In this document: piece after piece, positions 1 to 64,000 of the stretch
Position numbering within the stretch: position 1 is the first letter of the stretch
How the letters are laid out: the number at the start of each line of letters is the position of its first letter
Assembly (NCBI RefSeq): GCF_021390425.1
Contig: NZ_JAJUWY010000004.1
Span: 1 to 64,000 of the forward strand
Origin: Lysobacter sp. GX 14042
GTDB taxonomy: Bacteria; Pseudomonadota; Gammaproteobacteria; Xanthomonadales; Xanthomonadaceae
Length of the DNA: 64,000 nucleotides
Direction of reading: 5' to 3'
Position numbers and translations under genes: made by a program
Notes under the pieces: generated by a model
Seen by the model: the letters and a program-made list of their open reading frames with translations, nothing else
What the model was told of the DNA's origin: nothing
Databases searched by the model: none

Positions 1-1352
1 CACGAGCCTGGCCCAGCGGCAAGTTGAACGGATCGATCAACCGACCCGAAGTACTCCGTCCACTCTACAGCCGCTACTTGATGATTCGGCTTAAGGTAGA
101 TACGTTCCAGTGTAGTCACATCGTGCTGAGCCATGTCGGCTACCAGCGAATTATCTCCCACCGCTCTCGCGAGCCAGTTAACCCTCGTCCCACGCAACTT
201 TTGCGGGGATACAAATGGCCTGCCCAGTTCTACCAAGAGCCTCCGGACGTTCGTGATATCCAGCTGACGCCCGAGCGGAATCCCCGGCCTGCTCAATACC
301 GGGAAAAGAAGAGTGGAGTAGCCAGGCGGGAAGGCCTGCTTACGAAACTTCAGATACCGCTCGAAGTGTGGCCGGTACTCCCCATAAATCTCAAACTCGA
401 CCTCGCCCCTTTTTCGGTGCTTATACTTGCGGAGCGCGTAGCCGTCTAGGATACTCTCGTATCGGAAGTCCCCCATCGTCATTGCCAGCGCTTGCGCGTT
501 GTTCATGCCAGTCTGAGCTATGAAGATCAGGAACTCGGCTGAGGTGCGGAGATTGATAACCTTAAAGCGCTCCGTTAACTCCGGGTGGAGTGAGCGACGA
601 GACCTGAAAGCTCTAATCATTTTGGGCCCTCCGACCTTAAGAGCTTCCGCGTGAACTTCAGCGCGCACTCGGCTGGCTGGTTGCAAGCCGCACCAGAGTT
701 CTTTTGACGACCCGTTTGACTGCAGAGTGACCGTTACGGGCAACGGACCCATACAGTTGTCGAAGGATAGACACGAGACGATATCAAGCAGATCCCCCCC
801 GAAAGCTCGCGTAGTGGCTAAACTGGCCTTGTCTGCCTCCAGCCCAAGCGTCCGCTTGGATTTTCGAGGCTTTTTCAAGCGCGTTCCGGTAGCCATTGAT
901 ACGAATGGAACCTCCATGGCGCGCGCAAAGAGACTCGCCACCGTCTTTCCTTGATGATACGCCACTCGCTCGTTTAGTTTTCGTGCCCGAACACGCTGAT
1001 ACTGATGCTCCACCCACTCCTTGTACCATGCGCGAATGTTCACCAGATCGACATCCCCATCTTGGTCGTCGACGTATCTGTAGAACTCCCTGAGCGCACT
1101 GAAGAAGTTCCGTATCGTTGCATCTCTCGCACCTCGAGCGGCTTCGGCCGAGAGGAACTCAAATACTAGTTCCAATGGCGGCCCTCGCGTTGCGACTGCG
1201 TCGCCAAGCTCTCCCCCGTGGATACGCGGCAGAACACGCGCTGCGTTCGTTCCGGCCGCGCCTCGCCACAGGAGTGCATCCACGTAAAGCTTTGCCTGTC
1301 GCACGGTGTACTGCACCGGCAGGAGCATTGACAGCTCGCAGGAATCACTCAC
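1..1352 (-). CDS. Partial tyrosine-recombinase-like protein with degenerate active site
   Basis: This open frame runs without a stop from about 1352 to the left edge, giving at least 450 residues; the C-terminus is off the window. I chose the GTG at 1350-1352 because a GGAGAGGG Shine-Dalgarno lies just upstream and the frame overlaps the stop of the upstream recombinase by 8 nt, so the two are translationally coupled. An ATG at 1326-1328 is the alternative. The C-terminal half aligns by eye with the tyrosine recombinase fold. The box I motif reads TGMN at about 282-284, where the catalytic Arg is expected. Box II reads QKLRGTR at about 384-390, with His replaced by Gln but Arg387 kept. His410 and the nucleophile Tyr419 (ERIYLKP) are present. 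Loss of the box I Arg suggests an accessory partner rather than a stand-alone integrase. Confidence 0.75.
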   Translation of the reverse strand, partial: MSDSCELSMLLPVQYTVRQAKLYVDALLWRGAAGTNAARVLPRIHGGELGDAVATRGPPLELVFEFLSAEAARGARDATIRNFFSALREFYRYVDDQDGDVDLVNIRAWYKEWVEHQYQRVRARKLNERVAYHQGKTVASLFARAMEVPFVSMATGTRLKKPRKSKRTLGLEADKASLATTRAFGGDLLDIVSCLSFDNCMGPLPVTVTLQSNGSSKELWCGLQPASRVRAEVHAEALKVGGPKMIRAFRSRRSLHPELTERFKVINLRTSAEFLIFIAQTGMNNAQALAMTMGDFRYESILDGYALRKYKHRKRGEVEFEIYGEYRPHFERYLKFRKQAFPPGYSTLLFPVLSRPGIPLGRQLDITNVRRLLVELGRPFVSPQKLRGTRVNWLARAVGDNSLVADMAQHDVTTLERIYLKPNHQVAAVEWTEYFGSVDRSVQLAAGPGS

Positions 1353-2673
1353 TGCCCTCTCCGAGCGGCATATTTCCCTTCCCCCCAAAAAGGAAGGCCG
1401 TGAACTCGTTCGCCCAATACGATTTCACCTCTTGCTGCTGGACGAAGGTGACATAGCGCATCGATGTGGCCTCGTCCTTGTGGAGAAGCAGATCTCGGAT
1501 CAGGCCAATAACGCTTCCCCAAGTAACAGCTGGATCTACGGTTCGCACCCCTGCCTGTGCAAGCGACGTAGCGAAGGTGGCTCGCGTCCGGTGAAACTTA
1601 AAGCCTGTAAGATCGTACCCTTGGGCGGCCGCCGCTTTCCGCAACCGCAACATGTCGACATTAACAGACGGACTCGCACCATTCCTTCGACTTCCATAGG
1701 GCCGCCCAAAGCGATTGAGGAATACGATATTCTTGTGCTCAGGCCGCGCCAAGGCCTCACGCTTGAGTCGACGTTCTGAATTGATGTACGCCTTCACCGA
1801 CGTTAAGAGATCTGTCGGAATAATCACCCGCCCTGTCACGCCGAACTTGGTTTTCACCGGCGCGCCCCGCACCCCCGGACCAATGTGTAAATAGCGGAGC
1901 AAAGTCGTCTCAGCGACGCGTGCGGCGTCGAAAATCGTACCTAGCTTAAGGTCACAGATTGACCCTATACGCATTCCGGTAAAGAACCCAAGTCGTAGCA
2001 TTAGATCAAACTCTGTACTGCTGTGACGCGACGAGATCGCCAGGATCTTGTCGCGCTCCTCCAGGCTCACGGGAAGCAGTCCATCCTCGAGCTTGGCGAT
2101 ACCTCTCTTCCGGTTCGGTATACTCAACTCCGAACTTGCGACCGCAATTGTGCGCTCAAACCCATGAACATCCGTCAGCTTGACAGGAATAATCCGGTCT
2201 CTCCAAAGAGGCGTTGAAGCGGAGATCAAACGTCTCGACTTCACCCAGCGATACCAGCGAATCACGCTGGCCATATGCGCTGATGCCACCGAAGCAGCGA
2301 TCGCACCTGCGTCTCGTGACCTGATCAGGTACCCTCGAAACTGCGTGATAGGGCGATCTCTTTTTGCGGTTGGGAAATGGTTCCAGCGCAGATCGGGCCT
2401 GGACTCCAAGAATTTCATGTATGCAAGCAATCCGAGCGCAACGACCTCCACGCTCGCTAACGATAGCTCATTGGCAATTATTAGCTCTGCCCGCGAGGCG
2501 AAGTATAGGTTGGCCTCGGCCCATGGCTCTCCTGAACTCCAGTAAAGGACTGGCAGCCCGTCTACAGGCTCCTTATTCCCGCGGGCGCGAATAGGGGTTG
2601 TCCAAGTGACCCGCTGCCCCGGGGCCTCGGTCGGAGTGCATGGTGTGAAGCAGATCCTATCTAAGCGTGCCAT
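1345..2673 (-). CDS. Tyrosine-type site-specific recombinase/integrase
   Basis: This 442-residue protein has a complete tyrosine recombinase active site. Arg235 is in FFTGMRIGS, His361 and Arg364 are in FKFHRTRATF, His398 is in LLLHKD, and the nucleophile Tyr407 is in MRYVTF. The N-terminal about 200 residues would be the core-binding domain. It should cut and rejoin DNA to integrate and excise the element. The ATG at 2671-2673 is preceded by GAGAGG at a suitable distance; the frame stays open further upstream only because it reads antisense to aidB. The 3' end overlaps the start of the second recombinase-like gene by 8 nt. Codon use is markedly less GC-rich than in the chromosome to the right. 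Confidence 0.9.
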   Translation of the reverse strand: MARLDRICFTPCTPTEAPGQRVTWTTPIRARGNKEPVDGLPVLYWSSGEPWAEANLYFASRAELIIANELSLASVEVVALGLLAYMKFLESRPDLRWNHFPTAKRDRPITQFRGYLIRSRDAGAIAASVASAHMASVIRWYRWVKSRRLISASTPLWRDRIIPVKLTDVHGFERTIAVASSELSIPNRKRGIAKLEDGLLPVSLEERDKILAISSRHSSTEFDLMLRLGFFTGMRIGSICDLKLGTIFDAARVAETTLLRYLHIGPGVRGAPVKTKFGVTGRVIIPTDLLTSVKAYINSERRLKREALARPEHKNIVFLNRFGRPYGSRRNGASPSVNVDMLRLRKAAAAQGYDLTGFKFHRTRATFATSLAQAGVRTVDPAVTWGSVIGLIRDLLLHKDEATSMRYVTFVQQQEVKSYWANEFTAFLFGGKGNMPLGEGSE

Positions 2674-2771
2674 TGCGCCTCTCGCAGGGCTTGGACAGTG
2701 GGATGTCGCCCTCAGACGCAAGGGTCCATGGTTGCATGTAAGATGTGCGCGTCCACAGGGTACATGAAACC

Positions 2772-3350
2772 TTAGCCCTGCTTCTCGGTCATGCCCATGC
2801 CCAGGGTGATGCCGGCCTTGCCGGCGACCGGCAGCTCGCGCGGGTCGTAGTGTGGCGCGGCGGCCTTGTCGGCCCATGCCGCCAGCGCCGGCTCCCGGCG
2901 CAGTACCGGGACCGCGGCGTGGGTCATGGTCAGTGGACAGCTGGTGCCGGGCTCGACCTGGTGGTGCAGGTAGCTCAGCGCCGCCCGCGCGACGTGGGCG
3001 CCCTCGCCGGCATCGTGCCAGGACAGGCCGGCGACTCCATGGGTGACCGCCGCGTCCATCAGTACGTGGTAGTTCGGGTGGAAAGCGACCCGGTCGATCC
3101 GCCGGCCGGCGGCGTCGTGGGTGCACAGCCGCGGGCGGTCGCGGTGGGCATCGAAGGAGAGTTCGTACAGGGTGCTCCCGGCGAGCGCGCCGTAGCCGGC
3201 GATATGCGACCGGAAACGCGCCGCTCCCTCGCGCTCGAGGGCCTCGCGCAATACCCGGTCGTCATTCCACAGGTCGCGCGGGGCGAACGGCGGCGGCTGG
3301 TTCTCCACCTGGTGGGTGCGGAAGCGTTCGGGCCGGGACTCGATATCCAT
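2772..3350 (-). pseudogene. aidB: aidB, 5' fragment disrupted by the mobile element
   Basis: AidB is an acyl-CoA dehydrogenase-family flavoprotein of the alkylation-damage (Ada) response, normally about 545 residues. Only 192 residues remain. They start with the conserved N-terminal VENQPPPF motif and include the FHPNYHVLMDA and CPLTMTHAAVPVL segments, ending in the FAD-domain motif GMGMTEKQG. In intact homologues this motif continues as GSDV and so on. Here a TAA stop follows at once, at the edge of the AT-richer DNA. The fragment lacks most of the FAD-binding and DNA-binding parts, so it should be non-functional. The remaining two thirds may survive on the far side of the element. The ATG at 3348-3350 is the family-typical start. 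Confidence 0.88.
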
Positions 3351-3432
3351 GGTCGTCTTCGTGCGTGTGCGCTTCGAATCTAGCGCATCGGCACGACGCG
3401 GCGCCGCGCTGCCGCATGCGTCCACGGGAATG

Positions 3433-3458
3433 AAAAGGCCCCGCACGGGGCGGGGCCT
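3433..3458 (-). terminator. Rho-independent terminator of the cold shock gene
   Basis: On the minus strand an AGGCCCCGC/GCGGGGCC stem with a short loop is followed by a TTTT run, a few tens of bases after the cold shock gene stop codon. Confidence 0.8.
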
Positions 3459-3481
3459 GGATGCAGGACCTGGCGGAACGT

Positions 3482-3688
3482 TTACTCGGCGGGGGTGATG
3501 TCCGACGCCTGGGCGCCCTTGGGCCCCTGGGTCACTTCGTAATGCACCCGCTGGCCTTCCTGGAGGCTGCGAAAACCCTTGGCATTGATCGCGGAGAAGT
3601 GTGCAAACACGTCCGCACCGCCCTCTTCCGGGGTAATGAAGCCAAATCCCTTGGCGTCGTTGAACCACTTCACGGTGCCGTACTGCAT
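3482..3688 (-). CDS. Cold shock protein (CspA family)
   Basis: This is a 68-residue single cold shock domain, the usual family size. It contains the RNA-binding motifs RNP1 (KGFGFI, 13-18) and RNP2 (DVFAHF, 26-31), plus the aromatic patch at Trp8/Phe9. Csp proteins bind single-stranded nucleic acid and act as RNA chaperones in the cytoplasm. The ATG at 3686-3688 has an AAGGA ribosome binding site. A gap of about 115 bases upstream, to the end of mtiP, leaves room for its own promoter and a 5' leader of the kind that regulates cspA genes, and a strong terminator follows. It therefore looks monocistronic. Which Csp paralogue it is cannot be told from the sequence. Confidence 0.95.
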
Positions 3689-3804
3689 ATCCTTTATGAC
3701 CTCGTTGACTGGGGTTTCGTGCGCTCTTCCCCTCCGGGGGCCGGACGCCCGCGCAGTATGCAAACTGAACCTGCGCTTGACAATGGGCAGGCCGCCGCCT
3801 TTTT

Positions 3805-4572
3805 TCAGGCGTTTCCATTCCCCTGCAACAACGCTTCCAGCAAGCCCGGCAGCCCGGCGGAGGCGGCCGCGACGTTGTCCAGCACGTCCTGCAAGGTGAT
3901 CACCTCGTCCGGGTCCGGGCCGGCGCCGGCCGCCCAGTTGGCGACGATGGCCAGGCAGGCGTAGTCCAGTCCCATCTCGCGCGCCAGGCCGGCCTCGGGC
4001 ATGCCGGTCATGCCCACCAGGTCGCAGCCGTCGCGGCGCATGCGGGCGATCTCGGCACGCGTTTCCAGCCGCGGTCCCTGGGTCGCACCGTAGCAGCCGC
4101 CGTCGACCAGGGCCGTGCCGCTGCGCTGCGCGGCGGCGAGGACCTGCCGGCGCAGCCCGCGGCTGTAGGGTTCACCGAAGTCGACATGGAGCACGTCGGT
4201 ACCCGGCTCCTCGCAGACCGTCGAAATCCGGCCCCAGGTGTAGTCGATCAGCTGGTCCGGGCAGGCCAGCACCCGCGGGCCGAAATCCGCCCCGATCCCG
4301 CCCACCGTGTTGAGCGCGAGCACCCGCCTGGCCCCCAGCGACTGCAGCGCGGCGAGGTTGGCCCGGTAGTTGACGCGGTGCGGCGGCACCGAATGGCCCT
4401 CGCCGTGGCGGGCGAGGAAGGCGATGCGCCGGCCGTGCAAGGTCCCGACGTGCGCCGGGCCGGACGGAGCGCCGTAGCGGGTCACCGGCTGGTGGGTTTC
4501 GGCATCCTCCAGGCCGGCCAGCTGGTACAGGCCGGTGCCACCGATGAGCGCAAGCTCGAGTCCGGGGATCAT
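3805..4572 (-). CDS. mtiP: S-methyl-5'-thioinosine phosphorylase (MTA/PNP family 2)
   Basis: This 255-residue protein of the purine nucleoside phosphorylase-2/MTAP family has the N-terminal phosphate-binding IGGTGLY motif (about 10-16), RHGEGH and [10 protein letters not shown]. Family members cleave 5'-methylthioadenosine or 5'-methylthioinosine with phosphate. In pseudomonads and relatives the enzyme acts on methylthioinosine made by MTA deaminase, giving hypoxanthine and methylthioribose-1-phosphate. The methylthioinosine assignment here is inferred from context, since the gene lies 3 bases after hpt, whose product recycles hypoxanthine. The same strand continues upstream into nagZ, so the three form an operon. 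MTA phosphorylase is the alternative assignment. Confidence 0.85.
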
Positions 4573-4575
4573 GGG

Positions 4576-5139
4576 CTACTCCATTGCGTAGATGGCGGGC
4601 AGGTTGCGGCCCTGTTCGTGGTAGTCCATGCCGTAACCGAAGACGTAGCGGTCCGGCACCCGCAGGCCGACGTAGTCGCCGCAGACGCCCTCGACGCAGC
4701 GGTCGTGCTGCTTGACCGCCAGCACCGCGATCCGGACCTCCGCCGCGCCCTGCGCGCGGCACCACTCGACGATGCCGGCCATCGTGTGGCCCTCGTCGAG
4801 GATGTCGTCGACCAGCAGCACCCGCCGTCCGGCCAGCGGCGTGGCCGGCCGGTGCTTCCAGTGCAGTTCGCCGCCGGAGGTCGCGCCGCGGTAGCGGCTG
4901 GCGTGCAGGTAGTCGAGCGCGAGGTCCAGGCCCAATGCGCCGAGTTCCATCGCCAGCCGGGCGGCGAACGGCAGGCCGCCGTGCATGATCGTCAGGAAGA
5001 CCGGGCGCTCGTCGATCTCCGCGACATCGGGGCAGTCCGCGCGGATCTCGCCGGCTATGCGTGCGATCGCCTGCTCGACGGTCGCCTGGTCGTGGATCAG
5101 GTCCGCGCCGGCGAGCACCTGCTTCAGGTCGGCCTTCAT
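4576..5139 (-). CDS. hpt: Hypoxanthine-guanine phosphoribosyltransferase
   Basis: This 187-residue type I phosphoribosyltransferase has the PRPP loop VLLVDDILDEGHTM at residues 107-120 and an IMHGG PPi-loop at about 51-55. It converts hypoxanthine (and usually guanine) plus PRPP to the nucleotide in the cytoplasm. The ATG at 5137-5139 overlaps the nagZ stop as ATGA, so I prefer it to the longer open frame upstream, which is antisense noise over nagZ. It is followed after 3 bases by mtiP, whose product can supply its hypoxanthine substrate. Confidence 0.92.
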   Translation of the reverse strand: MKADLKQVLAGADLIHDQATVEQAIARIAGEIRADCPDVAEIDERPVFLTIMHGGLPFAARLAMELGALGLDLALDYLHASRYRGATSGGELHWKHRPATPLAGRRVLLVDDILDEGHTMAGIVEWCRAQGAAEVRIAVLAVKQHDRCVEGVCGDYVGLRVPDRYVFGYGMDYHEQGRNLPAIYAME

Positions 5140-6131
5140 GCCAGCCCCTCCAGCCGGGTGCGTCCTTCGCCGTAGCGGGCATCGGCGATCAGGCCATCCC
5201 AGCCGAGCGGCCCGCGGCCCAGCAGGCCGGTGACCGCCAGGGTGTTGAGGCTGCGCCCCTCGACGGCTTTCAGCGATTCGTCCACCAGTTCCGGATGGCA
5301 GACCAGCACCACGTCGCAACCGGCATCCAGGTGCAGGTCCACGCGCTGCTTGATGCCGCCGGCGGAAAATGCCGCGGCCATGCCGATGTCGTCGGAAAAC
5401 ACCACCCCGCGGAAACCCATGCGCCCGCGCAGGATCTCCTCGATCCAGGTCTTCGAATAGCCGGCTGGTTCCGGGGCGACCGCCGGATAAACCACGTGGG
5501 CCATCATCACCGCGTCGGCGCCGGCCTCGATGCCCGCCGCGAACGGCACCAGGTCCAGCGCCTCGATATGCTCCAGGCTGCGCGCGTCGACGGCCTCGTC
5601 GTGGTGGGTGTCCTCGAGCACCGAGCCGTGTCCGGGGAAGTGCTTGAGCGTCGCCGCCATTCCGGCGGCGTGCATGCCCTGGACATAGGCGCGGGTGAAC
5701 CCGGCGACCACGTCCGGCTCGGCATCGAAGGCGCGGTCGCCGATCGCCCGGTTGCCGCGGCCCAGGTCGACCACCGGGGCGAAGCTCAGGTCCACGCCGC
5801 TGGCCCGGACCTCGCTGGCCATCACCCAGGCGTGTTCCCGGGCAAGCGCCAGCGCGCCGTCAGGGTCGTCACGGTACTGGCGGCCGAAGCGCTCCAGCGG
5901 CGGCAGCGCACTGTAGCCGTCGCGGAAGCGCTGCACGCGCCCGCCTTCCTGGTCGACGCAGACCAGCTGCGGCCGTGGCGCCGCTTCGCGGATCGCCTGC
6001 GAGAGTTCCGCGACCTGCGCCCGCGAGGCGAAGTTGCGGGTGAACAGGATCACGCCGGCGCAGGCGTCATGCTGCAGCCAGTCGCGCTCCTGGGCGGTGA
6101 GTTCGGTGCCGGCAATGCCGATCACGAGCAT
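5136..6131 (-). CDS. nagZ: Beta-N-acetylhexosaminidase (peptidoglycan recycling)
   Basis: This 331-residue glycoside hydrolase family 3 enzyme removes GlcNAc from GlcNAc-anhydromuropeptides in the cytoplasm during cell wall recycling. It shows the family signature KHFPGHG (163-169), the mobile-loop DTHHDE (about 174-179) that carries the catalytic His/Asp dyad, and the nucleophile motif FSDDIG (245-250). There is no signal peptide, as expected of NagZ. It is the first gene of the nagZ-hpt-mtiP group and overlaps hpt by 4 nt. The CYTH gene upstream lies beyond a 159-bp gap filled with repeats, so the operon probably starts near 6131. Confidence 0.94.
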   Translation of the reverse strand: MLVIGIAGTELTAQERDWLQHDACAGVILFTRNFASRAQVAELSQAIREAAPRPQLVCVDQEGGRVQRFRDGYSALPPLERFGRQYRDDPDGALALAREHAWVMASEVRASGVDLSFAPVVDLGRGNRAIGDRAFDAEPDVVAGFTRAYVQGMHAAGMAATLKHFPGHGSVLEDTHHDEAVDARSLEHIEALDLVPFAAGIEAGADAVMMAHVVYPAVAPEPAGYSKTWIEEILRGRMGFRGVVFSDDIGMAAAFSAGGIKQRVDLHLDAGCDVVLVCHPELVDESLKAVEGRSLNTLAVTGLLGRGPLGWDGLIADARYGEGRTRLEGLA

Positions 6132-6190
6132 CGGGGACTCCAGGCGTGGATCACGCGGAACGGCCGGTGATTGTCGCGCAGAATGGCACC

Positions 6191-6245
6191 GTCATGCCCG
6201 CGGACGCGGGCCTCTGTCCACATCGTCATGCCCGCGGACGCGGGC
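6191..6245. repeat. Pair of REP-type palindromic repeats
   Basis: A 21-base unit, GTCATGCCCGCGGACGCGGGC, occurs twice in the same orientation at 6191-6211 and 6225-6245. Each copy can fold by itself into a CCCGCG/CGCGGG hairpin. This is the common proteobacterial GTCATnCCCGCG... intergenic repeat, here between nagZ and the CYTH gene. Confidence 0.85.
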
Positions 6246-6263
6246 ATCCGCCGACATTGCTGC

Positions 6264-6290
6264 CCCCCGGGTGCGCTTCGCTTACCCGGG
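6264..6290. repeat. Palindromic repeat at the end of the CYTH gene
   Basis: CCCGGGT and ACCCGGG arms flank a GCGCTTCGCTT loop, immediately before the CYTH gene stop at 6291-6293. This is a second intergenic hairpin family common in xanthomonad and pseudomonad genomes. It may double as a transcription terminator or mRNA 3' stabiliser for the minus-strand CYTH gene, although no T-run follows. Confidence 0.7.
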
Positions 6291-6794
6291 CTACCGCCGT
6301 GGATCCGTGGCCCAGCGGCCGTACGGTTCCGACGCCAGGGCGAGGTTGTAGTAGCGCGTGTCGTCGGTGACCTCCGCGCCCAGCCAGTCGGGGCGCTCGA
6401 AATCCTCGTCCGGCGAGTCCAGCTCGATCTCCGCCACCACCAGGCCCGCGTTGTCACCGAGGAACTCGTCGACCTCCCACAGGTGGCCGCCGTGGCGGAC
6501 CAGGTGGCGGCGCTTGTCGACCGTCCCGCCCACGCACAGCCCGAGCAGCGCGCGGGCATCGGCGACCGGCACCGGATACTCGAACTCCTGCCGGCTGCGC
6601 CCGGCCTCGTGCGACTTGATGTTCAGCCAGGCGCGGTCGCCGGAGATCCGCAGGCGCACCGAGGCGCGCATCGCCCCGCTGTCCAGGCTGGACGCGTCGT
6701 TGAGGTAGCCCTGCGCCATCGGCAGCACCTCGTGGGCCGCCGCGCGCCAGCCGTCGCCGGATACCAGGAACTTGCGCTCGATCTCGATTGCCAT
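6291..6794 (-). CDS. CYTH domain protein (triphosphate tunnel metalloenzyme)
   Basis: This 167-residue protein begins with the CYTH signature EIERKFL (residues 4-10), the ExExK motif that binds metal and triphosphate at the tunnel mouth. Later charged pairs (RLRI, EVDEF, AEIEL) match the beta strands of the tunnel. Family members include inorganic triphosphatases, thiamine triphosphatase and class IV adenylate cyclases. The short single-domain bacterial form most often hydrolyses tripolyphosphate, but the substrate cannot be read from the sequence. It stands 19 bases downstream of rlmD on the same strand. Confidence 0.88.
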   Translation of the reverse strand: MAIEIERKFLVSGDGWRAAAHEVLPMAQGYLNDASSLDSGAMRASVRLRISGDRAWLNIKSHEAGRSRQEFEYPVPVADARALLGLCVGGTVDKRRHLVRHGGHLWEVDEFLGDNAGLVVAEIELDSPDEDFERPDWLGAEVTDDTRYYNLALASEPYGRWATDPRR

Positions 6795-6813
6795 GGACTG
6801 CTCCGGTGCCGTC

Positions 6814-8166
6814 TCAGCGCGGCGGGTCGAAAACGGCGATGGATTCCACGTGTCCGGTGTGCGGGAACATGTCCATCACCCCCGCGGCGCGCAGCGTCCA
6901 GCCCTTCTGGTTGACCAGGAAACCGGCATCGCGCGCCAGCGAGGCGGGATGGCAGCTGACGTAGACGATGCGCTTGAACTGCGCCAGCGGCAGCTCGGCC
7001 AGCACGAAGTCGGCGCCCGAGCGCGGCGGATCCAGCAGCAGGCGGTCGAAGCCCTCGCCCATCCACGACTCACCCGACAGGTCCCTGCCCAGGTCGGCGG
7101 CGAAGAACCGCGCGTTGTCGATGCCGTTGCGCGCCGCGTTCTCCCGCGCCCGCGCCACCAGCCCGGCCTCGCCCTCCACGCCGACCACCTCGCGCACGCT
7201 GCGCGCCAGCGGCAGGGTGAAGTTGCCCAGCCCGCAGAACAGGTCGAGCACCCGGTCGTCCGGGCGGGCCTCCAGCAGCTCGATCGCCAGGGCGATCATG
7301 CGGCCGTTGAGCCCGGCGTTGACCTGGATGAAATCCAGCGGCTGGAAGGCGAACTGCAGGTCCCACTGCGGCAGCCGGAACGCCAGCTGCGGATCGGCCG
7401 GCCACAGCGGGTGGACCGTGTCGAGACCTCCGGGCTGCAGGAAAATCGCGAAACCGTGCTCGCGGCCGAAGGCTTCCAAACGCTCGCTGTCGGCCCGCGA
7501 CAGCGGCTCGAGGTGGCGGAAGGTCAGCGCGATGCCGCTGAAGTCGTCCGCGGGCTCGCCGGCGATGAACTCGATCTGCGGGATCTGGCTGCGCCCTTCC
7601 AGGCTGTCGACCAGGGTCGCGAGCAAGCCGATCTTCCCGCCGACCTGCGGGAACACCGTGTGGCAGTGGTCGATCTCGGCAACGAAGCGCGGGTCGCGCT
7701 CGCGGAAGCCGACCAGTGTCCGGCCCTTCTTCTCCACCCGGCGCACCGAAAGCCGTCCCTTGCGGCGGTAGCCCCAAGCGGCGTCGGCGAGCGGCTCCAG
7801 CACCTGCTGCGGGGTGACCTGGCCGATGCGCTCCAGGTTTTCCAGCAGGACCCGCTGCTTGGCCAGGATCTGTCTGTCGCCGGCCAGGTGCTGCAGCGAG
7901 CAGCCGGAGCAGATGGCGTAATGCGCGCAAAGCGGTTCGACGCGGTCGGGCGAGGCCTCGAGCACTTCGACCGCCTGCGCCTCGTCGAAGTCGCGCTGGC
8001 GGCGGGTCTGCACCGCAAGCACCCGCTCGCCGGGCAGCGCCCCGGCAATGAAGACCGGTTTGCCCGGTTGGCCGGAAACGGCCGACGGCCGGCTGGCGAC
8101 ACCGCGGCCATCGGGGGCCAGATCGGTGACCAGGGCTTCAAAGGGGGTCTTGTCGATTCGGGCCAC
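6814..8166 (-). CDS. rlmD: 23S rRNA (uracil-1939-C5)-methyltransferase
   Basis: This protein of about 450 residues has three parts. An N-terminal TRAM domain comes first. The 4Fe-4S cluster cysteines follow at about Cys80, Cys86 and Cys89, with a fourth (DHC) near 168. The C-terminal Rossmann methyltransferase domain has VLDLFCGLGNFTLPLA as SAM motif I, LLLDPPRSG, and the YVSCHPASLARD catalytic region. It methylates U1939 of 23S rRNA with S-adenosylmethionine. I favour the GTG at 8164-8166; the frame remains open to a TTG three codons earlier. Length and domain order are normal for RlmD/RumA. Confidence 0.93.
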   Translation of the reverse strand: MARIDKTPFEALVTDLAPDGRGVASRPSAVSGQPGKPVFIAGALPGERVLAVQTRRQRDFDEAQAVEVLEASPDRVEPLCAHYAICSGCSLQHLAGDRQILAKQRVLLENLERIGQVTPQQVLEPLADAAWGYRRKGRLSVRRVEKKGRTLVGFRERDPRFVAEIDHCHTVFPQVGGKIGLLATLVDSLEGRSQIPQIEFIAGEPADDFSGIALTFRHLEPLSRADSERLEAFGREHGFAIFLQPGGLDTVHPLWPADPQLAFRLPQWDLQFAFQPLDFIQVNAGLNGRMIALAIELLEARPDDRVLDLFCGLGNFTLPLARSVREVVGVEGEAGLVARARENAARNGIDNARFFAADLGRDLSGESWMGEGFDRLLLDPPRSGADFVLAELPLAQFKRIVYVSCHPASLARDAGFLVNQKGWTLRAAGVMDMFPHTGHVESIAVFDPPR

Positions 8167-8217
8167 AAACGTCAACGCGCCGGAAAACCGCCCATTGTAG
8201 GGCGTAATAGCCCTACG

Positions 8218-8826
8218 TTATTTCTGCTTCCAGCTCCCGCCCTGCTGGTACCACCACCCCGAGCGCGCACTGGCGACCCACTGCTGGGCGAACACCTCGC
8301 GGATGCGCGGCTCCCACTCGGGGTGTCCGTTCGCCACCGCCACCTCGCGGTACACCGCCTTGCGGTCGCGGTTGTCCTCGGCGACCGCCTGCTGGATCGC
8401 GGCGCGGTCCTTGAGCGGCAGCTTGGAGGCATCGCGCACCACGATGGTGCCGTCGGCGGCAAAGCCCAGGGCACCGGCATCGAAGCCGGCGCGCAGGGTC
8501 GAGTTGAAGCGCTGCGCCATGCGCGACTGGATCGCCTGGATGCTGGGGGTGCGGACGGTGATGTCGGGGGTCTGCGCGTGGGCGGCACCGATGCCGGCCA
8601 GCGCGTACCAGTCGACGCGTCCGGCCAGTCCGTCCAGCCGCGGCCACTGCAGCGAGGCACTCGGTCCGCCGTCACCCGAGCCGGTGTCCTCCGGGGAATC
8701 CCCGACCACGCCCTCGACGAACTCGCGCGCGGCCTCGCGGGCTTCGGCGGCCGGGAAGTACACGTTGATGGTGACGCAGGCGGTGGCGGCCACCGCAGCC
8801 AGCGGAAATGCGATCCAGCGACTCAT
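8218..8826 (-). CDS. YdbL-type DUF1318 lipoprotein
   Basis: This 202-residue protein has a short hydrophobic leader ending in a probable lipobox (AATAC, Cys17) and then the characteristic VTINVYFP stretch. The C-terminal about 100 residues (from AIQSRMAQRF to the WYQQGGSWK end) match DUF1318/YdbL. It follows the YdbH-like gene by 29 bases. In E. coli the ydbH-ynbE-ydbL set works in lipid traffic between the membranes, with YdbL thought to control assembly of the YnbE lipoprotein on YdbH. No separate ynbE is seen here; the lipoprotein head of this protein may fill that place, which is inference. It should be anchored in the periplasm. Confidence 0.78.
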   Translation of the reverse strand: MSRWIAFPLAAVAATACVTINVYFPAAEAREAAREFVEGVVGDSPEDTGSGDGGPSASLQWPRLDGLAGRVDWYALAGIGAAHAQTPDITVRTPSIQAIQSRMAQRFNSTLRAGFDAGALGFAADGTIVVRDASKLPLKDRAAIQQAVAEDNRDRKAVYREVAVANGHPEWEPRIREVFAQQWVASARSGWWYQQGGSWKQK

Positions 8827-8855
8827 TGCCAGCCTCCAGGGGTCATCCGCGTACC

Positions 8856-10889
8856 CTACTCGACCACGGGCTTCACGTCGCCCTTGCCGAGCCCGGCCAG
8901 GCGCTCGACCAGGGTCGGCCAGTCGACCCGGCGGTTGTACCCGACCACCGACAGGTGCGGCAGGCCGGAGCCGGCCACGATCACGAAGCCGTCGTTCACC
9001 GCCGGACGCAGCCCGCGCATGCTGCACACCTCGTCGCGCAACACGCAGCCGATGCCCAGGCGCGAGTAGCCGAAGTCGTCGAACAGTCCGATCAGCCGGC
9101 CTTGCAGGCTGCCCACCAGCGAGGCATCGCCGACGCTGGAGATGTCCTGCACCGCCCGCTGGCTGATCCGCTGGCGCTCCCGGTGCGAGGGGTCGGTGAC
9201 GAGCCAGGCGTCGAAAGCAACCGGTCGCCAGTCGAGCAGCCGCAGTCCGTCGATGCGGCCGTCCAGCCGCCCGGTCATACCGCCGATCTCGAATGCGCCG
9301 GTCAGCGCGGCCAGGTCGATGTCCGCCAGCCGCACGTCGGCGTTGAGCGTGGGGGCGACCCCGAATGGACGCTCCATCGACAGGCCCGAGGCGCGCACCT
9401 CGCCGCCGAACAGGGACATCTCCATTCCACCGGCCAGTTCGAGGCGGCCGTCGACATAGCGGGCGTCCGGGATGCTCCCGCTCAGCTCGCCGGTGAAGGC
9501 CGGCCAGTCCAGCGCGGCCGCGAGCGCGCCCACGTCGAGCGCCTCCAGGGCCAAGCCGAAGCCGAGCTCCAGCGGCTCGCCGGCGCGTGGCGGGCGGAGC
9601 CGGAACATGTCCAGGCGCGCCTGCCCGCCCAGCAGGTCGAGCGTCGCCGGGGTCGCCAGCCACAGCTCGCCACCGGCGCTGTACAGCGGCAGGCGCGTGG
9701 GGCCGAGGGCGATCGCGTGCAAACGCCCGCTGTCCCAGGCCAGCGAATCCTGCACGGGGGCACCCGCGGAGAAACGCAGCCCGCCGTCGACCGCGTCGAA
9801 GGCAAAGCGCCCGGCCCCGTCGGCCACGTCCACGGAGTCGAGCCGGAGCCAAGCCTGTTCGAGCGCGCCATCGGCCAGCATCAGCGAACCGCCCGCGGCG
9901 CCCTCCAGCCGCATCCCTCCCAAGCCGGCCAGGGCCAGCAGGCCGTCCAGGTAGTGGCGGCCGAGCGGCCCCAGTGCGGGCACGTCGAATTCCAGCGCAA
10001 GGTCGGGGCCGGCCGCGGCCGGCAGGCGGGCACTGCCCTGAACCTGCAGGATTCCGGGGTCATCCCAGCGCCAGGCGGGCAACGACCAGCCACCCGGCCC
10101 GTCCGCCGCCTGGATCGCCAAGCCGATGTCGCGGTCCTCAAGCGCCAGATAGGCCGGGCCCAGCAGCAGCCCGCCCCCGGACAGGGTTCCGTCGATCGAG
10201 AACGCCGGCTGTTCGCCGAAGGTGGCCTGCAGCTCCAGTCGCGCCACCAGTTCCTCGCCGGCGAACCGGCCGTCCTCGCTATCGAAACCCGCGTCGGCGA
10301 CGGCCAGCGTTCCGGCAAGCTCCACCGGACGGTCCTCCGGAGTGTGCAAGCGCAGGTCGGCACCGGCGCTGCCCGCGGTCAACCGCCCCTCGGGCCAGGC
10401 CTGCGCAAGCAGTTGCTGCAGCCATGCCAGGGGCACGCCGGCCAGGTCGATTTCCCAGGTGTCGGGCGCCGACTCGAGGCGCACCAGCGACGCCCGGGTT
10501 CCGCCCCCTTCCAGCAGGGCCTCGAGATCGCCGTCATCGAGCGACACCGCCAGGTCCATGCCCCCGCCGGAGCTCCGGACCGGTCCCGCGCAGCGCCACT
10601 GGCCGCCGGACCGGCTCCTGAGTTCGCAGCGCCAGTCCAGCTGCCGCAGCGTGTAGCCGGGAACCGTATCCAGCCGGTCGGCCCGCAACCGCAACTGCCC
10701 GTACCCGGCCGCCTCCGACCAGGCCAGGCTTACCCGCACGTCGGCCAGGGTCGCGGCGGCGGTCTCGATCCGCTCGATGCGCGCCTCCGCGTTCCGGCCC
10801 CAGGCGGCGCCACACACCAGCCACGCGGCCAGCGCCAGCGCGGCGGCGCGGCGGCGGATCGACGGCGCGGGTAAGATCGGACGCGGCAT
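8856..10889 (-). CDS. YdbH-like AsmA-related envelope protein
   Basis: This protein of about 677 residues has an N-terminal hydrophobic segment (RRRAAALALAAWLVCGAAWG) followed by a long beta-rich, low-complexity body. The C-terminal region has the signature ISQRAVQDISSVG, which I recognise from YdbH. Such proteins form long hydrophobic beta-taco bridges that carry phospholipids between inner and outer membrane. The start is uncertain: ATG at 10887-10889 gives a clean signal anchor, and another ATG lies 12 bases earlier. It is divergent from the receiver-HPt gene (34 bases apart) and leads into the YdbL-type lipoprotein gene, which supports the call. Confidence 0.75.
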   Translation of the reverse strand: MPRPILPAPSIRRRAAALALAAWLVCGAAWGRNAEARIERIETAAATLADVRVSLAWSEAAGYGQLRLRADRLDTVPGYTLRQLDWRCELRSRSGGQWRCAGPVRSSGGGMDLAVSLDDGDLEALLEGGGTRASLVRLESAPDTWEIDLAGVPLAWLQQLLAQAWPEGRLTAGSAGADLRLHTPEDRPVELAGTLAVADAGFDSEDGRFAGEELVARLELQATFGEQPAFSIDGTLSGGGLLLGPAYLALEDRDIGLAIQAADGPGGWSLPAWRWDDPGILQVQGSARLPAAAGPDLALEFDVPALGPLGRHYLDGLLALAGLGGMRLEGAAGGSLMLADGALEQAWLRLDSVDVADGAGRFAFDAVDGGLRFSAGAPVQDSLAWDSGRLHAIALGPTRLPLYSAGGELWLATPATLDLLGGQARLDMFRLRPPRAGEPLELGFGLALEALDVGALAAALDWPAFTGELSGSIPDARYVDGRLELAGGMEMSLFGGEVRASGLSMERPFGVAPTLNADVRLADIDLAALTGAFEIGGMTGRLDGRIDGLRLLDWRPVAFDAWLVTDPSHRERQRISQRAVQDISSVGDASLVGSLQGRLIGLFDDFGYSRLGIGCVLRDEVCSMRGLRPAVNDGFVIVAGSGLPHLSVVGYNRRVDWPTLVERLAGLGKGDVKPVVE

Positions 10890-10923
10890 CCGCCGGAGCA
10901 TACCCAGCCACGGGCTGGCCGCG

Positions 10924-11625
10924 ATGAACCCCGACGCCGAGCTACCCAGACTGTTGCTGGTCGAGGACGACCCCACCAGCCGCGCCTATCTCGCCGCCGC
11001 GCTGCAGGCCCTGCCCGCGCGGGTGGAACTGGCCGCGGGCATGGAAGAGGCGCTGACACTCGCCGGGCGCGGGCGGCACCGGGCGTGGCTGCTGGATGCC
11101 AACCTGCCCGACGGCAGTGGCGCCCGGCTGCTGCGGCGGTTGCGCGAACTGGACCGCGACACTCCGGCGCTGTGCCATACCGCCGATCCCGACCCCGCCA
11201 CCCTGGCCGCACTGCGCGACCAGGGATTCGACCAGATAATCGGCAAGCCGATCGAGCCCGGCGCCCTGCGCGAGGCGGTGCGCCGGCACCTGCCGGCAGC
11301 TGTCCCGCTGCGGGTCGCCGAGCAGCCACTGCGCTGGGACGACGCGGCCGCGACCCGTGCGCTCAATGGCGAGCGTGCGCATGTCGACACCCTGCGCGGA
11401 CTGTTCCTGGCCGAGCTGCCCCAGGCCCGCGCACGCATCCACCAGGCATTGGCAGATGGGCGCCACGACCAGGCCCACGCCGAGCTGCACAAGCTGCGCG
11501 CCAGCTGCGGCTTCGTCGGCGCGGGCCAGCTGGCGGCGCGGGTCCGGGCCTTGGCACAGGATCCCGGCAGCACCGCGGCGTTGACCGCCTTTGATGCGGC
11601 GGTGGAGGACCTGCTCGAACCTTAG
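10924..11625 (+). CDS. Receiver domain fused to HPt phosphotransfer domain
   Basis: This 233-residue protein has two domains. Residues 8-125 are a response regulator receiver with acidic pocket Glu14/Asp15/Asp16, phospho-acceptor Asp58 (LLDANLPDG), Thr86 and Lys108 (IIGKPIE). Residues 150-233 are a histidine phosphotransfer domain with the phospho-His in [11 protein letters not shown] (His189). There is no DNA-binding, cyclase or kinase output domain, so the protein looks like a phosphorelay intermediate rather than a regulator. No sensor kinase gene is adjacent. The 3' end overlaps recO, which converges on it, by 4 nt. The partner kinase is unknown. Confidence 0.85.
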
Positions 11626-12368
11626 CCGCCCGCCACGTCCGGCCGCGCGGCCCGGCCCGGCAGCCCCGCCAGCATTTCCCAGGACTTCAGCCCGCGCGGC
11701 CCCAGGTGATGCGAGAGCACGCTGCGCAAGGCGTGGCGCAGGCCTGCCAGGTCGCCCGGCTCCGGGACCTCGTCGGCGGCCAGCGCCAGCAGGCCGCGGC
11801 CGGTCGCGCCCTGGCGGCGGTCGCTGGCGCCACGGTCGCTGAGCATGCGCAACGGCCCGGACTCCGGGTCGATGCGGTAGCGCGCGGCGGGATCCACCGG
11901 GTTGCCGCCGGCTTCCAGGCTCCAGTCGAAGCCGATCCCGAGTGCCTCCAGCAGGTCGCGCTCGTAGCGTCGCAGGGTCCAGGCCAGGGGCGCGCCCTGC
12001 CGCAGCCGCTCGCGGGTGCCGGCATAGGCGAGGAACAGTTCCGGCAGCGCGTCACCGCGCGGCAGCAGCCGCAGGGTCAACTCGTTGAGGTAGAAGGCCG
12101 AGACCATCGCCTCGCCGGCCAGCCGTGGCGCGGCATCCATCGCCTCGGCCCCGCGTAGTTGCGCCAGTTCCCCGCGCTGCACCGCATCGAAGCGGATCCA
12201 CTGCAGCGGCTGCAACGCCGCCCGCAGCGCATGGCGTTTCGGTCCCTGCACGCCGCGGGCGACCAGCCCCACCCGGCCGTGGTTGGCACTGAGCACTTCC
12301 ACCAGCAGGCTGGTTTCGCGCCAGGCGCGCGCATGCAGCACGAATCCCGGTTCGCCCGAGATCCTCAC
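11622..12368 (-). CDS. recO: DNA repair protein RecO
   Basis: This 248-residue protein has an N-terminal OB fold (residues 1-80, [29 protein letters not shown]) and a helical C-terminal domain. RecO loads RecA onto SSB-coated DNA together with RecR, whose gene is also in the window at 42.6 kb. The zinc-binding cysteines found in some RecO proteins are absent, as in many gammaproteobacteria. It starts with GTG 4 bases after the era stop, so era and recO are almost certainly cotranscribed. Confidence 0.9.
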
Positions 12369-12372
12369 CGGC

Positions 12373-13281
12373 TTACTCGTGGTAGCCGAAGGCGCGCAGG
12401 GCCGCCTCGTCGTCCGACCAGCCTTCGCGCACCCGCACCCAGGTCTCCAGGTACACCTTGCAGTCGAACAGCCGCTCCATCTGCTGGCGCGCGCGGGTCC
12501 CTACCTCGCGCAGGCGCTCGCCGCCCTTGCCGATGACGATCGCCTTCTGTCCCTTGCGCTCGACCCAGATCACCGCACCCACCTTCACCAGCCCGGCTCC
12601 TTCCTCGTAACGCTCGATCTCGACCGTGGTCGCGTACGGCAGCTCCTCGCCCAGCTGGCGCATGAGCTGCTCGCGGACCATCTCGGCGGCCAGGAAGCGC
12701 TGGCTCTTGTCGGTGATCTCGTCCTCGCCGTAGGCCGGCGGCTGCTCCGGCATCAGCGCCAGCGCGTCGGCGACCAGGGCTTCCAGGCCCTTGCGCTTGA
12801 GTGCGGAGACCGGATGCACGGCAGCGAACTCGCGGCCCTCGCTGACCTGCGCCAGGTAGGGCAGCAACTGCGACTTGTCCTTGATCCGGTCGACCTGGTT
12901 GACCACCAGTACCACCGGTACACCGGCGCCACGCAGCGCCTCGTAGGCGAAGCTGTCGGCCTCGTCCCACTGCCCGGCGCGGACCACCAGCATCGCCGCG
13001 TCCACGCCTTCCAGCGCACCGCGCGCGGCGCGGTTCATCCAGCGGTGCATCGCGGTGGCGGTGGAATGGCCATGGTCGCGGTGCAGGCCCGGGGTGTCGA
13101 CCAGCACCAGTTGCCCTCCCGGAAACGTCGCGATCCCCAGCAGCCGGTGCCGGGTGGTCTGCGGGCGCGAGGAAACGATGCTGACCTTCGCGCCCACCAG
13201 GGCGTTGGTCAGGGTCGACTTGCCGACGTTGGGCCGGCCGATGACGGCGACGTGGCCGGCGCGTTGGGGTGTTGGGTCCAT
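12373..13281 (-). CDS. era: GTPase Era
   Basis: This 302-residue GTPase has the G1 loop GRPNVGKS (15-22), G3 DTPG and G4 NQVD motifs. A C-terminal KH domain containing [13 protein letters not shown] binds the 3' end of 16S rRNA during 30S assembly. Order and strand (rnc-era-recO) are the usual ones. Unusually, 580 bases separate it from rnc and contain a large palindromic repeat, so era may depend on read-through or on a promoter inside that element. Confidence 0.96.
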
Positions 13282-13333
13282 GCCGCGATTGTAGAGGTTG
13301 CGCGGGCCTTGGACCCGTGATCGGCAAGTCACC

Positions 13334-13828
13334 GGCTCCGGAAGGAGCGTCGCGCGTGCAGGGTGCTTGCCGGTCGGTTCGATCGGCCCATCCATGGGCC
13401 GACTCACCGAGCGCAGGCCATCCATGGCCTGCTCCGGCAACACAGTGCCCGCACGCCGTCCCAGCGAGTCAGTGCCGTGGCGTGATCAAGCGGGTTCGCC
13501 GGAACTGCTGCAATGCCGGACCACTGAATGCACGAGCGCGGCATGGACTGGTGGGTGCTGTGGGTTCAGAGCTGGCACAACGATGAAATCCCTCTTTCCT
13601 GCCGAGGCGGCGCTCTCGGCCCTTACCCAACCACCCCCGCGCCGGTGACTTCTCGCCGCACCGCCTGCACACACGATTGTGCAGCGACTCAAAACCGCCG
13701 ACGCGGCGTGCGGGCGGGGTGTTGCCGGAGTGGGCCATGGATGGCCCACGCGCGGTGAGTCGGGCCATGGATGGCCCGATCGAACCGACCGGCAAGCACC
13801 CCGCACGTGCGACGCTCCTTCCGGAGCC
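13334..13828. repeat. Palindromic (MITE-like) element between rnc and era
   Basis: The 580-bp rnc-era gap contains two 125-base arms, 13334-13458 and 13704-13828, that are near-perfect inverted copies of each other around a 245-base centre. Each arm holds two internal palindromes built on CCATCCATGG. Differences between the arms are compensatory, so each small palindrome is preserved (CGGCCC...GGGCCG against CGGGCC...GGCCCG). Short open frames cross the region but none looks like a protein. A 20-base stretch at 13604-13623 is an inverted copy of 13879-13898 in the rnc 3' end. No transposase is present; it is probably a non-autonomous repeat of this lineage. Confidence 0.82.
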
Positions 13829-13862
13829 TACGCACCCTCCGGGCTCGCGTCTGAAGTCGCCC

Positions 13863-14525
13863 CTAGAGCCCAGGGGTGAGGGCCGAGAGCGCCGCCTCCG
13901 CCGCGAGCTGCTCGGCGGCGCGGCGGGAACTGCCCTCGCCGCCGGTCACCAGGCCGGTGTGCGGCACCGTGCAGCTGACGTGGAACAGCTTGGCGTGGTC
14001 CTCGCCGGTTTCCTCCAGCAGGGCGTACACCGGCAACGGGTGCTGGCGGGCTTGCAGCCACTCCTGCAGGCGGGTCTTGGCGTCCTTGCCGACCTTGTTC
14101 GGCGGCGGCAGGGCGTCCATCGCGGCCTGGAACCAGGGCAGCACCGCTTCACGGCAACGCTCGTAGCCGGCGTCCAGGTAGATCGCCGCGACCACCGCTT
14201 CAACCGCGTCGGCGAGGATCGAGTCGCGCCGGTGGCCGCCGGACTTCATCTCGCCCGGCCCCATCGTCAGCCGGTCGCCGAGGCCGAGCGCGCGGGCGAT
14301 GGGCGCCAGCGCGGACTCGCGCACCAGCTCGGCGCGGGCGCGGGTCAGCGCGCCTTCGTTGGCCGTGGGCCAGCGCGCGTACAGCGCCTCGGCGACGAAC
14401 AGGTTGACCAGCGCGTCACCGAGGAATTCCAGCCGCTCGTTGTGCGGCGTCCCCGCGCTGCGGTGCTTGAGCGCCTGCTCCAGCAGTGCCGGCTGGGCGA
14501 AGGGATGCCCGATCAGGTCCTTCAT
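13863..14525 (-). CDS. rnc: Ribonuclease III
   Basis: This 220-residue protein has the RNase III signature [10 protein letters not shown] (29-38), which supplies catalytic acidic residues, and a second metal site in [17 protein letters not shown]-terminal double-stranded RNA binding domain ends in [13 protein letters not shown]. It processes rRNA precursors and structured mRNAs. I chose ATG 14523-14525 rather than the GTG two codons upstream. It sits between the DUF4845 gene and era, the standard order. Confidence 0.95.
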
Positions 14526-14543
14526 CGGCACACCGCGGCGGCC

Positions 14544-14918
14544 TCAGTCACGGCTGCGCCGCAACTCCTTCTCGGCGTGGAAGCGGCCGACCACGTCGAG
14601 GTTGGCGATCAGCGGCTTGCGCACTTCGTAGTCCACGGTCATCAGGTAGCCGGAGTCCTTGCGGGCGATCTTCACGTCGCGCGGCTTGACGTTGTCGGCG
14701 TAGCTGATGTCCAGCCGGCGGAAGAACAGGTCCTGGACCTGCTTCGGGCTGGAGGTGGTGATGTCGGGCTCCTTGGCCAGGCCCTCCAGCGCCTGCCGGA
14801 CCGAGTAGTACTCCGAATACATCGGGATCACCTTCATGCCCATGTAGATGAACACCCCGGCCACCGCCAGGCCGATGATGAATCCCAGCAGGGTGATGCC
14901 CTTCTGCTTGCGCCTCAT
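14544..14918 (-). CDS. DUF4845 membrane protein
   Basis: This 124-residue protein has one transmembrane segment at about 9-28 (ITLLGFIIGLAVAGVFIYMG) preceded by a positively charged RRKQKG start, so the rest is probably periplasmic. It belongs to DUF4845, a family nearly always found between lepB and rnc in gamma- and betaproteobacteria. Its biochemical role is unknown. A purine-rich GGGGAAGGGG ribosome binding site precedes the ATG. Confidence 0.88.
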   Translation of the reverse strand: MRRKQKGITLLGFIIGLAVAGVFIYMGMKVIPMYSEYYSVRQALEGLAKEPDITTSSPKQVQDLFFRRLDISYADNVKPRDVKIARKDSGYLMTVDYEVRKPLIANLDVVGRFHAEKELRRSRD

Positions 14919-14972
14919 GTCCCCTTCCCCTTGTGTGCAGGCCGCCGCGGCGGCTTCCCTCGTTGCCGGCGG

Positions 14973-15758
14973 TCAGCGGATGCGCTCGCCGATGCGCGAG
15001 AAATCCACCCCGCCATCGATGTTCATCCAGATCAGGAACGCCCGGCCGCGCAGGTTCTCCTCCGGCAGGTAGCCCCAGTATCGGCCGTCCTCGCTGTTGT
15101 CGCGGTTGTCGCCCATCACGAAATAGTGCCCCGGGGGCACCGTCCACTCCCCCTCCCCGGGGTCGCGGAAAGGCAGGCCGGTGCGCTCGAGCACCTGGTG
15201 CGGGCGCCCGGGCAACAGTTCGGTGAGCAGTTCGGCGCCGGTCATCTCGGTGCCGTTGCCACGCCCCTCGTAGATCCCCTCGGGCTGGTACTGCATCGGC
15301 TCGCCATTGATGAAGACCTGGTTGTCGCGGTAGCCGATCCGGTCGCCGGGCAGCCCGATCACCCGCTTGATCCAGTCCTGCTGCGGCAGGTGCGGCGGAC
15401 GGAACACAACGACATCACCGCGCGCGGGCTCGCCGATGGCCAGGAACTTGTCGTTGGTGACCGGCAGGCGCAGGCCGTAGGCGAACTTGTTGACCAGGAT
15501 GAAGTCGCCGGTCAGCAGGGTCGGCATCATCGAGTTGGACGGGATGCGGAACGGCTCGGCGACGAAGCTGCGCAGCACCAGCACCGCCAGCAGCACCGGG
15601 AAGAAGGCCTTGGAGTAGTCGACGTACCACGGCTCGGCGTCGTCATCGAGCAGGCCCTGGTGGGCGGCGCGGCGGCGGGCCAGGACCAGCCTGTCGAGCA
15701 GCCAGACCAGGCCGGACAGCAGGGTGAGCGCCACCAGGGCGATTTCAAACCAGCGCAT
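14973..15758 (-). CDS. lepB: Signal peptidase I
   Basis: This 261-residue inner membrane protein has two N-terminal membrane segments (about 4-24 and 52-68). The catalytic Ser76 is in RIPSNSMMPT and the general-base Lys131 is in DWIKRVIGLPGD. The later GDNRDNSEDGRYWG box (signature 3) completes the S26 family pattern. It cleaves signal peptides of exported proteins on the periplasmic side. It follows lepA by 12 bases, as in the classical lepA-lepB operon. Confidence 0.96.
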   Translation of the reverse strand: MRWFEIALVALTLLSGLVWLLDRLVLARRRAAHQGLLDDDAEPWYVDYSKAFFPVLLAVLVLRSFVAEPFRIPSNSMMPTLLTGDFILVNKFAYGLRLPVTNDKFLAIGEPARGDVVVFRPPHLPQQDWIKRVIGLPGDRIGYRDNQVFINGEPMQYQPEGIYEGRGNGTEMTGAELLTELLPGRPHQVLERTGLPFRDPGEGEWTVPPGHYFVMGDNRDNSEDGRYWGYLPEENLRGRAFLIWMNIDGGVDFSRIGERIR

Positions 15759-15770
15759 CGGGCGTGTCCC

Positions 15771-17564
15771 CTACTTGTTGTCCACCTGCAGTACGGCCAG
15801 GAAGGCCTCCTGCGGAATCTCGACGCTGCCGACCTGCTTCATCCGCTTCTTGCCGGCCTTCTGCTTCTCGAGGAGCTTCTTCTTGCGCGAGATGTCGCCA
15901 CCGTAGCACTTGGCCAGCACGTTCTTGCGCATGGCCTTGACCGTGGAGCGGGCGATGATCTGCGAGCCGATCGCAGCCTGGATGGCCACGTCGAACATCT
16001 GCCGCGGGATCAGCTCGCGCATCTTCTCGGCGATGTCGCGGCCGCGCCGGTCGGCGTGGGCGCGGTGGGTGATCATGCTCAGCGCATCGACCTTGTCGCC
16101 GTTGATCAGCGTGTCCACGCGCACGAACGGACCCGCCTCGAAGCGCACGAAGTGGTAGTCCAGTGAAGCGTACCCGCGGCTGACCGACTTGAGCCGGTCG
16201 AAGAAGTCCAGCACCACCTCGGCCATCGGCAGCTCGTAGATGATCTGCACCTGGCTGCCCAGGTAGTTGATCCCGACCTGGCTGCCGCGCTTCTCCTCGC
16301 ACAGGGTGATCACGTTGCCGACGTAGTCCGGCGGGGTGAGGATGGTGGCGCGGATGATCGGCTCGCGGATCTCCTCGATCTTGTTCACCGGCGGCAGGTC
16401 GGCCGGGTTGTCCAGCGACATGATCCCGCCGTCGCTCTTGACCACCTCGTACACCACCGTCGGCGCGGTGCTGATCAGGTTCAGGTCGTACTCGCGCTCC
16501 AGGCGCTCCTGCACGATCTCCATGTGCAGCATGCCCAGGAAGCCGCAGCGGAAGCCGAAGCCCATCGCCTCCGAGCTTTCCGGCTCGAAGCGCAGCGCGG
16601 CGTCGTTGAGCCGCAGCTTCTCCAGCGCCTCGCGCAGGTCCGGGTAGTCGTCGGCATCGACCGGGAACAGCCCGGCGAACACCCGCGGCTGCATCTCCTG
16701 GAAGCCGGGCAGCGGCTTCGGCGCCGGATCCCCGGCCAGGGTCAGGGTGTCGCCCACCGGCGCGCCGTGGACGTCCTTGATGCTGGCGTTGATCCAGCCG
16801 ACCTCGCCCGCCCGCAGCGCCTGGGTTTCCTTGCGCTTGGGGGTGAACACGCCAACCTTGTCGACTTGGTGGGTGCGGCCGGTGGACATGACCAGGATCT
16901 TGTCGCCGCCCTTGATCTCGCCCTGCATGACACGCACCAGACTGACCACGCCCAGGTAGTTGTCGAACCAGGAATCGATGATCAGCGCCTGCAGCTTGTC
17001 GGTGTCGCGCGGCCGCGGCGGCGGAATGCGGGTGACGATCGCCTCCAGCACGTCCTCGACGTTCAGGCCGGTCTTGGCGCTGACCGGGATCGCGTCGGAG
17101 GCGTCGATGCCGATCACCGCCTCGATCTCCTCCTTGGCGCGCTCGATGTCGGCGGTGGGCAGGTCGATCTTGTTCAGGACCGGGATCACCTCCAGGCCCT
17201 GCTCCACCGCGGTGTAGCAGTTGGCGACCGACTGCGCCTCCACGCCCTGGGCGGCGTCGACCACCAGCAGCGCGCCCTCGCAGGCGGCCAGCGAGCGGCT
17301 GACCTCGTAGCTGAAGTCGACGTGGCCGGGGGTGTCGATGAAGTTGAGGTGGTAGGTCTTGCCGTCACGCGCGGTGTACGGCACCGAGACCGACTGCGAC
17401 TTGATGGTGATCCCGCGCTCGCGCTCGATCGGATTGTTGTCGAGCACCTGGGCTTCCATCTCGCGCGCCGTCAGGCCGCCGCAGAGCTGGATGATGCGGT
17501 CGGCCAGGGTCGACTTGCCGTGGTCGACGTGGGCGATGATGGAGAAGTTGCGGATCTGCTGCAT
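15771..17564 (-). CDS. lepA: Elongation factor 4 (LepA)
   Basis: This 597-residue translational GTPase has G1 AHVDHGKS (11-18), the DTPGHVDF switch and NKIDLP. EF-G-like domains II, III and V follow, then the LepA-specific C-terminal domain ending in [18 protein letters not shown]. It binds ribosomes and affects translation initiation and elongation fidelity. Length is typical. It is separated from mucD upstream by 137 bases containing an inverted repeat. Confidence 0.97.
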
Positions 17565-17647
17565 ACAGGCGCGGCGAGGCTCTGGAATGGCCGGGAACCG
17601 GCCGGGCGGGCGACCGGCGATTATCGCACACGCCCCTGGACGGAGAA

Positions 17648-17677
17648 GGGCGCATCAGCCGATGGCGTGATGCGCCC
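17648..17677. other. Inverted repeat between mucD and lepA
   Basis: GGGCGCATCA and TGATGCGCCC, 10-base perfect arms around a 10-base loop, lie just downstream of the mucD stop. No T-run follows on the minus strand, so it is more likely an RNA-stability or partial-attenuation hairpin than an intrinsic terminator. Confidence 0.5.
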
Positions 17678-17701
17678 CAGGGCTCCCGGCGAACGGCCCG
17701 C

Positions 17702-19213
17702 CTATTCCTCCGGCGCGGTCAGGGTGACGTACTGCGCGCCGCCGTTGCCGCGCTGGACCAGCAGCATCACCGTCTGGCCCGGTGCCACGTCGGCCAGCCG
17801 GCGCTCCAGCGCGGCCACGCTGCCGATGCCGTCACTGCCGACCGCGATGATCACGTCACCACCGCGCAGGCCGGCCTGGCTGGCCGCCTCGCCGTCGGCG
17901 CGCACCACCTGCACGCCCTCGTCCTCGCCCAGGCCCAGCCGGCGCCGCTGGTCGGCCGCCAGGTCCCGCGCCTGCAGGCCGAAGCGGCCGATCACGGTGG
18001 TCTCCGCCGCGGGGGCGGGCGCCGGCTCGCTGCGGTTGCGCGTACTGGCGGCCGCATTGCTCTCGTCGCCGCCGACGGTGAGGTCGATGCTGCGCAGCCG
18101 GCCGTCACGGAACACCTCCAGTTTGGCGCGGGTGCCGGGCGCCACCACGCCGACCAGCGGCGGCAGGTCGCCGGCGTCACTCACCCGGGCGCCGTTGAAG
18201 CTGCGGATCACGTCCATGCGGCGCAGGCCGGCATCGGCGGCCGCGCTGCCCGGCTCGACGCGGGTGACCAGCGCGCCCCGGGTGTCGGGCAGTCCGATCG
18301 CCTCGGCCTGCTGCTGGCTCACGCCCTGGATGGCGACGCCGAGCATGCCCCGGCTGACCTGGCCGGTTTCCTTGATCTGCTCGACGGCGTTCATCGCCAG
18401 GTCGATCGGAATCGCGAAGCTCACGCCCATGTAGCCGCCGGAGTTGGAGAAGATCTGCGAGTTGATCCCCACCACCTCGCCGGAGGTGTTGAGCAGCGGG
18501 CCACCGGAGTTGCCGCGGTTGATCGCCACGTCGGTCTGGATGAAGGGCACGTACTGCTGCCCGGAGTACGGGTTGGAGCGGCCGACCGCGCTGACGATGC
18601 CGGCGGTGACCGAGTGGTCCAGGCCGAACGGTGAGCCGATCGCGATCACCCATTGCCCCGGCTTGAGCGACTCCGAGTTGCCCGGACGCATCCAGCGCAG
18701 CCCGTCGGCCTCGATCTTCAGCAGCGCCACGTCGTACTGCTCGTCGCTGCCGACCACCTCGGCCTCGAGCTCGCGGCGGTCCGACAGGGTGACCTTCACC
18801 GTGTCGGCGCCGGCGATGACGTGGTGGTTGGTCAGGATGTAGCCGTCGGCGGAGATGACGAAGCCGCTGCCCAGCGAGGTGCCACCGCCGCGCGGTCCGT
18901 CGGGGACGCCGGGGAACGGCATGCCGAAGCGGCGCAGGAAGTCCTCGAGGCCGGGCGGCATCTGCTGCGACGGATCAGGCCGGCGCGGTGCGGTCTCGGC
19001 GCTGATGTTGACCACCGCCGGTCCCACACGTTCCACCAGCGCGGTGAAGTCCGGCAGTCCGCTCACCAGCGGCGCGGCGGTCGGCGGGGTGACCGCCTGG
19101 GCGGCGGCGCTGGCGGTGGTGGCCTCGGCGGGCGACTGCTGCGCAGTGCAGGCGGCCGGCGCGGCGGCGAACAGCACGCCCATCAGGGCGAAGGTACGAA
19201 GCTTCGGGTTCAT
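17702..19213 (-). CDS. mucD: Periplasmic serine protease MucD/DegP
   Basis: This 503-residue protein has an N-terminal export signal (residues 1-22, ending near Ala-Ala-Cys, possibly a lipoprotein signal) and then a trypsin-like domain with catalytic His131 (TNHHV), Asp161 (DVALLKI) and Ser236 (RGNSGGPL). Two PDZ domains follow (about 300-390 and 420-500). It degrades misfolded periplasmic proteins and restrains the sigma-E response. The gene is the third of rpoE-rseA-mucD, with only 50 bases after rseA. The ATG at 19211-19213 gives a proper signal sequence. Confidence 0.94.
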   Translation of the reverse strand: MNPKLRTFALMGVLFAAAPAACTAQQSPAEATTASAAAQAVTPPTAAPLVSGLPDFTALVERVGPAVVNISAETAPRRPDPSQQMPPGLEDFLRRFGMPFPGVPDGPRGGGTSLGSGFVISADGYILTNHHVIAGADTVKVTLSDRRELEAEVVGSDEQYDVALLKIEADGLRWMRPGNSESLKPGQWVIAIGSPFGLDHSVTAGIVSAVGRSNPYSGQQYVPFIQTDVAINRGNSGGPLLNTSGEVVGINSQIFSNSGGYMGVSFAIPIDLAMNAVEQIKETGQVSRGMLGVAIQGVSQQQAEAIGLPDTRGALVTRVEPGSAAADAGLRRMDVIRSFNGARVSDAGDLPPLVGVVAPGTRAKLEVFRDGRLRSIDLTVGGDESNAAASTRNRSEPAPAPAAETTVIGRFGLQARDLAADQRRRLGLGEDEGVQVVRADGEAASQAGLRGGDVIIAVGSDGIGSVAALERRLADVAPGQTVMLLVQRGNGGAQYVTLTAPEE

Positions 19214-19263
19214 CGATGCTTGGCCTCGGAAAAGTATGGCTCGGGAGATCGGGATGCGGCGCG

Positions 19264-20211
19264 CTAGTACCGCGGCACCGGCTCGTCCGCCGATGGCAGC
19301 ACGCCCAGCTGCTCGCGCAGTTCGGGCGGCAGGCGCGGTTCGAAGGGATAGAACGACGGGGTGGCAGTCTGTGGACCGGCATCGAAGCCGGCAGTGAAGG
19401 CATGGCCCCCCGACAGCGCCGGCAGCGCGCGCGGCCACGGGCGGGAGACGATCTCGTCAGCGGGGGTGAACGGCCGGGCCGGCCCGTCACCGGTCGACCG
19501 GTCAGCCATCGCGACCTGCAGCGGCTCCTCCGGGCGCGGCACGGGCCCGGCGTCCGCCACGGCGGCAACCTGTACCTGCGCCCCGCGCTCGCGCGAGGCC
19601 CTCAGGGCCGCCCGCTGCTGCTGGCCGCGCGAGCGCCTGGACCCGTCACGGCGGCCGGCGTCCAGCGCCGCCGCGGCCAGCGGCGCGGCGGCGGCCAGCG
19701 CGCCCATGCCATCAGCGGCCTCCGGCGCGGGTTCCGCGGCGGACAGGCCGGCGACGGTCATCCCGGCTGCCGGGTTCCCGGGGACCTGGGACAGCTGCAC
19801 TCCGTGGTCGCCGCCGGCCGGCAATCCGCCCCCGCCGGGGGGCTCCAGCGGCGAGCGCACCGCGAACAGCGCCACCATCGCCACCGAAGCCGCCAGGGCC
19901 GCGCCACCGATCCAGCGCGCGCGCCCCGCACGTCGCGTACGGGCACCGGCAACCGGCGCCGCCGCGCTGGCGATTGCGGCCTCGGCCGCCACCGCCGCGG
20001 CCACCCGGTCGGCGAATCCGGCCGGTGCCGGGGCGAGCGGCTGCCCGCGCACGGCGTCGCCGGCCAGTTGCCAGCGGGCGGCCGCCAGCTGCCAGTCGCG
20101 GTCGTGGACCAGCCGGCGCAGAGCAAAACGGCGCGCGTCGCCGGCGAGCTCGCCGTCCAGCAAGGCGCTGAGGAGTTCGCGTTCGGAAGGGTTGTCGGAT
20201 CCGGTCATCAT
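19264..20211 (-). CDS. rseA: Anti-sigma-E factor RseA
   Basis: This 315-residue protein has an N-terminal RseA/MucA-type sigma-binding domain (about 10-75, with SALLDGELAGDARRFALRRL). A single transmembrane helix lies near 99-117 (WIGGAALAASVAMVALFAV). A long, low-complexity Ala/Pro-rich periplasmic part follows. It should hold RpoE at the inner membrane until cut by site-1 and site-2 proteases. No rseB lies next to it, matching the xanthomonad arrangement. It begins 9 bases after rpoE. The periplasmic part is poorly conserved, so identity rests on the first 80 residues and on context. Confidence 0.9.
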   Translation of the reverse strand: MMTGSDNPSERELLSALLDGELAGDARRFALRRLVHDRDWQLAAARWQLAGDAVRGQPLAPAPAGFADRVAAAVAAEAAIASAAAPVAGARTRRAGRARWIGGAALAASVAMVALFAVRSPLEPPGGGGLPAGGDHGVQLSQVPGNPAAGMTVAGLSAAEPAPEAADGMGALAAAAPLAAAALDAGRRDGSRRSRGQQQRAALRASRERGAQVQVAAVADAGPVPRPEEPLQVAMADRSTGDGPARPFTPADEIVSRPWPRALPALSGGHAFTAGFDAGPQTATPSFYPFEPRLPPELREQLGVLPSADEPVPRY

Positions 20212-20220
20212 TCTTCGTCC

Positions 20221-20817
20221 TCAGTGCACCTGCCGGTCACCGCCGTCGAGCAGCGGCTCCAGGGCGGCATCGATCGCCTCGCGGGCGCGGAAGATCCGCG
20301 AGCGCACCGTGCCCACCGGGCAGTCCATGCGTTCGGCGATCTCCTGGTAACCCAGGCCCTCGGCCTCGCGCAGGGTGATCGCCTCGCGCAGTTCCGCTGG
20401 CAGCGCCCCGATCACCCGCAGCACGGTGTGCTCCACCTGCTGGCGCGCCAGTTCGCGCTCCGGGGTGTCGTTGTCGCGCATGCGCAGGGCACCGTCGAAG
20501 TGCTCGGCGTCGGCCACGTCGATGTCGGCGCCGGGCGGCCGGCGTCCCTGGGAAACAAGATGGTTCTTTGCGGTGTTCACTGCGATGCGGTGCAACCATG
20601 TGTGGAACTGCGAATCGCCACGGAAGCTGCCGATGGCGCGCCAGGCCCGGACGAACGCCTCCTGGGCGACGTCCTGGCATTCGCTGCGGTCGGCGACGTA
20701 GCGCCCCACGAGTGCGAGGATGCGGTGCTGGTGCCGGCGCACCAGGACATCGAAGGCTGCGCTGTCGCCCTGCTGCACACGTTGCACCAGCTCCTGATCC
20801 AGTTCGTTCTCGGCCAT
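20221..20817 (-). CDS. rpoE: RNA polymerase sigma factor RpoE (AlgU type)
   Basis: This 198-residue ECF sigma factor has region 2 (DVLVRRHQHRILALVGRYV...CQDVAQEAFVRAWRA, about 20-90) and region 4 with the helix-turn-helix GLGYQEIAERMDCPVGTVRSRIFRAR (about 155-180, split in the middle by the recognition turn). It directs the envelope stress regulon. ATG 20815-20817 is the family start; the very long open frame continuing upstream is only antisense to fadB. A good sigma-E-type promoter lies 40-70 bases upstream, so the gene is probably autoregulated. Confidence 0.96.
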   Translation of the reverse strand: MAENELDQELVQRVQQGDSAAFDVLVRRHQHRILALVGRYVADRSECQDVAQEAFVRAWRAIGSFRGDSQFHTWLHRIAVNTAKNHLVSQGRRPPGADIDVADAEHFDGALRMRDNDTPERELARQQVEHTVLRVIGALPAELREAITLREAEGLGYQEIAERMDCPVGTVRSRIFRAREAIDAALEPLLDGGDRQVH

Positions 20818-20860
20818 ACCCGCCGCCGGCGCTCCTTCAGGCTCGGCCGGGGCCGAACAA

Positions 20861-20887
20861 TGGACAACCCTTTCGGGGAAAAGTTCC
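20861..20887 (-). promoter_or_regulatory. Sigma-E-type autoregulatory promoter of rpoE
   Basis: On the minus strand a -35 element GGAACTT (20881-20887) is followed by a 16-base spacer and TCCA (20861-20864). This fits the RpoE/AlgU consensus GAACTT-N16/17-TCnnA well. It faces rpoE and lies about 45 bases before its ATG. Confidence 0.72.
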
Positions 20888-21015
20888 AACCCGGCAGACA
20901 GTTGGGGCGCGGGATGCGGCGCGCAAGCGCCAGCGGTCATGCATGGGCGATTTGACGGGGGCGAAAGCCCGCCCGGATCATAGCGGCTCCTCCATACCTG
21001 AACGGATGGTGCCGA

Positions 21016-23091
21016 ATGGCCACGAACGCGTCCGCAGTCCCTGGTTTCGACGGGCTGCGCCTGCAGCACTGGCATTGGCAGATGCGCGACGACGGCGTGC
21101 TGGTGCTCTCGCTCGACCGCGCCGGCGAGTCGGTCAACGCGCTCTCGCAGGACGTGCTGATCGAGCTCGACGGACTGCTGGAGCGGCTGGCGATCGACCC
21201 GCCCAAAGCCTTGGTGGTCACCTCCGGCAAGGACAACGGTTTCATCGCCGGCGCCGACATCCGGGAGTTCCAGCAGTTCGACGCCCAGGGCACGGTCGGC
21301 AGCGCCATGCAGCGCGGCCAGCAGGTGTTCCAGCGGCTGTCCGCCCTTCCCTGCCCGACGGTCGCCGCCATCCACGGCTTCTGCATGGGCGGGGGCACCG
21401 AGCTGGCGCTGGCCTGCGACTACCGGGTGGCCAGCAAGGACCCGTCCACGCGCATCGGCCTGCCGGAGGTGAAACTGGGCATCTATCCCGGCTGGGGCGG
21501 CAGCGTCCGCCTGCCACGACTGATCGGCGCGCCCGACGCACTGGACCTGATGCTGACCGGCCGCACGCTGTCGGCGAGCGCGGCCAGGACCAAGGGCCTG
21601 GTCGACCGCACCGCGGAAAAGGCGGTCCTGGTCGATTCCGCCGCCGCGCTCGCGCTGCGCGGCACCACCCGCCCGCTGCGCCAGCGCTTCATGGGCTGGC
21701 TGACCAACACCTGGCCGGCGCGGCAGGTGATCGCGCCGATGTCGCTCAAGCAGGTCGCGCGCAAGGCCCGCAAGGAGCACTACCCGGCGCCGTACGCGCT
21801 GATCCGCACCTGGAAGGACACCGGCGGCAGCCTGGAGCGCAGGCTCGCGGCCGAGCGCAGGTCGGTGGCGAAGCTCGCCGCCACGCCGACCGCGCGCAAC
21901 CTGATCCGGGTGTTCTTCCTGCAGGAGCGGCTCAAGTCCGCCGGCGGCAGGGACCACGGCATCGGCCACGTGCACGTGGTCGGTGCCGGGGTGATGGGCG
22001 GCGACATCGCCGCCTGGTCGGCCTACAAGGGCTTCCAGGTCACCCTCAACGACCGCGGGCAGGAGTACATCGACAAGGCACTCGCACGCGCCGGCGAGCT
22101 GTTCGCCAGGAAGGTCCGCGACGAGTCGCAGCGGCCGGAAGTCGCCGCGCGCCTGAAGGGCGACCTGGCCGGCGACGGCGCGGCCCGGGCCGACCTGGTG
22201 ATCGAGGCGATCATCGAGGATGCCGATGCCAAGCGCGGGCTGTACGACAGCATCGAGCCCCGGCTGAAGGACGGCGCGCTGCTGACCAGCAACACCTCCT
22301 CGATCCCGGTCGCGGAACTGGCCGAGGGGCTGCGGCACCCGGCACAGTTCGCCGGCCTGCACTACTTCAATCCGGTCGCACTGATGCCGCTGGTGGAGAT
22401 CGTCCGCCACCCCGGCATGGACCCGCGCACCGAGGCGCGCCTGGCCGGCTTCTGCAAGGCCCTGGGCAAGCTGCCGGTGCCGGTCGCCGGCACCCCCGGC
22501 TTCCTGGTCAACCGGGTGCTGTTCCCCTACATGCTCGAGGCGGTGACCGCGTACTCGGAAGGGGTTCCCGGCCGTGCGATCGACAAGGCCGCCGAAGCCT
22601 TCGGCATGCCGATGGGCCCGATCGAACTGGTCGATACCGTGGGGCTGGACGTGGCCGCCGGCGTCGGCGCGGAGTTGTCGCCGTTCCTCGGCTTGCAGGT
22701 GCCCGCGGCACTGGCGGACCAGGCCGAACCGGGCAAGCGCGGCAAGAAGGACGCCCAGGGCCTGTACCGCTGGGAGGACGGCAAGCCGGTCAAGCCCGAG
22801 CTGCCCGATGGCTACCGGGCGCCGGAAGACCTGCAGGACCGTTTGATCCTGCCGCTGCTCAACGAGGCGGTGGCCTGCCTGCACGACGGCGTGGTCGCCG
22901 ATGCCGAGCTGCTGGACGCCGGGGTGATCTTCGGCACCGGCTTCGCCCCGTTCCGCGGCGGCCCGATCCAGTACATCCGCGAGACCGGCCCCGAGGCACT
23001 GCTGGAGCGCCTGGCTCGCCTGCAGGTCCGGCACGGCGAGCGCTTCGCCCCGCGGCCGGGCTGGGACTCGCCGGCGCTGCGCGGGGGCTGA
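21016..23091 (+). CDS. Fatty acid beta-oxidation multifunctional protein (hydratase/dehydrogenase)
   Basis: This 691-residue fusion has two parts. Residues 1-190 are an enoyl-CoA hydratase/isomerase domain (IAGADIREF oxyanion loop, GGGTELALACDYR and GLPEVKLG with the two catalytic Glu). From about 318 it is an L-3-hydroxyacyl-CoA dehydrogenase with the NAD loop HVVGAGVMGG, catalytic His in LHYFNPVALMPLVE and a two-part C-terminal dimer domain ending in GTGFAPFRGGPI. It performs the second and third steps of beta-oxidation. It is FadB/FadJ-like, but no thiolase (fadA) gene is adjacent, so I leave the symbol open. It is divergent from rpoE and starts with ATG 198 bases away. Confidence 0.92.
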   Translation: MATNASAVPGFDGLRLQHWHWQMRDDGVLVLSLDRAGESVNALSQDVLIELDGLLERLAIDPPKALVVTSGKDNGFIAGADIREFQQFDAQGTVGSAMQRGQQVFQRLSALPCPTVAAIHGFCMGGGTELALACDYRVASKDPSTRIGLPEVKLGIYPGWGGSVRLPRLIGAPDALDLMLTGRTLSASAARTKGLVDRTAEKAVLVDSAAALALRGTTRPLRQRFMGWLTNTWPARQVIAPMSLKQVARKARKEHYPAPYALIRTWKDTGGSLERRLAAERRSVAKLAATPTARNLIRVFFLQERLKSAGGRDHGIGHVHVVGAGVMGGDIAAWSAYKGFQVTLNDRGQEYIDKALARAGELFARKVRDESQRPEVAARLKGDLAGDGAARADLVIEAIIEDADAKRGLYDSIEPRLKDGALLTSNTSSIPVAELAEGLRHPAQFAGLHYFNPVALMPLVEIVRHPGMDPRTEARLAGFCKALGKLPVPVAGTPGFLVNRVLFPYMLEAVTAYSEGVPGRAIDKAAEAFGMPMGPIELVDTVGLDVAAGVGAELSPFLGLQVPAALADQAEPGKRGKKDAQGLYRWEDGKPVKPELPDGYRAPEDLQDRLILPLLNEAVACLHDGVVADAELLDAGVIFGTGFAPFRGGPIQYIRETGPEALLERLARLQVRHGERFAPRPGWDSPALRGG

Positions 23092-23109
23092 GCAGCCGCG
23101 GCCGGGCCG

Positions 23110-23466
23110 CTACATCGTGTGCGTCGGCCGGTCGGCGTCCAGGCTGCCGGCCAGCAGCGCTTCGATCCGGCCCTTGAGCGCATCGCCCTCGGGGCCGTCG
23201 TTGAACTGCACTCCGATGCCGGCCGGGCGGGCACCCTGGGCGCCGGCCGGAGTCACCCAGATCACCTTGCCGGCCACCGGCATGCGCTCGCTGGACTCCG
23301 GCAGGGTGACCAACACGAAGACCTCGTCACCCAGGAAGTAGCGCTTGGGCGTGGCCACGAACAGCCCGCCCTGCCTGATGTAGGGCATGTACGCGTTGTA
23401 CAGCGCCGCCTTGTCCTTCACTGCGAGGGTCAGGATTCCCTGCCTCGCGCCCCCTGCTCCAACCAT
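23110..23466 (-). CDS. pilZ: PilZ domain protein
   Basis: This 118-residue protein is almost entirely a type IV pilus PilZ domain: LYNAYMPYIRQGGLFV at the start, KVIWVTPAG in the middle and GIGVQFN near the end. The RxxxR c-di-GMP signature is absent, as in the original PilZ proteins that regulate type IV pilus assembly by contacting PilB and FimX instead of binding c-di-GMP. It lies 45 bases after holB, the usual holB-pilZ order in Pseudomonas and Xanthomonas, and converges on the fadB-like gene. Confidence 0.92.
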   Translation of the reverse strand: MVGAGGARQGILTLAVKDKAALYNAYMPYIRQGGLFVATPKRYFLGDEVFVLVTLPESSERMPVAGKVIWVTPAGAQGARPAGIGVQFNDGPEGDALKGRIEALLAGSLDADRPTHTM

Positions 23467-23511
23467 GATCGGGTATCCGTCTCTGCCATCGCCGCAGCCG
23501 CGGCCGTGTCC

Positions 23512-24534
23512 TCACCCCGGCCGCGCATGGACAGCGCGCCAGGCCAGCAACAGTTCCACCACCACCAGGTCGGCGCGGACCGTGGTGCGCAACAGGTCGC
23601 GGGCCTTGTTGGCGCGGTCGAACCACGCCGCCAGACTGCGCGTACGCACCGGGTCGGTCAAGCTGGCCGCCGCCCGGGCCAGCGCCAGGTCCGCGGCCAG
23701 CCGCAGCCGCAGCCCGGCCCGGTCGTCGCTGCACCAGGCCTGGGCCAGCGCCGGCGCGGCCAGACTGCCGCCGGCGATCCCGTCCAGGCCGTGCGCGACC
23801 TCGCGGCGCAGCTCCAGCACGCCCGCCTCCAGCCAGGCATGGGCCTGTCCGGGGTGGCCGCGGGCCGCTTCCAGCGCTTCCTCGGCCAGGGCCGGCTCGT
23901 GGCCCTGCGCCAGCAACCACTGGCGCGCCTGCTCACGTGGCGGCAGGCGGAACTCCAGCTTCTGGCAACGGCTGCGGATGGTCGCCGGCAGCCGGGCCGG
24001 CTCGGAGGCCACCAGCCACAGGTAGCGCCCGGGGACCGGTTCCTCCAGGGTCTTGAGCAGGGCATTGGCGGCGGCGGTGTTGAGCGCCTCGCCGGGGTCG
24101 ATGATCGCCACGCGCGCCCGGCCGTACTGCGGCGTCAGCGCCATCTGTTCGCCGAGCTCGCGCACCTGGTCGATCACGATCTCGCTGCGCGGCTTCGGCG
24201 GCCTGACCTTGTGGTTGACCGCATGTCCGACCAGCAGCAGGTCCGGGTGCGCCGGATGCCCCCACGGGTGGGCGAGGCGGCCGTCGGGGCGAACCTCCAC
24301 CGGGTCGGCCTGGGAACGCGCATCGAGCAGCCGGCAGCTGCGGCACAGGCCGCAGGGCTCGCCCCCGGCCACCGGGCTGGCGCACAGCACGCGGCGCGCC
24401 AGGCGTTCGGCCACCTCCCGCTTGCCCAGTTGCGCCGGCCCGCACAGCAGCAGGCCATGGCCGAGCCGGCCGTTGTCCAGCGCGGTCGCAGCGCGGTCGT
24501 ACACCCGTTGCTGCCAGGGCGCCAGCGCGCTCAT
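23512..24534 (-). CDS. holB: DNA polymerase III subunit delta'
   Basis: This 340-residue AAA+ clamp-loader subunit has the degenerate P-loop GPAQLGKRE (about 32-40). Zinc-type cysteines follow (CGLCRSC and an earlier Cys), then [17 protein letters not shown] and the SRC motif of the clamp-loader family. With DnaX (gene at 43.6 kb) it loads the beta clamp. It starts at ATG 24532-24534, overlapping the tmk stop by 4 nt. The long frame open upstream reads across tmk and is not coding. Confidence 0.93.
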   Translation of the reverse strand: MSALAPWQQRVYDRAATALDNGRLGHGLLLCGPAQLGKREVAERLARRVLCASPVAGGEPCGLCRSCRLLDARSQADPVEVRPDGRLAHPWGHPAHPDLLLVGHAVNHKVRPPKPRSEIVIDQVRELGEQMALTPQYGRARVAIIDPGEALNTAAANALLKTLEEPVPGRYLWLVASEPARLPATIRSRCQKLEFRLPPREQARQWLLAQGHEPALAEEALEAARGHPGQAHAWLEAGVLELRREVAHGLDGIAGGSLAAPALAQAWCSDDRAGLRLRLAADLALARAAASLTDPVRTRSLAAWFDRANKARDLLRTTVRADLVVVELLLAWRAVHARPG

Positions 24535-25175
24535 GCCAGCGACCCGCGGTAGGCCGACAGCCGCGCCAGCGCCTCGGCCGCCACCTCGTCGGCGGGCCGG
24601 CTGGCATCGACGAGCCTGAAGCGTTCCGGCTCGGCCACGGCACGTTCGAGATAGCCGGCACGCACGCGTTCGAAGAACGCGGCGTCCTCGGCCTCGATCC
24701 GGTCCACCCCGCCGCGACCGCGCGCGCGGGCCAGCCCGACCTCCACCGGGACGTCCAGCAGCAGGGTCAGCCCGGGGGTGATGCCCACCACGCGTTGCTC
24801 CAGCAGGTGGATCAGCCCGCGGTCGCCACCGCGCGCGGCGCCCTGGTAGGCGTGGCTGGCATCGGTGAAGCGGTCGCTGAGCACCCAGGCCCCGCCGGCC
24901 AGCGCCGGGGCGATGGTCGCCTGCACGTGCTGGGCACGCGCGGCGAACATCAGCAGCAGTTCGGTGGTGGCCGCAGGCGGTTCGTGGCCGGTGTCCAGCA
25001 GCAGCGCGCGGATGCGCTCGGCCAGCGGCGTGCCGCCGGGCTCGCGGGTGCACACCACGCGCTCGCCGGCGGCCTCCAGCATGGCCCGCAGCGCGGCGAG
25101 CACGGTGGTCTTGCCGGCGCCCTCGCCGCCCTCCAGGGTCACCAGCCGGGGTTCGGTCCGCAGTTCCGTGCTCAC
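24531..25175 (-). CDS. tmk: Thymidylate kinase
   Basis: This 214-residue kinase has P-loop GGEGAGKT (16-23), the DRFTDASHAYQG substrate region and an Arg-rich LID (LARARGRGGVDRIE). It phosphorylates dTMP to dTDP. It starts with GTG overlapping the mltG stop (GTGA) and ends by overlapping holB, so three genes are tightly coupled. Confidence 0.95.
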   Translation of the reverse strand: MSTELRTEPRLVTLEGGEGAGKTTVLAALRAMLEAAGERVVCTREPGGTPLAERIRALLLDTGHEPPAATTELLLMFAARAQHVQATIAPALAGGAWVLSDRFTDASHAYQGAARGGDRGLIHLLEQRVVGITPGLTLLLDVPVEVGLARARGRGGVDRIEAEDAAFFERVRAGYLERAVAEPERFRLVDASRPADEVAAEALARLSAYRGSLA

Positions 25176-26248
25176 TTCTCCCCGGCCTCCAGCCCACGCA
25201 CGTATTCGCGGTAATTGCGCAGGTAGCGCCGGACATTGGCCTGGTGCTCGGCGTAGGTGTCGGCGAACAGGTGCCGGCCGCTGCCGTCGCCCAGCGCCAC
25301 GAAGTACAGCGCGGTGCCGTCCGCCGGCGAGGCGACCGCGTCCAGCGAGGCGCGGCTGGGCATGGCGATCGGGGTCGGCGGCAGGCCGTCACGGGTGTAG
25401 GTGTTGTAGGGCGTGTCGGTGGCCAGGTGGCTGCGGCGGATGTTGCCGTCGTAGTCCGCGCCGATGCCGTAGATCACCGTGGGATCCGTCTGCAGGCGCA
25501 TGCCGATGCGCAGGCGGCGCTCGAACAGGCCCGCGACCTGCGGGCGTTCGGCGGGGACGGCGGTCTCCTTCTCCACGATCGAGGCCAGCACCAGCATCTC
25601 GTATGGCGACTGCAGCGGGGTGTCCGGGCCGCGCGCTTCCCACGCGGCGGCCAGGGCCTGGTCCAAGGCCGTCGCCGCGCGGCCCAGCACGTCCAGGTCG
25701 CTGTCGCCGCGGGTGAAGACGTAGGTCTCGGGCAGGAAGCGTCCCTCGGGATGCTCCCCGGCGCGGCCGAGCGCGGCCATCAGGGCCTCGTCATCGAGTT
25801 CCGAAGCCTTCTTTTCCAGCGCGTCGGCCCGCCCGAGCGCGGCGCGCAGCTCGCGGATGTTCCAGCCCTCGATGATGGTGAAGCGGTGGCGGACGGTATC
25901 GCCACGCCCCATCGCCCCGAGCAGTTCGCGCGGGGTGATGCCCTGCGGCAGCGCGTACTCGCCCACGTGCAGGCGCGAGTCGGCCCCGAGCTGGCGCGCC
26001 AGCAGGCGCCACTCCAGGTCATCGCCGGCGTCCACGCCCGCCTCGCGCAGCTTGCGCACCACGATCGGCAGCGAATCGCCGCGCTCGACCATCACCGCGG
26101 CGCCGTCGCCAAGGCCGTCCAGCGGCGCGTCGGCGAAGGCGCTGTAGCGCTGCCAGCCCCACCAGCCGGCCACGAGCGCGGCGGCCGCCAGGACCAGCAG
26201 CAACAACAGGATCAGGCCGGCAAGGCCCTTGTGTCTGGCGGCGGTCAC
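25172..26248 (-). CDS. mltG: Endolytic murein transglycosylase MltG
   Basis: This 358-residue YceG/MltG protein has an N-terminal membrane anchor (about 8-30, LAGLILLLLLVLAAAALVAG) and a periplasmic LytM-like plus catalytic domain. The catalytic Glu226 is in the conserved ASIVEKET motif. It cuts nascent glycan strands at the inner membrane and sets strand length. It begins with GTG (26246-26248) sharing GTGA with the pabC stop, and its own stop overlaps tmk. The pabC-mltG-tmk-holB order is standard in gammaproteobacteria. Confidence 0.94.
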   Translation of the reverse strand: MTAARHKGLAGLILLLLLVLAAAALVAGWWGWQRYSAFADAPLDGLGDGAAVMVERGDSLPIVVRKLREAGVDAGDDLEWRLLARQLGADSRLHVGEYALPQGITPRELLGAMGRGDTVRHRFTIIEGWNIRELRAALGRADALEKKASELDDEALMAALGRAGEHPEGRFLPETYVFTRGDSDLDVLGRAATALDQALAAAWEARGPDTPLQSPYEMLVLASIVEKETAVPAERPQVAGLFERRLRIGMRLQTDPTVIYGIGADYDGNIRRSHLATDTPYNTYTRDGLPPTPIAMPSRASLDAVASPADGTALYFVALGDGSGRHLFADTYAEHQANVRRYLRNYREYVRGLEAGEK

Positions 26249-27078
26249 GCGGTCTCCTGATCGGTATCGGCAAAGGCGGGATGGGCGGCGGCGAGCGCGG
26301 CCCGCAGCGCAGCGGTGCGCGGGTGCGGTGGCCAGCGGCGCCCGCCCAGCCGCGAGACCGGGAGGATACCGCGCACGGCATTGCCCAGGACCACCGCGTC
26401 CGCCCGCTCCACCTCCCCGCGGGACAGGGCCTGCACCCGGGCCAGCCCCTGGCCCAGCAGCCAGCCGCGGCAGACCCCGGCAACCCCGCAGCGCTCGACC
26501 GGCGGGGTGAGCCACTGCCCGCCCAGCAGGACGAACACGTTGGCCGCGATGGCCGAGACCAGTTCGTCGTCCGGTCCGCGCAGCAGCCCCTCGTCGGCCG
26601 GCTCCCCGGTTTCCAGTTCGGCGCGGGCCAGGACCTGCTCCAGCCGGTTGCAGTGCTTGAGTCCGGCCAGCGCTGGCTGCGCCCCCAGCCGCAGCTCGCA
26701 CCAGCGCAGGCGCAGGCCTTCGGCTGCTGGCGGAGCGGGCAGCGGATGCAGTGTGAGCGCCCAGCTCGGCTCGGGCGCTGTCGGGGGGGCGTAGCCGCGC
26801 CCGCCACCGCCACGGGTGAGCTGCAGCCGCAGGACCGCGTCGCGGCCTGCCAGCAGCCGCGTGGTTTCCTCCAGCACCCGGCCGGCGGGCGGCAACGGCA
26901 GGCCCAGGCGTGCCGCGCCCGACGCCAGGCGCTGCCAGTGCGCCGGCCACCAGGGGATGGTGCCGCGGTGGCCGCGCATGGTCTCGAACAGGCCCTCGCC
27001 GTAGCGGAACCCGCGGTCATCCAGCCCGAGGGCCTCGACCTGCCGTGCACCGCGGAACAGCCGCCCGGTAGTGCTCAC
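26245..27078 (-). CDS. pabC: Aminodeoxychorismate lyase
   Basis: This 277-residue fold-type IV PLP enzyme has the probable Schiff-base lysine at Lys141 (LAGLKHCNRLEQ), RYGEGLFETMR near the N-terminus and AANVFVLLGG. It releases pyruvate from 4-amino-4-deoxychorismate to give p-aminobenzoate for folate. It starts with GTG overlapping the pabB stop (GTGA). The genes for both ADC synthase component I and the lyase are therefore coupled. Confidence 0.92.
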   Translation of the reverse strand: MSTTGRLFRGARQVEALGLDDRGFRYGEGLFETMRGHRGTIPWWPAHWQRLASGAARLGLPLPPAGRVLEETTRLLAGRDAVLRLQLTRGGGGRGYAPPTAPEPSWALTLHPLPAPPAAEGLRLRWCELRLGAQPALAGLKHCNRLEQVLARAELETGEPADEGLLRGPDDELVSAIAANVFVLLGGQWLTPPVERCGVAGVCRGWLLGQGLARVQALSRGEVERADAVVLGNAVRGILPVSRLGGRRWPPHPRTAALRAALAAAHPAFADTDQETA

Positions 27079-28433
27079 CGCTCGACCCCGAGCGCCCGCA
27101 GCATGCCGCGGGCCTTGGCCCGGGTTTCCTCCAGCTCGTGGCCGGGATCGGAATCGGCGACGATGCCGGCGCCGGTGCGGAAGCGCAGGCTGCGGCCTTC
27201 GAGCTCGGCGCTGCGGATCAGGATGTTGAGGTCCATGTCGCCGTCGCGGTTGAGCCAGCCCATCGAGCCGGTATACGCGCCGCGTCCCTCGCCCTCCAGC
27301 CCGGCGATGACCTGCATGCAGCGCACCTTGGGGCAGCCGGTGATGGTGCCCCCCGGAAAGGCCGCGGCCATCACCTGCCCGGGCGTGGTGCCCGCGCGCA
27401 ACAGGCCGCGCACGTTGCTGACGATGTGGTGGACGTGGGCGTAGCTCTCCACCGTCATCAACTCGTCCACCTCCACGCTGCCGGGCCGGCTGACCCGGCC
27501 CAGGTCGTTGCGCTCCAGGTCGACCAGCATCACGTGCTCGGCGCGCTCCTTGGGATGGCCGACCAGCTCGCGGATGCGCCCGGGTTCGTCGTCGCCGGGC
27601 AGCCGGGCACGGGTGCCGGCGATCGGCCGGGTCTGGACCACGTCGCCACGCACCGACACCAGCCGCTCGGGCGAGGCACTGGCCAGCGCCCATCCGGGGC
27701 CGGCGAACAGCCCGGAAAACGGCGCCGGGTTGCACCGGCGCAGGCGCGCGAACAGCGCCGCCGGATCCGGGGTGGCATCGAAGCGGGCCTGCCAGCCGCG
27801 CGAGATGTTGGCCTGGAACACGTCGCCCGCGGCCAGGTACTCCAGCACCCGGGCGACCGCGTCGGTGTAGCGGTGCGGCGCATCCTCGACCACCTCCGCC
27901 GGCGGTTGCCAGGCCGGCAGCGGCGCGGCGCCGGTGCAGGCGGCACCGGCGTCGGCAACGAGCGAGTCGAGCAACTCCCCGCAGCCGGCCTCCGCGACCG
28001 CCACGCATTCACCGCTGGTGCGGTCACGCAGCAACGCGGCGGGGCAGCGCAACGCCAGCGCCACCGGCAGCCGGCCCGGCGCCGGCGGCAGTCGCAGCAC
28101 CGGCTCCACCTGCCCGGCGAGCTCGTAGCCCAGCAGCAGCGCCCAGCCGCCGCGGAACGGCCAGCGCGGCTCCTGCCGCGGCAGCCGCAGGGCCTGCCAG
28201 GCACGGTCGAGCGCATCGAGGAAGCGCCCCTCCTGCACCTGTCCGCGGTGGTCGCGGGTCAGCCCGTCGCGGCCCAGGGCCAACGAACCGCCGCTGGCGC
28301 GCAACAGCAGGTCCCAGCGCCCATGGGCGGTGCCATGGGCGCTGGACTCCAGCAGCAGCGGATACCGCGCCGGGTCGGCGCGGTGCAGGTCGAGCAGGTC
28401 CGGCGATGACGGAAGCGGTCGGGCCAACAGCAC
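27075..28433 (-). CDS. pabB: Aminodeoxychorismate synthase component I
   Basis: This 452-residue chorismate-binding enzyme has PIAGTRARLPGDDE, RERxEHVMLVDLERNDLG and FPGGTITGCPK..MQVI motifs in its C-terminal half, and a shorter N-terminal TrpE/PabB domain. It aminates chorismate using ammonia from a PabA glutaminase encoded elsewhere. Anthranilate synthase component I is excluded mainly by the pabC neighbour. The gene starts with GTG immediately after the fabF stop codon, with no gap. Confidence 0.92.
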   Translation of the reverse strand: MLLARPLPSSPDLLDLHRADPARYPLLLESSAHGTAHGRWDLLLRASGGSLALGRDGLTRDHRGQVQEGRFLDALDRAWQALRLPRQEPRWPFRGGWALLLGYELAGQVEPVLRLPPAPGRLPVALALRCPAALLRDRTSGECVAVAEAGCGELLDSLVADAGAACTGAAPLPAWQPPAEVVEDAPHRYTDAVARVLEYLAAGDVFQANISRGWQARFDATPDPAALFARLRRCNPAPFSGLFAGPGWALASASPERLVSVRGDVVQTRPIAGTRARLPGDDEPGRIRELVGHPKERAEHVMLVDLERNDLGRVSRPGSVEVDELMTVESYAHVHHIVSNVRGLLRAGTTPGQVMAAAFPGGTITGCPKVRCMQVIAGLEGEGRGAYTGSMGWLNRDGDMDLNILIRSAELEGRSLRFRTGAGIVADSDPGHELEETRAKARGMLRALGVER

Positions 28434-29672
28434 TCAGGTACGCCGGAACACCAGCGTGCCGTTGGTGCCGCCGAAGCCGAAACCGTTCGACATGGCCACG
28501 TCCACCTGGTGCTCGCGGGCGACGTTGGGCACATAGTCCAGGTCGCAGCCTTCGCCCGGCTCGTCGAGGTTGAGGGTCGGCGGGATGATGCCGGTGTGCA
28601 GCGCCATCACCGAGAAGATCGCCTCCGCGCCGCCGGCCGCGCCCAGCAGGTGGCCGGTCATCGACTTGGTCGAGCTGACCATGGTCCGCCAGGCGTGCTC
28701 GCCCATCGCGCGCTTGATCGCCAGGGTCTCGGCCAGGTCGCCCAGCGGGGTCGAGGTGCCGTGGGCGTTGAGATACCCCACCTGCTCCGGACCGACGCCG
28801 GCATCGGCCATGGCGGAGACCATGCAGCGTGCCGGGCCTTCGCCGTCCTCGCTGGGCGCGGTCATGTGGAAAGCGTCCGAACTGGCGCCAAAGCCCGCCA
28901 GCTCGCAGTAGATGCGGGCGCCGCGCGCCCTGGCCGACTCGTACTCCTCCAGCACCAGCACCCCGGCGCCATCACCGAGCACGAAGCCGTCGCGGTCCTT
29001 GTCCCACGGGCGGCTGGCCTTCTGCGGCTCGTCGTTGCGGGTGGACATGGCCTTCATCGAGCAGAACCCGCCCATCGAGGTGGGCGAGGAGCCGCGCTCG
29101 GCGCCGCCGGCCAGCATCACGTCGGCATCGCCGTACTGGATCATCCGCATCGCCATGCCGATCGAGTGGTTGGCGGTGGCGCAGGCGGAGACCGCGGAAA
29201 AGTTGGGGCCCTTGATGCCGGTCAGCAGCGAGACCTGCCCCGGCAGCATGTTGATGATGGTGCTGGGCACGTAGAACGGCGAGATCTTGCGCGGCCCGCC
29301 GTCGAGGTACTTGGCGGTCTGCTCCTCGATGCCGAGGATGCCGCCGATGCCCGAACCGATCAGTGCGCCGATGCGCGGCGCGTTGGCCTCGGTCACCTCC
29401 AGTCCGGCATCCTCGATGGCCATCATCGAGGCACCCACGCCGTAGTGGATGAAGGGATCCATCTTGCGCGCGTCCTTGGCCGGCACCCAGCGGGTGACGT
29501 CGAAGTCGCGCACTTCGCCGGCGATCCGGGTGGCGAAGCCGGTGGCGTCGAAATGGGTGATCGGCGCGATCCCGGAGCGGCCGTTGACGATGCCGTCCCA
29601 GCTGCTGGCCAGGTCGTTGCCCAGGGGCGAGACGAGGCCCAGGCCGGTGACCACTACGCGACGTTTGGACAT
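28434..29672 (-). CDS. fabF: Beta-ketoacyl-ACP synthase II
   Basis: This 412-residue thiolase-fold condensing enzyme has nucleophile Cys164 in SACATANHS, catalytic His in NAHGTSTPLGD and TGHLLGAAGG, and the GFGFGGTNGTLVF C-terminus. It extends acyl-ACP with malonyl-ACP and is the form that elongates palmitoleate. It lies 114 bases after acpP with a small GC hairpin between, which may allow acpP to be expressed at a higher level than fabF. Confidence 0.96.
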   Translation of the reverse strand: MSKRRVVVTGLGLVSPLGNDLASSWDGIVNGRSGIAPITHFDATGFATRIAGEVRDFDVTRWVPAKDARKMDPFIHYGVGASMMAIEDAGLEVTEANAPRIGALIGSGIGGILGIEEQTAKYLDGGPRKISPFYVPSTIINMLPGQVSLLTGIKGPNFSAVSACATANHSIGMAMRMIQYGDADVMLAGGAERGSSPTSMGGFCSMKAMSTRNDEPQKASRPWDKDRDGFVLGDGAGVLVLEEYESARARGARIYCELAGFGASSDAFHMTAPSEDGEGPARCMVSAMADAGVGPEQVGYLNAHGTSTPLGDLAETLAIKRAMGEHAWRTMVSSTKSMTGHLLGAAGGAEAIFSVMALHTGIIPPTLNLDEPGEGCDLDYVPNVAREHQVDVAMSNGFGFGGTNGTLVFRRT

Positions 29673-29707
29673 TGGAGACTCCGCTTGTCTGGTCTTGCAA
29701 AGACGCA

Positions 29708-29726
29708 GGGCCGCGCAAGGCGGCCC
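29708..29726. other. Short GC hairpin between acpP and fabF
   Basis: GGGCCGC and GCGGCCC arms surround a 5-base loop. There is no T-run, so this would be an mRNA-processing or partial stop signal; function not shown. Confidence 0.35.
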
Positions 29727-29786
29727 CGGTCAGGTCCTGTCGGGACGGATCGACGGCCGCAACGACCGCCCGCCGCCCACGCCGCC

Positions 29787-30026
29787 TTACTCCTTGACGT
29801 GCGCCTTGACGTAGTCGATGGCCTGCTGCACGGAGGTGATCTTCTCGGCTTCCTCGTCCGGGATCTCGCACTCGAACTCTTCCTCGAGGGCCATGACCAG
29901 CTCGACGGTGTCCAGCGAGTCGGCGCCCAGGTCGTCGACGAACGAGGCGTTGGTGGTGACTTCCTCTTCCTTGACGCCGAGCTGTTCGACGACGATCTTC
30001 TTGACGCGCTCTTCGATGGTGCTCAT
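29787..30026 (-). CDS. acpP: Acyl carrier protein
   Basis: This 79-residue acidic four-helix protein has the phosphopantetheine attachment Ser37 in [18 protein letters not shown]. It carries growing acyl chains for all fatty acid synthesis enzymes. It sits between fabG and fabF as usual. A 127-base gap upstream allows a dedicated promoter, typical for this highly expressed gene. Confidence 0.98.
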
Positions 30027-30153
30027 TTCTTCTCACTCCTCCCGTACGGGATGTCCGACGCAATAGTGTAGTGGAATCGGGCCTGCCGCAAACACCGGCC
30101 GCAGGCCTCGGTGGGGTACCGTCCGGGTGTTCCGGACCATGCGCGTCCTGCGC

Positions 30154-30897
30154 TCAGGGCATGTACATGCCGCCGTTCACGTGCAGGGTCTCGCCGGTGA
30201 TGTACGCCGCGGCGGGGCCTGCCAGGAATGCCACCGCCCGGGCGATGTCGGCGGGCTCGCCGAGCCGACCCAGGGCGATCTGCCCGAGCATCTGCCCGCG
30301 CTGCTCCTCGGGCAGGTCGCGGGTCATGTCGGTGTCGATGAAGCCGGGCGCGACCACGTTGACGGTGATGTTGCGCGAGCCGACCTCGCGCGCCAGCGAC
30401 TTGCTGAAGCCGATGACGCCGGCCTTGGCCGCCGCGTAGTTGGCCTGGCCGGGGTTGCCGGTCAGCCCGATCACCGAGGCGATGTTGATGATCCGGCCGC
30501 GGCGCGCCTTCATCATCGCGCGCATCACCGCCTTGCTGGTGCGGTAGATCGAGGTCAGGTTGGTGTCGATGATGGCCTGCCAGTCCTCGTCCTTCATCCG
30601 CATCAGCAGGTTGTCGCGGGTGATGCCGGCGTTGTTGACCAGGATGGAGACCGGCCCGGACTGCGCGGCGATGCCTTCCAGCAGCGCGTCGATCGATGCC
30701 GGGTCGGTCACGTCGAGCACCCGGCCGTGGCCGCCGGCGGCCGCCAGCCGCTCGCCGATCGCCTTCGCGCCGCCTTCCGAGGTCGCGGTGCCGATGACGG
30801 TCGCGCCCAGCGCGGCCAGCTCGTCGGCGATGGCGGCACCGATGCCGCGGCTGGCGCCGGTCACCAGCGCCACTTCTCCAGCCAGGGTCTTTTCCAT
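30154..30897 (-). CDS. fabG: 3-oxoacyl-ACP reductase
   Basis: This 247-residue short-chain dehydrogenase has GASRGIGAA (NADPH loop, about 14-22), NNAGITRDN, and the Ser-Tyr-Lys triad in INIASVIG and YAAAKAG. The C-terminal HVNGGMYMP is FabG-like. It reduces 3-oxoacyl-ACP. It follows fabD by 40 bases. Confidence 0.96.
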   Translation of the reverse strand: MEKTLAGEVALVTGASRGIGAAIADELAALGATVIGTATSEGGAKAIGERLAAAGGHGRVLDVTDPASIDALLEGIAAQSGPVSILVNNAGITRDNLLMRMKDEDWQAIIDTNLTSIYRTSKAVMRAMMKARRGRIINIASVIGLTGNPGQANYAAAKAGVIGFSKSLAREVGSRNITVNVVAPGFIDTDMTRDLPEEQRGQMLGQIALGRLGEPADIARAVAFLAGPAAAYITGETLHVNGGMYMP

Positions 30898-30937
30898 CAG
30901 GGAATCCTCTTTGGGGCAGTCGATGCCCGGGTAATGC

Positions 30938-31882
30938 TCAGCGTGTCCAGTCGGCCAGCGCGGCGTCGAAATCGGCCGGGATCCCCAGCGCGCGGGCCTC
31001 GAAGCCCTTGTCGATGCGCCGGGCCAGCCCGGTGAGGACCTTGCCGGGTCCGCATTCGCCAAGCCGGGTGACGCCGGCCTCGGCCAGCGCGCGCACGCAA
31101 CCGGTCCACTGCACCGGCAGGTACAGCTGGCGCACCAATGCCTCACGGACCGCATCGCTGCCGTCATGCACCGCGGCATCGACGTTCTGTACCACCGGCA
31201 GCGCCGGCGGCAGCCACTCGACATCGGCCATCGCCGCGGCGAGCCGCTCGGAAGCCTCGCGCATCAGCGGGGTATGCGAGGGCACGCTGACCGCCAGCTT
31301 CACCACCTTGCGCACGCCGCTCTCGGCCAGCAGGACCAGCGCCTTGTCGACCGCCCCGGCGTGGCCGCCGATGACGATCTGGCCCGGGGAGTTGTAGTTG
31401 GCGGGAACCACCACCTCGCGGCCGGAAGCGCGACGGCAAACGTCCTCGACCAGCACGTCGTCGGCACCGAGCACCGCGGCCATCGCGCCGGTCCCGGCGG
31501 GCGCGGCATCCTGCATCAGCTGGCCGCGCATGCGGACCAGGCGGGCGGCATCGGCCAGCGACAGCGTGCCGGCGGCCACCAGCGCGGCGTACTCGCCCAG
31601 GCTGTGGCCGGCCAGCAATGCCGGGCGGGCCCCACCGCGCTGCTGCCACAGCCGCCACACCGCCACGCCGGCAGCCAGCAGCGCCGGCTGGGTGAACTCG
31701 GTCTGGTTGAGCTGCTCTTCGGGGCCTTCCTGGCTCAGCTTCCACAGGTCGGCGCCGGCGCCCTCGCCGGCTTCGGCGAACACTCCGGCCACCAGCGGGT
31801 GGGCGGCGGCCAGTTCGCCCAGCATGCCCAGCGACTGGGAGCCCTGCCCCGGGAAGACAAAAGCGAGCTGGGGATCGGTCAC
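30938..31882 (-). CDS. fabD: Malonyl-CoA:ACP transacylase
   Basis: This 314-residue acyltransferase has the N-terminal FVFPGQGSQ, nucleophile Ser94 in GHSLGEYAA and catalytic His in SVPSHTPLM. It moves malonyl from CoA to ACP. I place the start at the GTG that yields TDPQLAFVFPGQG; the open frame continues upstream without coding character. It lies 95 bases downstream of the kinase-like gene. Confidence 0.94.
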   Translation of the reverse strand: MTDPQLAFVFPGQGSQSLGMLGELAAAHPLVAGVFAEAGEGAGADLWKLSQEGPEEQLNQTEFTQPALLAAGVAVWRLWQQRGGARPALLAGHSLGEYAALVAAGTLSLADAARLVRMRGQLMQDAAPAGTGAMAAVLGADDVLVEDVCRRASGREVVVPANYNSPGQIVIGGHAGAVDKALVLLAESGVRKVVKLAVSVPSHTPLMREASERLAAAMADVEWLPPALPVVQNVDAAVHDGSDAVREALVRQLYLPVQWTGCVRALAEAGVTRLGECGPGKVLTGLARRIDKGFEARALGIPADFDAALADWTR

Positions 31883-31977
31883 AGGTAGGTCCGGCTGCCA
31901 AACAAGCGGCGCATGATACGTGTCCGGTGCCGAGGGTGTCTGTACGAGTGCGTATGTAGCGCCCGCGGCCACCCGGC

Positions 31978-32772
31978 TCAGGACAGCAGGTCGAACAGGT
32001 CCAGTTCGCCGTCGTGGAGCAGGTCGACGCCGAGCAGCAAAGCGACCACCAGCAACAATACGCTCGCCTTGCGCAGGACCGAGGCGGCGCGCACGAGGGC
32101 CTGCATCGACCGGCTGCGCCATGGCGCGGCGACCCGTTCGACCGGGCGCAGCCCGCGCCCCATCCCGGCAACCGCCCCGGGAACGCCCGCGGGAGCCCGC
32201 GACAGCGCATCGGCAAGCATCCGCTCCAGCACCTGCGGGCGGTCACCGTAATGGCGGGCCACTCCATAGGTGAACACGGCCCAGTCGCGTGCCTGCGCGT
32301 GGGGCAGCGGCATCACTTCAAGCGGGTCTTCCTCGAAGTCGAGAAAACCGACGCCGGCGTCGCCGACCGTGAGGTTGCGTGGCCACGGCTGGCCGAAGTA
32401 GCCGCCGCGCGCGTGGCCGTCGGCGATCGCCTCGATCGCGGCAGACGCGAGCCCGTCCAGGCGCGTGGGTTCGCCGTTGGCAGCGCCCATCTGCGAGCCC
32501 AGGGTCGGACCCAGGTCGCTGAGCAGCAGGGTCGTCCTGCCCACCCCGAGGATCTCGGGCACCCGCACGCCGGCACGGCTGAGCTGCCCGAGCCGGCGCT
32601 GCTCGGTGCGCAGCGCCTCGGTGCCGCCATGGCGGGGCGGCGGCCGCAGCGGATCCAGTTCGAGCCTGCGTGCCACCAGGTCCAGCGCGGCCAGCCGCAG
32701 CCGCCGGCGCCGGCCGTTGCGGTAATGCTTCAGCCACGCCCGGCTCCCGGCGACCTCGATGGGTTCGATCAC
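31978..32772 (-). CDS. Kinase-fold membrane protein inside the fab cluster
   Basis: This 264-residue protein resembles RIO/Kdo-kinase-like small-molecule or protein kinases: a nucleotide region around AWLKHYRNGRRRR, IADGHARGGYFGQPWPRNLTV as catalytic loop and GFLDFEEDP in place of the metal-binding DFG. The C-terminus has one transmembrane helix (about 238-255, VLLLVVALLLGVDLL), so it is probably tail-anchored to the inner membrane. It sits between fabH and fabD. Related genes are annotated only as serine/threonine kinase or hypothetical in xanthomonads. Substrate is unknown. The GTG at 32770-32772 is the probable start. Confidence 0.68.
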   Translation of the reverse strand: MIEPIEVAGSRAWLKHYRNGRRRRLRLAALDLVARRLELDPLRPPPRHGGTEALRTEQRRLGQLSRAGVRVPEILGVGRTTLLLSDLGPTLGSQMGAANGEPTRLDGLASAAIEAIADGHARGGYFGQPWPRNLTVGDAGVGFLDFEEDPLEVMPLPHAQARDWAVFTYGVARHYGDRPQVLERMLADALSRAPAGVPGAVAGMGRGLRPVERVAAPWRSRSMQALVRAASVLRKASVLLLVVALLLGVDLLHDGELDLFDLLS

Positions 32773-32822
32773 TGCTGCCTTCCGTTGCCGCGCCGCGGCT
32801 TTCCTGACCCGTCCAGCGGCAA

Positions 32823-33803
32823 TCAGTAGCGCAGCAACGCCGAACCCCAGGTGAAGCCACCGCCAAAGGCCTCCAGCAGCAACAGCTGGCCGCGCTCCAC
32901 GCGACCGGAGCGCACCGCCTCGTCCAGCGCCAGCGGCACCGAACCCGAGGAGGTATTGCCGTGGCGGTCCACGGTGACGATCACCCGCTCCATCGGCATC
33001 GCCAGCCGCTTGGCGGTGGCCTCGATGATGCGCAGGTTGGCCTGGTGCGGGATCAGCCAGTCGATCTCGGTCCGGTCCAGGCCATTGGCCTCCAGGGTCT
33101 CCTCGACCACCGAGTCCAGCGCCTTGACCGCGTGCTTGAAGACCTCGTTGCCGGTCATCAGCACCTTCACGCCGGCGTTTTCCTCTTCCGGCCTGAAGCC
33201 GGCAGAGACCCCTACCGGGTTGTACAGCAGTTCCTTCTTGCCGCCGTCGGCGTGCAGGTGGGTGCTGAGCACGCCGGTTTCGGAGTCGGCCCTGAGCACC
33301 ACCGCGCCGGCGCCATCGCCGAACAGCACGCAGGTGGAGCGGTCGCTCCAGTCGAGCATCCGGGTCAGGGTCTCGGCACCGACCACCAGCGCGGTCTTCG
33401 CCGCCCCGGAACGGATGAACTGGTCGGCCACTGCCAGGGCGTAGATGAAGCCCGAGCAGGCGGCGTTGACGTCGAACGCCGGACAGCCGTTGGCGCCCAG
33501 CCGGTGCTGCAACAGGCAGGCCGTAGACGGGAAGATGATGTCGGGAGTGGTGGTGCCGAGCACGATCAGGTCGAGCTCGGAGGCGTCCACGCCGGCCGCT
33601 TCCATCGCACGGGTGGCGGCATGGAAGGCCAGGTCGCCGGTGGTCTCGCCTTCGGCGGCCATGTGGCGCTGGCGGATGCCAGTGCGCGAGGCGATCCACT
33701 CGTCGCTGGTGTCGACGAACTGCGCCAGGTCGGCGTTGGACAGCGCCTTTTCCGGCAGGTAGCTGCCGGTACCCGCGATGCGGGAAAAAATACGATCAGT
33801 CAT
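32823..33803 (-). CDS. fabH: Beta-ketoacyl-ACP synthase III
   Basis: This 326-residue condensing enzyme has Cys116 in NAACSGF, His in LIPHQAN and Asn in GNTSSGS (the Cys-His-Asn triad). It starts fatty acid synthesis by joining acyl-CoA to malonyl-ACP. ATG 33801-33803 has GGAG upstream; a GTG two codons earlier is less likely. In many bacteria plsX lies between rpmF and fabH, but here only an 89-base gap with a strong hairpin is present. Confidence 0.96.
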
Positions 33804-33831
33804 TGCCACTCCGCTGCAAGAAGCCGCGAAC

Positions 33832-33871
33832 GCCCTCGGGCGCCGGCAGGTGCACCGCCGGCGCCGAGGGC
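33832..33871 (-). other. Strong hairpin between rpmF and fabH
   Basis: GCCCTCGGGCGCCGGC can pair with GCCGGCGCCGAGGGC around a 9-base loop, just after the rpmF stop. There is no clear T-run. It could reduce read-through from rpmF into the fab genes, or be an mRNA processing site. Confidence 0.55.
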
Positions 33872-33892
33872 TTCACGGTGTGAAGCCGGAGC

Positions 33893-34087
33893 TTACTCTT
33901 CGTCGAACACCTGCGTCTTGGTGTCCATCACCTTCTTGCCGCGGTAGTAGCCGTCGGCGGTGACGTGGTGGCGCAGGTGGGTCTCGCCGGTGGTCGGGTC
34001 GGTGGACAGCTGCTTGGCCGACAGGGCGTCGTGCGAACGGCGCATGCCGCGCTTCGACGGGGAGACTCTGGATTTCTGGACAGCCAT
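33893..34087 (-). CDS. rpmF: 50S ribosomal protein L32
   Basis: This 64-residue protein has the L32 N-terminus [21 protein letters not shown] and the [21 protein letters not shown] core (shown here in part). The zinc cysteines of some L32 forms are absent (GETHLRHH in place of CxxC), the C-minus form common in proteobacteria. It follows yceD by 46 bases. Confidence 0.97.
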
Positions 34088-34133
34088 GGTCTTGCTCCAA
34101 GGAAAACGTCGGTGGACGTGGGGTCCGGGCCGG

Positions 34134-34673
34134 TCAGTCCGGCTCGCCGGGTGTCTTGTTCTTCAATGCGGACAGGGCGGCGAACGGGTTCGCGCGCTCC
34201 TGCTCGGCGGCCGGCGCCGGCCAGTCGCGCTCGACCGCCTCGCTGCCCGGCTTCACCGGGATCACCGGCACCGCGAGGATCAACTCGTCCTCGACGATGT
34301 CCAGCGGTACCACGAAGCCGTCGGCCGGCACCTCCAGCGCCTCGTAGCCCGGCGGCAGCGCCGCCTCCTCGGCCTCGCTGCGCACCAGACCCAGTCGCTG
34401 GGTCAAGTCCACCGGCAGCACGAAACGCTCCATGCTGCGCTGGCACTGCAGCGGCAGCCCGGCCTCCACGTGCAGCTCGGCGTACGGCACCTGCAGCTCG
34501 TCACGCCCGAAATCGAGGGTGAAGGCTACTTCGCCCTCGACATCGAGCAGTGCATCGCGAAGCCTGGACAGCCGCTCCAGCGGCACGCGCGCCTCGATGC
34601 CGCGGCGCGAGGCGACCATCCGCCACGCATCCACGGTCTCAGGAACGGGCACGTTGGGTACGCCGGCGGACAT
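34134..34673 (-). CDS. yceD: YceD family 23S rRNA accumulation protein (DUF177)
   Basis: This 179-residue DUF177 protein has the [19 protein letters not shown] start, [10 protein letters not shown] with its single Cys, and the acidic [19 protein letters not shown] segment. It is needed for normal 23S rRNA levels in E. coli and plants. It heads the rpmF-fab operon. ATG 34671-34673 lies 125 bases from the divergent membrane protein gene, leaving room for promoters on both strands. Confidence 0.92.
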
Positions 34674-34798
34674 AAGCCGGGGAATGCTAAGGATCGGGCG
34701 TCGCCGTGTCAATGCGCGCACTCCCGTAATCCATCGGCATTTGCCCCCTGCCCGCTTTGCCGTACAGACTGGCGCCGGTTCCCGACTGCGCTGCTTCC

Positions 34799-35170
34799 GT
34801 GGACATTTCCCTACTGTTGACCCCGGCCGTCGTCGCCGGCTGCGGCCTGCTCGCGTGGCTGCTGCTGCGCCGGCACCGCCGTAGCCGCCACCAGCGCGAG
34901 GTGGTGCAGCTGCTCGACGCGGCCGACGCACTGGAGGCACGCCTGCGCACCGCGCGCTCGGAGATCACCGCGGTGGCGGGCGACGGCCACGGCGACCCGG
35001 TCCACGAGGCGATGCGCGAGATGCTGCGCCAGCGCCTGTGGCTGCGCGAGCACGGCGGCGGGGCGAGCGTGGACGAACTGCGCCAGGTGCGCGGCTCGAT
35101 CGAGGACGCCCGCCAGCGCATCGACCACCAGCTGGACCGGGTCCGCGAGGCGCGGGTCACCGCACCGTGA
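34799..35170 (+). CDS. Small membrane-anchored coiled-coil protein
   Basis: This protein of about 123 residues has an N-terminal transmembrane segment (LLLTPAVVAGCGLLAWLLLRR) and then a charged, heptad-rich region (REVVQLLDAADALEARLRTARSEI...DELRQVRGSIEDARQRIDHQLDRV, two parts) likely to form a coiled coil in the cytoplasm. I do not recognise the family. The GTG at 34799-34801 puts the anchor at the very start; a TTG 42 bases upstream is the alternative. Its stop overlaps the maf start (GTGA), so the two are cotranscribed. Confidence 0.65.
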   Translation: MDISLLLTPAVVAGCGLLAWLLLRRHRRSRHQREVVQLLDAADALEARLRTARSEITAVAGDGHGDPVHEAMREMLRQRLWLREHGGGASVDELRQVRGSIEDARQRIDHQLDRVREARVTAP

Positions 35171-35751
35171 GCCACGCGCGGCTGGTCCTGGCGTCGACCT
35201 CGGCCTACCGCGGCGGGCTGCTGGCGCGCCTGGGGCTCGACTTCGAGGCGCTCGCCCCGGAACTGGACGAATCGCCGCGCGCCGGGGAGCCCCCCGCGGA
35301 ACTGGCGGTGCGGCTGGCGGCCGGCAAGGCGGATGCGGTCGCCGCCCGCTGTCCGGCCGGGACCTGGGTGCTGGGTTCGGACCAGGTCGCCGACCTCGCC
35401 GGCCGGCCGCTGGGCAAGTCGGGCGACCGTGCCGGCGCGATCGGCCAACTGCGGGCGATGTCCGGCGCCCGGGTCGATTTCCACACCGCGGTGGCCCTGC
35501 GCCAGGCCGGCGGCGGCCTGGCGCAGGCGCTGGACACCACCACCGTGTTGCTGCGGACGCTTTCGGACGCCGAGATCGGGCGCTATGTGGATGCCGAGCG
35601 TCCTTTCGACTGCGCCGGCAGCTTCAAGGTCGAAGGGCTGGGCATCAGCCTGTTCGAGGCAGTGGAGGGTCGCGACCCCACCGCGCTGGTCGGGCTGCCG
35701 CTGATCGCCACCGCCGCACTGCTGCGCCAGGCCGGATTCGCCGTCCCCTGA
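35167..35751 (+). CDS. Maf/YceF-type nucleotide pyrophosphatase
   Basis: This 194-residue Maf-family protein has LVLASTSAYRGGLLARLG at the start (SxSxxR motif), ELDESPRAGEP, the GSDQVADL motif with a metal-binding Asp, and SFKVEGLGISLFEAVEG. Maf proteins hydrolyse modified or canonical NTPs such as m7GTP. Linkage to yceD-rpmF matches E. coli yceF (7-methyl-GTP pyrophosphatase). It starts with GTG overlapping the upstream stop. Confidence 0.9.
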   Translation: MSHARLVLASTSAYRGGLLARLGLDFEALAPELDESPRAGEPPAELAVRLAAGKADAVAARCPAGTWVLGSDQVADLAGRPLGKSGDRAGAIGQLRAMSGARVDFHTAVALRQAGGGLAQALDTTTVLLRTLSDAEIGRYVDAERPFDCAGSFKVEGLGISLFEAVEGRDPTALVGLPLIATAALLRQAGFAVP

Positions 35752-35767
35752 GCGGCTGCCCGGGTGC

Positions 35768-37675
35768 TCAACGCACCTCGACCGGCTGCTCCGGCCAGGT
35801 TTCCACGCTGCCATCGGCGCCGTGCAGCCGCAGGCCCAGCCAGTGCGGCCCCGGCGCGACGTCCGGCGCCAGCTCGACCTGCGCGCCGAAGCCCACATCC
35901 GGGTGCCGGGGGTCGGTGCTGACCCGCCAGAACGCAGCCACGTGCGGGGCGTGCAGGCCGTAACCGGCCTCCGCGACCACCGCGCCGTCGAGCAGCACCT
36001 CCACCCGCTCCAGCCCGACGCCGTCCTTGAACGCCCAGCCGGCCACCTCGAAGCTGCGGCCGACCGCCGCGCCGCTGGCCGGCGCATCGATCCAGGCCAT
36101 CGCCGGCGTGGTGCACGGGGCATCCGCGGGCACCGGCTGCTCCAGCCGGAACAGCAGGAAGCGCTGGCTGCCGTGGTCGACGTTGACCACCCTGGGCGGC
36201 GGCAGCGGGCCGACCATCGAGCACATGTACCGGTAGCGCGCCAGCAGGTCCTTGTACGGCACGTCGGTAGAGGCCTCGACCAGCAGCACCGGCGCCTTGC
36301 CCCGCTCCGGCAAGTCGGTCACCTCCATGCCCCACAGGCGCAGCTGCGGCGCGCGCCCGTGCCGGTGGTTGAGCGCGTGGTCGAGCATCGGGATGCCGGG
36401 GTCGCCCAGCGCGAAGCCCAGCTCGGCGCCGATCTTGAAGCTGCCGGCCAGCACCCGGGTGCCGTCCGGCATCGCCGCCAGTTCGCTGCGGACCGCTCCG
36501 GCCAACTCGTCCCAGCCGGCGAAGTTGGCCGGATACCACTTCTGCGTGGCGGCGCGCGCGCGCACTTCCGGCACCGACACGGCCACGTAGTAGCCCAGCA
36601 TCGCCAGCAGTCCGGCTGCCGCCAGCGCCCAGGTGGCCGAGCGCAACCAGCGCGGCCAGCCCTGCAGCAGCGCGGGCGCCAGCGGGAGCAATGCGAGATA
36701 GCCGGGAAGCGGCCAGTGGAAGCTGACCCGCTCGGTATCGGCGAAGAAGCCCAGGATGAAGAAGCCGGCGACCACCAGCAGTCCCAGCAGGGCGAAATAG
36801 CGGGACGCCGGCAGGGCGCTGGAGCGCCCGCGCCAGCCGGCCAGCAGCAGCGCCGCGAACAGCAGCGGGGTGACCATCAGCGCCTGGACCAGCACGAACC
36901 ACAGGCCCTCCAGGTGGAAGGCCCACGGATGCCGGTCGACCAGCTGGAAACGCAACCCGGCATCGGCGTTGTCCATGTTCCACCACACCAGCGGGGTCCA
37001 CGCCGCCGCGCCGATGGCGATCGCGGTCCACACCCGGACATCGCGCAGCGCACGGCGTCCGTCCGCCAGCAGCAACAGGGCAAGCAGGCCGACACCGATC
37101 ACCGCGATGAAGCGGTAGTGGCTCAGCCCACCGATCACCAGGCCGGCGGCCAGCTCCAGCGAGGCCGCGGCGTCGACGCGACGCAGCAGCCTGGCCCCCG
37201 CATCCATGCACAGCAGCGTGGCCAGGGCCATCGCCGCGTCGGGCAACGCCATCAGCCCCAGGGTGCCGGCCAGTGGCAACAGCAGGGCCAGGCTGCCGGC
37301 CTGCCAGCCGTTGGCGTCGCCGAACTCGCGGCGGGCGATGCGCACCACCAGCCAGGGGATCACCGCCGCCATGAGCAGGAATGGCAGCCGCAGGCCCAGC
37401 TCGGTGTTGCCGCCCAGCGCGACGCCCAGCCGGGCCAGCCAGGCGGTCAGTCCGGGCAGGTCCGAGTAGGCCGGCGCCAGGTGCTGGCCTTCCAGCCAGT
37501 AGAAGGCCTCGTCGACGAATACCGGCAGCCGCGCGGCCACCAGCAGCTTGAATGCGCTGACCACGGCGAACAGCAGCAGGAAGGCCCGACGGGCGCGATC
37601 CGCCCCGGCATCGGCCAGGGGTCCGGTATCGACTATGCGCGGCTCGGCAGAAGCGGGTCGCACGGCTTGCGGCAT
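35768..37675 (-). CDS. GT39-like membrane glycosyltransferase
   Basis: This protein of about 635 residues has roughly ten hydrophobic segments in its first 430 residues. The early motif FVDEAFYWLEGQHLAPAYSD (its Asp-Glu and Tyr-Ser-Asp are the family hallmarks) and LALPDAAMALATLL-like loops match ArnT/dolichyl-phosphate-mannose transferases. Such enzymes move a sugar from a polyprenyl phosphate donor on the periplasmic side. The last about 110 residues (from DAPASGAAVGRSFEVAGWAFKD) form a separate beta-sandwich-like domain. The acceptor is unknown. It lies tail-to-tail with the maf gene. Confidence 0.82.
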   Translation of the reverse strand: MPQAVRPASAEPRIVDTGPLADAGADRARRAFLLLFAVVSAFKLLVAARLPVFVDEAFYWLEGQHLAPAYSDLPGLTAWLARLGVALGGNTELGLRLPFLLMAAVIPWLVVRIARREFGDANGWQAGSLALLLPLAGTLGLMALPDAAMALATLLCMDAGARLLRRVDAAASLELAAGLVIGGLSHYRFIAVIGVGLLALLLLADGRRALRDVRVWTAIAIGAAAWTPLVWWNMDNADAGLRFQLVDRHPWAFHLEGLWFVLVQALMVTPLLFAALLLAGWRGRSSALPASRYFALLGLLVVAGFFILGFFADTERVSFHWPLPGYLALLPLAPALLQGWPRWLRSATWALAAAGLLAMLGYYVAVSVPEVRARAATQKWYPANFAGWDELAGAVRSELAAMPDGTRVLAGSFKIGAELGFALGDPGIPMLDHALNHRHGRAPQLRLWGMEVTDLPERGKAPVLLVEASTDVPYKDLLARYRYMCSMVGPLPPPRVVNVDHGSQRFLLFRLEQPVPADAPCTTPAMAWIDAPASGAAVGRSFEVAGWAFKDGVGLERVEVLLDGAVVAEAGYGLHAPHVAAFWRVSTDPRHPDVGFGAQVELAPDVAPGPHWLGLRLHGADGSVETWPEQPVEVR

Positions 37676-37761
37676 GCGCGGATGACCTCGGTACACTCGG
37701 TGGGTTCCATGTGGCGGGGCGACCCCGCAGTCCCGCCGCGAAGGCGACAGCACAGGAGACG

Positions 37762-38745
37762 ATGATGGCGGCAACCGGAACGACGGCCGGTGAAACCCGC
37801 CGCCCTGGCGCGGCGGCCATGCTACCCGAGCGGCTGAGCGGTGCGCTTGACCGCGCGCAGGCACAGGTCAACCAGCTGGTGCTGGGCAAGCCGCGGCAGG
37901 TCAGGCTGGCATTCGTGTCGCTGTTTTCCGATGGCCACCTGCTGATCGAGGACCTGCCCGGCCTGGGCAAGACCACGCTGGCGCATGCGCTGGCGAGCAC
38001 GCTGGGACTGGGGTTCCAGCGCGTCCAGTTCACCTCCGACCTGCTCCCGGCCGACGTGCTGGGCGTGTCGGTGTTCGACCCGCAGGCACGGCGTTTCGAC
38101 TTCCATCCCGGCCCGGTGTTCACCGAGGTGCTGCTGGCCGACGAGATCAACCGTGCCCCGCCCCGCACCCAGAGCGCGCTGCTGGAGGCGATGGCCGAGC
38201 ACCAGGTGACCGTCGACGGCACCACCCATGCCCTGCCCGACCCGTTCTTCGTCATCGCCACGCAGAACCCGGCGGACCTGTCGGGCACCTATCCGCTGCC
38301 GGACTCGCAGCTGGACCGCTTCCTGCTGCGGCTCGGCCTGGGCTACCCCGACCAGGACGCCGAGCGCGCCCTGCTGGCCGGCGAGGACCGGCGCGCGTTG
38401 ATCGCCCAGGTCCGGCCGCTGCTGACCCGCGACGATGTCGCCGCAGTGCGCCGGGCGGTCGCCGCGGTGCACGCCAGCGACGCGCTCATCGACTACGTCC
38501 AGGCACTGCTCGGGCGCAGCCGCCGGCACCCGGGCGTGCGCGTCGGGCTGTCGCCGCGCGCCGGTCTGGCCCTGCTGCACGGCGCCCGGGCCCACGCGCT
38601 GCTGGAAGGCCGCGGTCACGTGCTGCCGGGTGACGTGCAGGCGCTGTTCGTCGCGGTCGCCGCCCACCGATTGGTCCCGGAGGCCGATACCGGCACCGAC
38701 GAGGCCCTGGCCCGCTCGATCCTGGACGCGGTGCCGGTGGACTGA
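37762..38745 (+). CDS. MoxR family AAA+ ATPase
   Basis: This protein of about 327 residues has Walker A DLPGLGKTT, Walker B LLADEINRAPPRTQSALLEAM, sensor FFVIATQNP and arginine-finger region. MoxR ATPases act as chaperones that help assemble or insert metal cofactors into partner proteins. The start is fixed by AGGAG just before ATG 37762. It is the first gene of a four-gene operon with a DUF58 protein, a transglutaminase-core membrane protein and an Slp lipoprotein, the common MoxR-DUF58-TgpA layout. Confidence 0.93.
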   Translation: MMAATGTTAGETRRPGAAAMLPERLSGALDRAQAQVNQLVLGKPRQVRLAFVSLFSDGHLLIEDLPGLGKTTLAHALASTLGLGFQRVQFTSDLLPADVLGVSVFDPQARRFDFHPGPVFTEVLLADEINRAPPRTQSALLEAMAEHQVTVDGTTHALPDPFFVIATQNPADLSGTYPLPDSQLDRFLLRLGLGYPDQDAERALLAGEDRRALIAQVRPLLTRDDVAAVRRAVAAVHASDALIDYVQALLGRSRRHPGVRVGLSPRAGLALLHGARAHALLEGRGHVLPGDVQALFVAVAAHRLVPEADTGTDEALARSILDAVPVD

Positions 38746-38748
38746 GCC

Positions 38749-39708
38749 GTGGGCCTGAAGGCACGCCTGGGCACACGGATCCGGATGCTGGTACGCCCGC
38801 GTTCCACCGAGGCACTGCCGGTGCGGCTCGACCGCCGGCGGGTCTACGTGCTGCCCACCCGTTTCGGGCTGTTCTACGGCGCGCTGCTGGCGGCGATGCT
38901 GCTGGGCGCGCTGAACTACAACAACAATCCGGCCCTGCTGCTCGGCTTGCTGCTCGCCGGCGGCGGCCTGGCCAGCCTGGTCGCGGCCCAGCTGCAGCTG
39001 ACTGGCCTGGAGGTGACCGGCGTGGAAGCGGAACCGGTACCGGCCGGAAGCGCGCTGGTGCTGCGCGCGCACGCGCGCGCCGATGACGGCCGCGAGCGCC
39101 GCGGCCTGCGCGTGGCGGCCGAGCGCGATCCACAGCGCACGGCGCTGCTGGACCTGGACCATGGCAAGGGCGAGGCACGGCTGGATATCCCCACTACCCG
39201 GCGCGGCTGGCACCGCGCGCCGCGGTTGCAGGTGGCCACCACCCGGCCACTGGGCCTGGCGCGGGCGTGGGGCCTGGTCTGGCCCGCGGACCCGCTGCTG
39301 GTCTATCCGCGCCCGGAGCCCGAAGGCCCGCCGCTGCCGAGCGGTTCCGGCGACCGCGTCCAGCACCGGCTGCATGCCAGCGGCGACGATGTCCACCACC
39401 TGCGCCAGTACCGGCCGGGGGATTCGCGCCGGACCATCGCCTGGAAGGCCTCGGCGCGGCGCGACACCCTGCTGGTGCGCGAATACGACGAGCCCCTGGG
39501 TGCCGACGTGGTGCTCGACTGGGCGGCTGCCGGCAGCGCCGACCGCGAGGCCCGCATCGCGCGCCTGGCGCGCTGGGTCGACGAGGCCGAGCGCGACGGC
39601 CGCCGCTACCGGCTGGTGCTGCCCGGCCAGCCCCCGATCGGCCCCGGGCGCGGGCCGCACCACCGCCACGCCTGCCTGCGCGCCCTGGCGCTGATGCCCG
39701 ATGACTGA
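38749..39708 (+). CDS. DUF58 protein
   Basis: This 319-residue protein has two N-terminal membrane helices (about 40-80) and the DUF58 signature GDDVHHLRQYRPGDSRRTIAWKASAR (about 222-247, in two pieces), usually linked to a vWA-like fold. DUF58 proteins partner with MoxR ATPases. It begins with GTG 3 bases after the ATPase gene stop and overlaps the next gene by 8 nt. The substrate of the pair is unknown. Confidence 0.9.
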   Translation: MGLKARLGTRIRMLVRPRSTEALPVRLDRRRVYVLPTRFGLFYGALLAAMLLGALNYNNNPALLLGLLLAGGGLASLVAAQLQLTGLEVTGVEAEPVPAGSALVLRAHARADDGRERRGLRVAAERDPQRTALLDLDHGKGEARLDIPTTRRGWHRAPRLQVATTRPLGLARAWGLVWPADPLLVYPRPEPEGPPLPSGSGDRVQHRLHASGDDVHHLRQYRPGDSRRTIAWKASARRDTLLVREYDEPLGADVVLDWAAAGSADREARIARLARWVDEAERDGRRYRLVLPGQPPIGPGRGPHHRHACLRALALMPDD

Positions 39709-41695
39709 GCCCGCCGACCGCCTGCTGCTGGACCGCGGCAGCCGTGCCTGGACGCTGCTGGCGTCCGGCGCCTGCCTGTTGCCGCTGTTGCTGCAGCTGC
39801 CCGGCCTGCTGGGGGCCCTGGTGGGCGTCGTCGCCGTGGGGGTCGGACTGGTGTCCTGGCGCCGGACCATCCCCGGCACGGTGCGCCTGGTGCTGGCGCT
39901 GGCGATGCTCGGGCTGGTGCTGGCGATGTCGGAGTTCCGCATCGGCCGCGACACCGGCACCGCGGTGCTGGCGGCGATGCTCGCGATCAAGCCCGCCGAG
40001 ACCTTCCGCCTGCGCGATGCGCGCAGCCTGCTGGGCTTCGCCCTGTTCGCGCCGTTCGGCACCTTCCTGCTCGACCAGGGGCCGGTGAGCCTGCTGCTCG
40101 GCCTGGGCGGCGCGGTGCTGGCACTGGGCGCGCTGCAGCGGCTGGCCGAGCTGGAATCCGGCGGGTACGTGGTGGGCGGTGCCGGCGCGCGCCTGGGCCG
40201 GGTCGGCAAGCTGCTGGCGCTGGGGCTGCCGCTCGCCCTGGCGGCTTTCTGGCTGTTCCCGCGCCTGGCATCGCCGCTGTGGGGGGTCCCCGAACGGGCG
40301 ATGGCCAGCACCGGGCTGTCCGACGAGATGTCCCCGGGCGACTGGCTGGACCTGCTGGTCGATGACACCCCGGCACTGCGCGTGCGGTTCCAGGGATCGG
40401 AGCCGGCACCCGCGCAGATGTACTGGCGCGGCCCGGTCATGTGGCGCTTCGATGGCCGTACCTGGAGCCGTGCCGACTGGCTGGGCCACGCCCCGCCGGC
40501 GCCGGTCGAGCCAGCCGCGGTGCGGTGGGACTACCAGGTCGAGGTGGAACCGACCGAGCGGCGCCAGCTGGTCGCGCTCGACCTGCCCCTCGCCGCCCCG
40601 GACGGAGCGCGGATGGGCCGCGACCTGGAGCTGTTCACGCGCCGCCCGCTGAGCGCACTGACCCGCTGGACGATGAGCTCGGCTCCGCCGGCGCGCTTCG
40701 ACGCGGATCTGGACCCGCGCCTGCGCCGTGCCGCGCTGGCGCTCCCCGAGGGCTTCAATCCGCGCACCCTGGAGCTGGCACGGCAATGGCGCGCGGAGGC
40801 CGGCGCGGACGACGCGGCCATCGTCCAGCGGGCGCTGGACTGGGTCACCTCCGACTTCGCCTACACCCTGAGCACGCCGCTGGCGGGCCGGCACAGCGTC
40901 GACGAGTTCCTGTTCGACCAGCAGGAAGGCTTCTGCGAGCACTTCAGCAGTGCCTTCGTGGTGCTGATGCGCGCCGCCGGGATCCCCGCGCGGGTGGTCA
41001 CCGGCTACGTGGGCGGCTACCGCAACCCGCTGGGCGACTACTGGCTGGTACGCCGCTCCGATGCCCACGCCTGGGCCGAGGTCTGGCTGCAAGGCGAAGG
41101 CTGGCGCCGGGTCGATCCCACCGCGGCGGTAGCGCCGGAACGGATCTACGACACCCTCGCCGACCGGCGCCCGGGCGCCGGGATGCTGGGCGGCGCGCTG
41201 GGCGGCGCGGGCGGGCTGTTCGACCTGGGCGACTGGCTGCGCACCGGCTGGAACGATTTCATGCTCGGCTTCGACGCCGAGCGCCAGGCCGCGTTGCTGC
41301 GCCCACTGGGTATCGATCGGCTGGATCCGCTCCGGCTGGGACTGATGTTCGCGCTGGTCGCACTGCTGGCGCTGCTGTGGATGGTTTGGCTGAGCCGGCG
41401 CGGCGAGCGCCAGCCCGACCCGGTGTTGCGCGCCTGGCACCGGCTGGACGCCCGCTATCGCAGGCTGGGCCTGGGCCGGGCACCGGCGGAACCGGCGCTG
41501 CAGTGGGCCCGCCGGGTCGACGCCGCGCTGGACGGCGACCCCGGTCTGGTCGAACTCAGCCGCCGTTTCAGTGATTCGCGCTACGCTCCGCTGCATGCCC
41601 GGCAGGCGGCCGGCGCAGGCCAGCTGGCCCGCGAACTGCGCCGCCACCGGCCGCCCCGCGGCCACCGCCGGGACGACACCGGAGAATCCAGATGA
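39701..41695 (+). CDS. Transglutaminase-core membrane protein (TgpA-like)
   Basis: This 664-residue protein has about six N-terminal membrane helices (residues 15-200) and then a periplasmic transglutaminase-like domain. The catalytic Cys is in DQQEGFCEHFSSAFV, His in SDAHAWAEVW and Asp in WRRVDPTAAV. Another helix follows (LGLMFALVALLALLWMVWL), then a DUF4129-type cytoplasmic tail. It resembles Pseudomonas TgpA, an essential or envelope-related protein. All three triad residues are intact. It overlaps slp by 4 nt. Confidence 0.92.
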   Translation: MTEPADRLLLDRGSRAWTLLASGACLLPLLLQLPGLLGALVGVVAVGVGLVSWRRTIPGTVRLVLALAMLGLVLAMSEFRIGRDTGTAVLAAMLAIKPAETFRLRDARSLLGFALFAPFGTFLLDQGPVSLLLGLGGAVLALGALQRLAELESGGYVVGGAGARLGRVGKLLALGLPLALAAFWLFPRLASPLWGVPERAMASTGLSDEMSPGDWLDLLVDDTPALRVRFQGSEPAPAQMYWRGPVMWRFDGRTWSRADWLGHAPPAPVEPAAVRWDYQVEVEPTERRQLVALDLPLAAPDGARMGRDLELFTRRPLSALTRWTMSSAPPARFDADLDPRLRRAALALPEGFNPRTLELARQWRAEAGADDAAIVQRALDWVTSDFAYTLSTPLAGRHSVDEFLFDQQEGFCEHFSSAFVVLMRAAGIPARVVTGYVGGYRNPLGDYWLVRRSDAHAWAEVWLQGEGWRRVDPTAAVAPERIYDTLADRRPGAGMLGGALGGAGGLFDLGDWLRTGWNDFMLGFDAERQAALLRPLGIDRLDPLRLGLMFALVALLALLWMVWLSRRGERQPDPVLRAWHRLDARYRRLGLGRAPAEPALQWARRVDAALDGDPGLVELSRRFSDSRYAPLHARQAAGAGQLARELRRHRPPRGHRRDDTGESR

Positions 41696-42177
41696 AGATC
41701 CGACTGACCCTGCTTGCCGTCGCGACCGCCGCCCTCGCCGGCTGCGCAACCTACCCCGCCCCGTTGCAGGGCGGCTACGCCGAGCTGACCCCGCATGCCG
41801 CGGCCACCGGCGAGCAGGCCGGCATGCCGGTGCGCTGGGGCGGGCAGATCATCCAGGTCGAGCCGCAGCAGAACCGCACCTGCTTCCAGATGCTCGGCGT
41901 GCAGCTCGACGCCACCGGGCGGCCGATGCGCTCGAGCGACCGCTTCGACGGCCGCTTCCTGGCCTGCCGCGACGGCTTCTACGACCCGGCGATCTTCCAG
42001 CCCGGCCGCGAGGTCACCTTCACCGGCCACATCGACGGGTACGAGGACCGCACCATCGGCGAATACGACTACCGCCTGCCGCGCATGTCCGCCGACGTGG
42101 TCTACCTGTGGGGCGTGCGCGAGCGGGTCGACGTGATCGAGCGCCCGGCGCCGTGGCCGTGGTGGGGCTGGTGGTGA
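41692..42177 (+). CDS. Slp family outer membrane lipoprotein
   Basis: This 161-residue lipoprotein has signal peptide and lipobox ALAGC (Cys18), followed by the Slp-type core with RWGGQIIQVEPQQNRTC, DRFDGRFLACRDGFYDP and GREVTFTGHIDG. Slp proteins are stress- and stationary-phase-induced outer membrane lipoproteins of unknown activity. The Trp-rich tail WPWWGWW is unusual. The gene is translationally coupled (ATGA) to the transglutaminase gene. Confidence 0.88.
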   Translation: MKIRLTLLAVATAALAGCATYPAPLQGGYAELTPHAAATGEQAGMPVRWGGQIIQVEPQQNRTCFQMLGVQLDATGRPMRSSDRFDGRFLACRDGFYDPAIFQPGREVTFTGHIDGYEDRTIGEYDYRLPRMSADVVYLWGVRERVDVIERPAPWPWWGWW

Positions 42178-42186
42178 GCCCCGGGC

Positions 42187-42546
42187 TCAGCGCCCCTCGC
42201 CAAAACCGCCCAGCGGCGCGCCTGCCAGCAGGTGCAGGTGGAGCTGGAAGACCGTCTGCCCGCCGTTGTCGTTGCAGTTCATGACGATGCGGTAGCCGGC
42301 CTCGGCGAAGCCCTGCTCCTTCGCGTAGTTCGCCGCCGCCAGCGCCAGCCGGCCGATGACCGGTGCCTGCTCCGGGGTCAGCTCGTTGAGCGTGGCGATC
42401 GGGGTCTTGGGCACGAACAGCACGTGGACCGGCGCCTGCGGGGCGATGTCGCGGAAGGCGATGAGTTCGTCGTCCTCGTAGACGATGTCGGCAGGCAGCT
42501 CGCGGCGGATGATCCGCCCGAAGAGGGTGGTGTCGGTCTGGGTCAT
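42187..42546 (-). CDS. HIT family hydrolase (HinT-like)
   Basis: This 119-residue HIT protein has DIVYEDDELIAFRDI at the front and the C-terminal histidine triad region TVFQLHLHLLAG, where the first of the three His is Gln while the catalytic middle His is kept. HinT proteins hydrolyse adenosine phosphoramidates such as aminoacyl-adenylate adducts. Most length and motif features are normal. Confidence 0.93.
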   Translation of the reverse strand: MTQTDTTLFGRIIRRELPADIVYEDDELIAFRDIAPQAPVHVLFVPKTPIATLNELTPEQAPVIGRLALAAANYAKEQGFAEAGYRIVMNCNDNGGQTVFQLHLHLLAGAPLGGFGEGR

Positions 42547-42586
42547 GGGGTCTCCGGGTCGGGCGGCGCGGCCGGACCGGCCCGCT

Positions 42587-42614
42587 CAGGTCAGTTCGGT
42601 CAGGTCAGTTCGGT
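42587..42614. repeat. 14-bp tandem duplication at the recR stop
   Basis: CAGGTCAGTTCGGT occurs twice in a row (42587-42600, 42601-42614), spanning the recR stop codon. It encodes the last residues of RecR and repeats them after the stop. Probably a slippage duplication without consequence. Confidence 0.8.
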
Positions 42615-43196
42615 GCGACTGGTGAAGGCGTGCGACAGGGTGCCACGGTCGACGTACTCCAGTTCGCCGCCCAGCGGCATCCCGTGCGCCGGGCGGCTCG
42701 GCCGCACGCCGTGGCGCCGGGCCAGCTGCCCGAGGTAATGGGCGGTCGCCTCGCCCTCGACGGTGGGGTTGGTGGCGATGATCAGCTCACCCACCCCGCC
42801 CTCGGCCAGGCGGGCCTCCAGCCGCTCCAGACCCAACTCGGCCGGGCCGATGCCGTCGAGCGGGCTCAGCCGGCCCTGCAGCACGTAGTACAGCCCGCGA
42901 TAGCCGGTGGCCTGCTCGATCGCCAGCCGGTCGGCGGGCGTTTCGATCACGCACAGCAGCTGGCTGTCGCGCGAGGCGCTGGCGCAGGTGGCGCAGACCG
43001 GCTGTTCGCTGAAGTCGCGGCAGCGCTCGCAATGCCCGATGCGCTCGACCGCCTGGCCCAGCACCTCGGCCAGCCGCCGCGCCCCGGCGCGGTCGCGCTC
43101 GAGCACGTGGTAGGCCATCCGCTGGGCCGACTTGGGGCCGACGCCGGGCAGGATCCGCAGCGCCTCGACCAGCTGCTGCAGCAGGGGGGAGCTCAT
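42600..43196 (-). CDS. recR: Recombination protein RecR
   Basis: This 198-residue protein has an N-terminal helix-hairpin-helix ([17 protein letters not shown]), a four-Cys zinc finger ([16 protein letters not shown]) and a Toprim domain ([15 protein letters not shown]...[18 protein letters not shown]). With RecO it loads RecA at gaps. ATG 43194-43196 is the family start. It is last in dnaX-ybaB-recR, the standard order. Confidence 0.95.
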
Positions 43197-43209
43197 CGCC
43201 GCGCCCGAC

Positions 43210-43530
43210 TCAGAACGGCATCTTGAAGCCCGGCGGCAGCTGCATGCCCGACGCCGCGGCACCCATCTTGTCCTGCGAGGCGGCGTTGACCTTGTTGACC
43301 GCGTCGTTGATGGCGGCGGCGACCAGGTCCTCGGTCATCTCGGGATCGGTGATCACGCTGGGGTCGATGCGCACCTTGCGGCATTCCATGCGGCCGCTCA
43401 GGGTCACGCTGACCATGCCGCCGCCGGCGTTGCCGGTGACCTCGATGTTGGCCAGCTCCTCCTGCGCCCGCTGCATGTTTTCCTGCATCTTCTGCGCCTG
43501 CTGCATGAGTTGGGCGATGTTTCCGCGCAT
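43210..43530 (-). CDS. ybaB: YbaB/EbfC nucleoid-associated protein
   Basis: This 106-residue protein starts with [24 protein letters not shown] (here given as its general pattern: a Gln/Met-rich helix) and has a central [20 protein letters not shown] sheet. YbaB dimers bind DNA and associate with the nucleoid. It lies 53 bases after dnaX and 13 bases before recR. Confidence 0.94.
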
Positions 43531-43583
43531 GTCGTTCACTCGTGTGTCTGGAAGGGAATGGATGGTGGCGCGTGGCGCCGTGC

Positions 43584-45617
<2,034 letters not shown>

Positions 45618-45787
45618 CGGTACCTGGGTGTTCCGGCGGGGGGCGGCCCGGACCGGCCGCCTGGCGGGAGCGCATTGTGCCATGCCCACCCGCCGCGGCC
45701 GCCGCGGCCCCGACTTGTCCGCGGCCGCCGTGGCGGCTAGAATCCGCCACCCCCGTTCCCGGCGCCCGCGCCGCGCCCGGCGGGTCC

Positions 45788-45880
45788 GGAGAGGTGTCCG
45801 AGTGGTTGAAGGAGCACGCCTGGAAAGTGTGTAGGCGGCTAAACCCCGCCTCGGGGGTTCGAATCCCCCTCTCTCCGCCA
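45788..45880 (+). tRNA. tRNA-Ser (anticodon GGA)
   Basis: This is a 93-base class II tRNA with acceptor GGAGAGG/CCTCTCC, the D-arm GTCCGAGTGGTTGAAGGAGC, an anticodon arm reading CTGGAAA (GGA, serine), a long variable arm, GGTTCGAATCC T-loop and encoded CCA end. Confidence 0.95.
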
Positions 45881-45888
45881 GACAATGG

Positions 45889-45922
45889 AAAACCCCTGCG
45901 CCCGCAGGGGTTTTCTTTTTTA
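45889..45922 (+). terminator. Rho-independent terminator after tRNA-Ser
   Basis: AAAACCCCTGC/GCAGGGGTTTT hairpin followed by TTCTTTTTT, directly downstream of the tRNA gene. Confidence 0.9.
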
Positions 45923-45936
45923 TTGCGCGCGACTTC

Positions 45937-47127
45937 ATGGTTGATGTCCCTACCCTGCTCGGCTGCAGCGCCGTCTTCCTGTTGTGCGTATCGCTGCTGG
46001 TTGCCGCGCTGCGCCCGGATTCCACGCGCGGACTCTGGTTCGCGCTGCCCTTCCTCGCAGGTGCCTGCGGGTGTGCGCTGCTCGTCAGGCCTGAGCTGCT
46101 CCCGGGCCGGCTGGGATTGCAGCTGGGCACCTTTGCGATCTCCCTTGCGTATGCCTTCGCCTGGCAGGCGATGCGCGCCTTCCATGGCAACCGCCCGAGG
46201 TGGGTCCTGCTGCTCGGCCCCTCCCTCGCCTGGCTGGTGCTGGCGATCCTGCTGTTCGGGCCCCAGGGCTGGGCCACTCCCAATGCCTGGATGCGCATCG
46301 GCTTGGCAACCGGCTACTCCGCCCTGGCCGCGCGTGAACTGTGGCTGCACCGCGACCCGGGCCTGCCGTCGGTCCGGCGCCTGTCGATCCTGTTCATGGT
46401 CATCGCGGCACTCGGCGCGATCCGTCTCGTGCTCGCCCACTGGACGCCGCAGCCGCTCGGGGCGGCCCCGACGGAGACCTGGACCGTGGTGTCCTACAAC
46501 GTGCAGGTGCTGGTGCAGGTCCTGCTCGCCACCGCTCTGATCGTCTCCATGCACAAGGAGCGCGCGGCCTTGCGGTATTACGACGAGTCGGTGCGCGATC
46601 CGATGACCGGCCTGTACAACCGCAGGTTCTTCCAGCAGCGGGCGGCCGAATGGAACAGGCAGGCCGCGCGCCAGCGCGCGGTGCTGTACTTCGACATCGA
46701 CCGTTTCAAGCGCATCAATGACCGTTTCGGCCATGAGCTGGGCGACTCGGTCATCGTGGCCGCCGCCCGCGTCGCGCGGGGCACCCTGCGCAAGGGGGAC
46801 TGGGTGTTCCGGTTTGGTGGCGAAGAGTTCGTCTGCGTGCTGCCCGACGCCGGCCTGGAGGAGGCGACCGCCAGCGCCGAACGATTCCGGCAGGCTTTCG
46901 CGGCGGCGGCCATGGAGGTGGACGGGCAGCCGGTTGGAGCCAGCGTCAGCGTTGGCGTGGCCGCCTCCGGAGGCAAGGCGGTGGACATCGAGACACTGCT
47001 GTCAGAGGCGGACCGACGGCTCTACGCGGCCAAGGCGGCGGGTCGCAACCGGGTGGTCGCCGATGGCCCCACGCCTGCTCCAAGTCACCCCGGGCGCCGC
47101 CGCGGGGACGCACGATCTTTTCACTGA
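45937..47127 (+). CDS. Membrane GGDEF diguanylate cyclase
   Basis: This 396-residue protein has about six N-terminal hydrophobic segments (residues 5-215) and a C-terminal GGDEF domain (about 225-375). The active-site motif is FGGEEF, and [12 protein letters not shown] and [12 protein letters not shown] carry the metal and substrate residues. The product-inhibition I-site RxxD is present as RKGD exactly five residues before the GGEEF. It should make c-di-GMP in response to a membrane signal and be feedback-controlled. No EAL domain is attached. The PilZ protein at 23.1 kb lacks the c-di-GMP signature, so a partner effector is not obvious here. Confidence 0.9.
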
Positions 47128-47248
47128 CCGGGCTGAACAGCTGTTCACCCGTGCTTCGCGGGCCTTGGAAGAGACTTCGCGACCTGTGCGTTCGGGCGAG
47201 CGGGCAGTGGCGCAGGCCAGCAGCCGCCCGTGTTCCTGAACAGGGGAA

Positions 47249-47264
47249 AGCCCGTCGGCGGGCT
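47249..47264 (+). terminator. Weak hairpin after the GGDEF gene
   Basis: AGCCCG/CGGGCT stem with a TCGG loop. The T-run after it is poor, so termination would be weak. It separates the cyclase gene from the efflux promoter region. Confidence 0.35.
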
Positions 47265-47279
47265 CCCGTTCATTTACGG

Positions 47280-47307
47280 TTGACGGGCTGCGAATGACCG
47301 TTCATTC
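47280..47307 (+). promoter_or_regulatory. Putative promoter and TetR operator of the efflux operon
   Basis: A TTGACG -35-like hexamer (47280-47285) is followed by the perfect palindrome GAATGACCGTTCATTC (47292-47307; arms GAATGA/TCATTC), which covers the spacer and expected -10 region. CGTTCATT also occurs just upstream at about 47268. The efflux operon ends in a TetR gene whose product is the natural candidate to bind here. No other gene lies between this site and the operon. Confidence 0.5.
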
Positions 47308-47368
47308 TCTCCGTCCCGGCGGCCCGTGCAGGCCGCCCTTTTCCTTTTCTGCAGCTCGAGTCCTCCCC

Positions 47369-48592
47369 ATGCCCAAGTCCCCACGCCGCCTCGTGCTCCT
47401 GCCCCTGGCCCTGTCGATCATGCTCGCCGCCTGCGGCGGTGACGATGCCGCCCAGCAGCCGCCCCCGCCCGAGGTGGCCGTGGTCACCCTGGTCCCGGAG
47501 ACCACCACCCTCACCCGCGAGCTGCCCGGCCGGACCACCGCCTACCAGATCGCCGAAGTACGTCCGCAGGTCTCCGGCATCATCGAGCGCCGGCTGTTCA
47601 CCGAGGGCGGCATGGTCAAGGAAGGCGAGCCGCTGTACCAGCTCGACAACGCCACCTATGAGGCCGCGCTTGCCAGTGCCCAGGCCCAGCTGGCGCGGGC
47701 GGAAGCCACGGTCGAGGCGGCGCGCCTGCGCGCGGCCCGCACCACCGAGCTGGCCCGCATCGACGCGGTCAGCCGGCAGGACGAGGAAAACGCCACCGCC
47801 GCGCTGCGCCAGGCCGAGGCCGACGTCAAGGCATCGCGGGCCGCGGTGCAGAGCGCCCAGGTCAATGTCGGCTTCGCCCGCATCACCGCCCCGATCAGCG
47901 GGCAGATCGGCCGCTCCTCGGTGACCCAGGGCGCGCTGGTCACCGCCAACCAGGCCCAGCCGCTGGCCACCGTCCAGCAGCTCGACCCGATCTACGTCGA
48001 CCTGACCCAGTCCGCCAGCGAGCTGCTGGAGCTGCGCAAGGCCGTGGCCGCCGGCACCCTGGAGCGCGCCGACCTGCCGGTCACCATCGTGCTGGAGGAC
48101 GGCACCGAGTTCCCGCACCAGGGTCGGCTGGCGTTCTCCGAGGTCAGCGTCGACCCGTCCACCGGCAGCTACGCGCTGCGGGTGGTGGTCGACAACCCCG
48201 AGCACATCCTGATGCCGGGCATGTACGTCAACGCCATGGTTGGCAGCGGCGTGCGCCAGGGCGCGATCCTGGTGCCGCAGCAGGGCGTCGCCCGCGACCC
48301 GAAGGGCAACACCAGCGCCATGGTGGTCAACGACCAGGGCCTGGTCGAGGTGCGTGCGGTCCAGGTCAGCCGCACCATCGGCGACAAGTGGCTGGTCGAG
48401 GGCGGCCTGGTCGCCGGTGACAGGGTGATCGTCGAAGGCCTGCAGAAGATCCAGCCGGGCATCCCGGTCCAGGTCGTGGAGGCCAGGGCGCAGGCCGCCG
48501 CCGGCGACGCCGGTCCCGGTTCCGATGCCCCCGCCGCCGGCGAACCCGCCGCGCCTTCCGCCGACGCCGCCGAGCCGGCCGACCAGCAGTAA
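47369..48592 (+). CDS. RND efflux periplasmic adaptor (AcrA/MexA-like)
   Basis: This 407-residue membrane fusion lipoprotein has lipobox MLAAC (Cys near 21), a beta-barrel and lipoyl half (RTTAYQIAEVRPQVSGIIERRLF, in two parts), a long alpha-hairpin with heptads (about 95-165), and FARITAPISGQIG in the second lipoyl half. It links the inner membrane pump to the outer membrane channel. ATG 47369 gives the lipoprotein signal. The Pro/Ala-rich tail is not conserved. First gene of the pump operon. Confidence 0.93.
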   Translation: MPKSPRRLVLLPLALSIMLAACGGDDAAQQPPPPEVAVVTLVPETTTLTRELPGRTTAYQIAEVRPQVSGIIERRLFTEGGMVKEGEPLYQLDNATYEAALASAQAQLARAEATVEAARLRAARTTELARIDAVSRQDEENATAALRQAEADVKASRAAVQSAQVNVGFARITAPISGQIGRSSVTQGALVTANQAQPLATVQQLDPIYVDLTQSASELLELRKAVAAGTLERADLPVTIVLEDGTEFPHQGRLAFSEVSVDPSTGSYALRVVVDNPEHILMPGMYVNAMVGSGVRQGAILVPQQGVARDPKGNTSAMVVNDQGLVEVRAVQVSRTIGDKWLVEGGLVAGDRVIVEGLQKIQPGIPVQVVEARAQAAAGDAGPGSDAPAAGEPAAPSADAAEPADQQ

Positions 48593-48601
48593 GGGATTCC
48601 C

Positions 48602-51600
48602 ATGGCACGCTTCTTCATCGATCGACCCGTCTTCGCGTGGGTCATCGCGATCATCATCATGCTGGCGGGGGCGCTTTCGATCCTCAACCTGCCGGTGTCG
48701 ATGTACCCGACCGTGGCCCCGCCCTCGGTCTCCATCAATGCGAACTATCCCGGCGCCTCGGCCCAGGTGGTCGAGGACTCGGTGACCCAGATCATCGAGC
48801 AGAACATGACCGGCCTGGACGGGCTGATGTACTTCTCGTCCAACAGCTCCGCCAGCGGCCGTGCCTCCATCACCCTGACCTTCGAGCCGGGCATCGATCC
48901 GGACATCGCCCAGGTCCAGGTGCAGAACAAACTGCAGCTGGCCATGCCGCTGCTGCCGCAGGAGGTGCAGCGCCAGGGCGTCAACGTCAGCAAGTCGGCC
49001 AGCGGCTTCCTGCAGGTGATCGGCTTCGTGTCGGAAGACGGATCGATGGCCCGCGAGGACATCTCCGACTACGTCAACGCCAACGTCGTCGACCCGCTCA
49101 GCCGCGTCCCCGGGGTCGGCAACCTGCAGGTGTTCGGCGGCCAGTACGCCATGCGCATCTGGCTCGACCCCAACCGGCTCGACACCTACCAGTTGTCGGT
49201 GTCCGAGGTGGTCGCCGCGATCCAGTCGCAGAACGCGCAGGTCGCGATCGGCCAGCTCGGCGGGGCCCCGGCGGTGGAAGGGCAGCAGCTCAACGCCACC
49301 ATCAATGCCCAGGACCGGCTGCAGACCCCCGAGCAGTTCCGCGACGTGGTGGTACGCGCCAACCCCGACGGCTCGCTGCTGCGGCTGGGTGACATCGCCC
49401 GGATCGAGCTGGGCAGCGAGACCTACGAGTTCATCAGCCGCTACAACGGCGAACCGGCGACCGGCGTGGCGATCTCGCTGGCGACCGGGGCCAACGCGCT
49501 GGAGACCGCCGAGCTGGTGGCCACGGCGCTGGACGACATGAAGCCCTATTTCCCGCAGGGCATGAAGGTGGTCGTGCCCTTCGACACCACCCCGTTCGTG
49601 CGCATCTCGATCAAGGGCGTGATCCACACCCTGATCGAGGCGATCGTGCTGGTGTTCCTGGTGATGTACCTGTTCCTGCAGAACCTGCGCGCCACCCTGA
49701 TCCCGACCATCGCCGTGCCGGTGGTGCTGCTGGGCACCTTCGGCGTGCTCGCCGCGCTGGGCATGTCGGTGAACATGCTGACCATGTTCGCGATGGTGCT
49801 GGCGATCGGCCTGCTGGTGGACGATGCGATCGTGGTGGTGGAGAACGTCGAGCGCATCATGAGCGAAGAGGGCCTGTCGCCACTGGAGGCCACCCGCAAG
49901 TCGATGGACCAGATCACCGGCGCGCTGGTCGGCATCGGCCTGGTGCTGTCGGCGGTGTTCGTGCCCATGGCGTTCATGACCGGCTCGACCGGAATCATCT
50001 ACCGGCAGTTCTCCTTCACCATCGTCTCGGCGATGGCACTGTCGGTGATCGTCGCCATCGTGCTCACCCCGGCGCTGTGCGCGACCATGCTCAAGCCGGT
50101 CAAGAAGGGCGAGCACATGGGCGGCAGCCGCGGCTTCTTCGGCTGGTTCAACCGCAATTTCGACTCCACCAGCGCGCGCTACCGCCGCGGCGTGCGCGGC
50201 ATCCTCGCCCGCCCCGGCCGTTTCATGCTGATCTTCGCCGCACTGGCGGTGGTGATGGTGCTGGCCTTCATGCGCACCCCCAGCTCGTTCCTGCCCGATG
50301 AGGACCAGGGCGTGCTGATGGCGATGGTGCAGGCCCCCGTCGGCGCCACCCAGGAGCGCACCATGGAGTCGATCCGGGCGCTGGAGAACCATTTCCTGGA
50401 GAACGAATCGGAGGTCGTGGAGTCGGTCTTCAGCGTGCAGGGCTTCAGCTTCGCCGGCATGGGCCAGAACGCCGGCATGGCGTTCATCAAGCTCACCGAC
50501 TGGGAGGACCGCACCAGCGAGGACTCCCTGGCCAGTTCCATCGCGATGCGCGGCATGGCGGCGATGAGCCAGGTCAAGGACGCCTTCATCTTCGTCATGG
50601 CCCCGCCGGCGATGCCGGAGCTGGGCATCGCGGCAGGCTACTCGTTCTTCCTGCAGGACAACGCCGGCCTCGGCCACGAGGCCCTGCTCAATGCCCGCAA
50701 CCAACTGCTGGGGATGGCCGGCCAGAGCGAGCTGCTCGCCAACGTGCGCCCCAATGGGCAGGAGGACACCCCGCAGTTCCGGATCGACGTCGACACCCGG
50801 CGGGCGGCGGCACTGGGGCTGTCGATGGACGCCATCAACACCACCCTGTCCACCGCCTGGGGCGGCCGTTACATCGACGACTTCATCGATCGCGGCCGCA
50901 TCAAGCGGGTCTACATCCAGGCCGAAGCGCCGTTCCGCATGACCCCGGAAGACTTCAACCTGTGGTCGGTGAAGAACAACCAGGGCGAGATGGTGCCGTT
51001 CAGCGCCTTCGCCACCACCCGTTGGGACTACGGCTCCCCGCGCCTGGAGCGCTACAACGGCGTGCCGGCGATGGAGATCCAGGGCGAGGCGGCGCCGGGC
51101 GTGGCGTCCGGTGACGCGATGGCGGAAATGGAGCGCCTGGTGGGCCAGCTGCCCCCCGGCATCGGCATGGAATGGACCGCGATGTCCTACCAGGAGCGCC
51201 AGGCCGGCTCGCAGACCCCGATGCTCTACACCCTGTCGCTGCTGGTGGTGTTCCTGTGCCTGGCGGCGCTGTACGAGAGCTGGTCGATCCCGACCTCGGT
51301 GCTGCTGGTCGCCCCGCTGGGCATCCTCGGCGCGGTGCTGTTCACCACCTTCCGCGGCTACGAGCGCGACGTGTACTTCCAGGTCGCGATGCTCACCACG
51401 GTGGGCCTGACCAGCAAGAACGCGATCCTGATCGTGGAGTTCGCCAAGGAAAACCTGGAGAAGGGCATGGGCCTGGTCGGCGGGATCATGCAGGCCGTCC
51501 GCGACCGCCTGCGCCCGATCATCATGACCTCGCTGGCCTTCGGCCTGGGCGTGCTGCCGCTGGCGATCGCCTCCGGCGCCGGCTCCGGTGCGCAGCGCGC

Positions 51601-51751
51601 GATCGGCACCGGCGTGCTGGGCGGCATGCTCGTGGGCACCTTCCTGGGCGTGTTCTTCATCCCGCTGTTCTTCCTGGTGGTCGAACGCATCTTCAACCCC
51701 GAGCTGCGGAAAGAGCCGCTGGTCGAAGGGGAGGTGGAAAACCGTGAGTAA
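48602..51751 (+). CDS. RND efflux transporter (AcrB/MexB/SmeE-like, HAE1)
   Basis: This 1049-residue pump protein has the typical start [16 protein letters not shown], twelve membrane helices in two halves with large periplasmic loops, and the proton-relay Asp-Asp in [19 protein letters not shown] (helix 4, about 406-407). The [18 protein letters not shown] and [16 protein letters not shown] motifs are HAE1-type. It exports hydrophobic drugs and solvents driven by protons. The gene follows the adaptor by 9 bases and overlaps the outer membrane factor gene by 8 nt. Substrate range is not readable from sequence. Confidence 0.95.
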
Positions 51752-53171
51752 GCACCTGATCACCGCCCTGGCGCTGGCCACCAGCGTGTTCGTTTCCGGC
51801 TGCGCGATGCTCGAGCCGCGCGTACCGCCGGCCCAGCCGTCGATCCCGGCCGAATGGCCGCTGCCGCCGGTGACCTCCGCCGGCGCCGATGCCCACCCGC
51901 CGGAGGCGACCGCCGGCGGCCTGGAGGTGGCCGACATCGGCTGGCGCGACTTCTTCGCCGACCCGCGGCTGGAGGAACTGGTCGCCCAGGCGCTGGACAA
52001 CAACCGCGACCTGCGGATCGCCATCCTCAACGTCGAGCGGGCCCGCGCCCAGTACCGCATCCAGCGTGCCGACCGGCTGCCCTCGCTCGGCGCCAACGCG
52101 ACACTGGAGCGCACCGGCGGCGATGCCCCGGTGCAGGACCTGTACACCGCCGGGGTCGGCCTGGCCGCGTTCGAACTGGACCTGTTCGGCCGCGTGCGCA
52201 ACCTCAGCCGCGCCGCGCTGGAACAGTTCCTGGCGACCGGCGAGAGCCACCGGGCCGCGCAGCTCAGCCTGATCGCCGAGGTCGCGAACGCCTGGCTCAG
52301 CCTGGCTGCGGACCGCGAGCTGCTGGAGATTGCCGAACAGACCCTTCGTACCCACGAGGAGTCCTACCGGCTGACCGGCCAGCGCCACGAGCTGGGCGCG
52401 GTGTCCGGGCTGGAACTCAACCAGAGCCGGACGCTGGTGGAAACCGCGCGCGCCGATGTCGCCCGCTTTGCCGGCCAGGTCGCGCGCGACGAAAACGCAC
52501 TCGACCTGCTGGTCGGCCAGCCGGTCGACCCGGCGCTGCTGCCGGACCGTTTCCTGTCGCAGGTCAGTGGCCTGGCACCGTTGCCGGCCGGCGTGCCGGC
52601 CGAGACGCTGCTGCGGCGACCGGACGTGATGGCCGCCGAGCACCGCTTGCTGGCGGCCAACGCCAACATCGGAGCGGCGCGGGCGGCGTTCTTCCCATCC
52701 ATCAGCCTGACCGGCATGGTCGGCTCGGCAAGCACCGAGCTGTCGGGGTTGTTCGAGGGCGGGACCGGGTTCTGGCGCTTCAGCCCGCAGATCAACATCC
52801 CGATCTTCCAGGGCGGACGGCTGCGCGCGGCACTGGGCATGGCCCAGGCCGACCGCGACATCGCCCTGGCCGACTACGAGCGGGCGATCCAGGCCGGCTT
52901 CCGCGAGGTCGCCGATGCGCTGGCGCTCAGTTCCACCCTCGCCCGCCAGCGCGCCGCGCTGGAGGACCTGGTGGAAGCATCCGGCAACACCCTGGAGCTG
53001 TCGCAGGCGCGCTATGACGCGGGCCTGGTGAGCTACCTGGAGTTGCTGGACGCCCAGCGCACCCACTACCAGGCGGAGCAGTCGCTGGTGCAGGTGCAAC
53101 TGGCCGAGCAGGCCAACCGGGTCACCCTGTACCGGGTGCTCGGCGGTGGCTGGGCCGAGCGCACGCCGTGA
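51744..53171 (+). CDS. Outer membrane efflux factor (NodT/OprM family)
   Basis: This protein of about 475 residues has lipobox FVSGC (Cys near 19), then two repeats of the TolC-fold coiled-coil domain. [19 protein letters not shown] appears in the first repeat, and [29 protein letters not shown] (in pieces) marks the second. It forms the channel through the outer membrane for the RND pump encoded just upstream. The GTG at 51744 overlaps the pump stop. Confidence 0.92.
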
Positions 53172-53791
53172 ACGCGGAACACACCGGCTGCCGCGCGCGC
53201 GAGCGCGCCGAGGCACAGCGCGGCCGCATCCTGGATGCGGCCGCCCAGTGCTTCATCGGGCATGGCTTCCATGCCGCCACCATCGCCAACATCGCCGAGA
53301 CCGCGCAGGTCAGCGCAGGACTGATCTACCGCTATTTCGAGAACAAGAACGCGATCGTGCTGGCGATCATCGACCGCCAGTTGCGGCAGGCACGGCGCAA
53401 CATCGCCGACCTGCAGAGCGGGGTGGATGCCGCGACCCTGGTCCCGCGGCTGGCCAGCCTGTGGTGCAAGGACCAGCCCGACGACATGGACCCGGTGCTG
53501 TTCCTGGAGATGAGCGCCGAATCCAGCCGCAACCCGGAGATCGCCGAGGCGCTGCGCCGCGCCGACCGGATCAGCGCGGATGATTTCGCCGCCTGGCTGG
53601 AGACGGTGGCGAAGGCACAGGGTGCCCGGCCCTCGCCGCTCGAGCTGCGGGTGCGGGGCATCGCCATGCATGCGCTGATCTCGGGGCTGGCGGTCCGCGT
53701 GGTCAGGCATCCCGACGGCGACTCCGAGGAGCTGCGGCTGGCCGTTGAGCAGGTCATACCGAACCTGCTGAGGTTCCACCCGCCTGGGTGA
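53168..53791 (+). CDS. TetR family transcriptional regulator
   Basis: This 207-residue regulator has an N-terminal helix-turn-helix (ILDAAAQCFIGHGFHAATIANIAETAQVSAGLIYRYFENK, shown in parts: FIGHGFHAATIANIAE and SAGLIYRYF are the key runs). A ligand-binding helical domain follows. It is the last gene of the efflux operon, its GTG overlapping the preceding stop, instead of being divergently placed upstream like acrR, mexR-type or smeT regulators. It likely represses the operon and itself through the palindrome near 47.3 kb. Confidence 0.9.
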   Translation: MNAEHTGCRARERAEAQRGRILDAAAQCFIGHGFHAATIANIAETAQVSAGLIYRYFENKNAIVLAIIDRQLRQARRNIADLQSGVDAATLVPRLASLWCKDQPDDMDPVLFLEMSAESSRNPEIAEALRRADRISADDFAAWLETVAKAQGARPSPLELRVRGIAMHALISGLAVRVVRHPDGDSEELRLAVEQVIPNLLRFHPPG

Positions 53792-53839
53792 CTGTGCGAT
53801 CATTGCCTGCTTGCCGGCAGCAATCCGCCGGACATCCAT

Positions 53840-53947
53840 GGTGGCCCCGTTGGCCCCTCGCGACGCTAGGTCGAAAACCCCGCCAGGGCCGGAAGGCAGC
53901 AACGGTATCGACTGATGCGGGCGCCGAGGCAAGTCGGCGGGGCCACC
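53840..53947 (+). ncRNA. ffs: 4.5S signal recognition particle RNA
   Basis: This 108-base RNA folds as one long hairpin. Its ends GGTGGCCCCG and CGGGGCCACC pair, and the apical domain has the conserved AGGGCCGGAAGGCAGCAACG, with the GGAA tetraloop and the asymmetric loop that binds Ffh. Confidence 0.9.
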
Positions 53948-54057
53948 GCCATTTCCGCCACCCCGATCTGTGACCCTGGTCCGGCTCACCGGCCGGCAGG
54001 CTTGCCCACCCGGTGCACAGCGGGTACAAACATCCGGGCCTGACGGGGGGGAGAGCA

Positions 54058-54567
54058 ATGGGCCTTTTGAAACGACTGTTCGGCGGCAAGCCGGATGCAA
54101 CACCCGCTGCCACGACGGCGTCGCCGCAAGTCGCACAGGGACGCACGATCCGCTATGACCCCGGGCTGGTGGACGGCCTGAAGGACGACCACCAGGAACT
54201 GGTGGCGATGTACACCCGCTTGGGTGAGCAGGTGGCGGCCGGGGAATTCCACGGCGTGGACGCCGCGCTGCAGGAATTCAAGATCCGCCTCGAGGCGCAC
54301 CTGCTGACCGAGAACGTGCGCTTCTATGTCTACCTCGAGCAGTCGATGGCCGATGACGAGGTCAACAGCGAACTGATCCGCGGCTTCCGCAGGGAGATGA
54401 ACTCGATCGCCCGCGGGGTGGTGGAGTTCGTGCGCCGCTACCGCCAGCAGCCGGTCGGGCCGGCGACCCAGGCGCAGTTCATCCGCGAGCATGGCGAGGT
54501 CGGCCGCCTGCTGGCGCAGCGCATCGCCCGCGAGGAAGCTGAACTGTACGTGCTGTACCAGCCGTAG
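54058..54567 (+). CDS. Hemerythrin-like HHE domain protein
   Basis: This 169-residue protein has a short basic N-terminus (MGLLKRLFGGK) and a four-helix HHE domain from about 40. Probable iron ligands are His in LKDDHQELV, His and Glu in LEAHLLTEN, and His and Glu in REHGEVGRLL...EEAELYVLY. Such proteins bind a di-iron centre and serve in oxygen or NO sensing or storage. ATG 54058 has a GGGGGAGA Shine-Dalgarno; no signal peptide, so it is cytoplasmic. Confidence 0.82.
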   Translation: MGLLKRLFGGKPDATPAATTASPQVAQGRTIRYDPGLVDGLKDDHQELVAMYTRLGEQVAAGEFHGVDAALQEFKIRLEAHLLTENVRFYVYLEQSMADDEVNSELIRGFRREMNSIARGVVEFVRRYRQQPVGPATQAQFIREHGEVGRLLAQRIAREEAELYVLYQP

Positions 54568-54605
54568 GAACCGCCCCGGGCTGCGGGCGCGGGCGCCGTG
54601 GCCGC

Positions 54606-55376
54606 TCAGTCCTGCGCCCGCTCCGCACGGTCCGGGGGCAGGTCCACCAGTTCGCCGGCATGCGCCACCCGGTAGCCACGCGCCGCCAGCGCCTGGCCAT
54701 CGGCCGCGCTGGCGTAGTGGTACAGCAGGCAACGCCGCAGCAGCTCCGCCGGGTACTCGCGCTCCAGGTCGTCGATCCCGCTGTGCGAGGGATTGCCGTG
54801 CAGGCCGCAATCGTGGGCGACCAGCTCGCCCTGCCCGGCCATGGCCGCCAGCACTTCGGGGATCGGCCGGGTATCGCCGGTCCAGACCAGGCTGCCGGGC
54901 AGGCGCAGGCCGAACGAGGTGTCCGGCCAGTGGTGGCGGGTGGGAAAGACCTCCAGCCGCACCCCGTCGTGCCAGAACGCGGAGCCGACCGGCACCAGGT
55001 GGAAGGCCTCCCAGAAATTCGCTCCGCCTTCGGCAAGCACGTTCGGGTAGTCGCCGACCCGCTGGTGCAGCAATGGCACCAGCCTGGCCGGCACGTACAG
55101 CCGGATCTTCCCGCGCAACCCCTCGCCGAACCACGCCTTGACGAACAGCCGCTCGAAACCGGCCACGTGGTCGAGGTGGGTGTGGGTGATGAACAGTGCC
55201 ACCGGCGGCGCGCCGTACTGCGCCAGGCAGGCGGTCAGGCCTTCGCCGCCGCAATCGATGGTCAGCCAGGGCCGGCCGTCGCGCTCGATCGTCGCCATCG
55301 CCGAGCCCAGCTCCACCGCCGAGGCGTTGCCCACGCCGTGCAGCCGCAGCCGCCAGCGGTCGTCGTTCCGGTCCAT
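54606..55376 (-). CDS. Metallo-beta-lactamase fold hydrolase
   Basis: This 256-residue protein has the MBL metal motif ITHTHLDHVAG (about 63-73), WTGDTRPIP (further metal Asp) and HDCG/LYHY His residues. The overall pattern is nearer to RNase Z/phosphodiesterase-type MBLs than to beta-lactamases. Substrate unknown. Its ATG overlaps the kdkA stop by one base (TGATG), so it is translated from the kdkA message. Confidence 0.85.
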   Translation of the reverse strand: MDRNDDRWRLRLHGVGNASAVELGSAMATIERDGRPWLTIDCGGEGLTACLAQYGAPPVALFITHTHLDHVAGFERLFVKAWFGEGLRGKIRLYVPARLVPLLHQRVGDYPNVLAEGGANFWEAFHLVPVGSAFWHDGVRLEVFPTRHHWPDTSFGLRLPGSLVWTGDTRPIPEVLAAMAGQGELVAHDCGLHGNPSHSGIDDLEREYPAELLRRCLLYHYASAADGQALAARGYRVAHAGELVDLPPDRAERAQD

Positions 55377-56125
55377 CAGCAGCCGCGCTCCCAGGCGCGC
55401 TCGTAGGCGCGCCGCAACCGGCCATAGTCGGCCAGCACCTCCCCGGGGCTGCGCTCACCGCGCAGCTTGAGCAGCGAGCGCCGCAAGCGCTGCAGGTTGC
55501 GCTCGCGCCAGCGGGTATCGGGAATGCGCAGCCGGCCGCGGTCCAGGTCGATCACCCAGCCGCGCCCGCGCTGGTCGAACATCAGGTTGTGGGCATTGAG
55601 GTCGGCATGGTCCAGTCCCACCCGGTGGGCACGGGCGACCAGCCGCCCGGCCTCTTCCCAGGGAGCGCCGTCACCGGCCACCTGCACCCGGTCGGCAAGC
55701 GTGCGCACGCCCTCCAGGCGCTCGATCAGGATCGCCGCACGGTAGAGCACGCCCTCGCGCAGGTAGCACGCGGCGATCGGCCGCGGCACCGGCAGGCCGC
55801 GCTCGATCACCGCGCGCGAGAGCCGGAACTCGGCAAAACTGCGGCTGCGCATCGCGCCCTGCCACAGGTAGCGGTCGCGGTTGAAACGGGCGACCATGCC
55901 GCCGCGCAGGTAGCGCCGCAGCACCGCCTGCCCGAAGGGCGCGTCGATGAACCATGCCCCCCCGCGGCCGCCACTCTCCACCGGACGGGCGCGCTCCTCC
56001 CACGACGACGGCCGGAACCATTCCGGCTCCGCTTGCCGCACCCGGGCGGTGTCGAACAGAATCGCGCCGAAGCCGCGGTCCTCACGGAACGGTGTCAATC
56101 CCTCGGTAGCGTCGTACCCCGTCAT
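55376..56125 (-). CDS. kdkA: 3-deoxy-D-manno-octulosonic acid kinase
   Basis: This 249-residue Kdo kinase phosphorylates the Kdo residue of lipid A-core in organisms with a single Kdo. It has [18 protein letters not shown] (start of the kinase fold), [17 protein letters not shown], the catalytic loop [14 protein letters not shown] with Asp and Asn, and [10 protein letters not shown] as the metal-binding motif. ATG 56123-56125 is preferred to the TTG six codons upstream. It is divergent from the GT9 gene, which also works in LPS core synthesis. Confidence 0.92.
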
Positions 56126-56142
56126 CCCGCCGGAGTCTAGCA

Positions 56143-57231
56143 ATTACAAGCGCACACGCACCCGCTTCCCTCTGCCTGCTGCGGCTGTCCGCCCTGGGCG
56201 ACGTGACCCACGTGGTGCCACTGGTGCGCACCCTGCGGTCGGCGTGGCCCGGCGTGCCGCTCACCTGGGTGATCGGCCGCGGCGAGCACCGCCTGCTGGA
56301 AGGGCTGGAAGGCGTCAGCTTCGTCGAATACGACAAGAAGTCCGGCCTGCGCGGCATGCTCGGGATCCGGCGGGAGCTGCAACGGGGCCACGGCCGCTTC
56401 GACGCGCTGCTGCAGATGCAGGTGGCCGGGCGGGCGAACCTGCTGTCGGCGTTCATCCCGGCCCGCACCCGCGTCGGCTACGACCGCGCGCGATCGAAGG
56501 ACGGGCACGGACTTTTCGTCGACACCCGGATCCCGGCGCGGCCCGGGCAACACGTGCTCGATGCGATCGGCAGCTTCTGCGAACCACTCGGGCTGCGCCA
56601 GCAGGCGGTGCGCTGGGACCTGCCGGTCCCTGCCGCGGCGCACGAATGGGCCGCGGCCCAGTGGGACGACGACGGCCGGCCGGTGCTGATGGTCTCGCCG
56701 TGCTCCAGCCACGTGCTGCGCAACTGGGAGCCGGCGCGCCATGCGGCACTCGCCAGCCATGCGCTGCGCCAGGGCTGGCGGGTGGTGCTGTGCGGGGGGC
56801 GCAGCGCGCTGGAGCGGCAAACCGCGGACGCCATCGTCGCCGCCACCGCCGGCCCGGTGCTGGACCTGGTCGGCAAGGACACCCTCAAGCAATTGCCCGC
56901 CCTGCTGGCCCGGGCCGACCTGCTGGTCACCCCCGACTCCGGGCCGATGCACATCGCCAATGCGATGGGGACCCGGGTGCTCGGCCTGCATGCGGCCAGC
57001 AACCCGGAACGCAGCGGACCGTACTCGGACCGCCGCTACTGCGTGGACCGCTACGACGAGGCGGCCAGGCGCTATCTGGGCCGCCCGGCGGCCGGGCTGC
57101 GCTGGGGCACCAAGATCGAGCGTCCGGGGGTGATGGACCTGGTGACAGTGGACGACGCGGTGGCCGCGTTCGAGCGCTACCGCGCCGACCACCCCGGTCG
57201 CGCTCAGGGCGAGGGAGCGCCGCTGGAATAG
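56143..57231 (+). CDS. Glycosyltransferase family 9 (heptosyltransferase-like)
   Basis: This GT9 protein has N-terminal [22 protein letters not shown], which matches the heptosyltransferase start, then [19 protein letters not shown] and the nucleotide-sugar site [21 protein letters not shown]. It probably adds a heptose or related sugar to the inner core of LPS. No ATG, GTG or TTG lies in frame before the conserved N-terminus. The first plausible start is ATT at 56143-56145, with GGAG seven bases upstream, which yields [14 protein letters not shown] in 362 residues. A GTG at 56203 would delete the conserved nucleotide-fold strand. It overlaps the DUF6165 gene tail-to-tail by 28 nt. Confidence 0.85.
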
Positions 57232-57614
57232 TCCTGGTAGGACTTCTCCTCGACGTAGGCCGAACCCAGGGCCAGGTTGATCTCCTTCTTGATCCGCGCG
57301 CGCTCGTCGTTCTGGAAATAGACGCTGCGCGCCAGGCGCACGAACCCGTCGTCGAACGACTGCGCCTTCTCCTTCAGCCGGATTTCGTCCTCGATCTCCC
57401 ACAGGCGCTCGTTGACCGCCTTGAGCTCGGCACGCAGCCGGGCGACGTCGGTGCCGGCCGCCGGATGCGCCATCCAGGTCTTCTCCAATGCCGACAACTC
57501 CCGGCGCACGTTGGCGAGCCTGGCCTCGCCGGTCATCCGCTCGGACTTGATCTGCAGGATCGCGATCTTGTCCAGCAGTTCGCCGAACGATACGGGGGTG
57601 AGGATCTCGGACAT
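57204..57614 (-). CDS. DUF6165 family protein
   Basis: This 136-residue, highly charged, mainly helical protein starts SEILTPVSFGELLDKIAILQIKSERM and continues as a probable coiled coil (ELKAVNERLWEIEDEIRLKEKAQ, in parts). I recall it as a DUF6165-type protein found near LPS core genes in xanthomonads; function unknown. ATG 57612-57614. Its 3' end overlaps the GT9 gene on the opposite strand. Confidence 0.7.
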   Translation of the reverse strand: MSEILTPVSFGELLDKIAILQIKSERMTGEARLANVRRELSALEKTWMAHPAAGTDVARLRAELKAVNERLWEIEDEIRLKEKAQSFDDGFVRLARSVYFQNDERARIKKEINLALGSAYVEEKSYQDYSSGAPSP

Positions 57615-57759
57615 CGGGCAGGCCGGTTGCGGAAAGGGAGGCCAGTGTAATCGGCGATGCCCGGCGGGCCAGCGCACGCGGCCGCCGCTTGTCGGCAACC
57701 GCGCTGGACCGTATCATTACGCGCCCGCCGCGCCCGGTTCTGCGCGACGCGGCCCGCCT

Positions 57760-57850
57760 GGAGAGGTGGCAGAGTGGTTGAATGTACCTGACTCGAAATC
57801 AGGCAGGCGTTTATAGCGCCTCGGGGGTTCGAATCCCCCCCTCTCCGCCA
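57760..57850 (+). tRNA. tRNA-Ser (anticodon CGA)
   Basis: This is a 91-base class II tRNA with GGAGAGG/CCTCTCC acceptor, D-arm GGCAGAGTGGTTGAATG, an anticodon arm whose loop reads CTCGAAA (CGA, serine), a long variable arm, GGTTCGAATCC and CCA. Confidence 0.95.
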
Positions 57851-57864
57851 GATTCGCAGTCCAT

Positions 57865-57898
57865 CGACGATCCCGGCCCGGCGCCGGGATCGTCGTTT
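57865..57898 (+). terminator. Hairpin terminator after tRNA-Ser(CGA)
   Basis: CGACGATCCCGGC pairs with GCCGGGATCGTCG; a short T-run follows. It lies 15 bases after the tRNA. Confidence 0.7.
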
Positions 57899-57987
57899 GC
57901 GCTGCTTGTACGATGGCCCCGCGGCATCGATGATTGCGTTGATGTCGCCAACGAGCCTGGCGCCGCGTCGGCCACACCTGCCCACCC

Positions 57988-58692
57988 ATGATCGAATTCG
58001 GACACCTGACCCACGTCGGCCTGCGCCGGGAGCTCAACGAGGACAGCTATTACGGCGACAGCGAGCTCGGGCTCTGGCTGGTTGCCGACGGCATGGGCGG
58101 GCACGACTACGGCGAGGTCGCCAGTGCCCTGGCGCGGGAGGCGATCGTCCGCGAGGTCCGCTCCGGCACCACGCTGGCGCAGGCCGTGCGCATCGCCGAC
58201 GAGGAGATCATCCGCACTTCGCGCACCCGCCGCGACGCCCTGCCGATGGGTACCACGGTGGTGGCCGCACGGGTGGCGGGACGGCGCTTCGAGGTCGCCT
58301 GGGTCGGCGACAGCCGGATCTACCTGTGGCGCGACGGCCAGCTCGCGCAGCTGTCGCAGGACCACAGCTACGTGCAGGAGCTGGTCGCCAGCGGCGCGAT
58401 CAGCCACGAGCAGGCGCGCAGCCATCCACAGCGCAACGTGGTCACCCAGGCGCTCGGGGTCACCGACCCGCGCCAGCTCAACGTCGAGACCATGACCGGC
58501 GAGCTGCGCCCGGGCATGCAGTTGCTGCTGTGCAGCGACGGGTTGACCGAGGAGGTCGGCGATGCCGAGATCGCCCGGGTGCTGGGCCTGGGCGACTGCA
58601 GCGCACAGGAATGCGTGGACACGCTGGTGGCGGCCGCGCTCGATGGCGGCGGCTCGGACAACATCACCGTGGTGCTGGTGCGCAACCACTGA
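57988..58692 (+). CDS. PP2C-type serine/threonine phosphatase
   Basis: This 234-residue PPM/PP2C phosphatase has motifs LNEDSYY, LVADGMGGHDYGE, VGDSRIYLWR, CSDGLTEEV and GSDNITVVLV, including all metal-binding Asp residues. PrpC/Stp1-like proteins dephosphorylate Ser/Thr or FHA-linked substrates, often beside a Hanks-type kinase or type VI secretion genes. Neither is adjacent here. It follows tRNA-Ser by about 140 bases and converges on dnaQ. Confidence 0.93.
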   Translation: MIEFGHLTHVGLRRELNEDSYYGDSELGLWLVADGMGGHDYGEVASALAREAIVREVRSGTTLAQAVRIADEEIIRTSRTRRDALPMGTTVVAARVAGRRFEVAWVGDSRIYLWRDGQLAQLSQDHSYVQELVASGAISHEQARSHPQRNVVTQALGVTDPRQLNVETMTGELRPGMQLLLCSDGLTEEVGDAEIARVLGLGDCSAQECVDTLVAAALDGGGSDNITVVLVRNH

Positions 58693-58704
58693 GCCCGCGC
58701 AGGC

Positions 58705-59439
58705 TCAGGCCGGCAGCGCCTCCCTGTCCCCGAGGGCCGCCGGGGCCGCCCGGTCCCATACCGCCTGCCCCGCCTTCCTGCGCAACGCGTCCAGGCGGGC
58801 TTCGTGTGCCGCCAGCTCCGCCGCCTGCACGGTGACCCGCGGCCGCGGCAGGGTGGCGTCGTAGTGCACCAGGGAGGCCCCCGCCCCGGCGCTGTCGGCC
58901 GAGCCGAAGCCGATCTCCTCCTGCCCCGAGGTCAGCCCGATGTAGACCTCGGCCAGCAGCTGCGCGTCCAGCAGCGCGCCGTGCAGCTGGCGGTGGGTGT
59001 TGTCGACACCCAGCCGCCGGCACAGTGCATCCAGCGAGTTGCGCTGGCCCGGGTAGCGCTGGCGCGCCAGCAGCAGCGAGTCCTCGACCCGGCAACGATC
59101 GGCCAGGCAGCCATAGGTGGTGCCGGCCAGGCGCAGCTCGTTGTCGAGGAAGCCGACGTCGAACGCGGCGTTGTGGATCACCAGCTCGGCGCCGTCGATG
59201 AATTCCAGGAACTCGTCGACGATCTCCGCGAAGCGCGGCTTGTCGGCGAGGAACTCCAGGGTCAGCCCGGTGACTTCCTGCGCGCCCTGCTCGAAGGCGC
59301 AGTCGGGATTGAGGTAGCGGTGGAAGGTCCGCCCGGTCGGTCGCCGTTCGACGAACTCGACGCAGCCGATCTCCACCACCCGGTTGCCGCGCTCCCAGCT
59401 CAGGCCGGTGGTTTCGGTATCGAGGATCACTTGCCGCAT
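58705..59439 (-). CDS. dnaQ: DNA polymerase III epsilon subunit (proofreading exonuclease)
   Basis: This 244-residue DEDDh exonuclease has LDTETTGLSW (Exo I), VIHNAAFDVGFLDNEL (Exo II) and the HRQLHGALLDAQLLAEVY (Exo III) region, followed by a C-terminal tail that binds the polymerase alpha subunit. It removes mismatched 3' ends. It lies 17 bases after rnhA, the usual rnhA-dnaQ pairing, here on the same strand. Confidence 0.95.
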   Translation of the reverse strand: MRQVILDTETTGLSWERGNRVVEIGCVEFVERRPTGRTFHRYLNPDCAFEQGAQEVTGLTLEFLADKPRFAEIVDEFLEFIDGAELVIHNAAFDVGFLDNELRLAGTTYGCLADRCRVEDSLLLARQRYPGQRNSLDALCRRLGVDNTHRQLHGALLDAQLLAEVYIGLTSGQEEIGFGSADSAGAGASLVHYDATLPRPRVTVQAAELAAHEARLDALRRKAGQAVWDRAAPAALGDREALPA

Positions 59440-59456
59440 GCGCGCATTCTACCGGC

Positions 59457-59918
59457 TCAGGCGGGGGCGCCGGCGCGCTGGGCACGCGCCTGGTCACGGG
59501 CCAGCACGTCGACCCGTTCGTTGTCGGGGTCGCCGGAGTGGCCCTTGACCCAGCGCCAGTCGACCTGGTGGCGCGCCGCCGCCGCGTGCAGGCGTTCCCA
59601 CAGGTCGCGGTTCTTGACCGCGGCCCCGCCGGAGGTCTTCCAGCCCTTGCGCAGCCAGCCGGCCATCCACTGGGTGATCCCCTGGCGCACGTACTGGGAG
59701 TCAGTATGCAGGACCACCTGGCAGGGCTCGCGCAACACCTCGAGGGCGGCGATGGCGGCCATCAGCTCCATCCGGTTGTTGGTGGTCTGCGGCTCACCAC
59801 CGGCCAGCTCGCGCTCGTGGCCGCGGTAACGCAGGAGGGCGGCCCAGCCGCCGGGACCGGGGTTGCCCAGGCAGGCACCGTCGGTATGGATCTGGACTTG
59901 TCTGGATGCTTCGCTCAT
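59457..59918 (-). CDS. rnhA: Ribonuclease HI
   Basis: This 153-residue RNase HI has catalytic residues in [15 protein letters not shown] (Asp), [10 protein letters not shown] (Glu), LHTDSQYV (Asp) and NERVDVLA (Asp). It degrades RNA in RNA-DNA hybrids. ATG 59916-59918 is the family start and lies 7 bases after the methyltransferase gene stop. Confidence 0.95.
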
Positions 59919-59925
59919 CGGTGCA

Positions 59926-60654
59926 TTATCGACGAGCGGCGGCCCCGCCGGCCTGCCCCGAGGCATGACCGGCAACCGGCACCGCCGCCGGTCGCCAGCG
60001 CAGCACCCGGCGTCCTCCCGAGAGTACCCCGGCCTGCATCCGCTTGGTGACGGTCATTGCCAGGCCGGCGCGCAGCAGGTCGAGCGCGCCGATGCCGGCG
60101 GCGCCCGGCCGGGCATGCCATGTCGGGCCCAGCCACTGCAGCTGCACGGCGCCCGCGGGCAGTCCTGCGCGGCGCAGGCGCGACTGCCAGCCACCCGGGG
60201 TCCGCGCCTGCAGGCCGGTACCGGCCCAGCGCATCCGGTACGGCGCCCACGGATTGAGCGCCGCCAGCCAGAGCGTGCCACCCGGCGCCAGGACCCGCGC
60301 GCACTCCTCCAGCAGGCCACCGGGATCGTCGTCCCCGTCGAGCACGTGCTGCAGCAGCACCGCCCCCAGCGATTCGCTGGCGATCGGCAACGGCAGGCCA
60401 CAGCGCACGGCGCCACGCCACTGCTGCCCGTCCGGTCGCAACAACAGGCCGCGTGAGCCTGCGGGCGCCACTGCGGCCGGGATCCCGAGCCAGGCCCACG
60501 GCAGCGCCGGGCAGCCGGCCAGGACCCGCCGGACGGCCTCGGCCTCGCTGCGCAGCAGGGCCTGCCCGGCCTCGCCATCGAACCAGTCGGGCGCGCGCGG
60601 AGCGCCGGATGGCGGCGGGGTGGCGCCTTGACGTCGGGGGAGCAGCAGGGGCAT
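59926..60654 (-). CDS. SAM-dependent methyltransferase-like protein
   Basis: This 242-residue class I methyltransferase-like protein has [18 protein letters not shown] and [23 protein letters not shown], typical of motifs II-III of UbiE-like enzymes. The glycine-rich SAM-binding motif I is weak or missing ([14 protein letters not shown] in its place), so activity is uncertain. It is the usual gene before rnhA in gammaproteobacteria. Substrate unknown. Confidence 0.72.
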
Positions 60655-60752
60655 GGTCGCGGGCTTGCGGTGCCGGGAGAAGGACGTCCCGATTCTGCGC
60701 CACCCCGTCATCGACGGCTACCGCGCCGGCACGCCGCAGACCAGGAGGCACC

Positions 60753-61523
60753 ATGCAGCTGCATCCCCTGCCCGCGTTCGACGACAACTACATCTGGGTG
60801 CTCCAGGCCGGGGGCCAGACCCTGCTGGTGGATCCGGGCGAGGCCGGTCCGGTGTTCGCCGCCGCGGCCGAAGGCCTGCGCCCGGACGCGGTACTGCTCA
60901 CCCACCACCACCACGACCATGTCGGCGGGGTGCCGGACCTGCTGGAACGCTGGCCGCGGCTCGAGGTGATCGCTCCGGCCGACCCGCGCATCGCCCACGC
61001 CACGCGCCGGGTGGCCGAAGGCGAAGTGGTCGGGCTCTGCGGGCAGGCCTTCCACGTGCTGGAAGTGCCCGGCCATACCCGCAGCCACATCGCGTTCCAC
61101 GGCCCCGCGGAAGGCGGGGTGCTGTTCAGTGGCGACACCTTGTTCAGCCTGGGTTGCGGCCGTCTCTTCGAGGGTAGCGCGGCCCAGATGCACCACTCGC
61201 TCATGCGGCTGGCCGCGCTGCCCGGCTCCACCCGGGTGTGCTGCGGCCACGAGTACACCCTGGCCAATGCCGCCTTCGCCCGTGCCGTCGAGCCGGGCAA
61301 CCCGGCCCTGGCCCGGCGCACCGAGGAAGCCCACGCCATGCGCAATGCCCAACGCCCCACCCTGCCGGCACTGCTGTCGGATGAACTGGCCTGCAATCCA
61401 TTCCTGCGCTGCGACCGGCCAGGGGTGATCGAGGCCGCGGCACGCCATGCCGGACGCGAGCCACGGGACGCCCCCGACACCCTGGCGATCCTGCGGGCGT
61501 GGAAGGATGGATTCCGCGCATGA
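60753..61523 (+). CDS. gloB: Hydroxyacylglutathione hydrolase (glyoxalase II)
   Basis: This 256-residue MBL-fold enzyme has the di-metal motif LLTHHHHDHVGG, VPGHTRSHIAF, FSGDTLFSLGCGR and CCGHEYT. It hydrolyses S-lactoylglutathione to lactate and glutathione, the second step of methylglyoxal detoxification. ATG 60753 has AGGAGGCA upstream. It is divergent from the methyltransferase gene and overlaps the next gene by 4 nt. Confidence 0.95.
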   Translation: MQLHPLPAFDDNYIWVLQAGGQTLLVDPGEAGPVFAAAAEGLRPDAVLLTHHHHDHVGGVPDLLERWPRLEVIAPADPRIAHATRRVAEGEVVGLCGQAFHVLEVPGHTRSHIAFHGPAEGGVLFSGDTLFSLGCGRLFEGSAAQMHHSLMRLAALPGSTRVCCGHEYTLANAAFARAVEPGNPALARRTEEAHAMRNAQRPTLPALLSDELACNPFLRCDRPGVIEAAARHAGREPRDAPDTLAILRAWKDGFRA

Positions 61524-62467
61524 GGTGGCGCAGCGGCGTTGCCGGCCTTGGCCTGGCCCTGGTGATGGCGGTGGCGTCCGGTGCCGCACCGGCGTCGGAG
61601 CCCGCCACGAGCGGCATCGACACCCGCAGCGGCCTGTCGATCTACGAGAACTTCCGTGCCGGCCTGGCCGACCCGGCCTGCCCGGCCGATGCCAGCCAGC
61701 GCTGGCAGGCGCATTTCGCCACCACCCCCGGCCAGCTCGCAACCGGGCCGGAGGACTCGCTGGCCCTGTTCGGCTACGTGGTCGACGCGGTCCGCGCCGC
61801 GCACCTGCCCACCGAGTACGCACTGATCCCGTTCATCGAGAGCGGATACCGCGCCGATGCGCGCAGCCCCTCGGGCCCGGCCGGGTTGTGGCAGATGATC
61901 ACGGTCACCGCCCGCAACCACAAGGTGCCGATCCGCGCCGGCTATGACGGCCGGCTCTCGCCGGTGGACTCCACGCGCGCGGCGGTGCGCTACCTCAAGA
62001 CCCTGCACGGCATGTTCGCCGGTGACTGGCGCCTGGCGGCGATGGCCTACAACGCCGGCGAGCACCGGATGCTCGGCGTGCTGCGCCGCAACGGGCAGCA
62101 GGCGCGCGACGTGCGCCTGGACGAGCTGGAAGGCGTGCCGCGCATGAGCCGGGCCTATGTCTCCAAGCTCCAGGCACTGACCTGCGTGATGCTGGAGGCC
62201 CACGACGCCGCCAACTGGCAGGCGGCCATGGACCGGCCGGTGCCGCGGCTGCAGGCGATCGAACTGCCCGGGGACGTGGAGCGGGTGCGCGAGTGGGCCA
62301 GCCAGCATGGCCAGGATGCGGCGGGCCTGCGGCGGCTCAACCCGGCCCATGTCGATGGCCGGATCGCGCGCGCTGCCGGGCAGCCCGCCCGCTTGCTGGT
62401 CGCCGCCCCGGCGGCGCCCCAGGGCACGGCCGTCAGCCCCGCCGGGGCCGCTGGCGGCTCCCGCTGA
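61520..62467 (+). CDS. Lytic murein transglycosylase (SLT domain)
   Basis: This 315-residue protein has a signal peptide (about 1-30, ending near GAAPASE). The SLT catalytic domain includes the Glu in [33 protein letters not shown] and MAYNAGEHR. The C-terminal half has no LysM repeats, so it is shorter than MltD. It cleaves peptidoglycan to 1,6-anhydromuropeptides. It is coupled to gloB by ATGA overlap; gloB-mltD pairing is common. Confidence 0.88.
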
Positions 62468-62543
62468 GCCGCACGCCGGGTACCCGGCTAAACTAGGCGA
62501 TTGCGCGGCCATGCCGGCCGCGGATGGACACCGAGGAGCATCC

Positions 62544-63341
62544 ATGGGTTTCCTGCAAGGCAAGCGTGCACTCATCACCGGCATCGCCAGCGACCGCTCG
62601 ATCGCCAGCGGCATCGCCGAGGCGATGCACCGCCAGGGCGCGGAGCTGGCGTTCACCTACCTCAACGACAAGATGCGCCCGCGGGTGGAGAAGGCCGCAG
62701 CGGCCTTCGGCAGCGACATCGTGCTGCCGCTGGACGTGACCAGCGACGAGCAGATCGGTGACTGCTTCGAGCAGCTGGGCAAGCGCTGGGACGGCGGCTT
62801 CGACATCCTCGTCCACGCGATCGCCTTCGCTCCGCGCGAGGCGATCGAGGGCGAGTTCCTCGACGGGCTGACCCGCGAGAACTGGAACACCGCCCATGAG
62901 GTTTCGGCCTACTCGCTGGCCGCGCTGGCCAAGGCCGCGCGCCCGCTGATGGCCGGCCGCAACGGCTCGATCCTGACCCTGAGCTACCTCGGCGCGGTCC
63001 GGGCGTTGCAGAACTACAACGTGATGGGCGTGGCCAAGGCGAGCCTGGAAGCCACCGTGCGTTACCTGGCGCTGAACCTCGGCCCGGAAGGCACCCGCGT
63101 CAATGCGATCTCGGCCGGCCCGATCAAGACCCTCTCGGCGGCCGGCATCGCCAACTTCCGCAAGATGCTGGGCCACTTCGAGTCGCACGCGCCGCTGCGC
63201 CGGACCGTGACCATCGAGGATGTCGGCAACACCGCCGCGTTCCTGTGCTCGGACCTGGCCTCGGGCATCACCGGCGAGGTGACCTACGTCGATTCGGGCT
63301 ACAACATCCTGGGCATGAGCGGCGTCGGCAGCGAAGACTGA
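62544..63341 (+). CDS. fabI: Enoyl-ACP reductase (FabI)
   Basis: This 265-residue SDR-type enoyl reductase has [16 protein letters not shown] (FabI-specific NAD loop), [11 protein letters not shown] and the Tyr-x6-Lys catalytic pair in [13 protein letters not shown]. It reduces trans-2-enoyl-ACP, the last step of each elongation cycle. It starts at ATG 62544 and is followed by a strong terminator. Other fab genes lie in the cluster at 28-34 kb. Confidence 0.96.
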
Positions 63342-63358
63342 CCCCCCCTGCACCCACG

Positions 63359-63386
63359 AAAAAGCCCGGCCAGGAGCCGGGCTTTT
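63359..63386. terminator. Bidirectional terminator between fabI and ppiD
   Basis: AAAAAGCCCGGC/GCCGGGCTTTTT perfect hairpin with T-runs in both directions, between two convergent genes. Confidence 0.93.
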
Positions 63387-63414
63387 TCATGCCGGTGGCC
63401 GGGACGGCCGCCGG

Positions 63415-64000
63415 TCACAGGTTCTGTTCGAACACCTCGATCTTGAACCGCGAGCGCAGTGTTTCGACCAGTGCCTGCACATCGTCGATGCCCACGGCCT
63501 GGACCAGTTGGCTGCGCAGGATCTCGGCCTGCTCCGCGGGCACGCTGCCGGCGTCGCCCGGGGTCACCGCATCGACCGTGAACAGCACGATGCCGCCGTC
63601 GTCGAGCACCTGATGGCCGCTGGACAGGGTGTCCTCGGCAGGCGCCGGGGCGGCAAAGATCGCTTCCGACACACCCGGTGCGACCAGCGGGGCGCCACGC
63701 GGCACCTGCGGCACCGATTGCGGGGCGTCCAGGCCCTCGGCCTCGGCCAGCAGCGCAAGGCTGCCCGCCGCGGCGATGCCGGACTCCAGCTCGCGGGCCC
63801 GTTCGCTGGCGGCGTCGTGCAGGCGGCGGGCACGGACGGCCGCCTCCACCTGTCCGCGCACCTCGGCCAGCGGGTGTGGCTGCTCGGGATTGTGCCCGGT
63901 CACCCGCAGCCAGGCATTGCGCCCGGCGCCCAGGCTGATCGGGTCGCTGATCATCCGGTCCTCGATCTGGGCCTCGGAGAACGCGGCGCGGCGGATCGCC
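63415..64000 (-). CDS. ppiD: PpiD-like periplasmic chaperone, C-terminal part
   Basis: This frame is open through the right edge, so the N-terminus is outside. About 195 C-terminal residues are present, matching the PpiD/SurA-like C-terminal region (AFSEAQIEDRMISDPISLG, GHQVLDDGGIVLFTVDAV, ending in a basic-acidic RFKIEVFEQNL). PpiD is an inner-membrane-anchored folding helper for exported proteins. The PPIase core is off the window, so the call rests on the tail and is moderate. Confidence 0.72.
   Translation of the reverse strand, partial: AIRRAAFSEAQIEDRMISDPISLGAGRNAWLRVTGHNPEQPHPLAEVRGQVEAAVRARRLHDAASERARELESGIAAAGSLALLAEAEGLDAPQSVPQVPRGAPLVAPGVSEAIFAAPAPAEDTLSSGHQVLDDGGIVLFTVDAVTPGDAGSVPAEQAEILRSQLVQAVGIDDVQALVETLRSRFKIEVFEQNL

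Follow-up and report, generated by a model that had tools for sequence, protein, structure and literature searches.

The stretch of DNA analysed here (the window, 64,000 nucleotides from Lysobacter sp. GX 14042) comprises bases 1-64000 of contig C19 in an assembly of 2.80 Mb and 24 contigs. At its start it carries a tyrosine recombinase gene (intA), the 5' part of a second gene (tfp) and the N-terminal part of an aidB gene, all read from the minus strand (Table 1). The window starts at base 1 of C19, so the truncation of the mobile element to which intA and tfp belong is an assembly gap. An intact tyrosine recombinase had been noted here in a preliminary description of the sequence, and the ORF of 442 amino acids and its Pfam Phage_integrase match bear this out. 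The same description reported an 8-nt overlap with a second ORF of at least 450 residues; bases 1345-1352 are indeed common to both ORFs, and the second has 450 codons and is still open at the window start.

Searches with the genes of a Klebsiella plasmid relative place the rest of the operon on contig C6 (28615 bases). Residues 2-442 of the gene 2 query align on C19 and residues 451-570 at C6:24-371, and gene 3 lies at C6:389-2350. C6 starts with the remainder of gene 2, followed by genes 3 and 4, and the ends of C19 and C6 have 4 nt in common. The C-terminal half of aidB lies on contig C1, which runs 11.5 kb past it and ends at 693926. By elimination, we infer that the far end of C6 joins the end of C1; the two do not overlap and other sequence may intervene, and a search for the C6 end among 247 genomes gave no C6-to-C1 link. 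The summed lengths on C19, C6 and C1 (2775 + 28615 + 11543 = 42,933 bases) give an element of ~43 kb. Its G+C content is 64%, compared with 68-72% in two measured flanking stretches, and the recombination genes alone are at 56%. The preliminary description had looked to the left of position 1 for a third gene and possible cargo; genes 3 and 4 were located on C6, and cargo amounting to ~37 kb on C6 and C1.

Table 1. Features of the element and of the interrupted aidB gene. Positions without a contig name are those of the window (contig C19).
Feature	Position	Strand	Basis or remark
Element, intA-side end	1..2775	-	Continues on C6, terminates on C1; aidB junction compared with intact relatives, and gene 2/gene 3 matches at C6:1
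tfp, 5' part, 450 codons	1..1352	-	GTG start at 1352, open at window start; 37% identity to WP_034039553.1 (Tfp of SE-PaeBT2436)
intA, tyrosine recombinase, 442 aa	1345..2673	-	Pfam Phage_integrase 2.2e-9, above cut-off
TGGAC, second copy	2724-2728		
Subterminal repeat TGGAC	2751..2755	-	Begins 21 nt inward from spacer
Terminal motif C, 18 nt	2758..2775	-	Pairs with C' (C1:682384-682401) as an imperfect inverted repeat
aidB, N-terminal part (AidB_N)	2772..3350	-	Cut at ...GMGMTEKQG; Pfam AidB_N 4e-54; NF008594 positions 3-190
attL spacer GCAGGG, 6 nt (minus-strand reading)	2776..2781	-	Same as resident aidB; comparison with aidB genes
tfp, 3' part, last 126 codons	C6:3-383		Matches to gene 2 of the Klebsiella relative
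HTH and Fic genes, IS3-type transposase	C6		Cargo
MerR-like and MerT-like genes	C6		Cargo; both below their cut-offs
CusA/CzcA pump, TolC-family match, CopM-like protein	C6		Cargo; TolC-family match weak, CopM-like protein below cut-off
Copper P-type ATPase, DUF411, CopA-type multicopper oxidase	C6		Cargo; ATPase from a partial scan
CDF transporter, MerR-family regulator, CusA/CzcA pump	C1		Cargo; no single model above cut-off for the regulator
Metal-efflux adaptor, outer-membrane efflux protein, H-NS-like protein	C1		Cargo
attR spacer CCAAGG, 6 nt	C1:682378-682383		Comparison with aidB genes
aidB, C-terminal part	C1:681396-682415	-	NF008594 positions 177-517

The four genes lie on the same strand at one end of the element in the order intA-tfp-intB-srap, with tfp crossing the C19/C6 gap, and encode proteins of 442 (IntA), ~576 (Tfp), 667 (IntB) and 147 (Srap, the fourth gene) amino acids. 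IntA has the catalytic residues R235, K276, H361, R364, H398 and Y407; R, K, H, R and Y are conserved in 50/50 aligned sequences and the second His (His398) in 49/50. IntB retains R, H, R and Y in 44/44 aligned sequences and the second His in 43. In Tfp, Asn replaces Arg-I in all 46 aligned homologues and the box-II His is not conserved, while the Tyr is kept in 46/46. These alignments include our own and the Klebsiella copy and exclude sequences with coverage under 85% or with stops. Pfam gave the tfp ORF a resemblance to integrase N-terminal domains that was weak and below cut-off (0.0068). The predicted fold of the tfp part (29-row alignment, mean pLDDT 79.5) had XerA and XerH as top Foldseek matches, with E about 1e-4 and probability 1.00 but a TM score of only 0.25-0.39 by query length. 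Tfp is a protein of predicted tyrosine-recombinase fold that lacks Arg-I. The earlier wording of a recombinase-like second protein stands as regards the XerA/XerH fold match, and falls short in that the catalytic Arg-I is missing from every aligned homologue.

The insertion point lies within the TEKQGG codons of aidB. The family was matched in 16/21 genomes at E 1e-30 (our own genome, with its split aidB, counted), and the gene is uninterrupted in 9/9 other genomes of the genus searched (G001-G009). The target motif was located in 14/14 aidB loci examined (L017-L030, a partial match at L031 being excluded), and comparison with these 14 genes defines the junction exactly, as GAGAA-GCAGGG at attL and CCAAGG-CGGCAGC at attR. 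The N-terminal ORF reads ...GMGMTEKQG and then a stop codon derived from the element. AidB function has presumably been lost through the insertion, because the first half of the protein would end at this element-supplied codon.

The two ends of the element are flanked by different 6-nt spacers. GCAGGG occurs in 5/9 aidB genes of the genus, the remaining four having ACAGGG, and CCAAGG was found in 0/14 aidB genes. The spacer phase was set so that both ends align, which agrees with the relatives inserted in umuC. In the latter, attL and attR spacers differ in 8/13 genomes and are equal in 5/13 (14 umuC genomes were examined and attR was found in 13, with ends paired by genome and not by contig). 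Inward of the spacers, motifs C and C' form a weak inverted repeat with 10/18 positions matched; 10 or more of 18 are reached by 0.8% of random pairs. The TGGAC on the C1 side begins 22 nt inward from its spacer, close to the distance at the intA end. Among the umuC-inserted relatives, xGGAC stands at 21 nt in 15/19 left ends (4/19 lack GGAC there), and at the right ends GTCCA precedes the spacer by exactly 21 nt in 13/14 genomes, with a search pattern that permitted 18-24 nt. Upstream of intA, two RTGGAC copies separated by 24-40 nt were found in 21/49 left ends, our own included, and not in the other 28/49; mononucleotide shuffles give an expectation of 0.04, with related loci not being independent. 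We take these TGGAC copies, 21-22 nt from the spacer at either end, to be probable binding sites of the recombinases.

The nameable part of the ~37 kb of cargo consists mainly of copper, mercury-type and divalent-metal genes (Table 1), and 10 of the 28 distinct cargo proteins had no convincing match to Pfam and/or NCBIfam models. The canonical Fic motif starts with His; that of the cargo Fic protein is RPFHDGNGR, with Arg at this position. PADLOC matched this protein to SoFic (1.8e-65), with weaker matches to PDC-S04 and PDC-S24, and matched the HTH protein to 16 regulator-type models; the other 8 of the 10 cargo proteins submitted to PADLOC had no match. The preliminary description had raised anti-phage and toxin cargo, which the genes do not bear out: in the cargo scanned, only one SoFic-like gene, with its canonical catalytic His replaced, was found, and the rest of the nameable cargo is mainly metal resistance. 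A 16.4-kb copper stretch (C6:11712-28108) is 98% identical to DNA in another genome of the genus (G005). Within the 60 kb surrounding the copper stretch in that genome, no match was seen to the window's initial 10 kb.

The gene order described above is that of the SEs, which are described as having intA-tfp-intB-srap and imperfect inverted repeats C and C' (PMC10214605; this paper, PMC9345347 and PMC5385486 are cited throughout for the sections drawn on here). In SEs these repeats span 13-19 bp; ours has 18 nt, with the weak match given above. A 6-bp rule is also described for SEs, in which the 6 bp of the target stay at attL and those of the donor go to attR (PMC10214605, PMC9345347), and the present junctions appear to fit it, with an attL spacer that occurs in resident aidB genes and an attR spacer foreign to the 14 aidB genes compared. 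IntA matched 273 plasmid records, and the best matches include integrases adjoining tmexCD-toprJ (43.9% identical). In the Klebsiella plasmid record the second gene is WP_034039553.1, a protein named in the Tfp-Srap pair of SE-PaeBT2436 (PMC10214605). Tfp is described there as lacking catalytic residues, whereas the Tyr is kept in ours and its homologues. Identity to the Klebsiella copy is 44% for IntA, 37% for Tfp, 36% for IntB and 51% for Srap (131 aa, E 9e-37), and no IntA relative found exceeds 47% in its best segment. We conclude that the element is very probably an SE, inserted in aidB and loaded with metal-resistance cargo. It would be a new SE, of a recently described kind whose movement relies on a helper and three recombinase-like proteins.

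The nearest sister kind is the GInts, genomic islands with three integrases (ginABCD) that also have cargo, a small helper gene and, at their borders, direct repeats that are imperfect. They share with our element a four-gene recombination operon at one end, site-specific insertion and large adaptive cargo which includes copper and mercury resistance (PMC5385486), and ~43 kb is closer to the GInt median of 34.9 kb than to the SE median of 15.7 kb, although SEs reach 58.5 kb (PMC10214605). However, the defective protein of GInts is the third (PMC10214605), whereas in our element the second protein is the defective one and IntB, the third, keeps R, H, R and Y throughout. GInt insertions are also mainly at gene ends or intergenic (PMC5385486), and ours is in mid-gene. 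An SE is favoured because of these catalytic residues and the published identifier of the Klebsiella Tfp homologue; the comparison with GInts was made by description, and a GInt identity now seems improbable.

The preliminary description had proposed a Tn554-type transposon, a RIT element or a Gamma-Mobile-Trio, all of which have several adjoining tyrosine recombinases; an SE, which was not on its list, fits instead. Tn554 also resembles SEs in its small helper and its 6-bp footprint, but in the sections of PMC10214605 used here it consists of TnpA, TnpB and TnpC with no counterpart of Tfp, and by this description it is set apart from our four genes. RIT elements are given as three enzymes of 315-410 aa, all with the catalytic Tyr, in about 3.5 kb (PMC10214605), which does not suit proteins of 442, ~576 and 667 aa with a fourth gene of 147 aa and cargo. 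The GmtY model (NF040693), comparison with which had been suggested as a check, did not match IntA at E 0.01, and no Gmt model was among the matches in an NCBIfam scan of IntA, the tfp part, IntB and Srap. On gene content, protein sizes and the Gmt scans these three kinds were rejected, and any of them would be a very unlikely identity. Elsewhere in the genome NF040693 had two weak matches, far below its cut-off. A plain phage integrase neighbourhood had been named, along with a lack of further genes, as the outcome that would count against a mobile element. This reading, in which the island would be a separate feature close by, can practically be dismissed: IntA does match Phage_integrase and the PHROGs integrases (3.5e-12), but it was the only one of 10 element proteins scanned to match PHROGs, no phage genes were seen among them, genes 3 and 4 are present, the four-gene operon recurs in related loci, and halves of aidB flank the element on both sides.

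A scan of genome contigs gave 58 related loci, with all four genes in 39/58 by tblastn. IntA occurs in 4/397 genomes drawn from the order of the host, our own counted. Left ends were examined for 44 of the 58 loci; 19 of these enter the YSID-type motif of UmuC and 10 enter ComM (6 at LAPADLPKDGG and 4 at NPCPC), and the AidB N-terminal part was matched in 0/58. Pfam backed the representatives of UmuC, of each ComM place, and of a multicopper oxidase (L034), a sulfatase (L068) and an integrase (L104), and gave nothing for L103 and L105. It also failed to confirm two targets called by eye, a MazG-like gene in G256 and a ComM-like gene in G053. Among ten comM-type genomes searched, most comM pieces have a boundary near position 74 or 354 of TIGR00368, with comM in several pieces in G552 and extra breaks near 283-304 in G547 and G548. 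In our host comM is in one piece, and the UmuC C-terminal domain (DUF4113) had no match at 1e-12.

When 18-nt windows were ranked by conservation, the insertion window fell in the top 13.8% for aidB (14 genes), 2.8% for umuC (10 of 11 loci), and 11.9% and 8.5% for the comM places (28 of 30 loci); a third comM place, assigned tentatively on the basis of a single locus, gave 21.4%. The best window within 6 nt, a favourable choice, ranked at 0.8-6.2%. These ranks are suggestive, but not strongly so, of insertion into conserved coding DNA.

In the IntA and IntB tree (midpoint-rooted) our element shares a deep branch with that of G256, a genome from its own bacterial family. All four genes are present in eight loci from Dechloromonas (L033), Herminiimonas (L034), Zoogloea (L035), Cupriavidus (L036, L051), Herbaspirillum (L055, L065) and Chromobacterium (L058). 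Herminiimonas and Chromobacterium are Betaproteobacteria by NCBI taxonomy, as we take Dechloromonas, Zoogloea, Cupriavidus and Herbaspirillum to be. L035 lies on a 33-kb contig of a metagenome-assembled genome and L034 on a contig of 763 kb. The betaproteobacterial members included in the tree are interspersed with the gammaproteobacterial ones. Homologues of Tfp and Srap are reported as absent from Betaproteobacteria in the part of PMC10214605 concerned, and these predicted SE operons contradict that host range. It is a genuine, if not the favoured, possibility that this SE branch aims at DNA for near-invariant protein motifs (UmuC YSID, at least two ComM places, the copper site of a multicopper oxidase, AidB TEKQGG), is re-targeted from one motif to another as lineages split, uses a common synapse ruler of TGGAC 21-22 nt from the 6-nt spacer, and is not confined to Gammaproteobacteria.

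By analogy with other SEs, a circular copy that retains the 6 bp adjoining motif C at the donor would be formed by IntA and IntB, assisted by Srap and by Tfp, which would bind DNA but not cut it. Circle formation would be strand-biased and leave no empty site. At integration the GCAGGG of the target would remain at attL and the CCAAGG of the donor would land at attR, and the host would acquire genes for copper and other metal efflux. This scheme is carried over from experiments on those SEs.

The analysis connects a contig end that had stood alone with a mobile element of defined kind, one that also carries tmexCD-toprJ. It adds an SE with whole metal-resistance clusters in a target gene met in none of the 58 related loci, and the TGGAC spacing common to both ends gives candidate recombinase-binding sites that can be tested. 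No aidB-inserted SE was found in the open-access literature searched, and the aidB target and the large metal cargo are the new points of this SE.

By their description, SE-6945 and SE-6283 of Vibrio alfacsensis have the same arrangement of intA-CDS2(tfp)-intB-CDS4(srap) as our element and the same 6-bp attL/attR rule (PMC9345347). They are 7.2 and 13.8 kb in size (PMC9345347), compared with ~43 kb here. SE-6283 likewise disrupts a gene, there bcp, and carries a bcp homologue (PMC9345347), whereas in ours the Pfam and/or NCBIfam scans of 28 cargo proteins gave no AidB call. SE-PaeBT2436 shares all four genes and their order with our element, and its close relatives (L038, L039, L046, L053) share the position of TGGAC at the ends but are inserted in umuC and not in aidB. 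In the IntA and IntB tree our element lies on a deep branch separate from SE-PaeBT2436, and their cargo differs, that of SE-PaeBT2436 being a drug efflux pump (tmexCD-toprJ) and ours metal efflux and copper resistance.

Complete SE operons, with the gene order intA-tfp-intB-srap, are present in betaproteobacterial genomes of Dechloromonas (L033), Herminiimonas (L034), Zoogloea (L035), Cupriavidus (L036, L051), Herbaspirillum (L055, L065) and Chromobacterium (L058). These eight loci run contrary to the published host range, as PMC10214605 states that SE homologues were not found in Betaproteobacteria.

In the alignment of Tfp, the second recombinase-like protein, the tyrosine is present in 46 of 46 sequences and the first catalytic arginine of tyrosine recombinases (Arg-I) is absent from all 46. 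Because it has been kept despite this loss, the tyrosine may, judging from the alignment, still have a role.

A copper-resistance stretch of the Lysobacter element (16.4 kb) has 98% identity to DNA of G005, a different species of the same genus, and the recombinase region of the element had no match in the 60 kb examined at the counterpart of this stretch in G005. A SoFic-like protein, in which arginine replaces the canonical Fic histidine, is encoded beside an HTH gene.

Features with coordinates
Feature	Locus	Coordinates
SoFic-like protein	L015	C6:4428-5663
Copper-resistance stretch	L015/L016	C6:11712-28108
comM pieces, G552	L060	C3:299612-383368

The comM gene, the target of some related SEs, appears to have several breaks in G552, as if more than one element had inserted.

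Vibrio plasmid NZ_CP071847.1 (L204) carries four overlapping genes (482, 646, 704 and 138 aa) in an SE-like order, adjoined by DNA methyltransferases; the fourth protein shares 30% identity with Srap of the Lysobacter element. Burkholderiaceae loci L078-L085 and L087 are more distant (IntA identity about 25%). The second and third recombinase-like proteins were also matched in six of these nine, which are possibly RIT-like trios.
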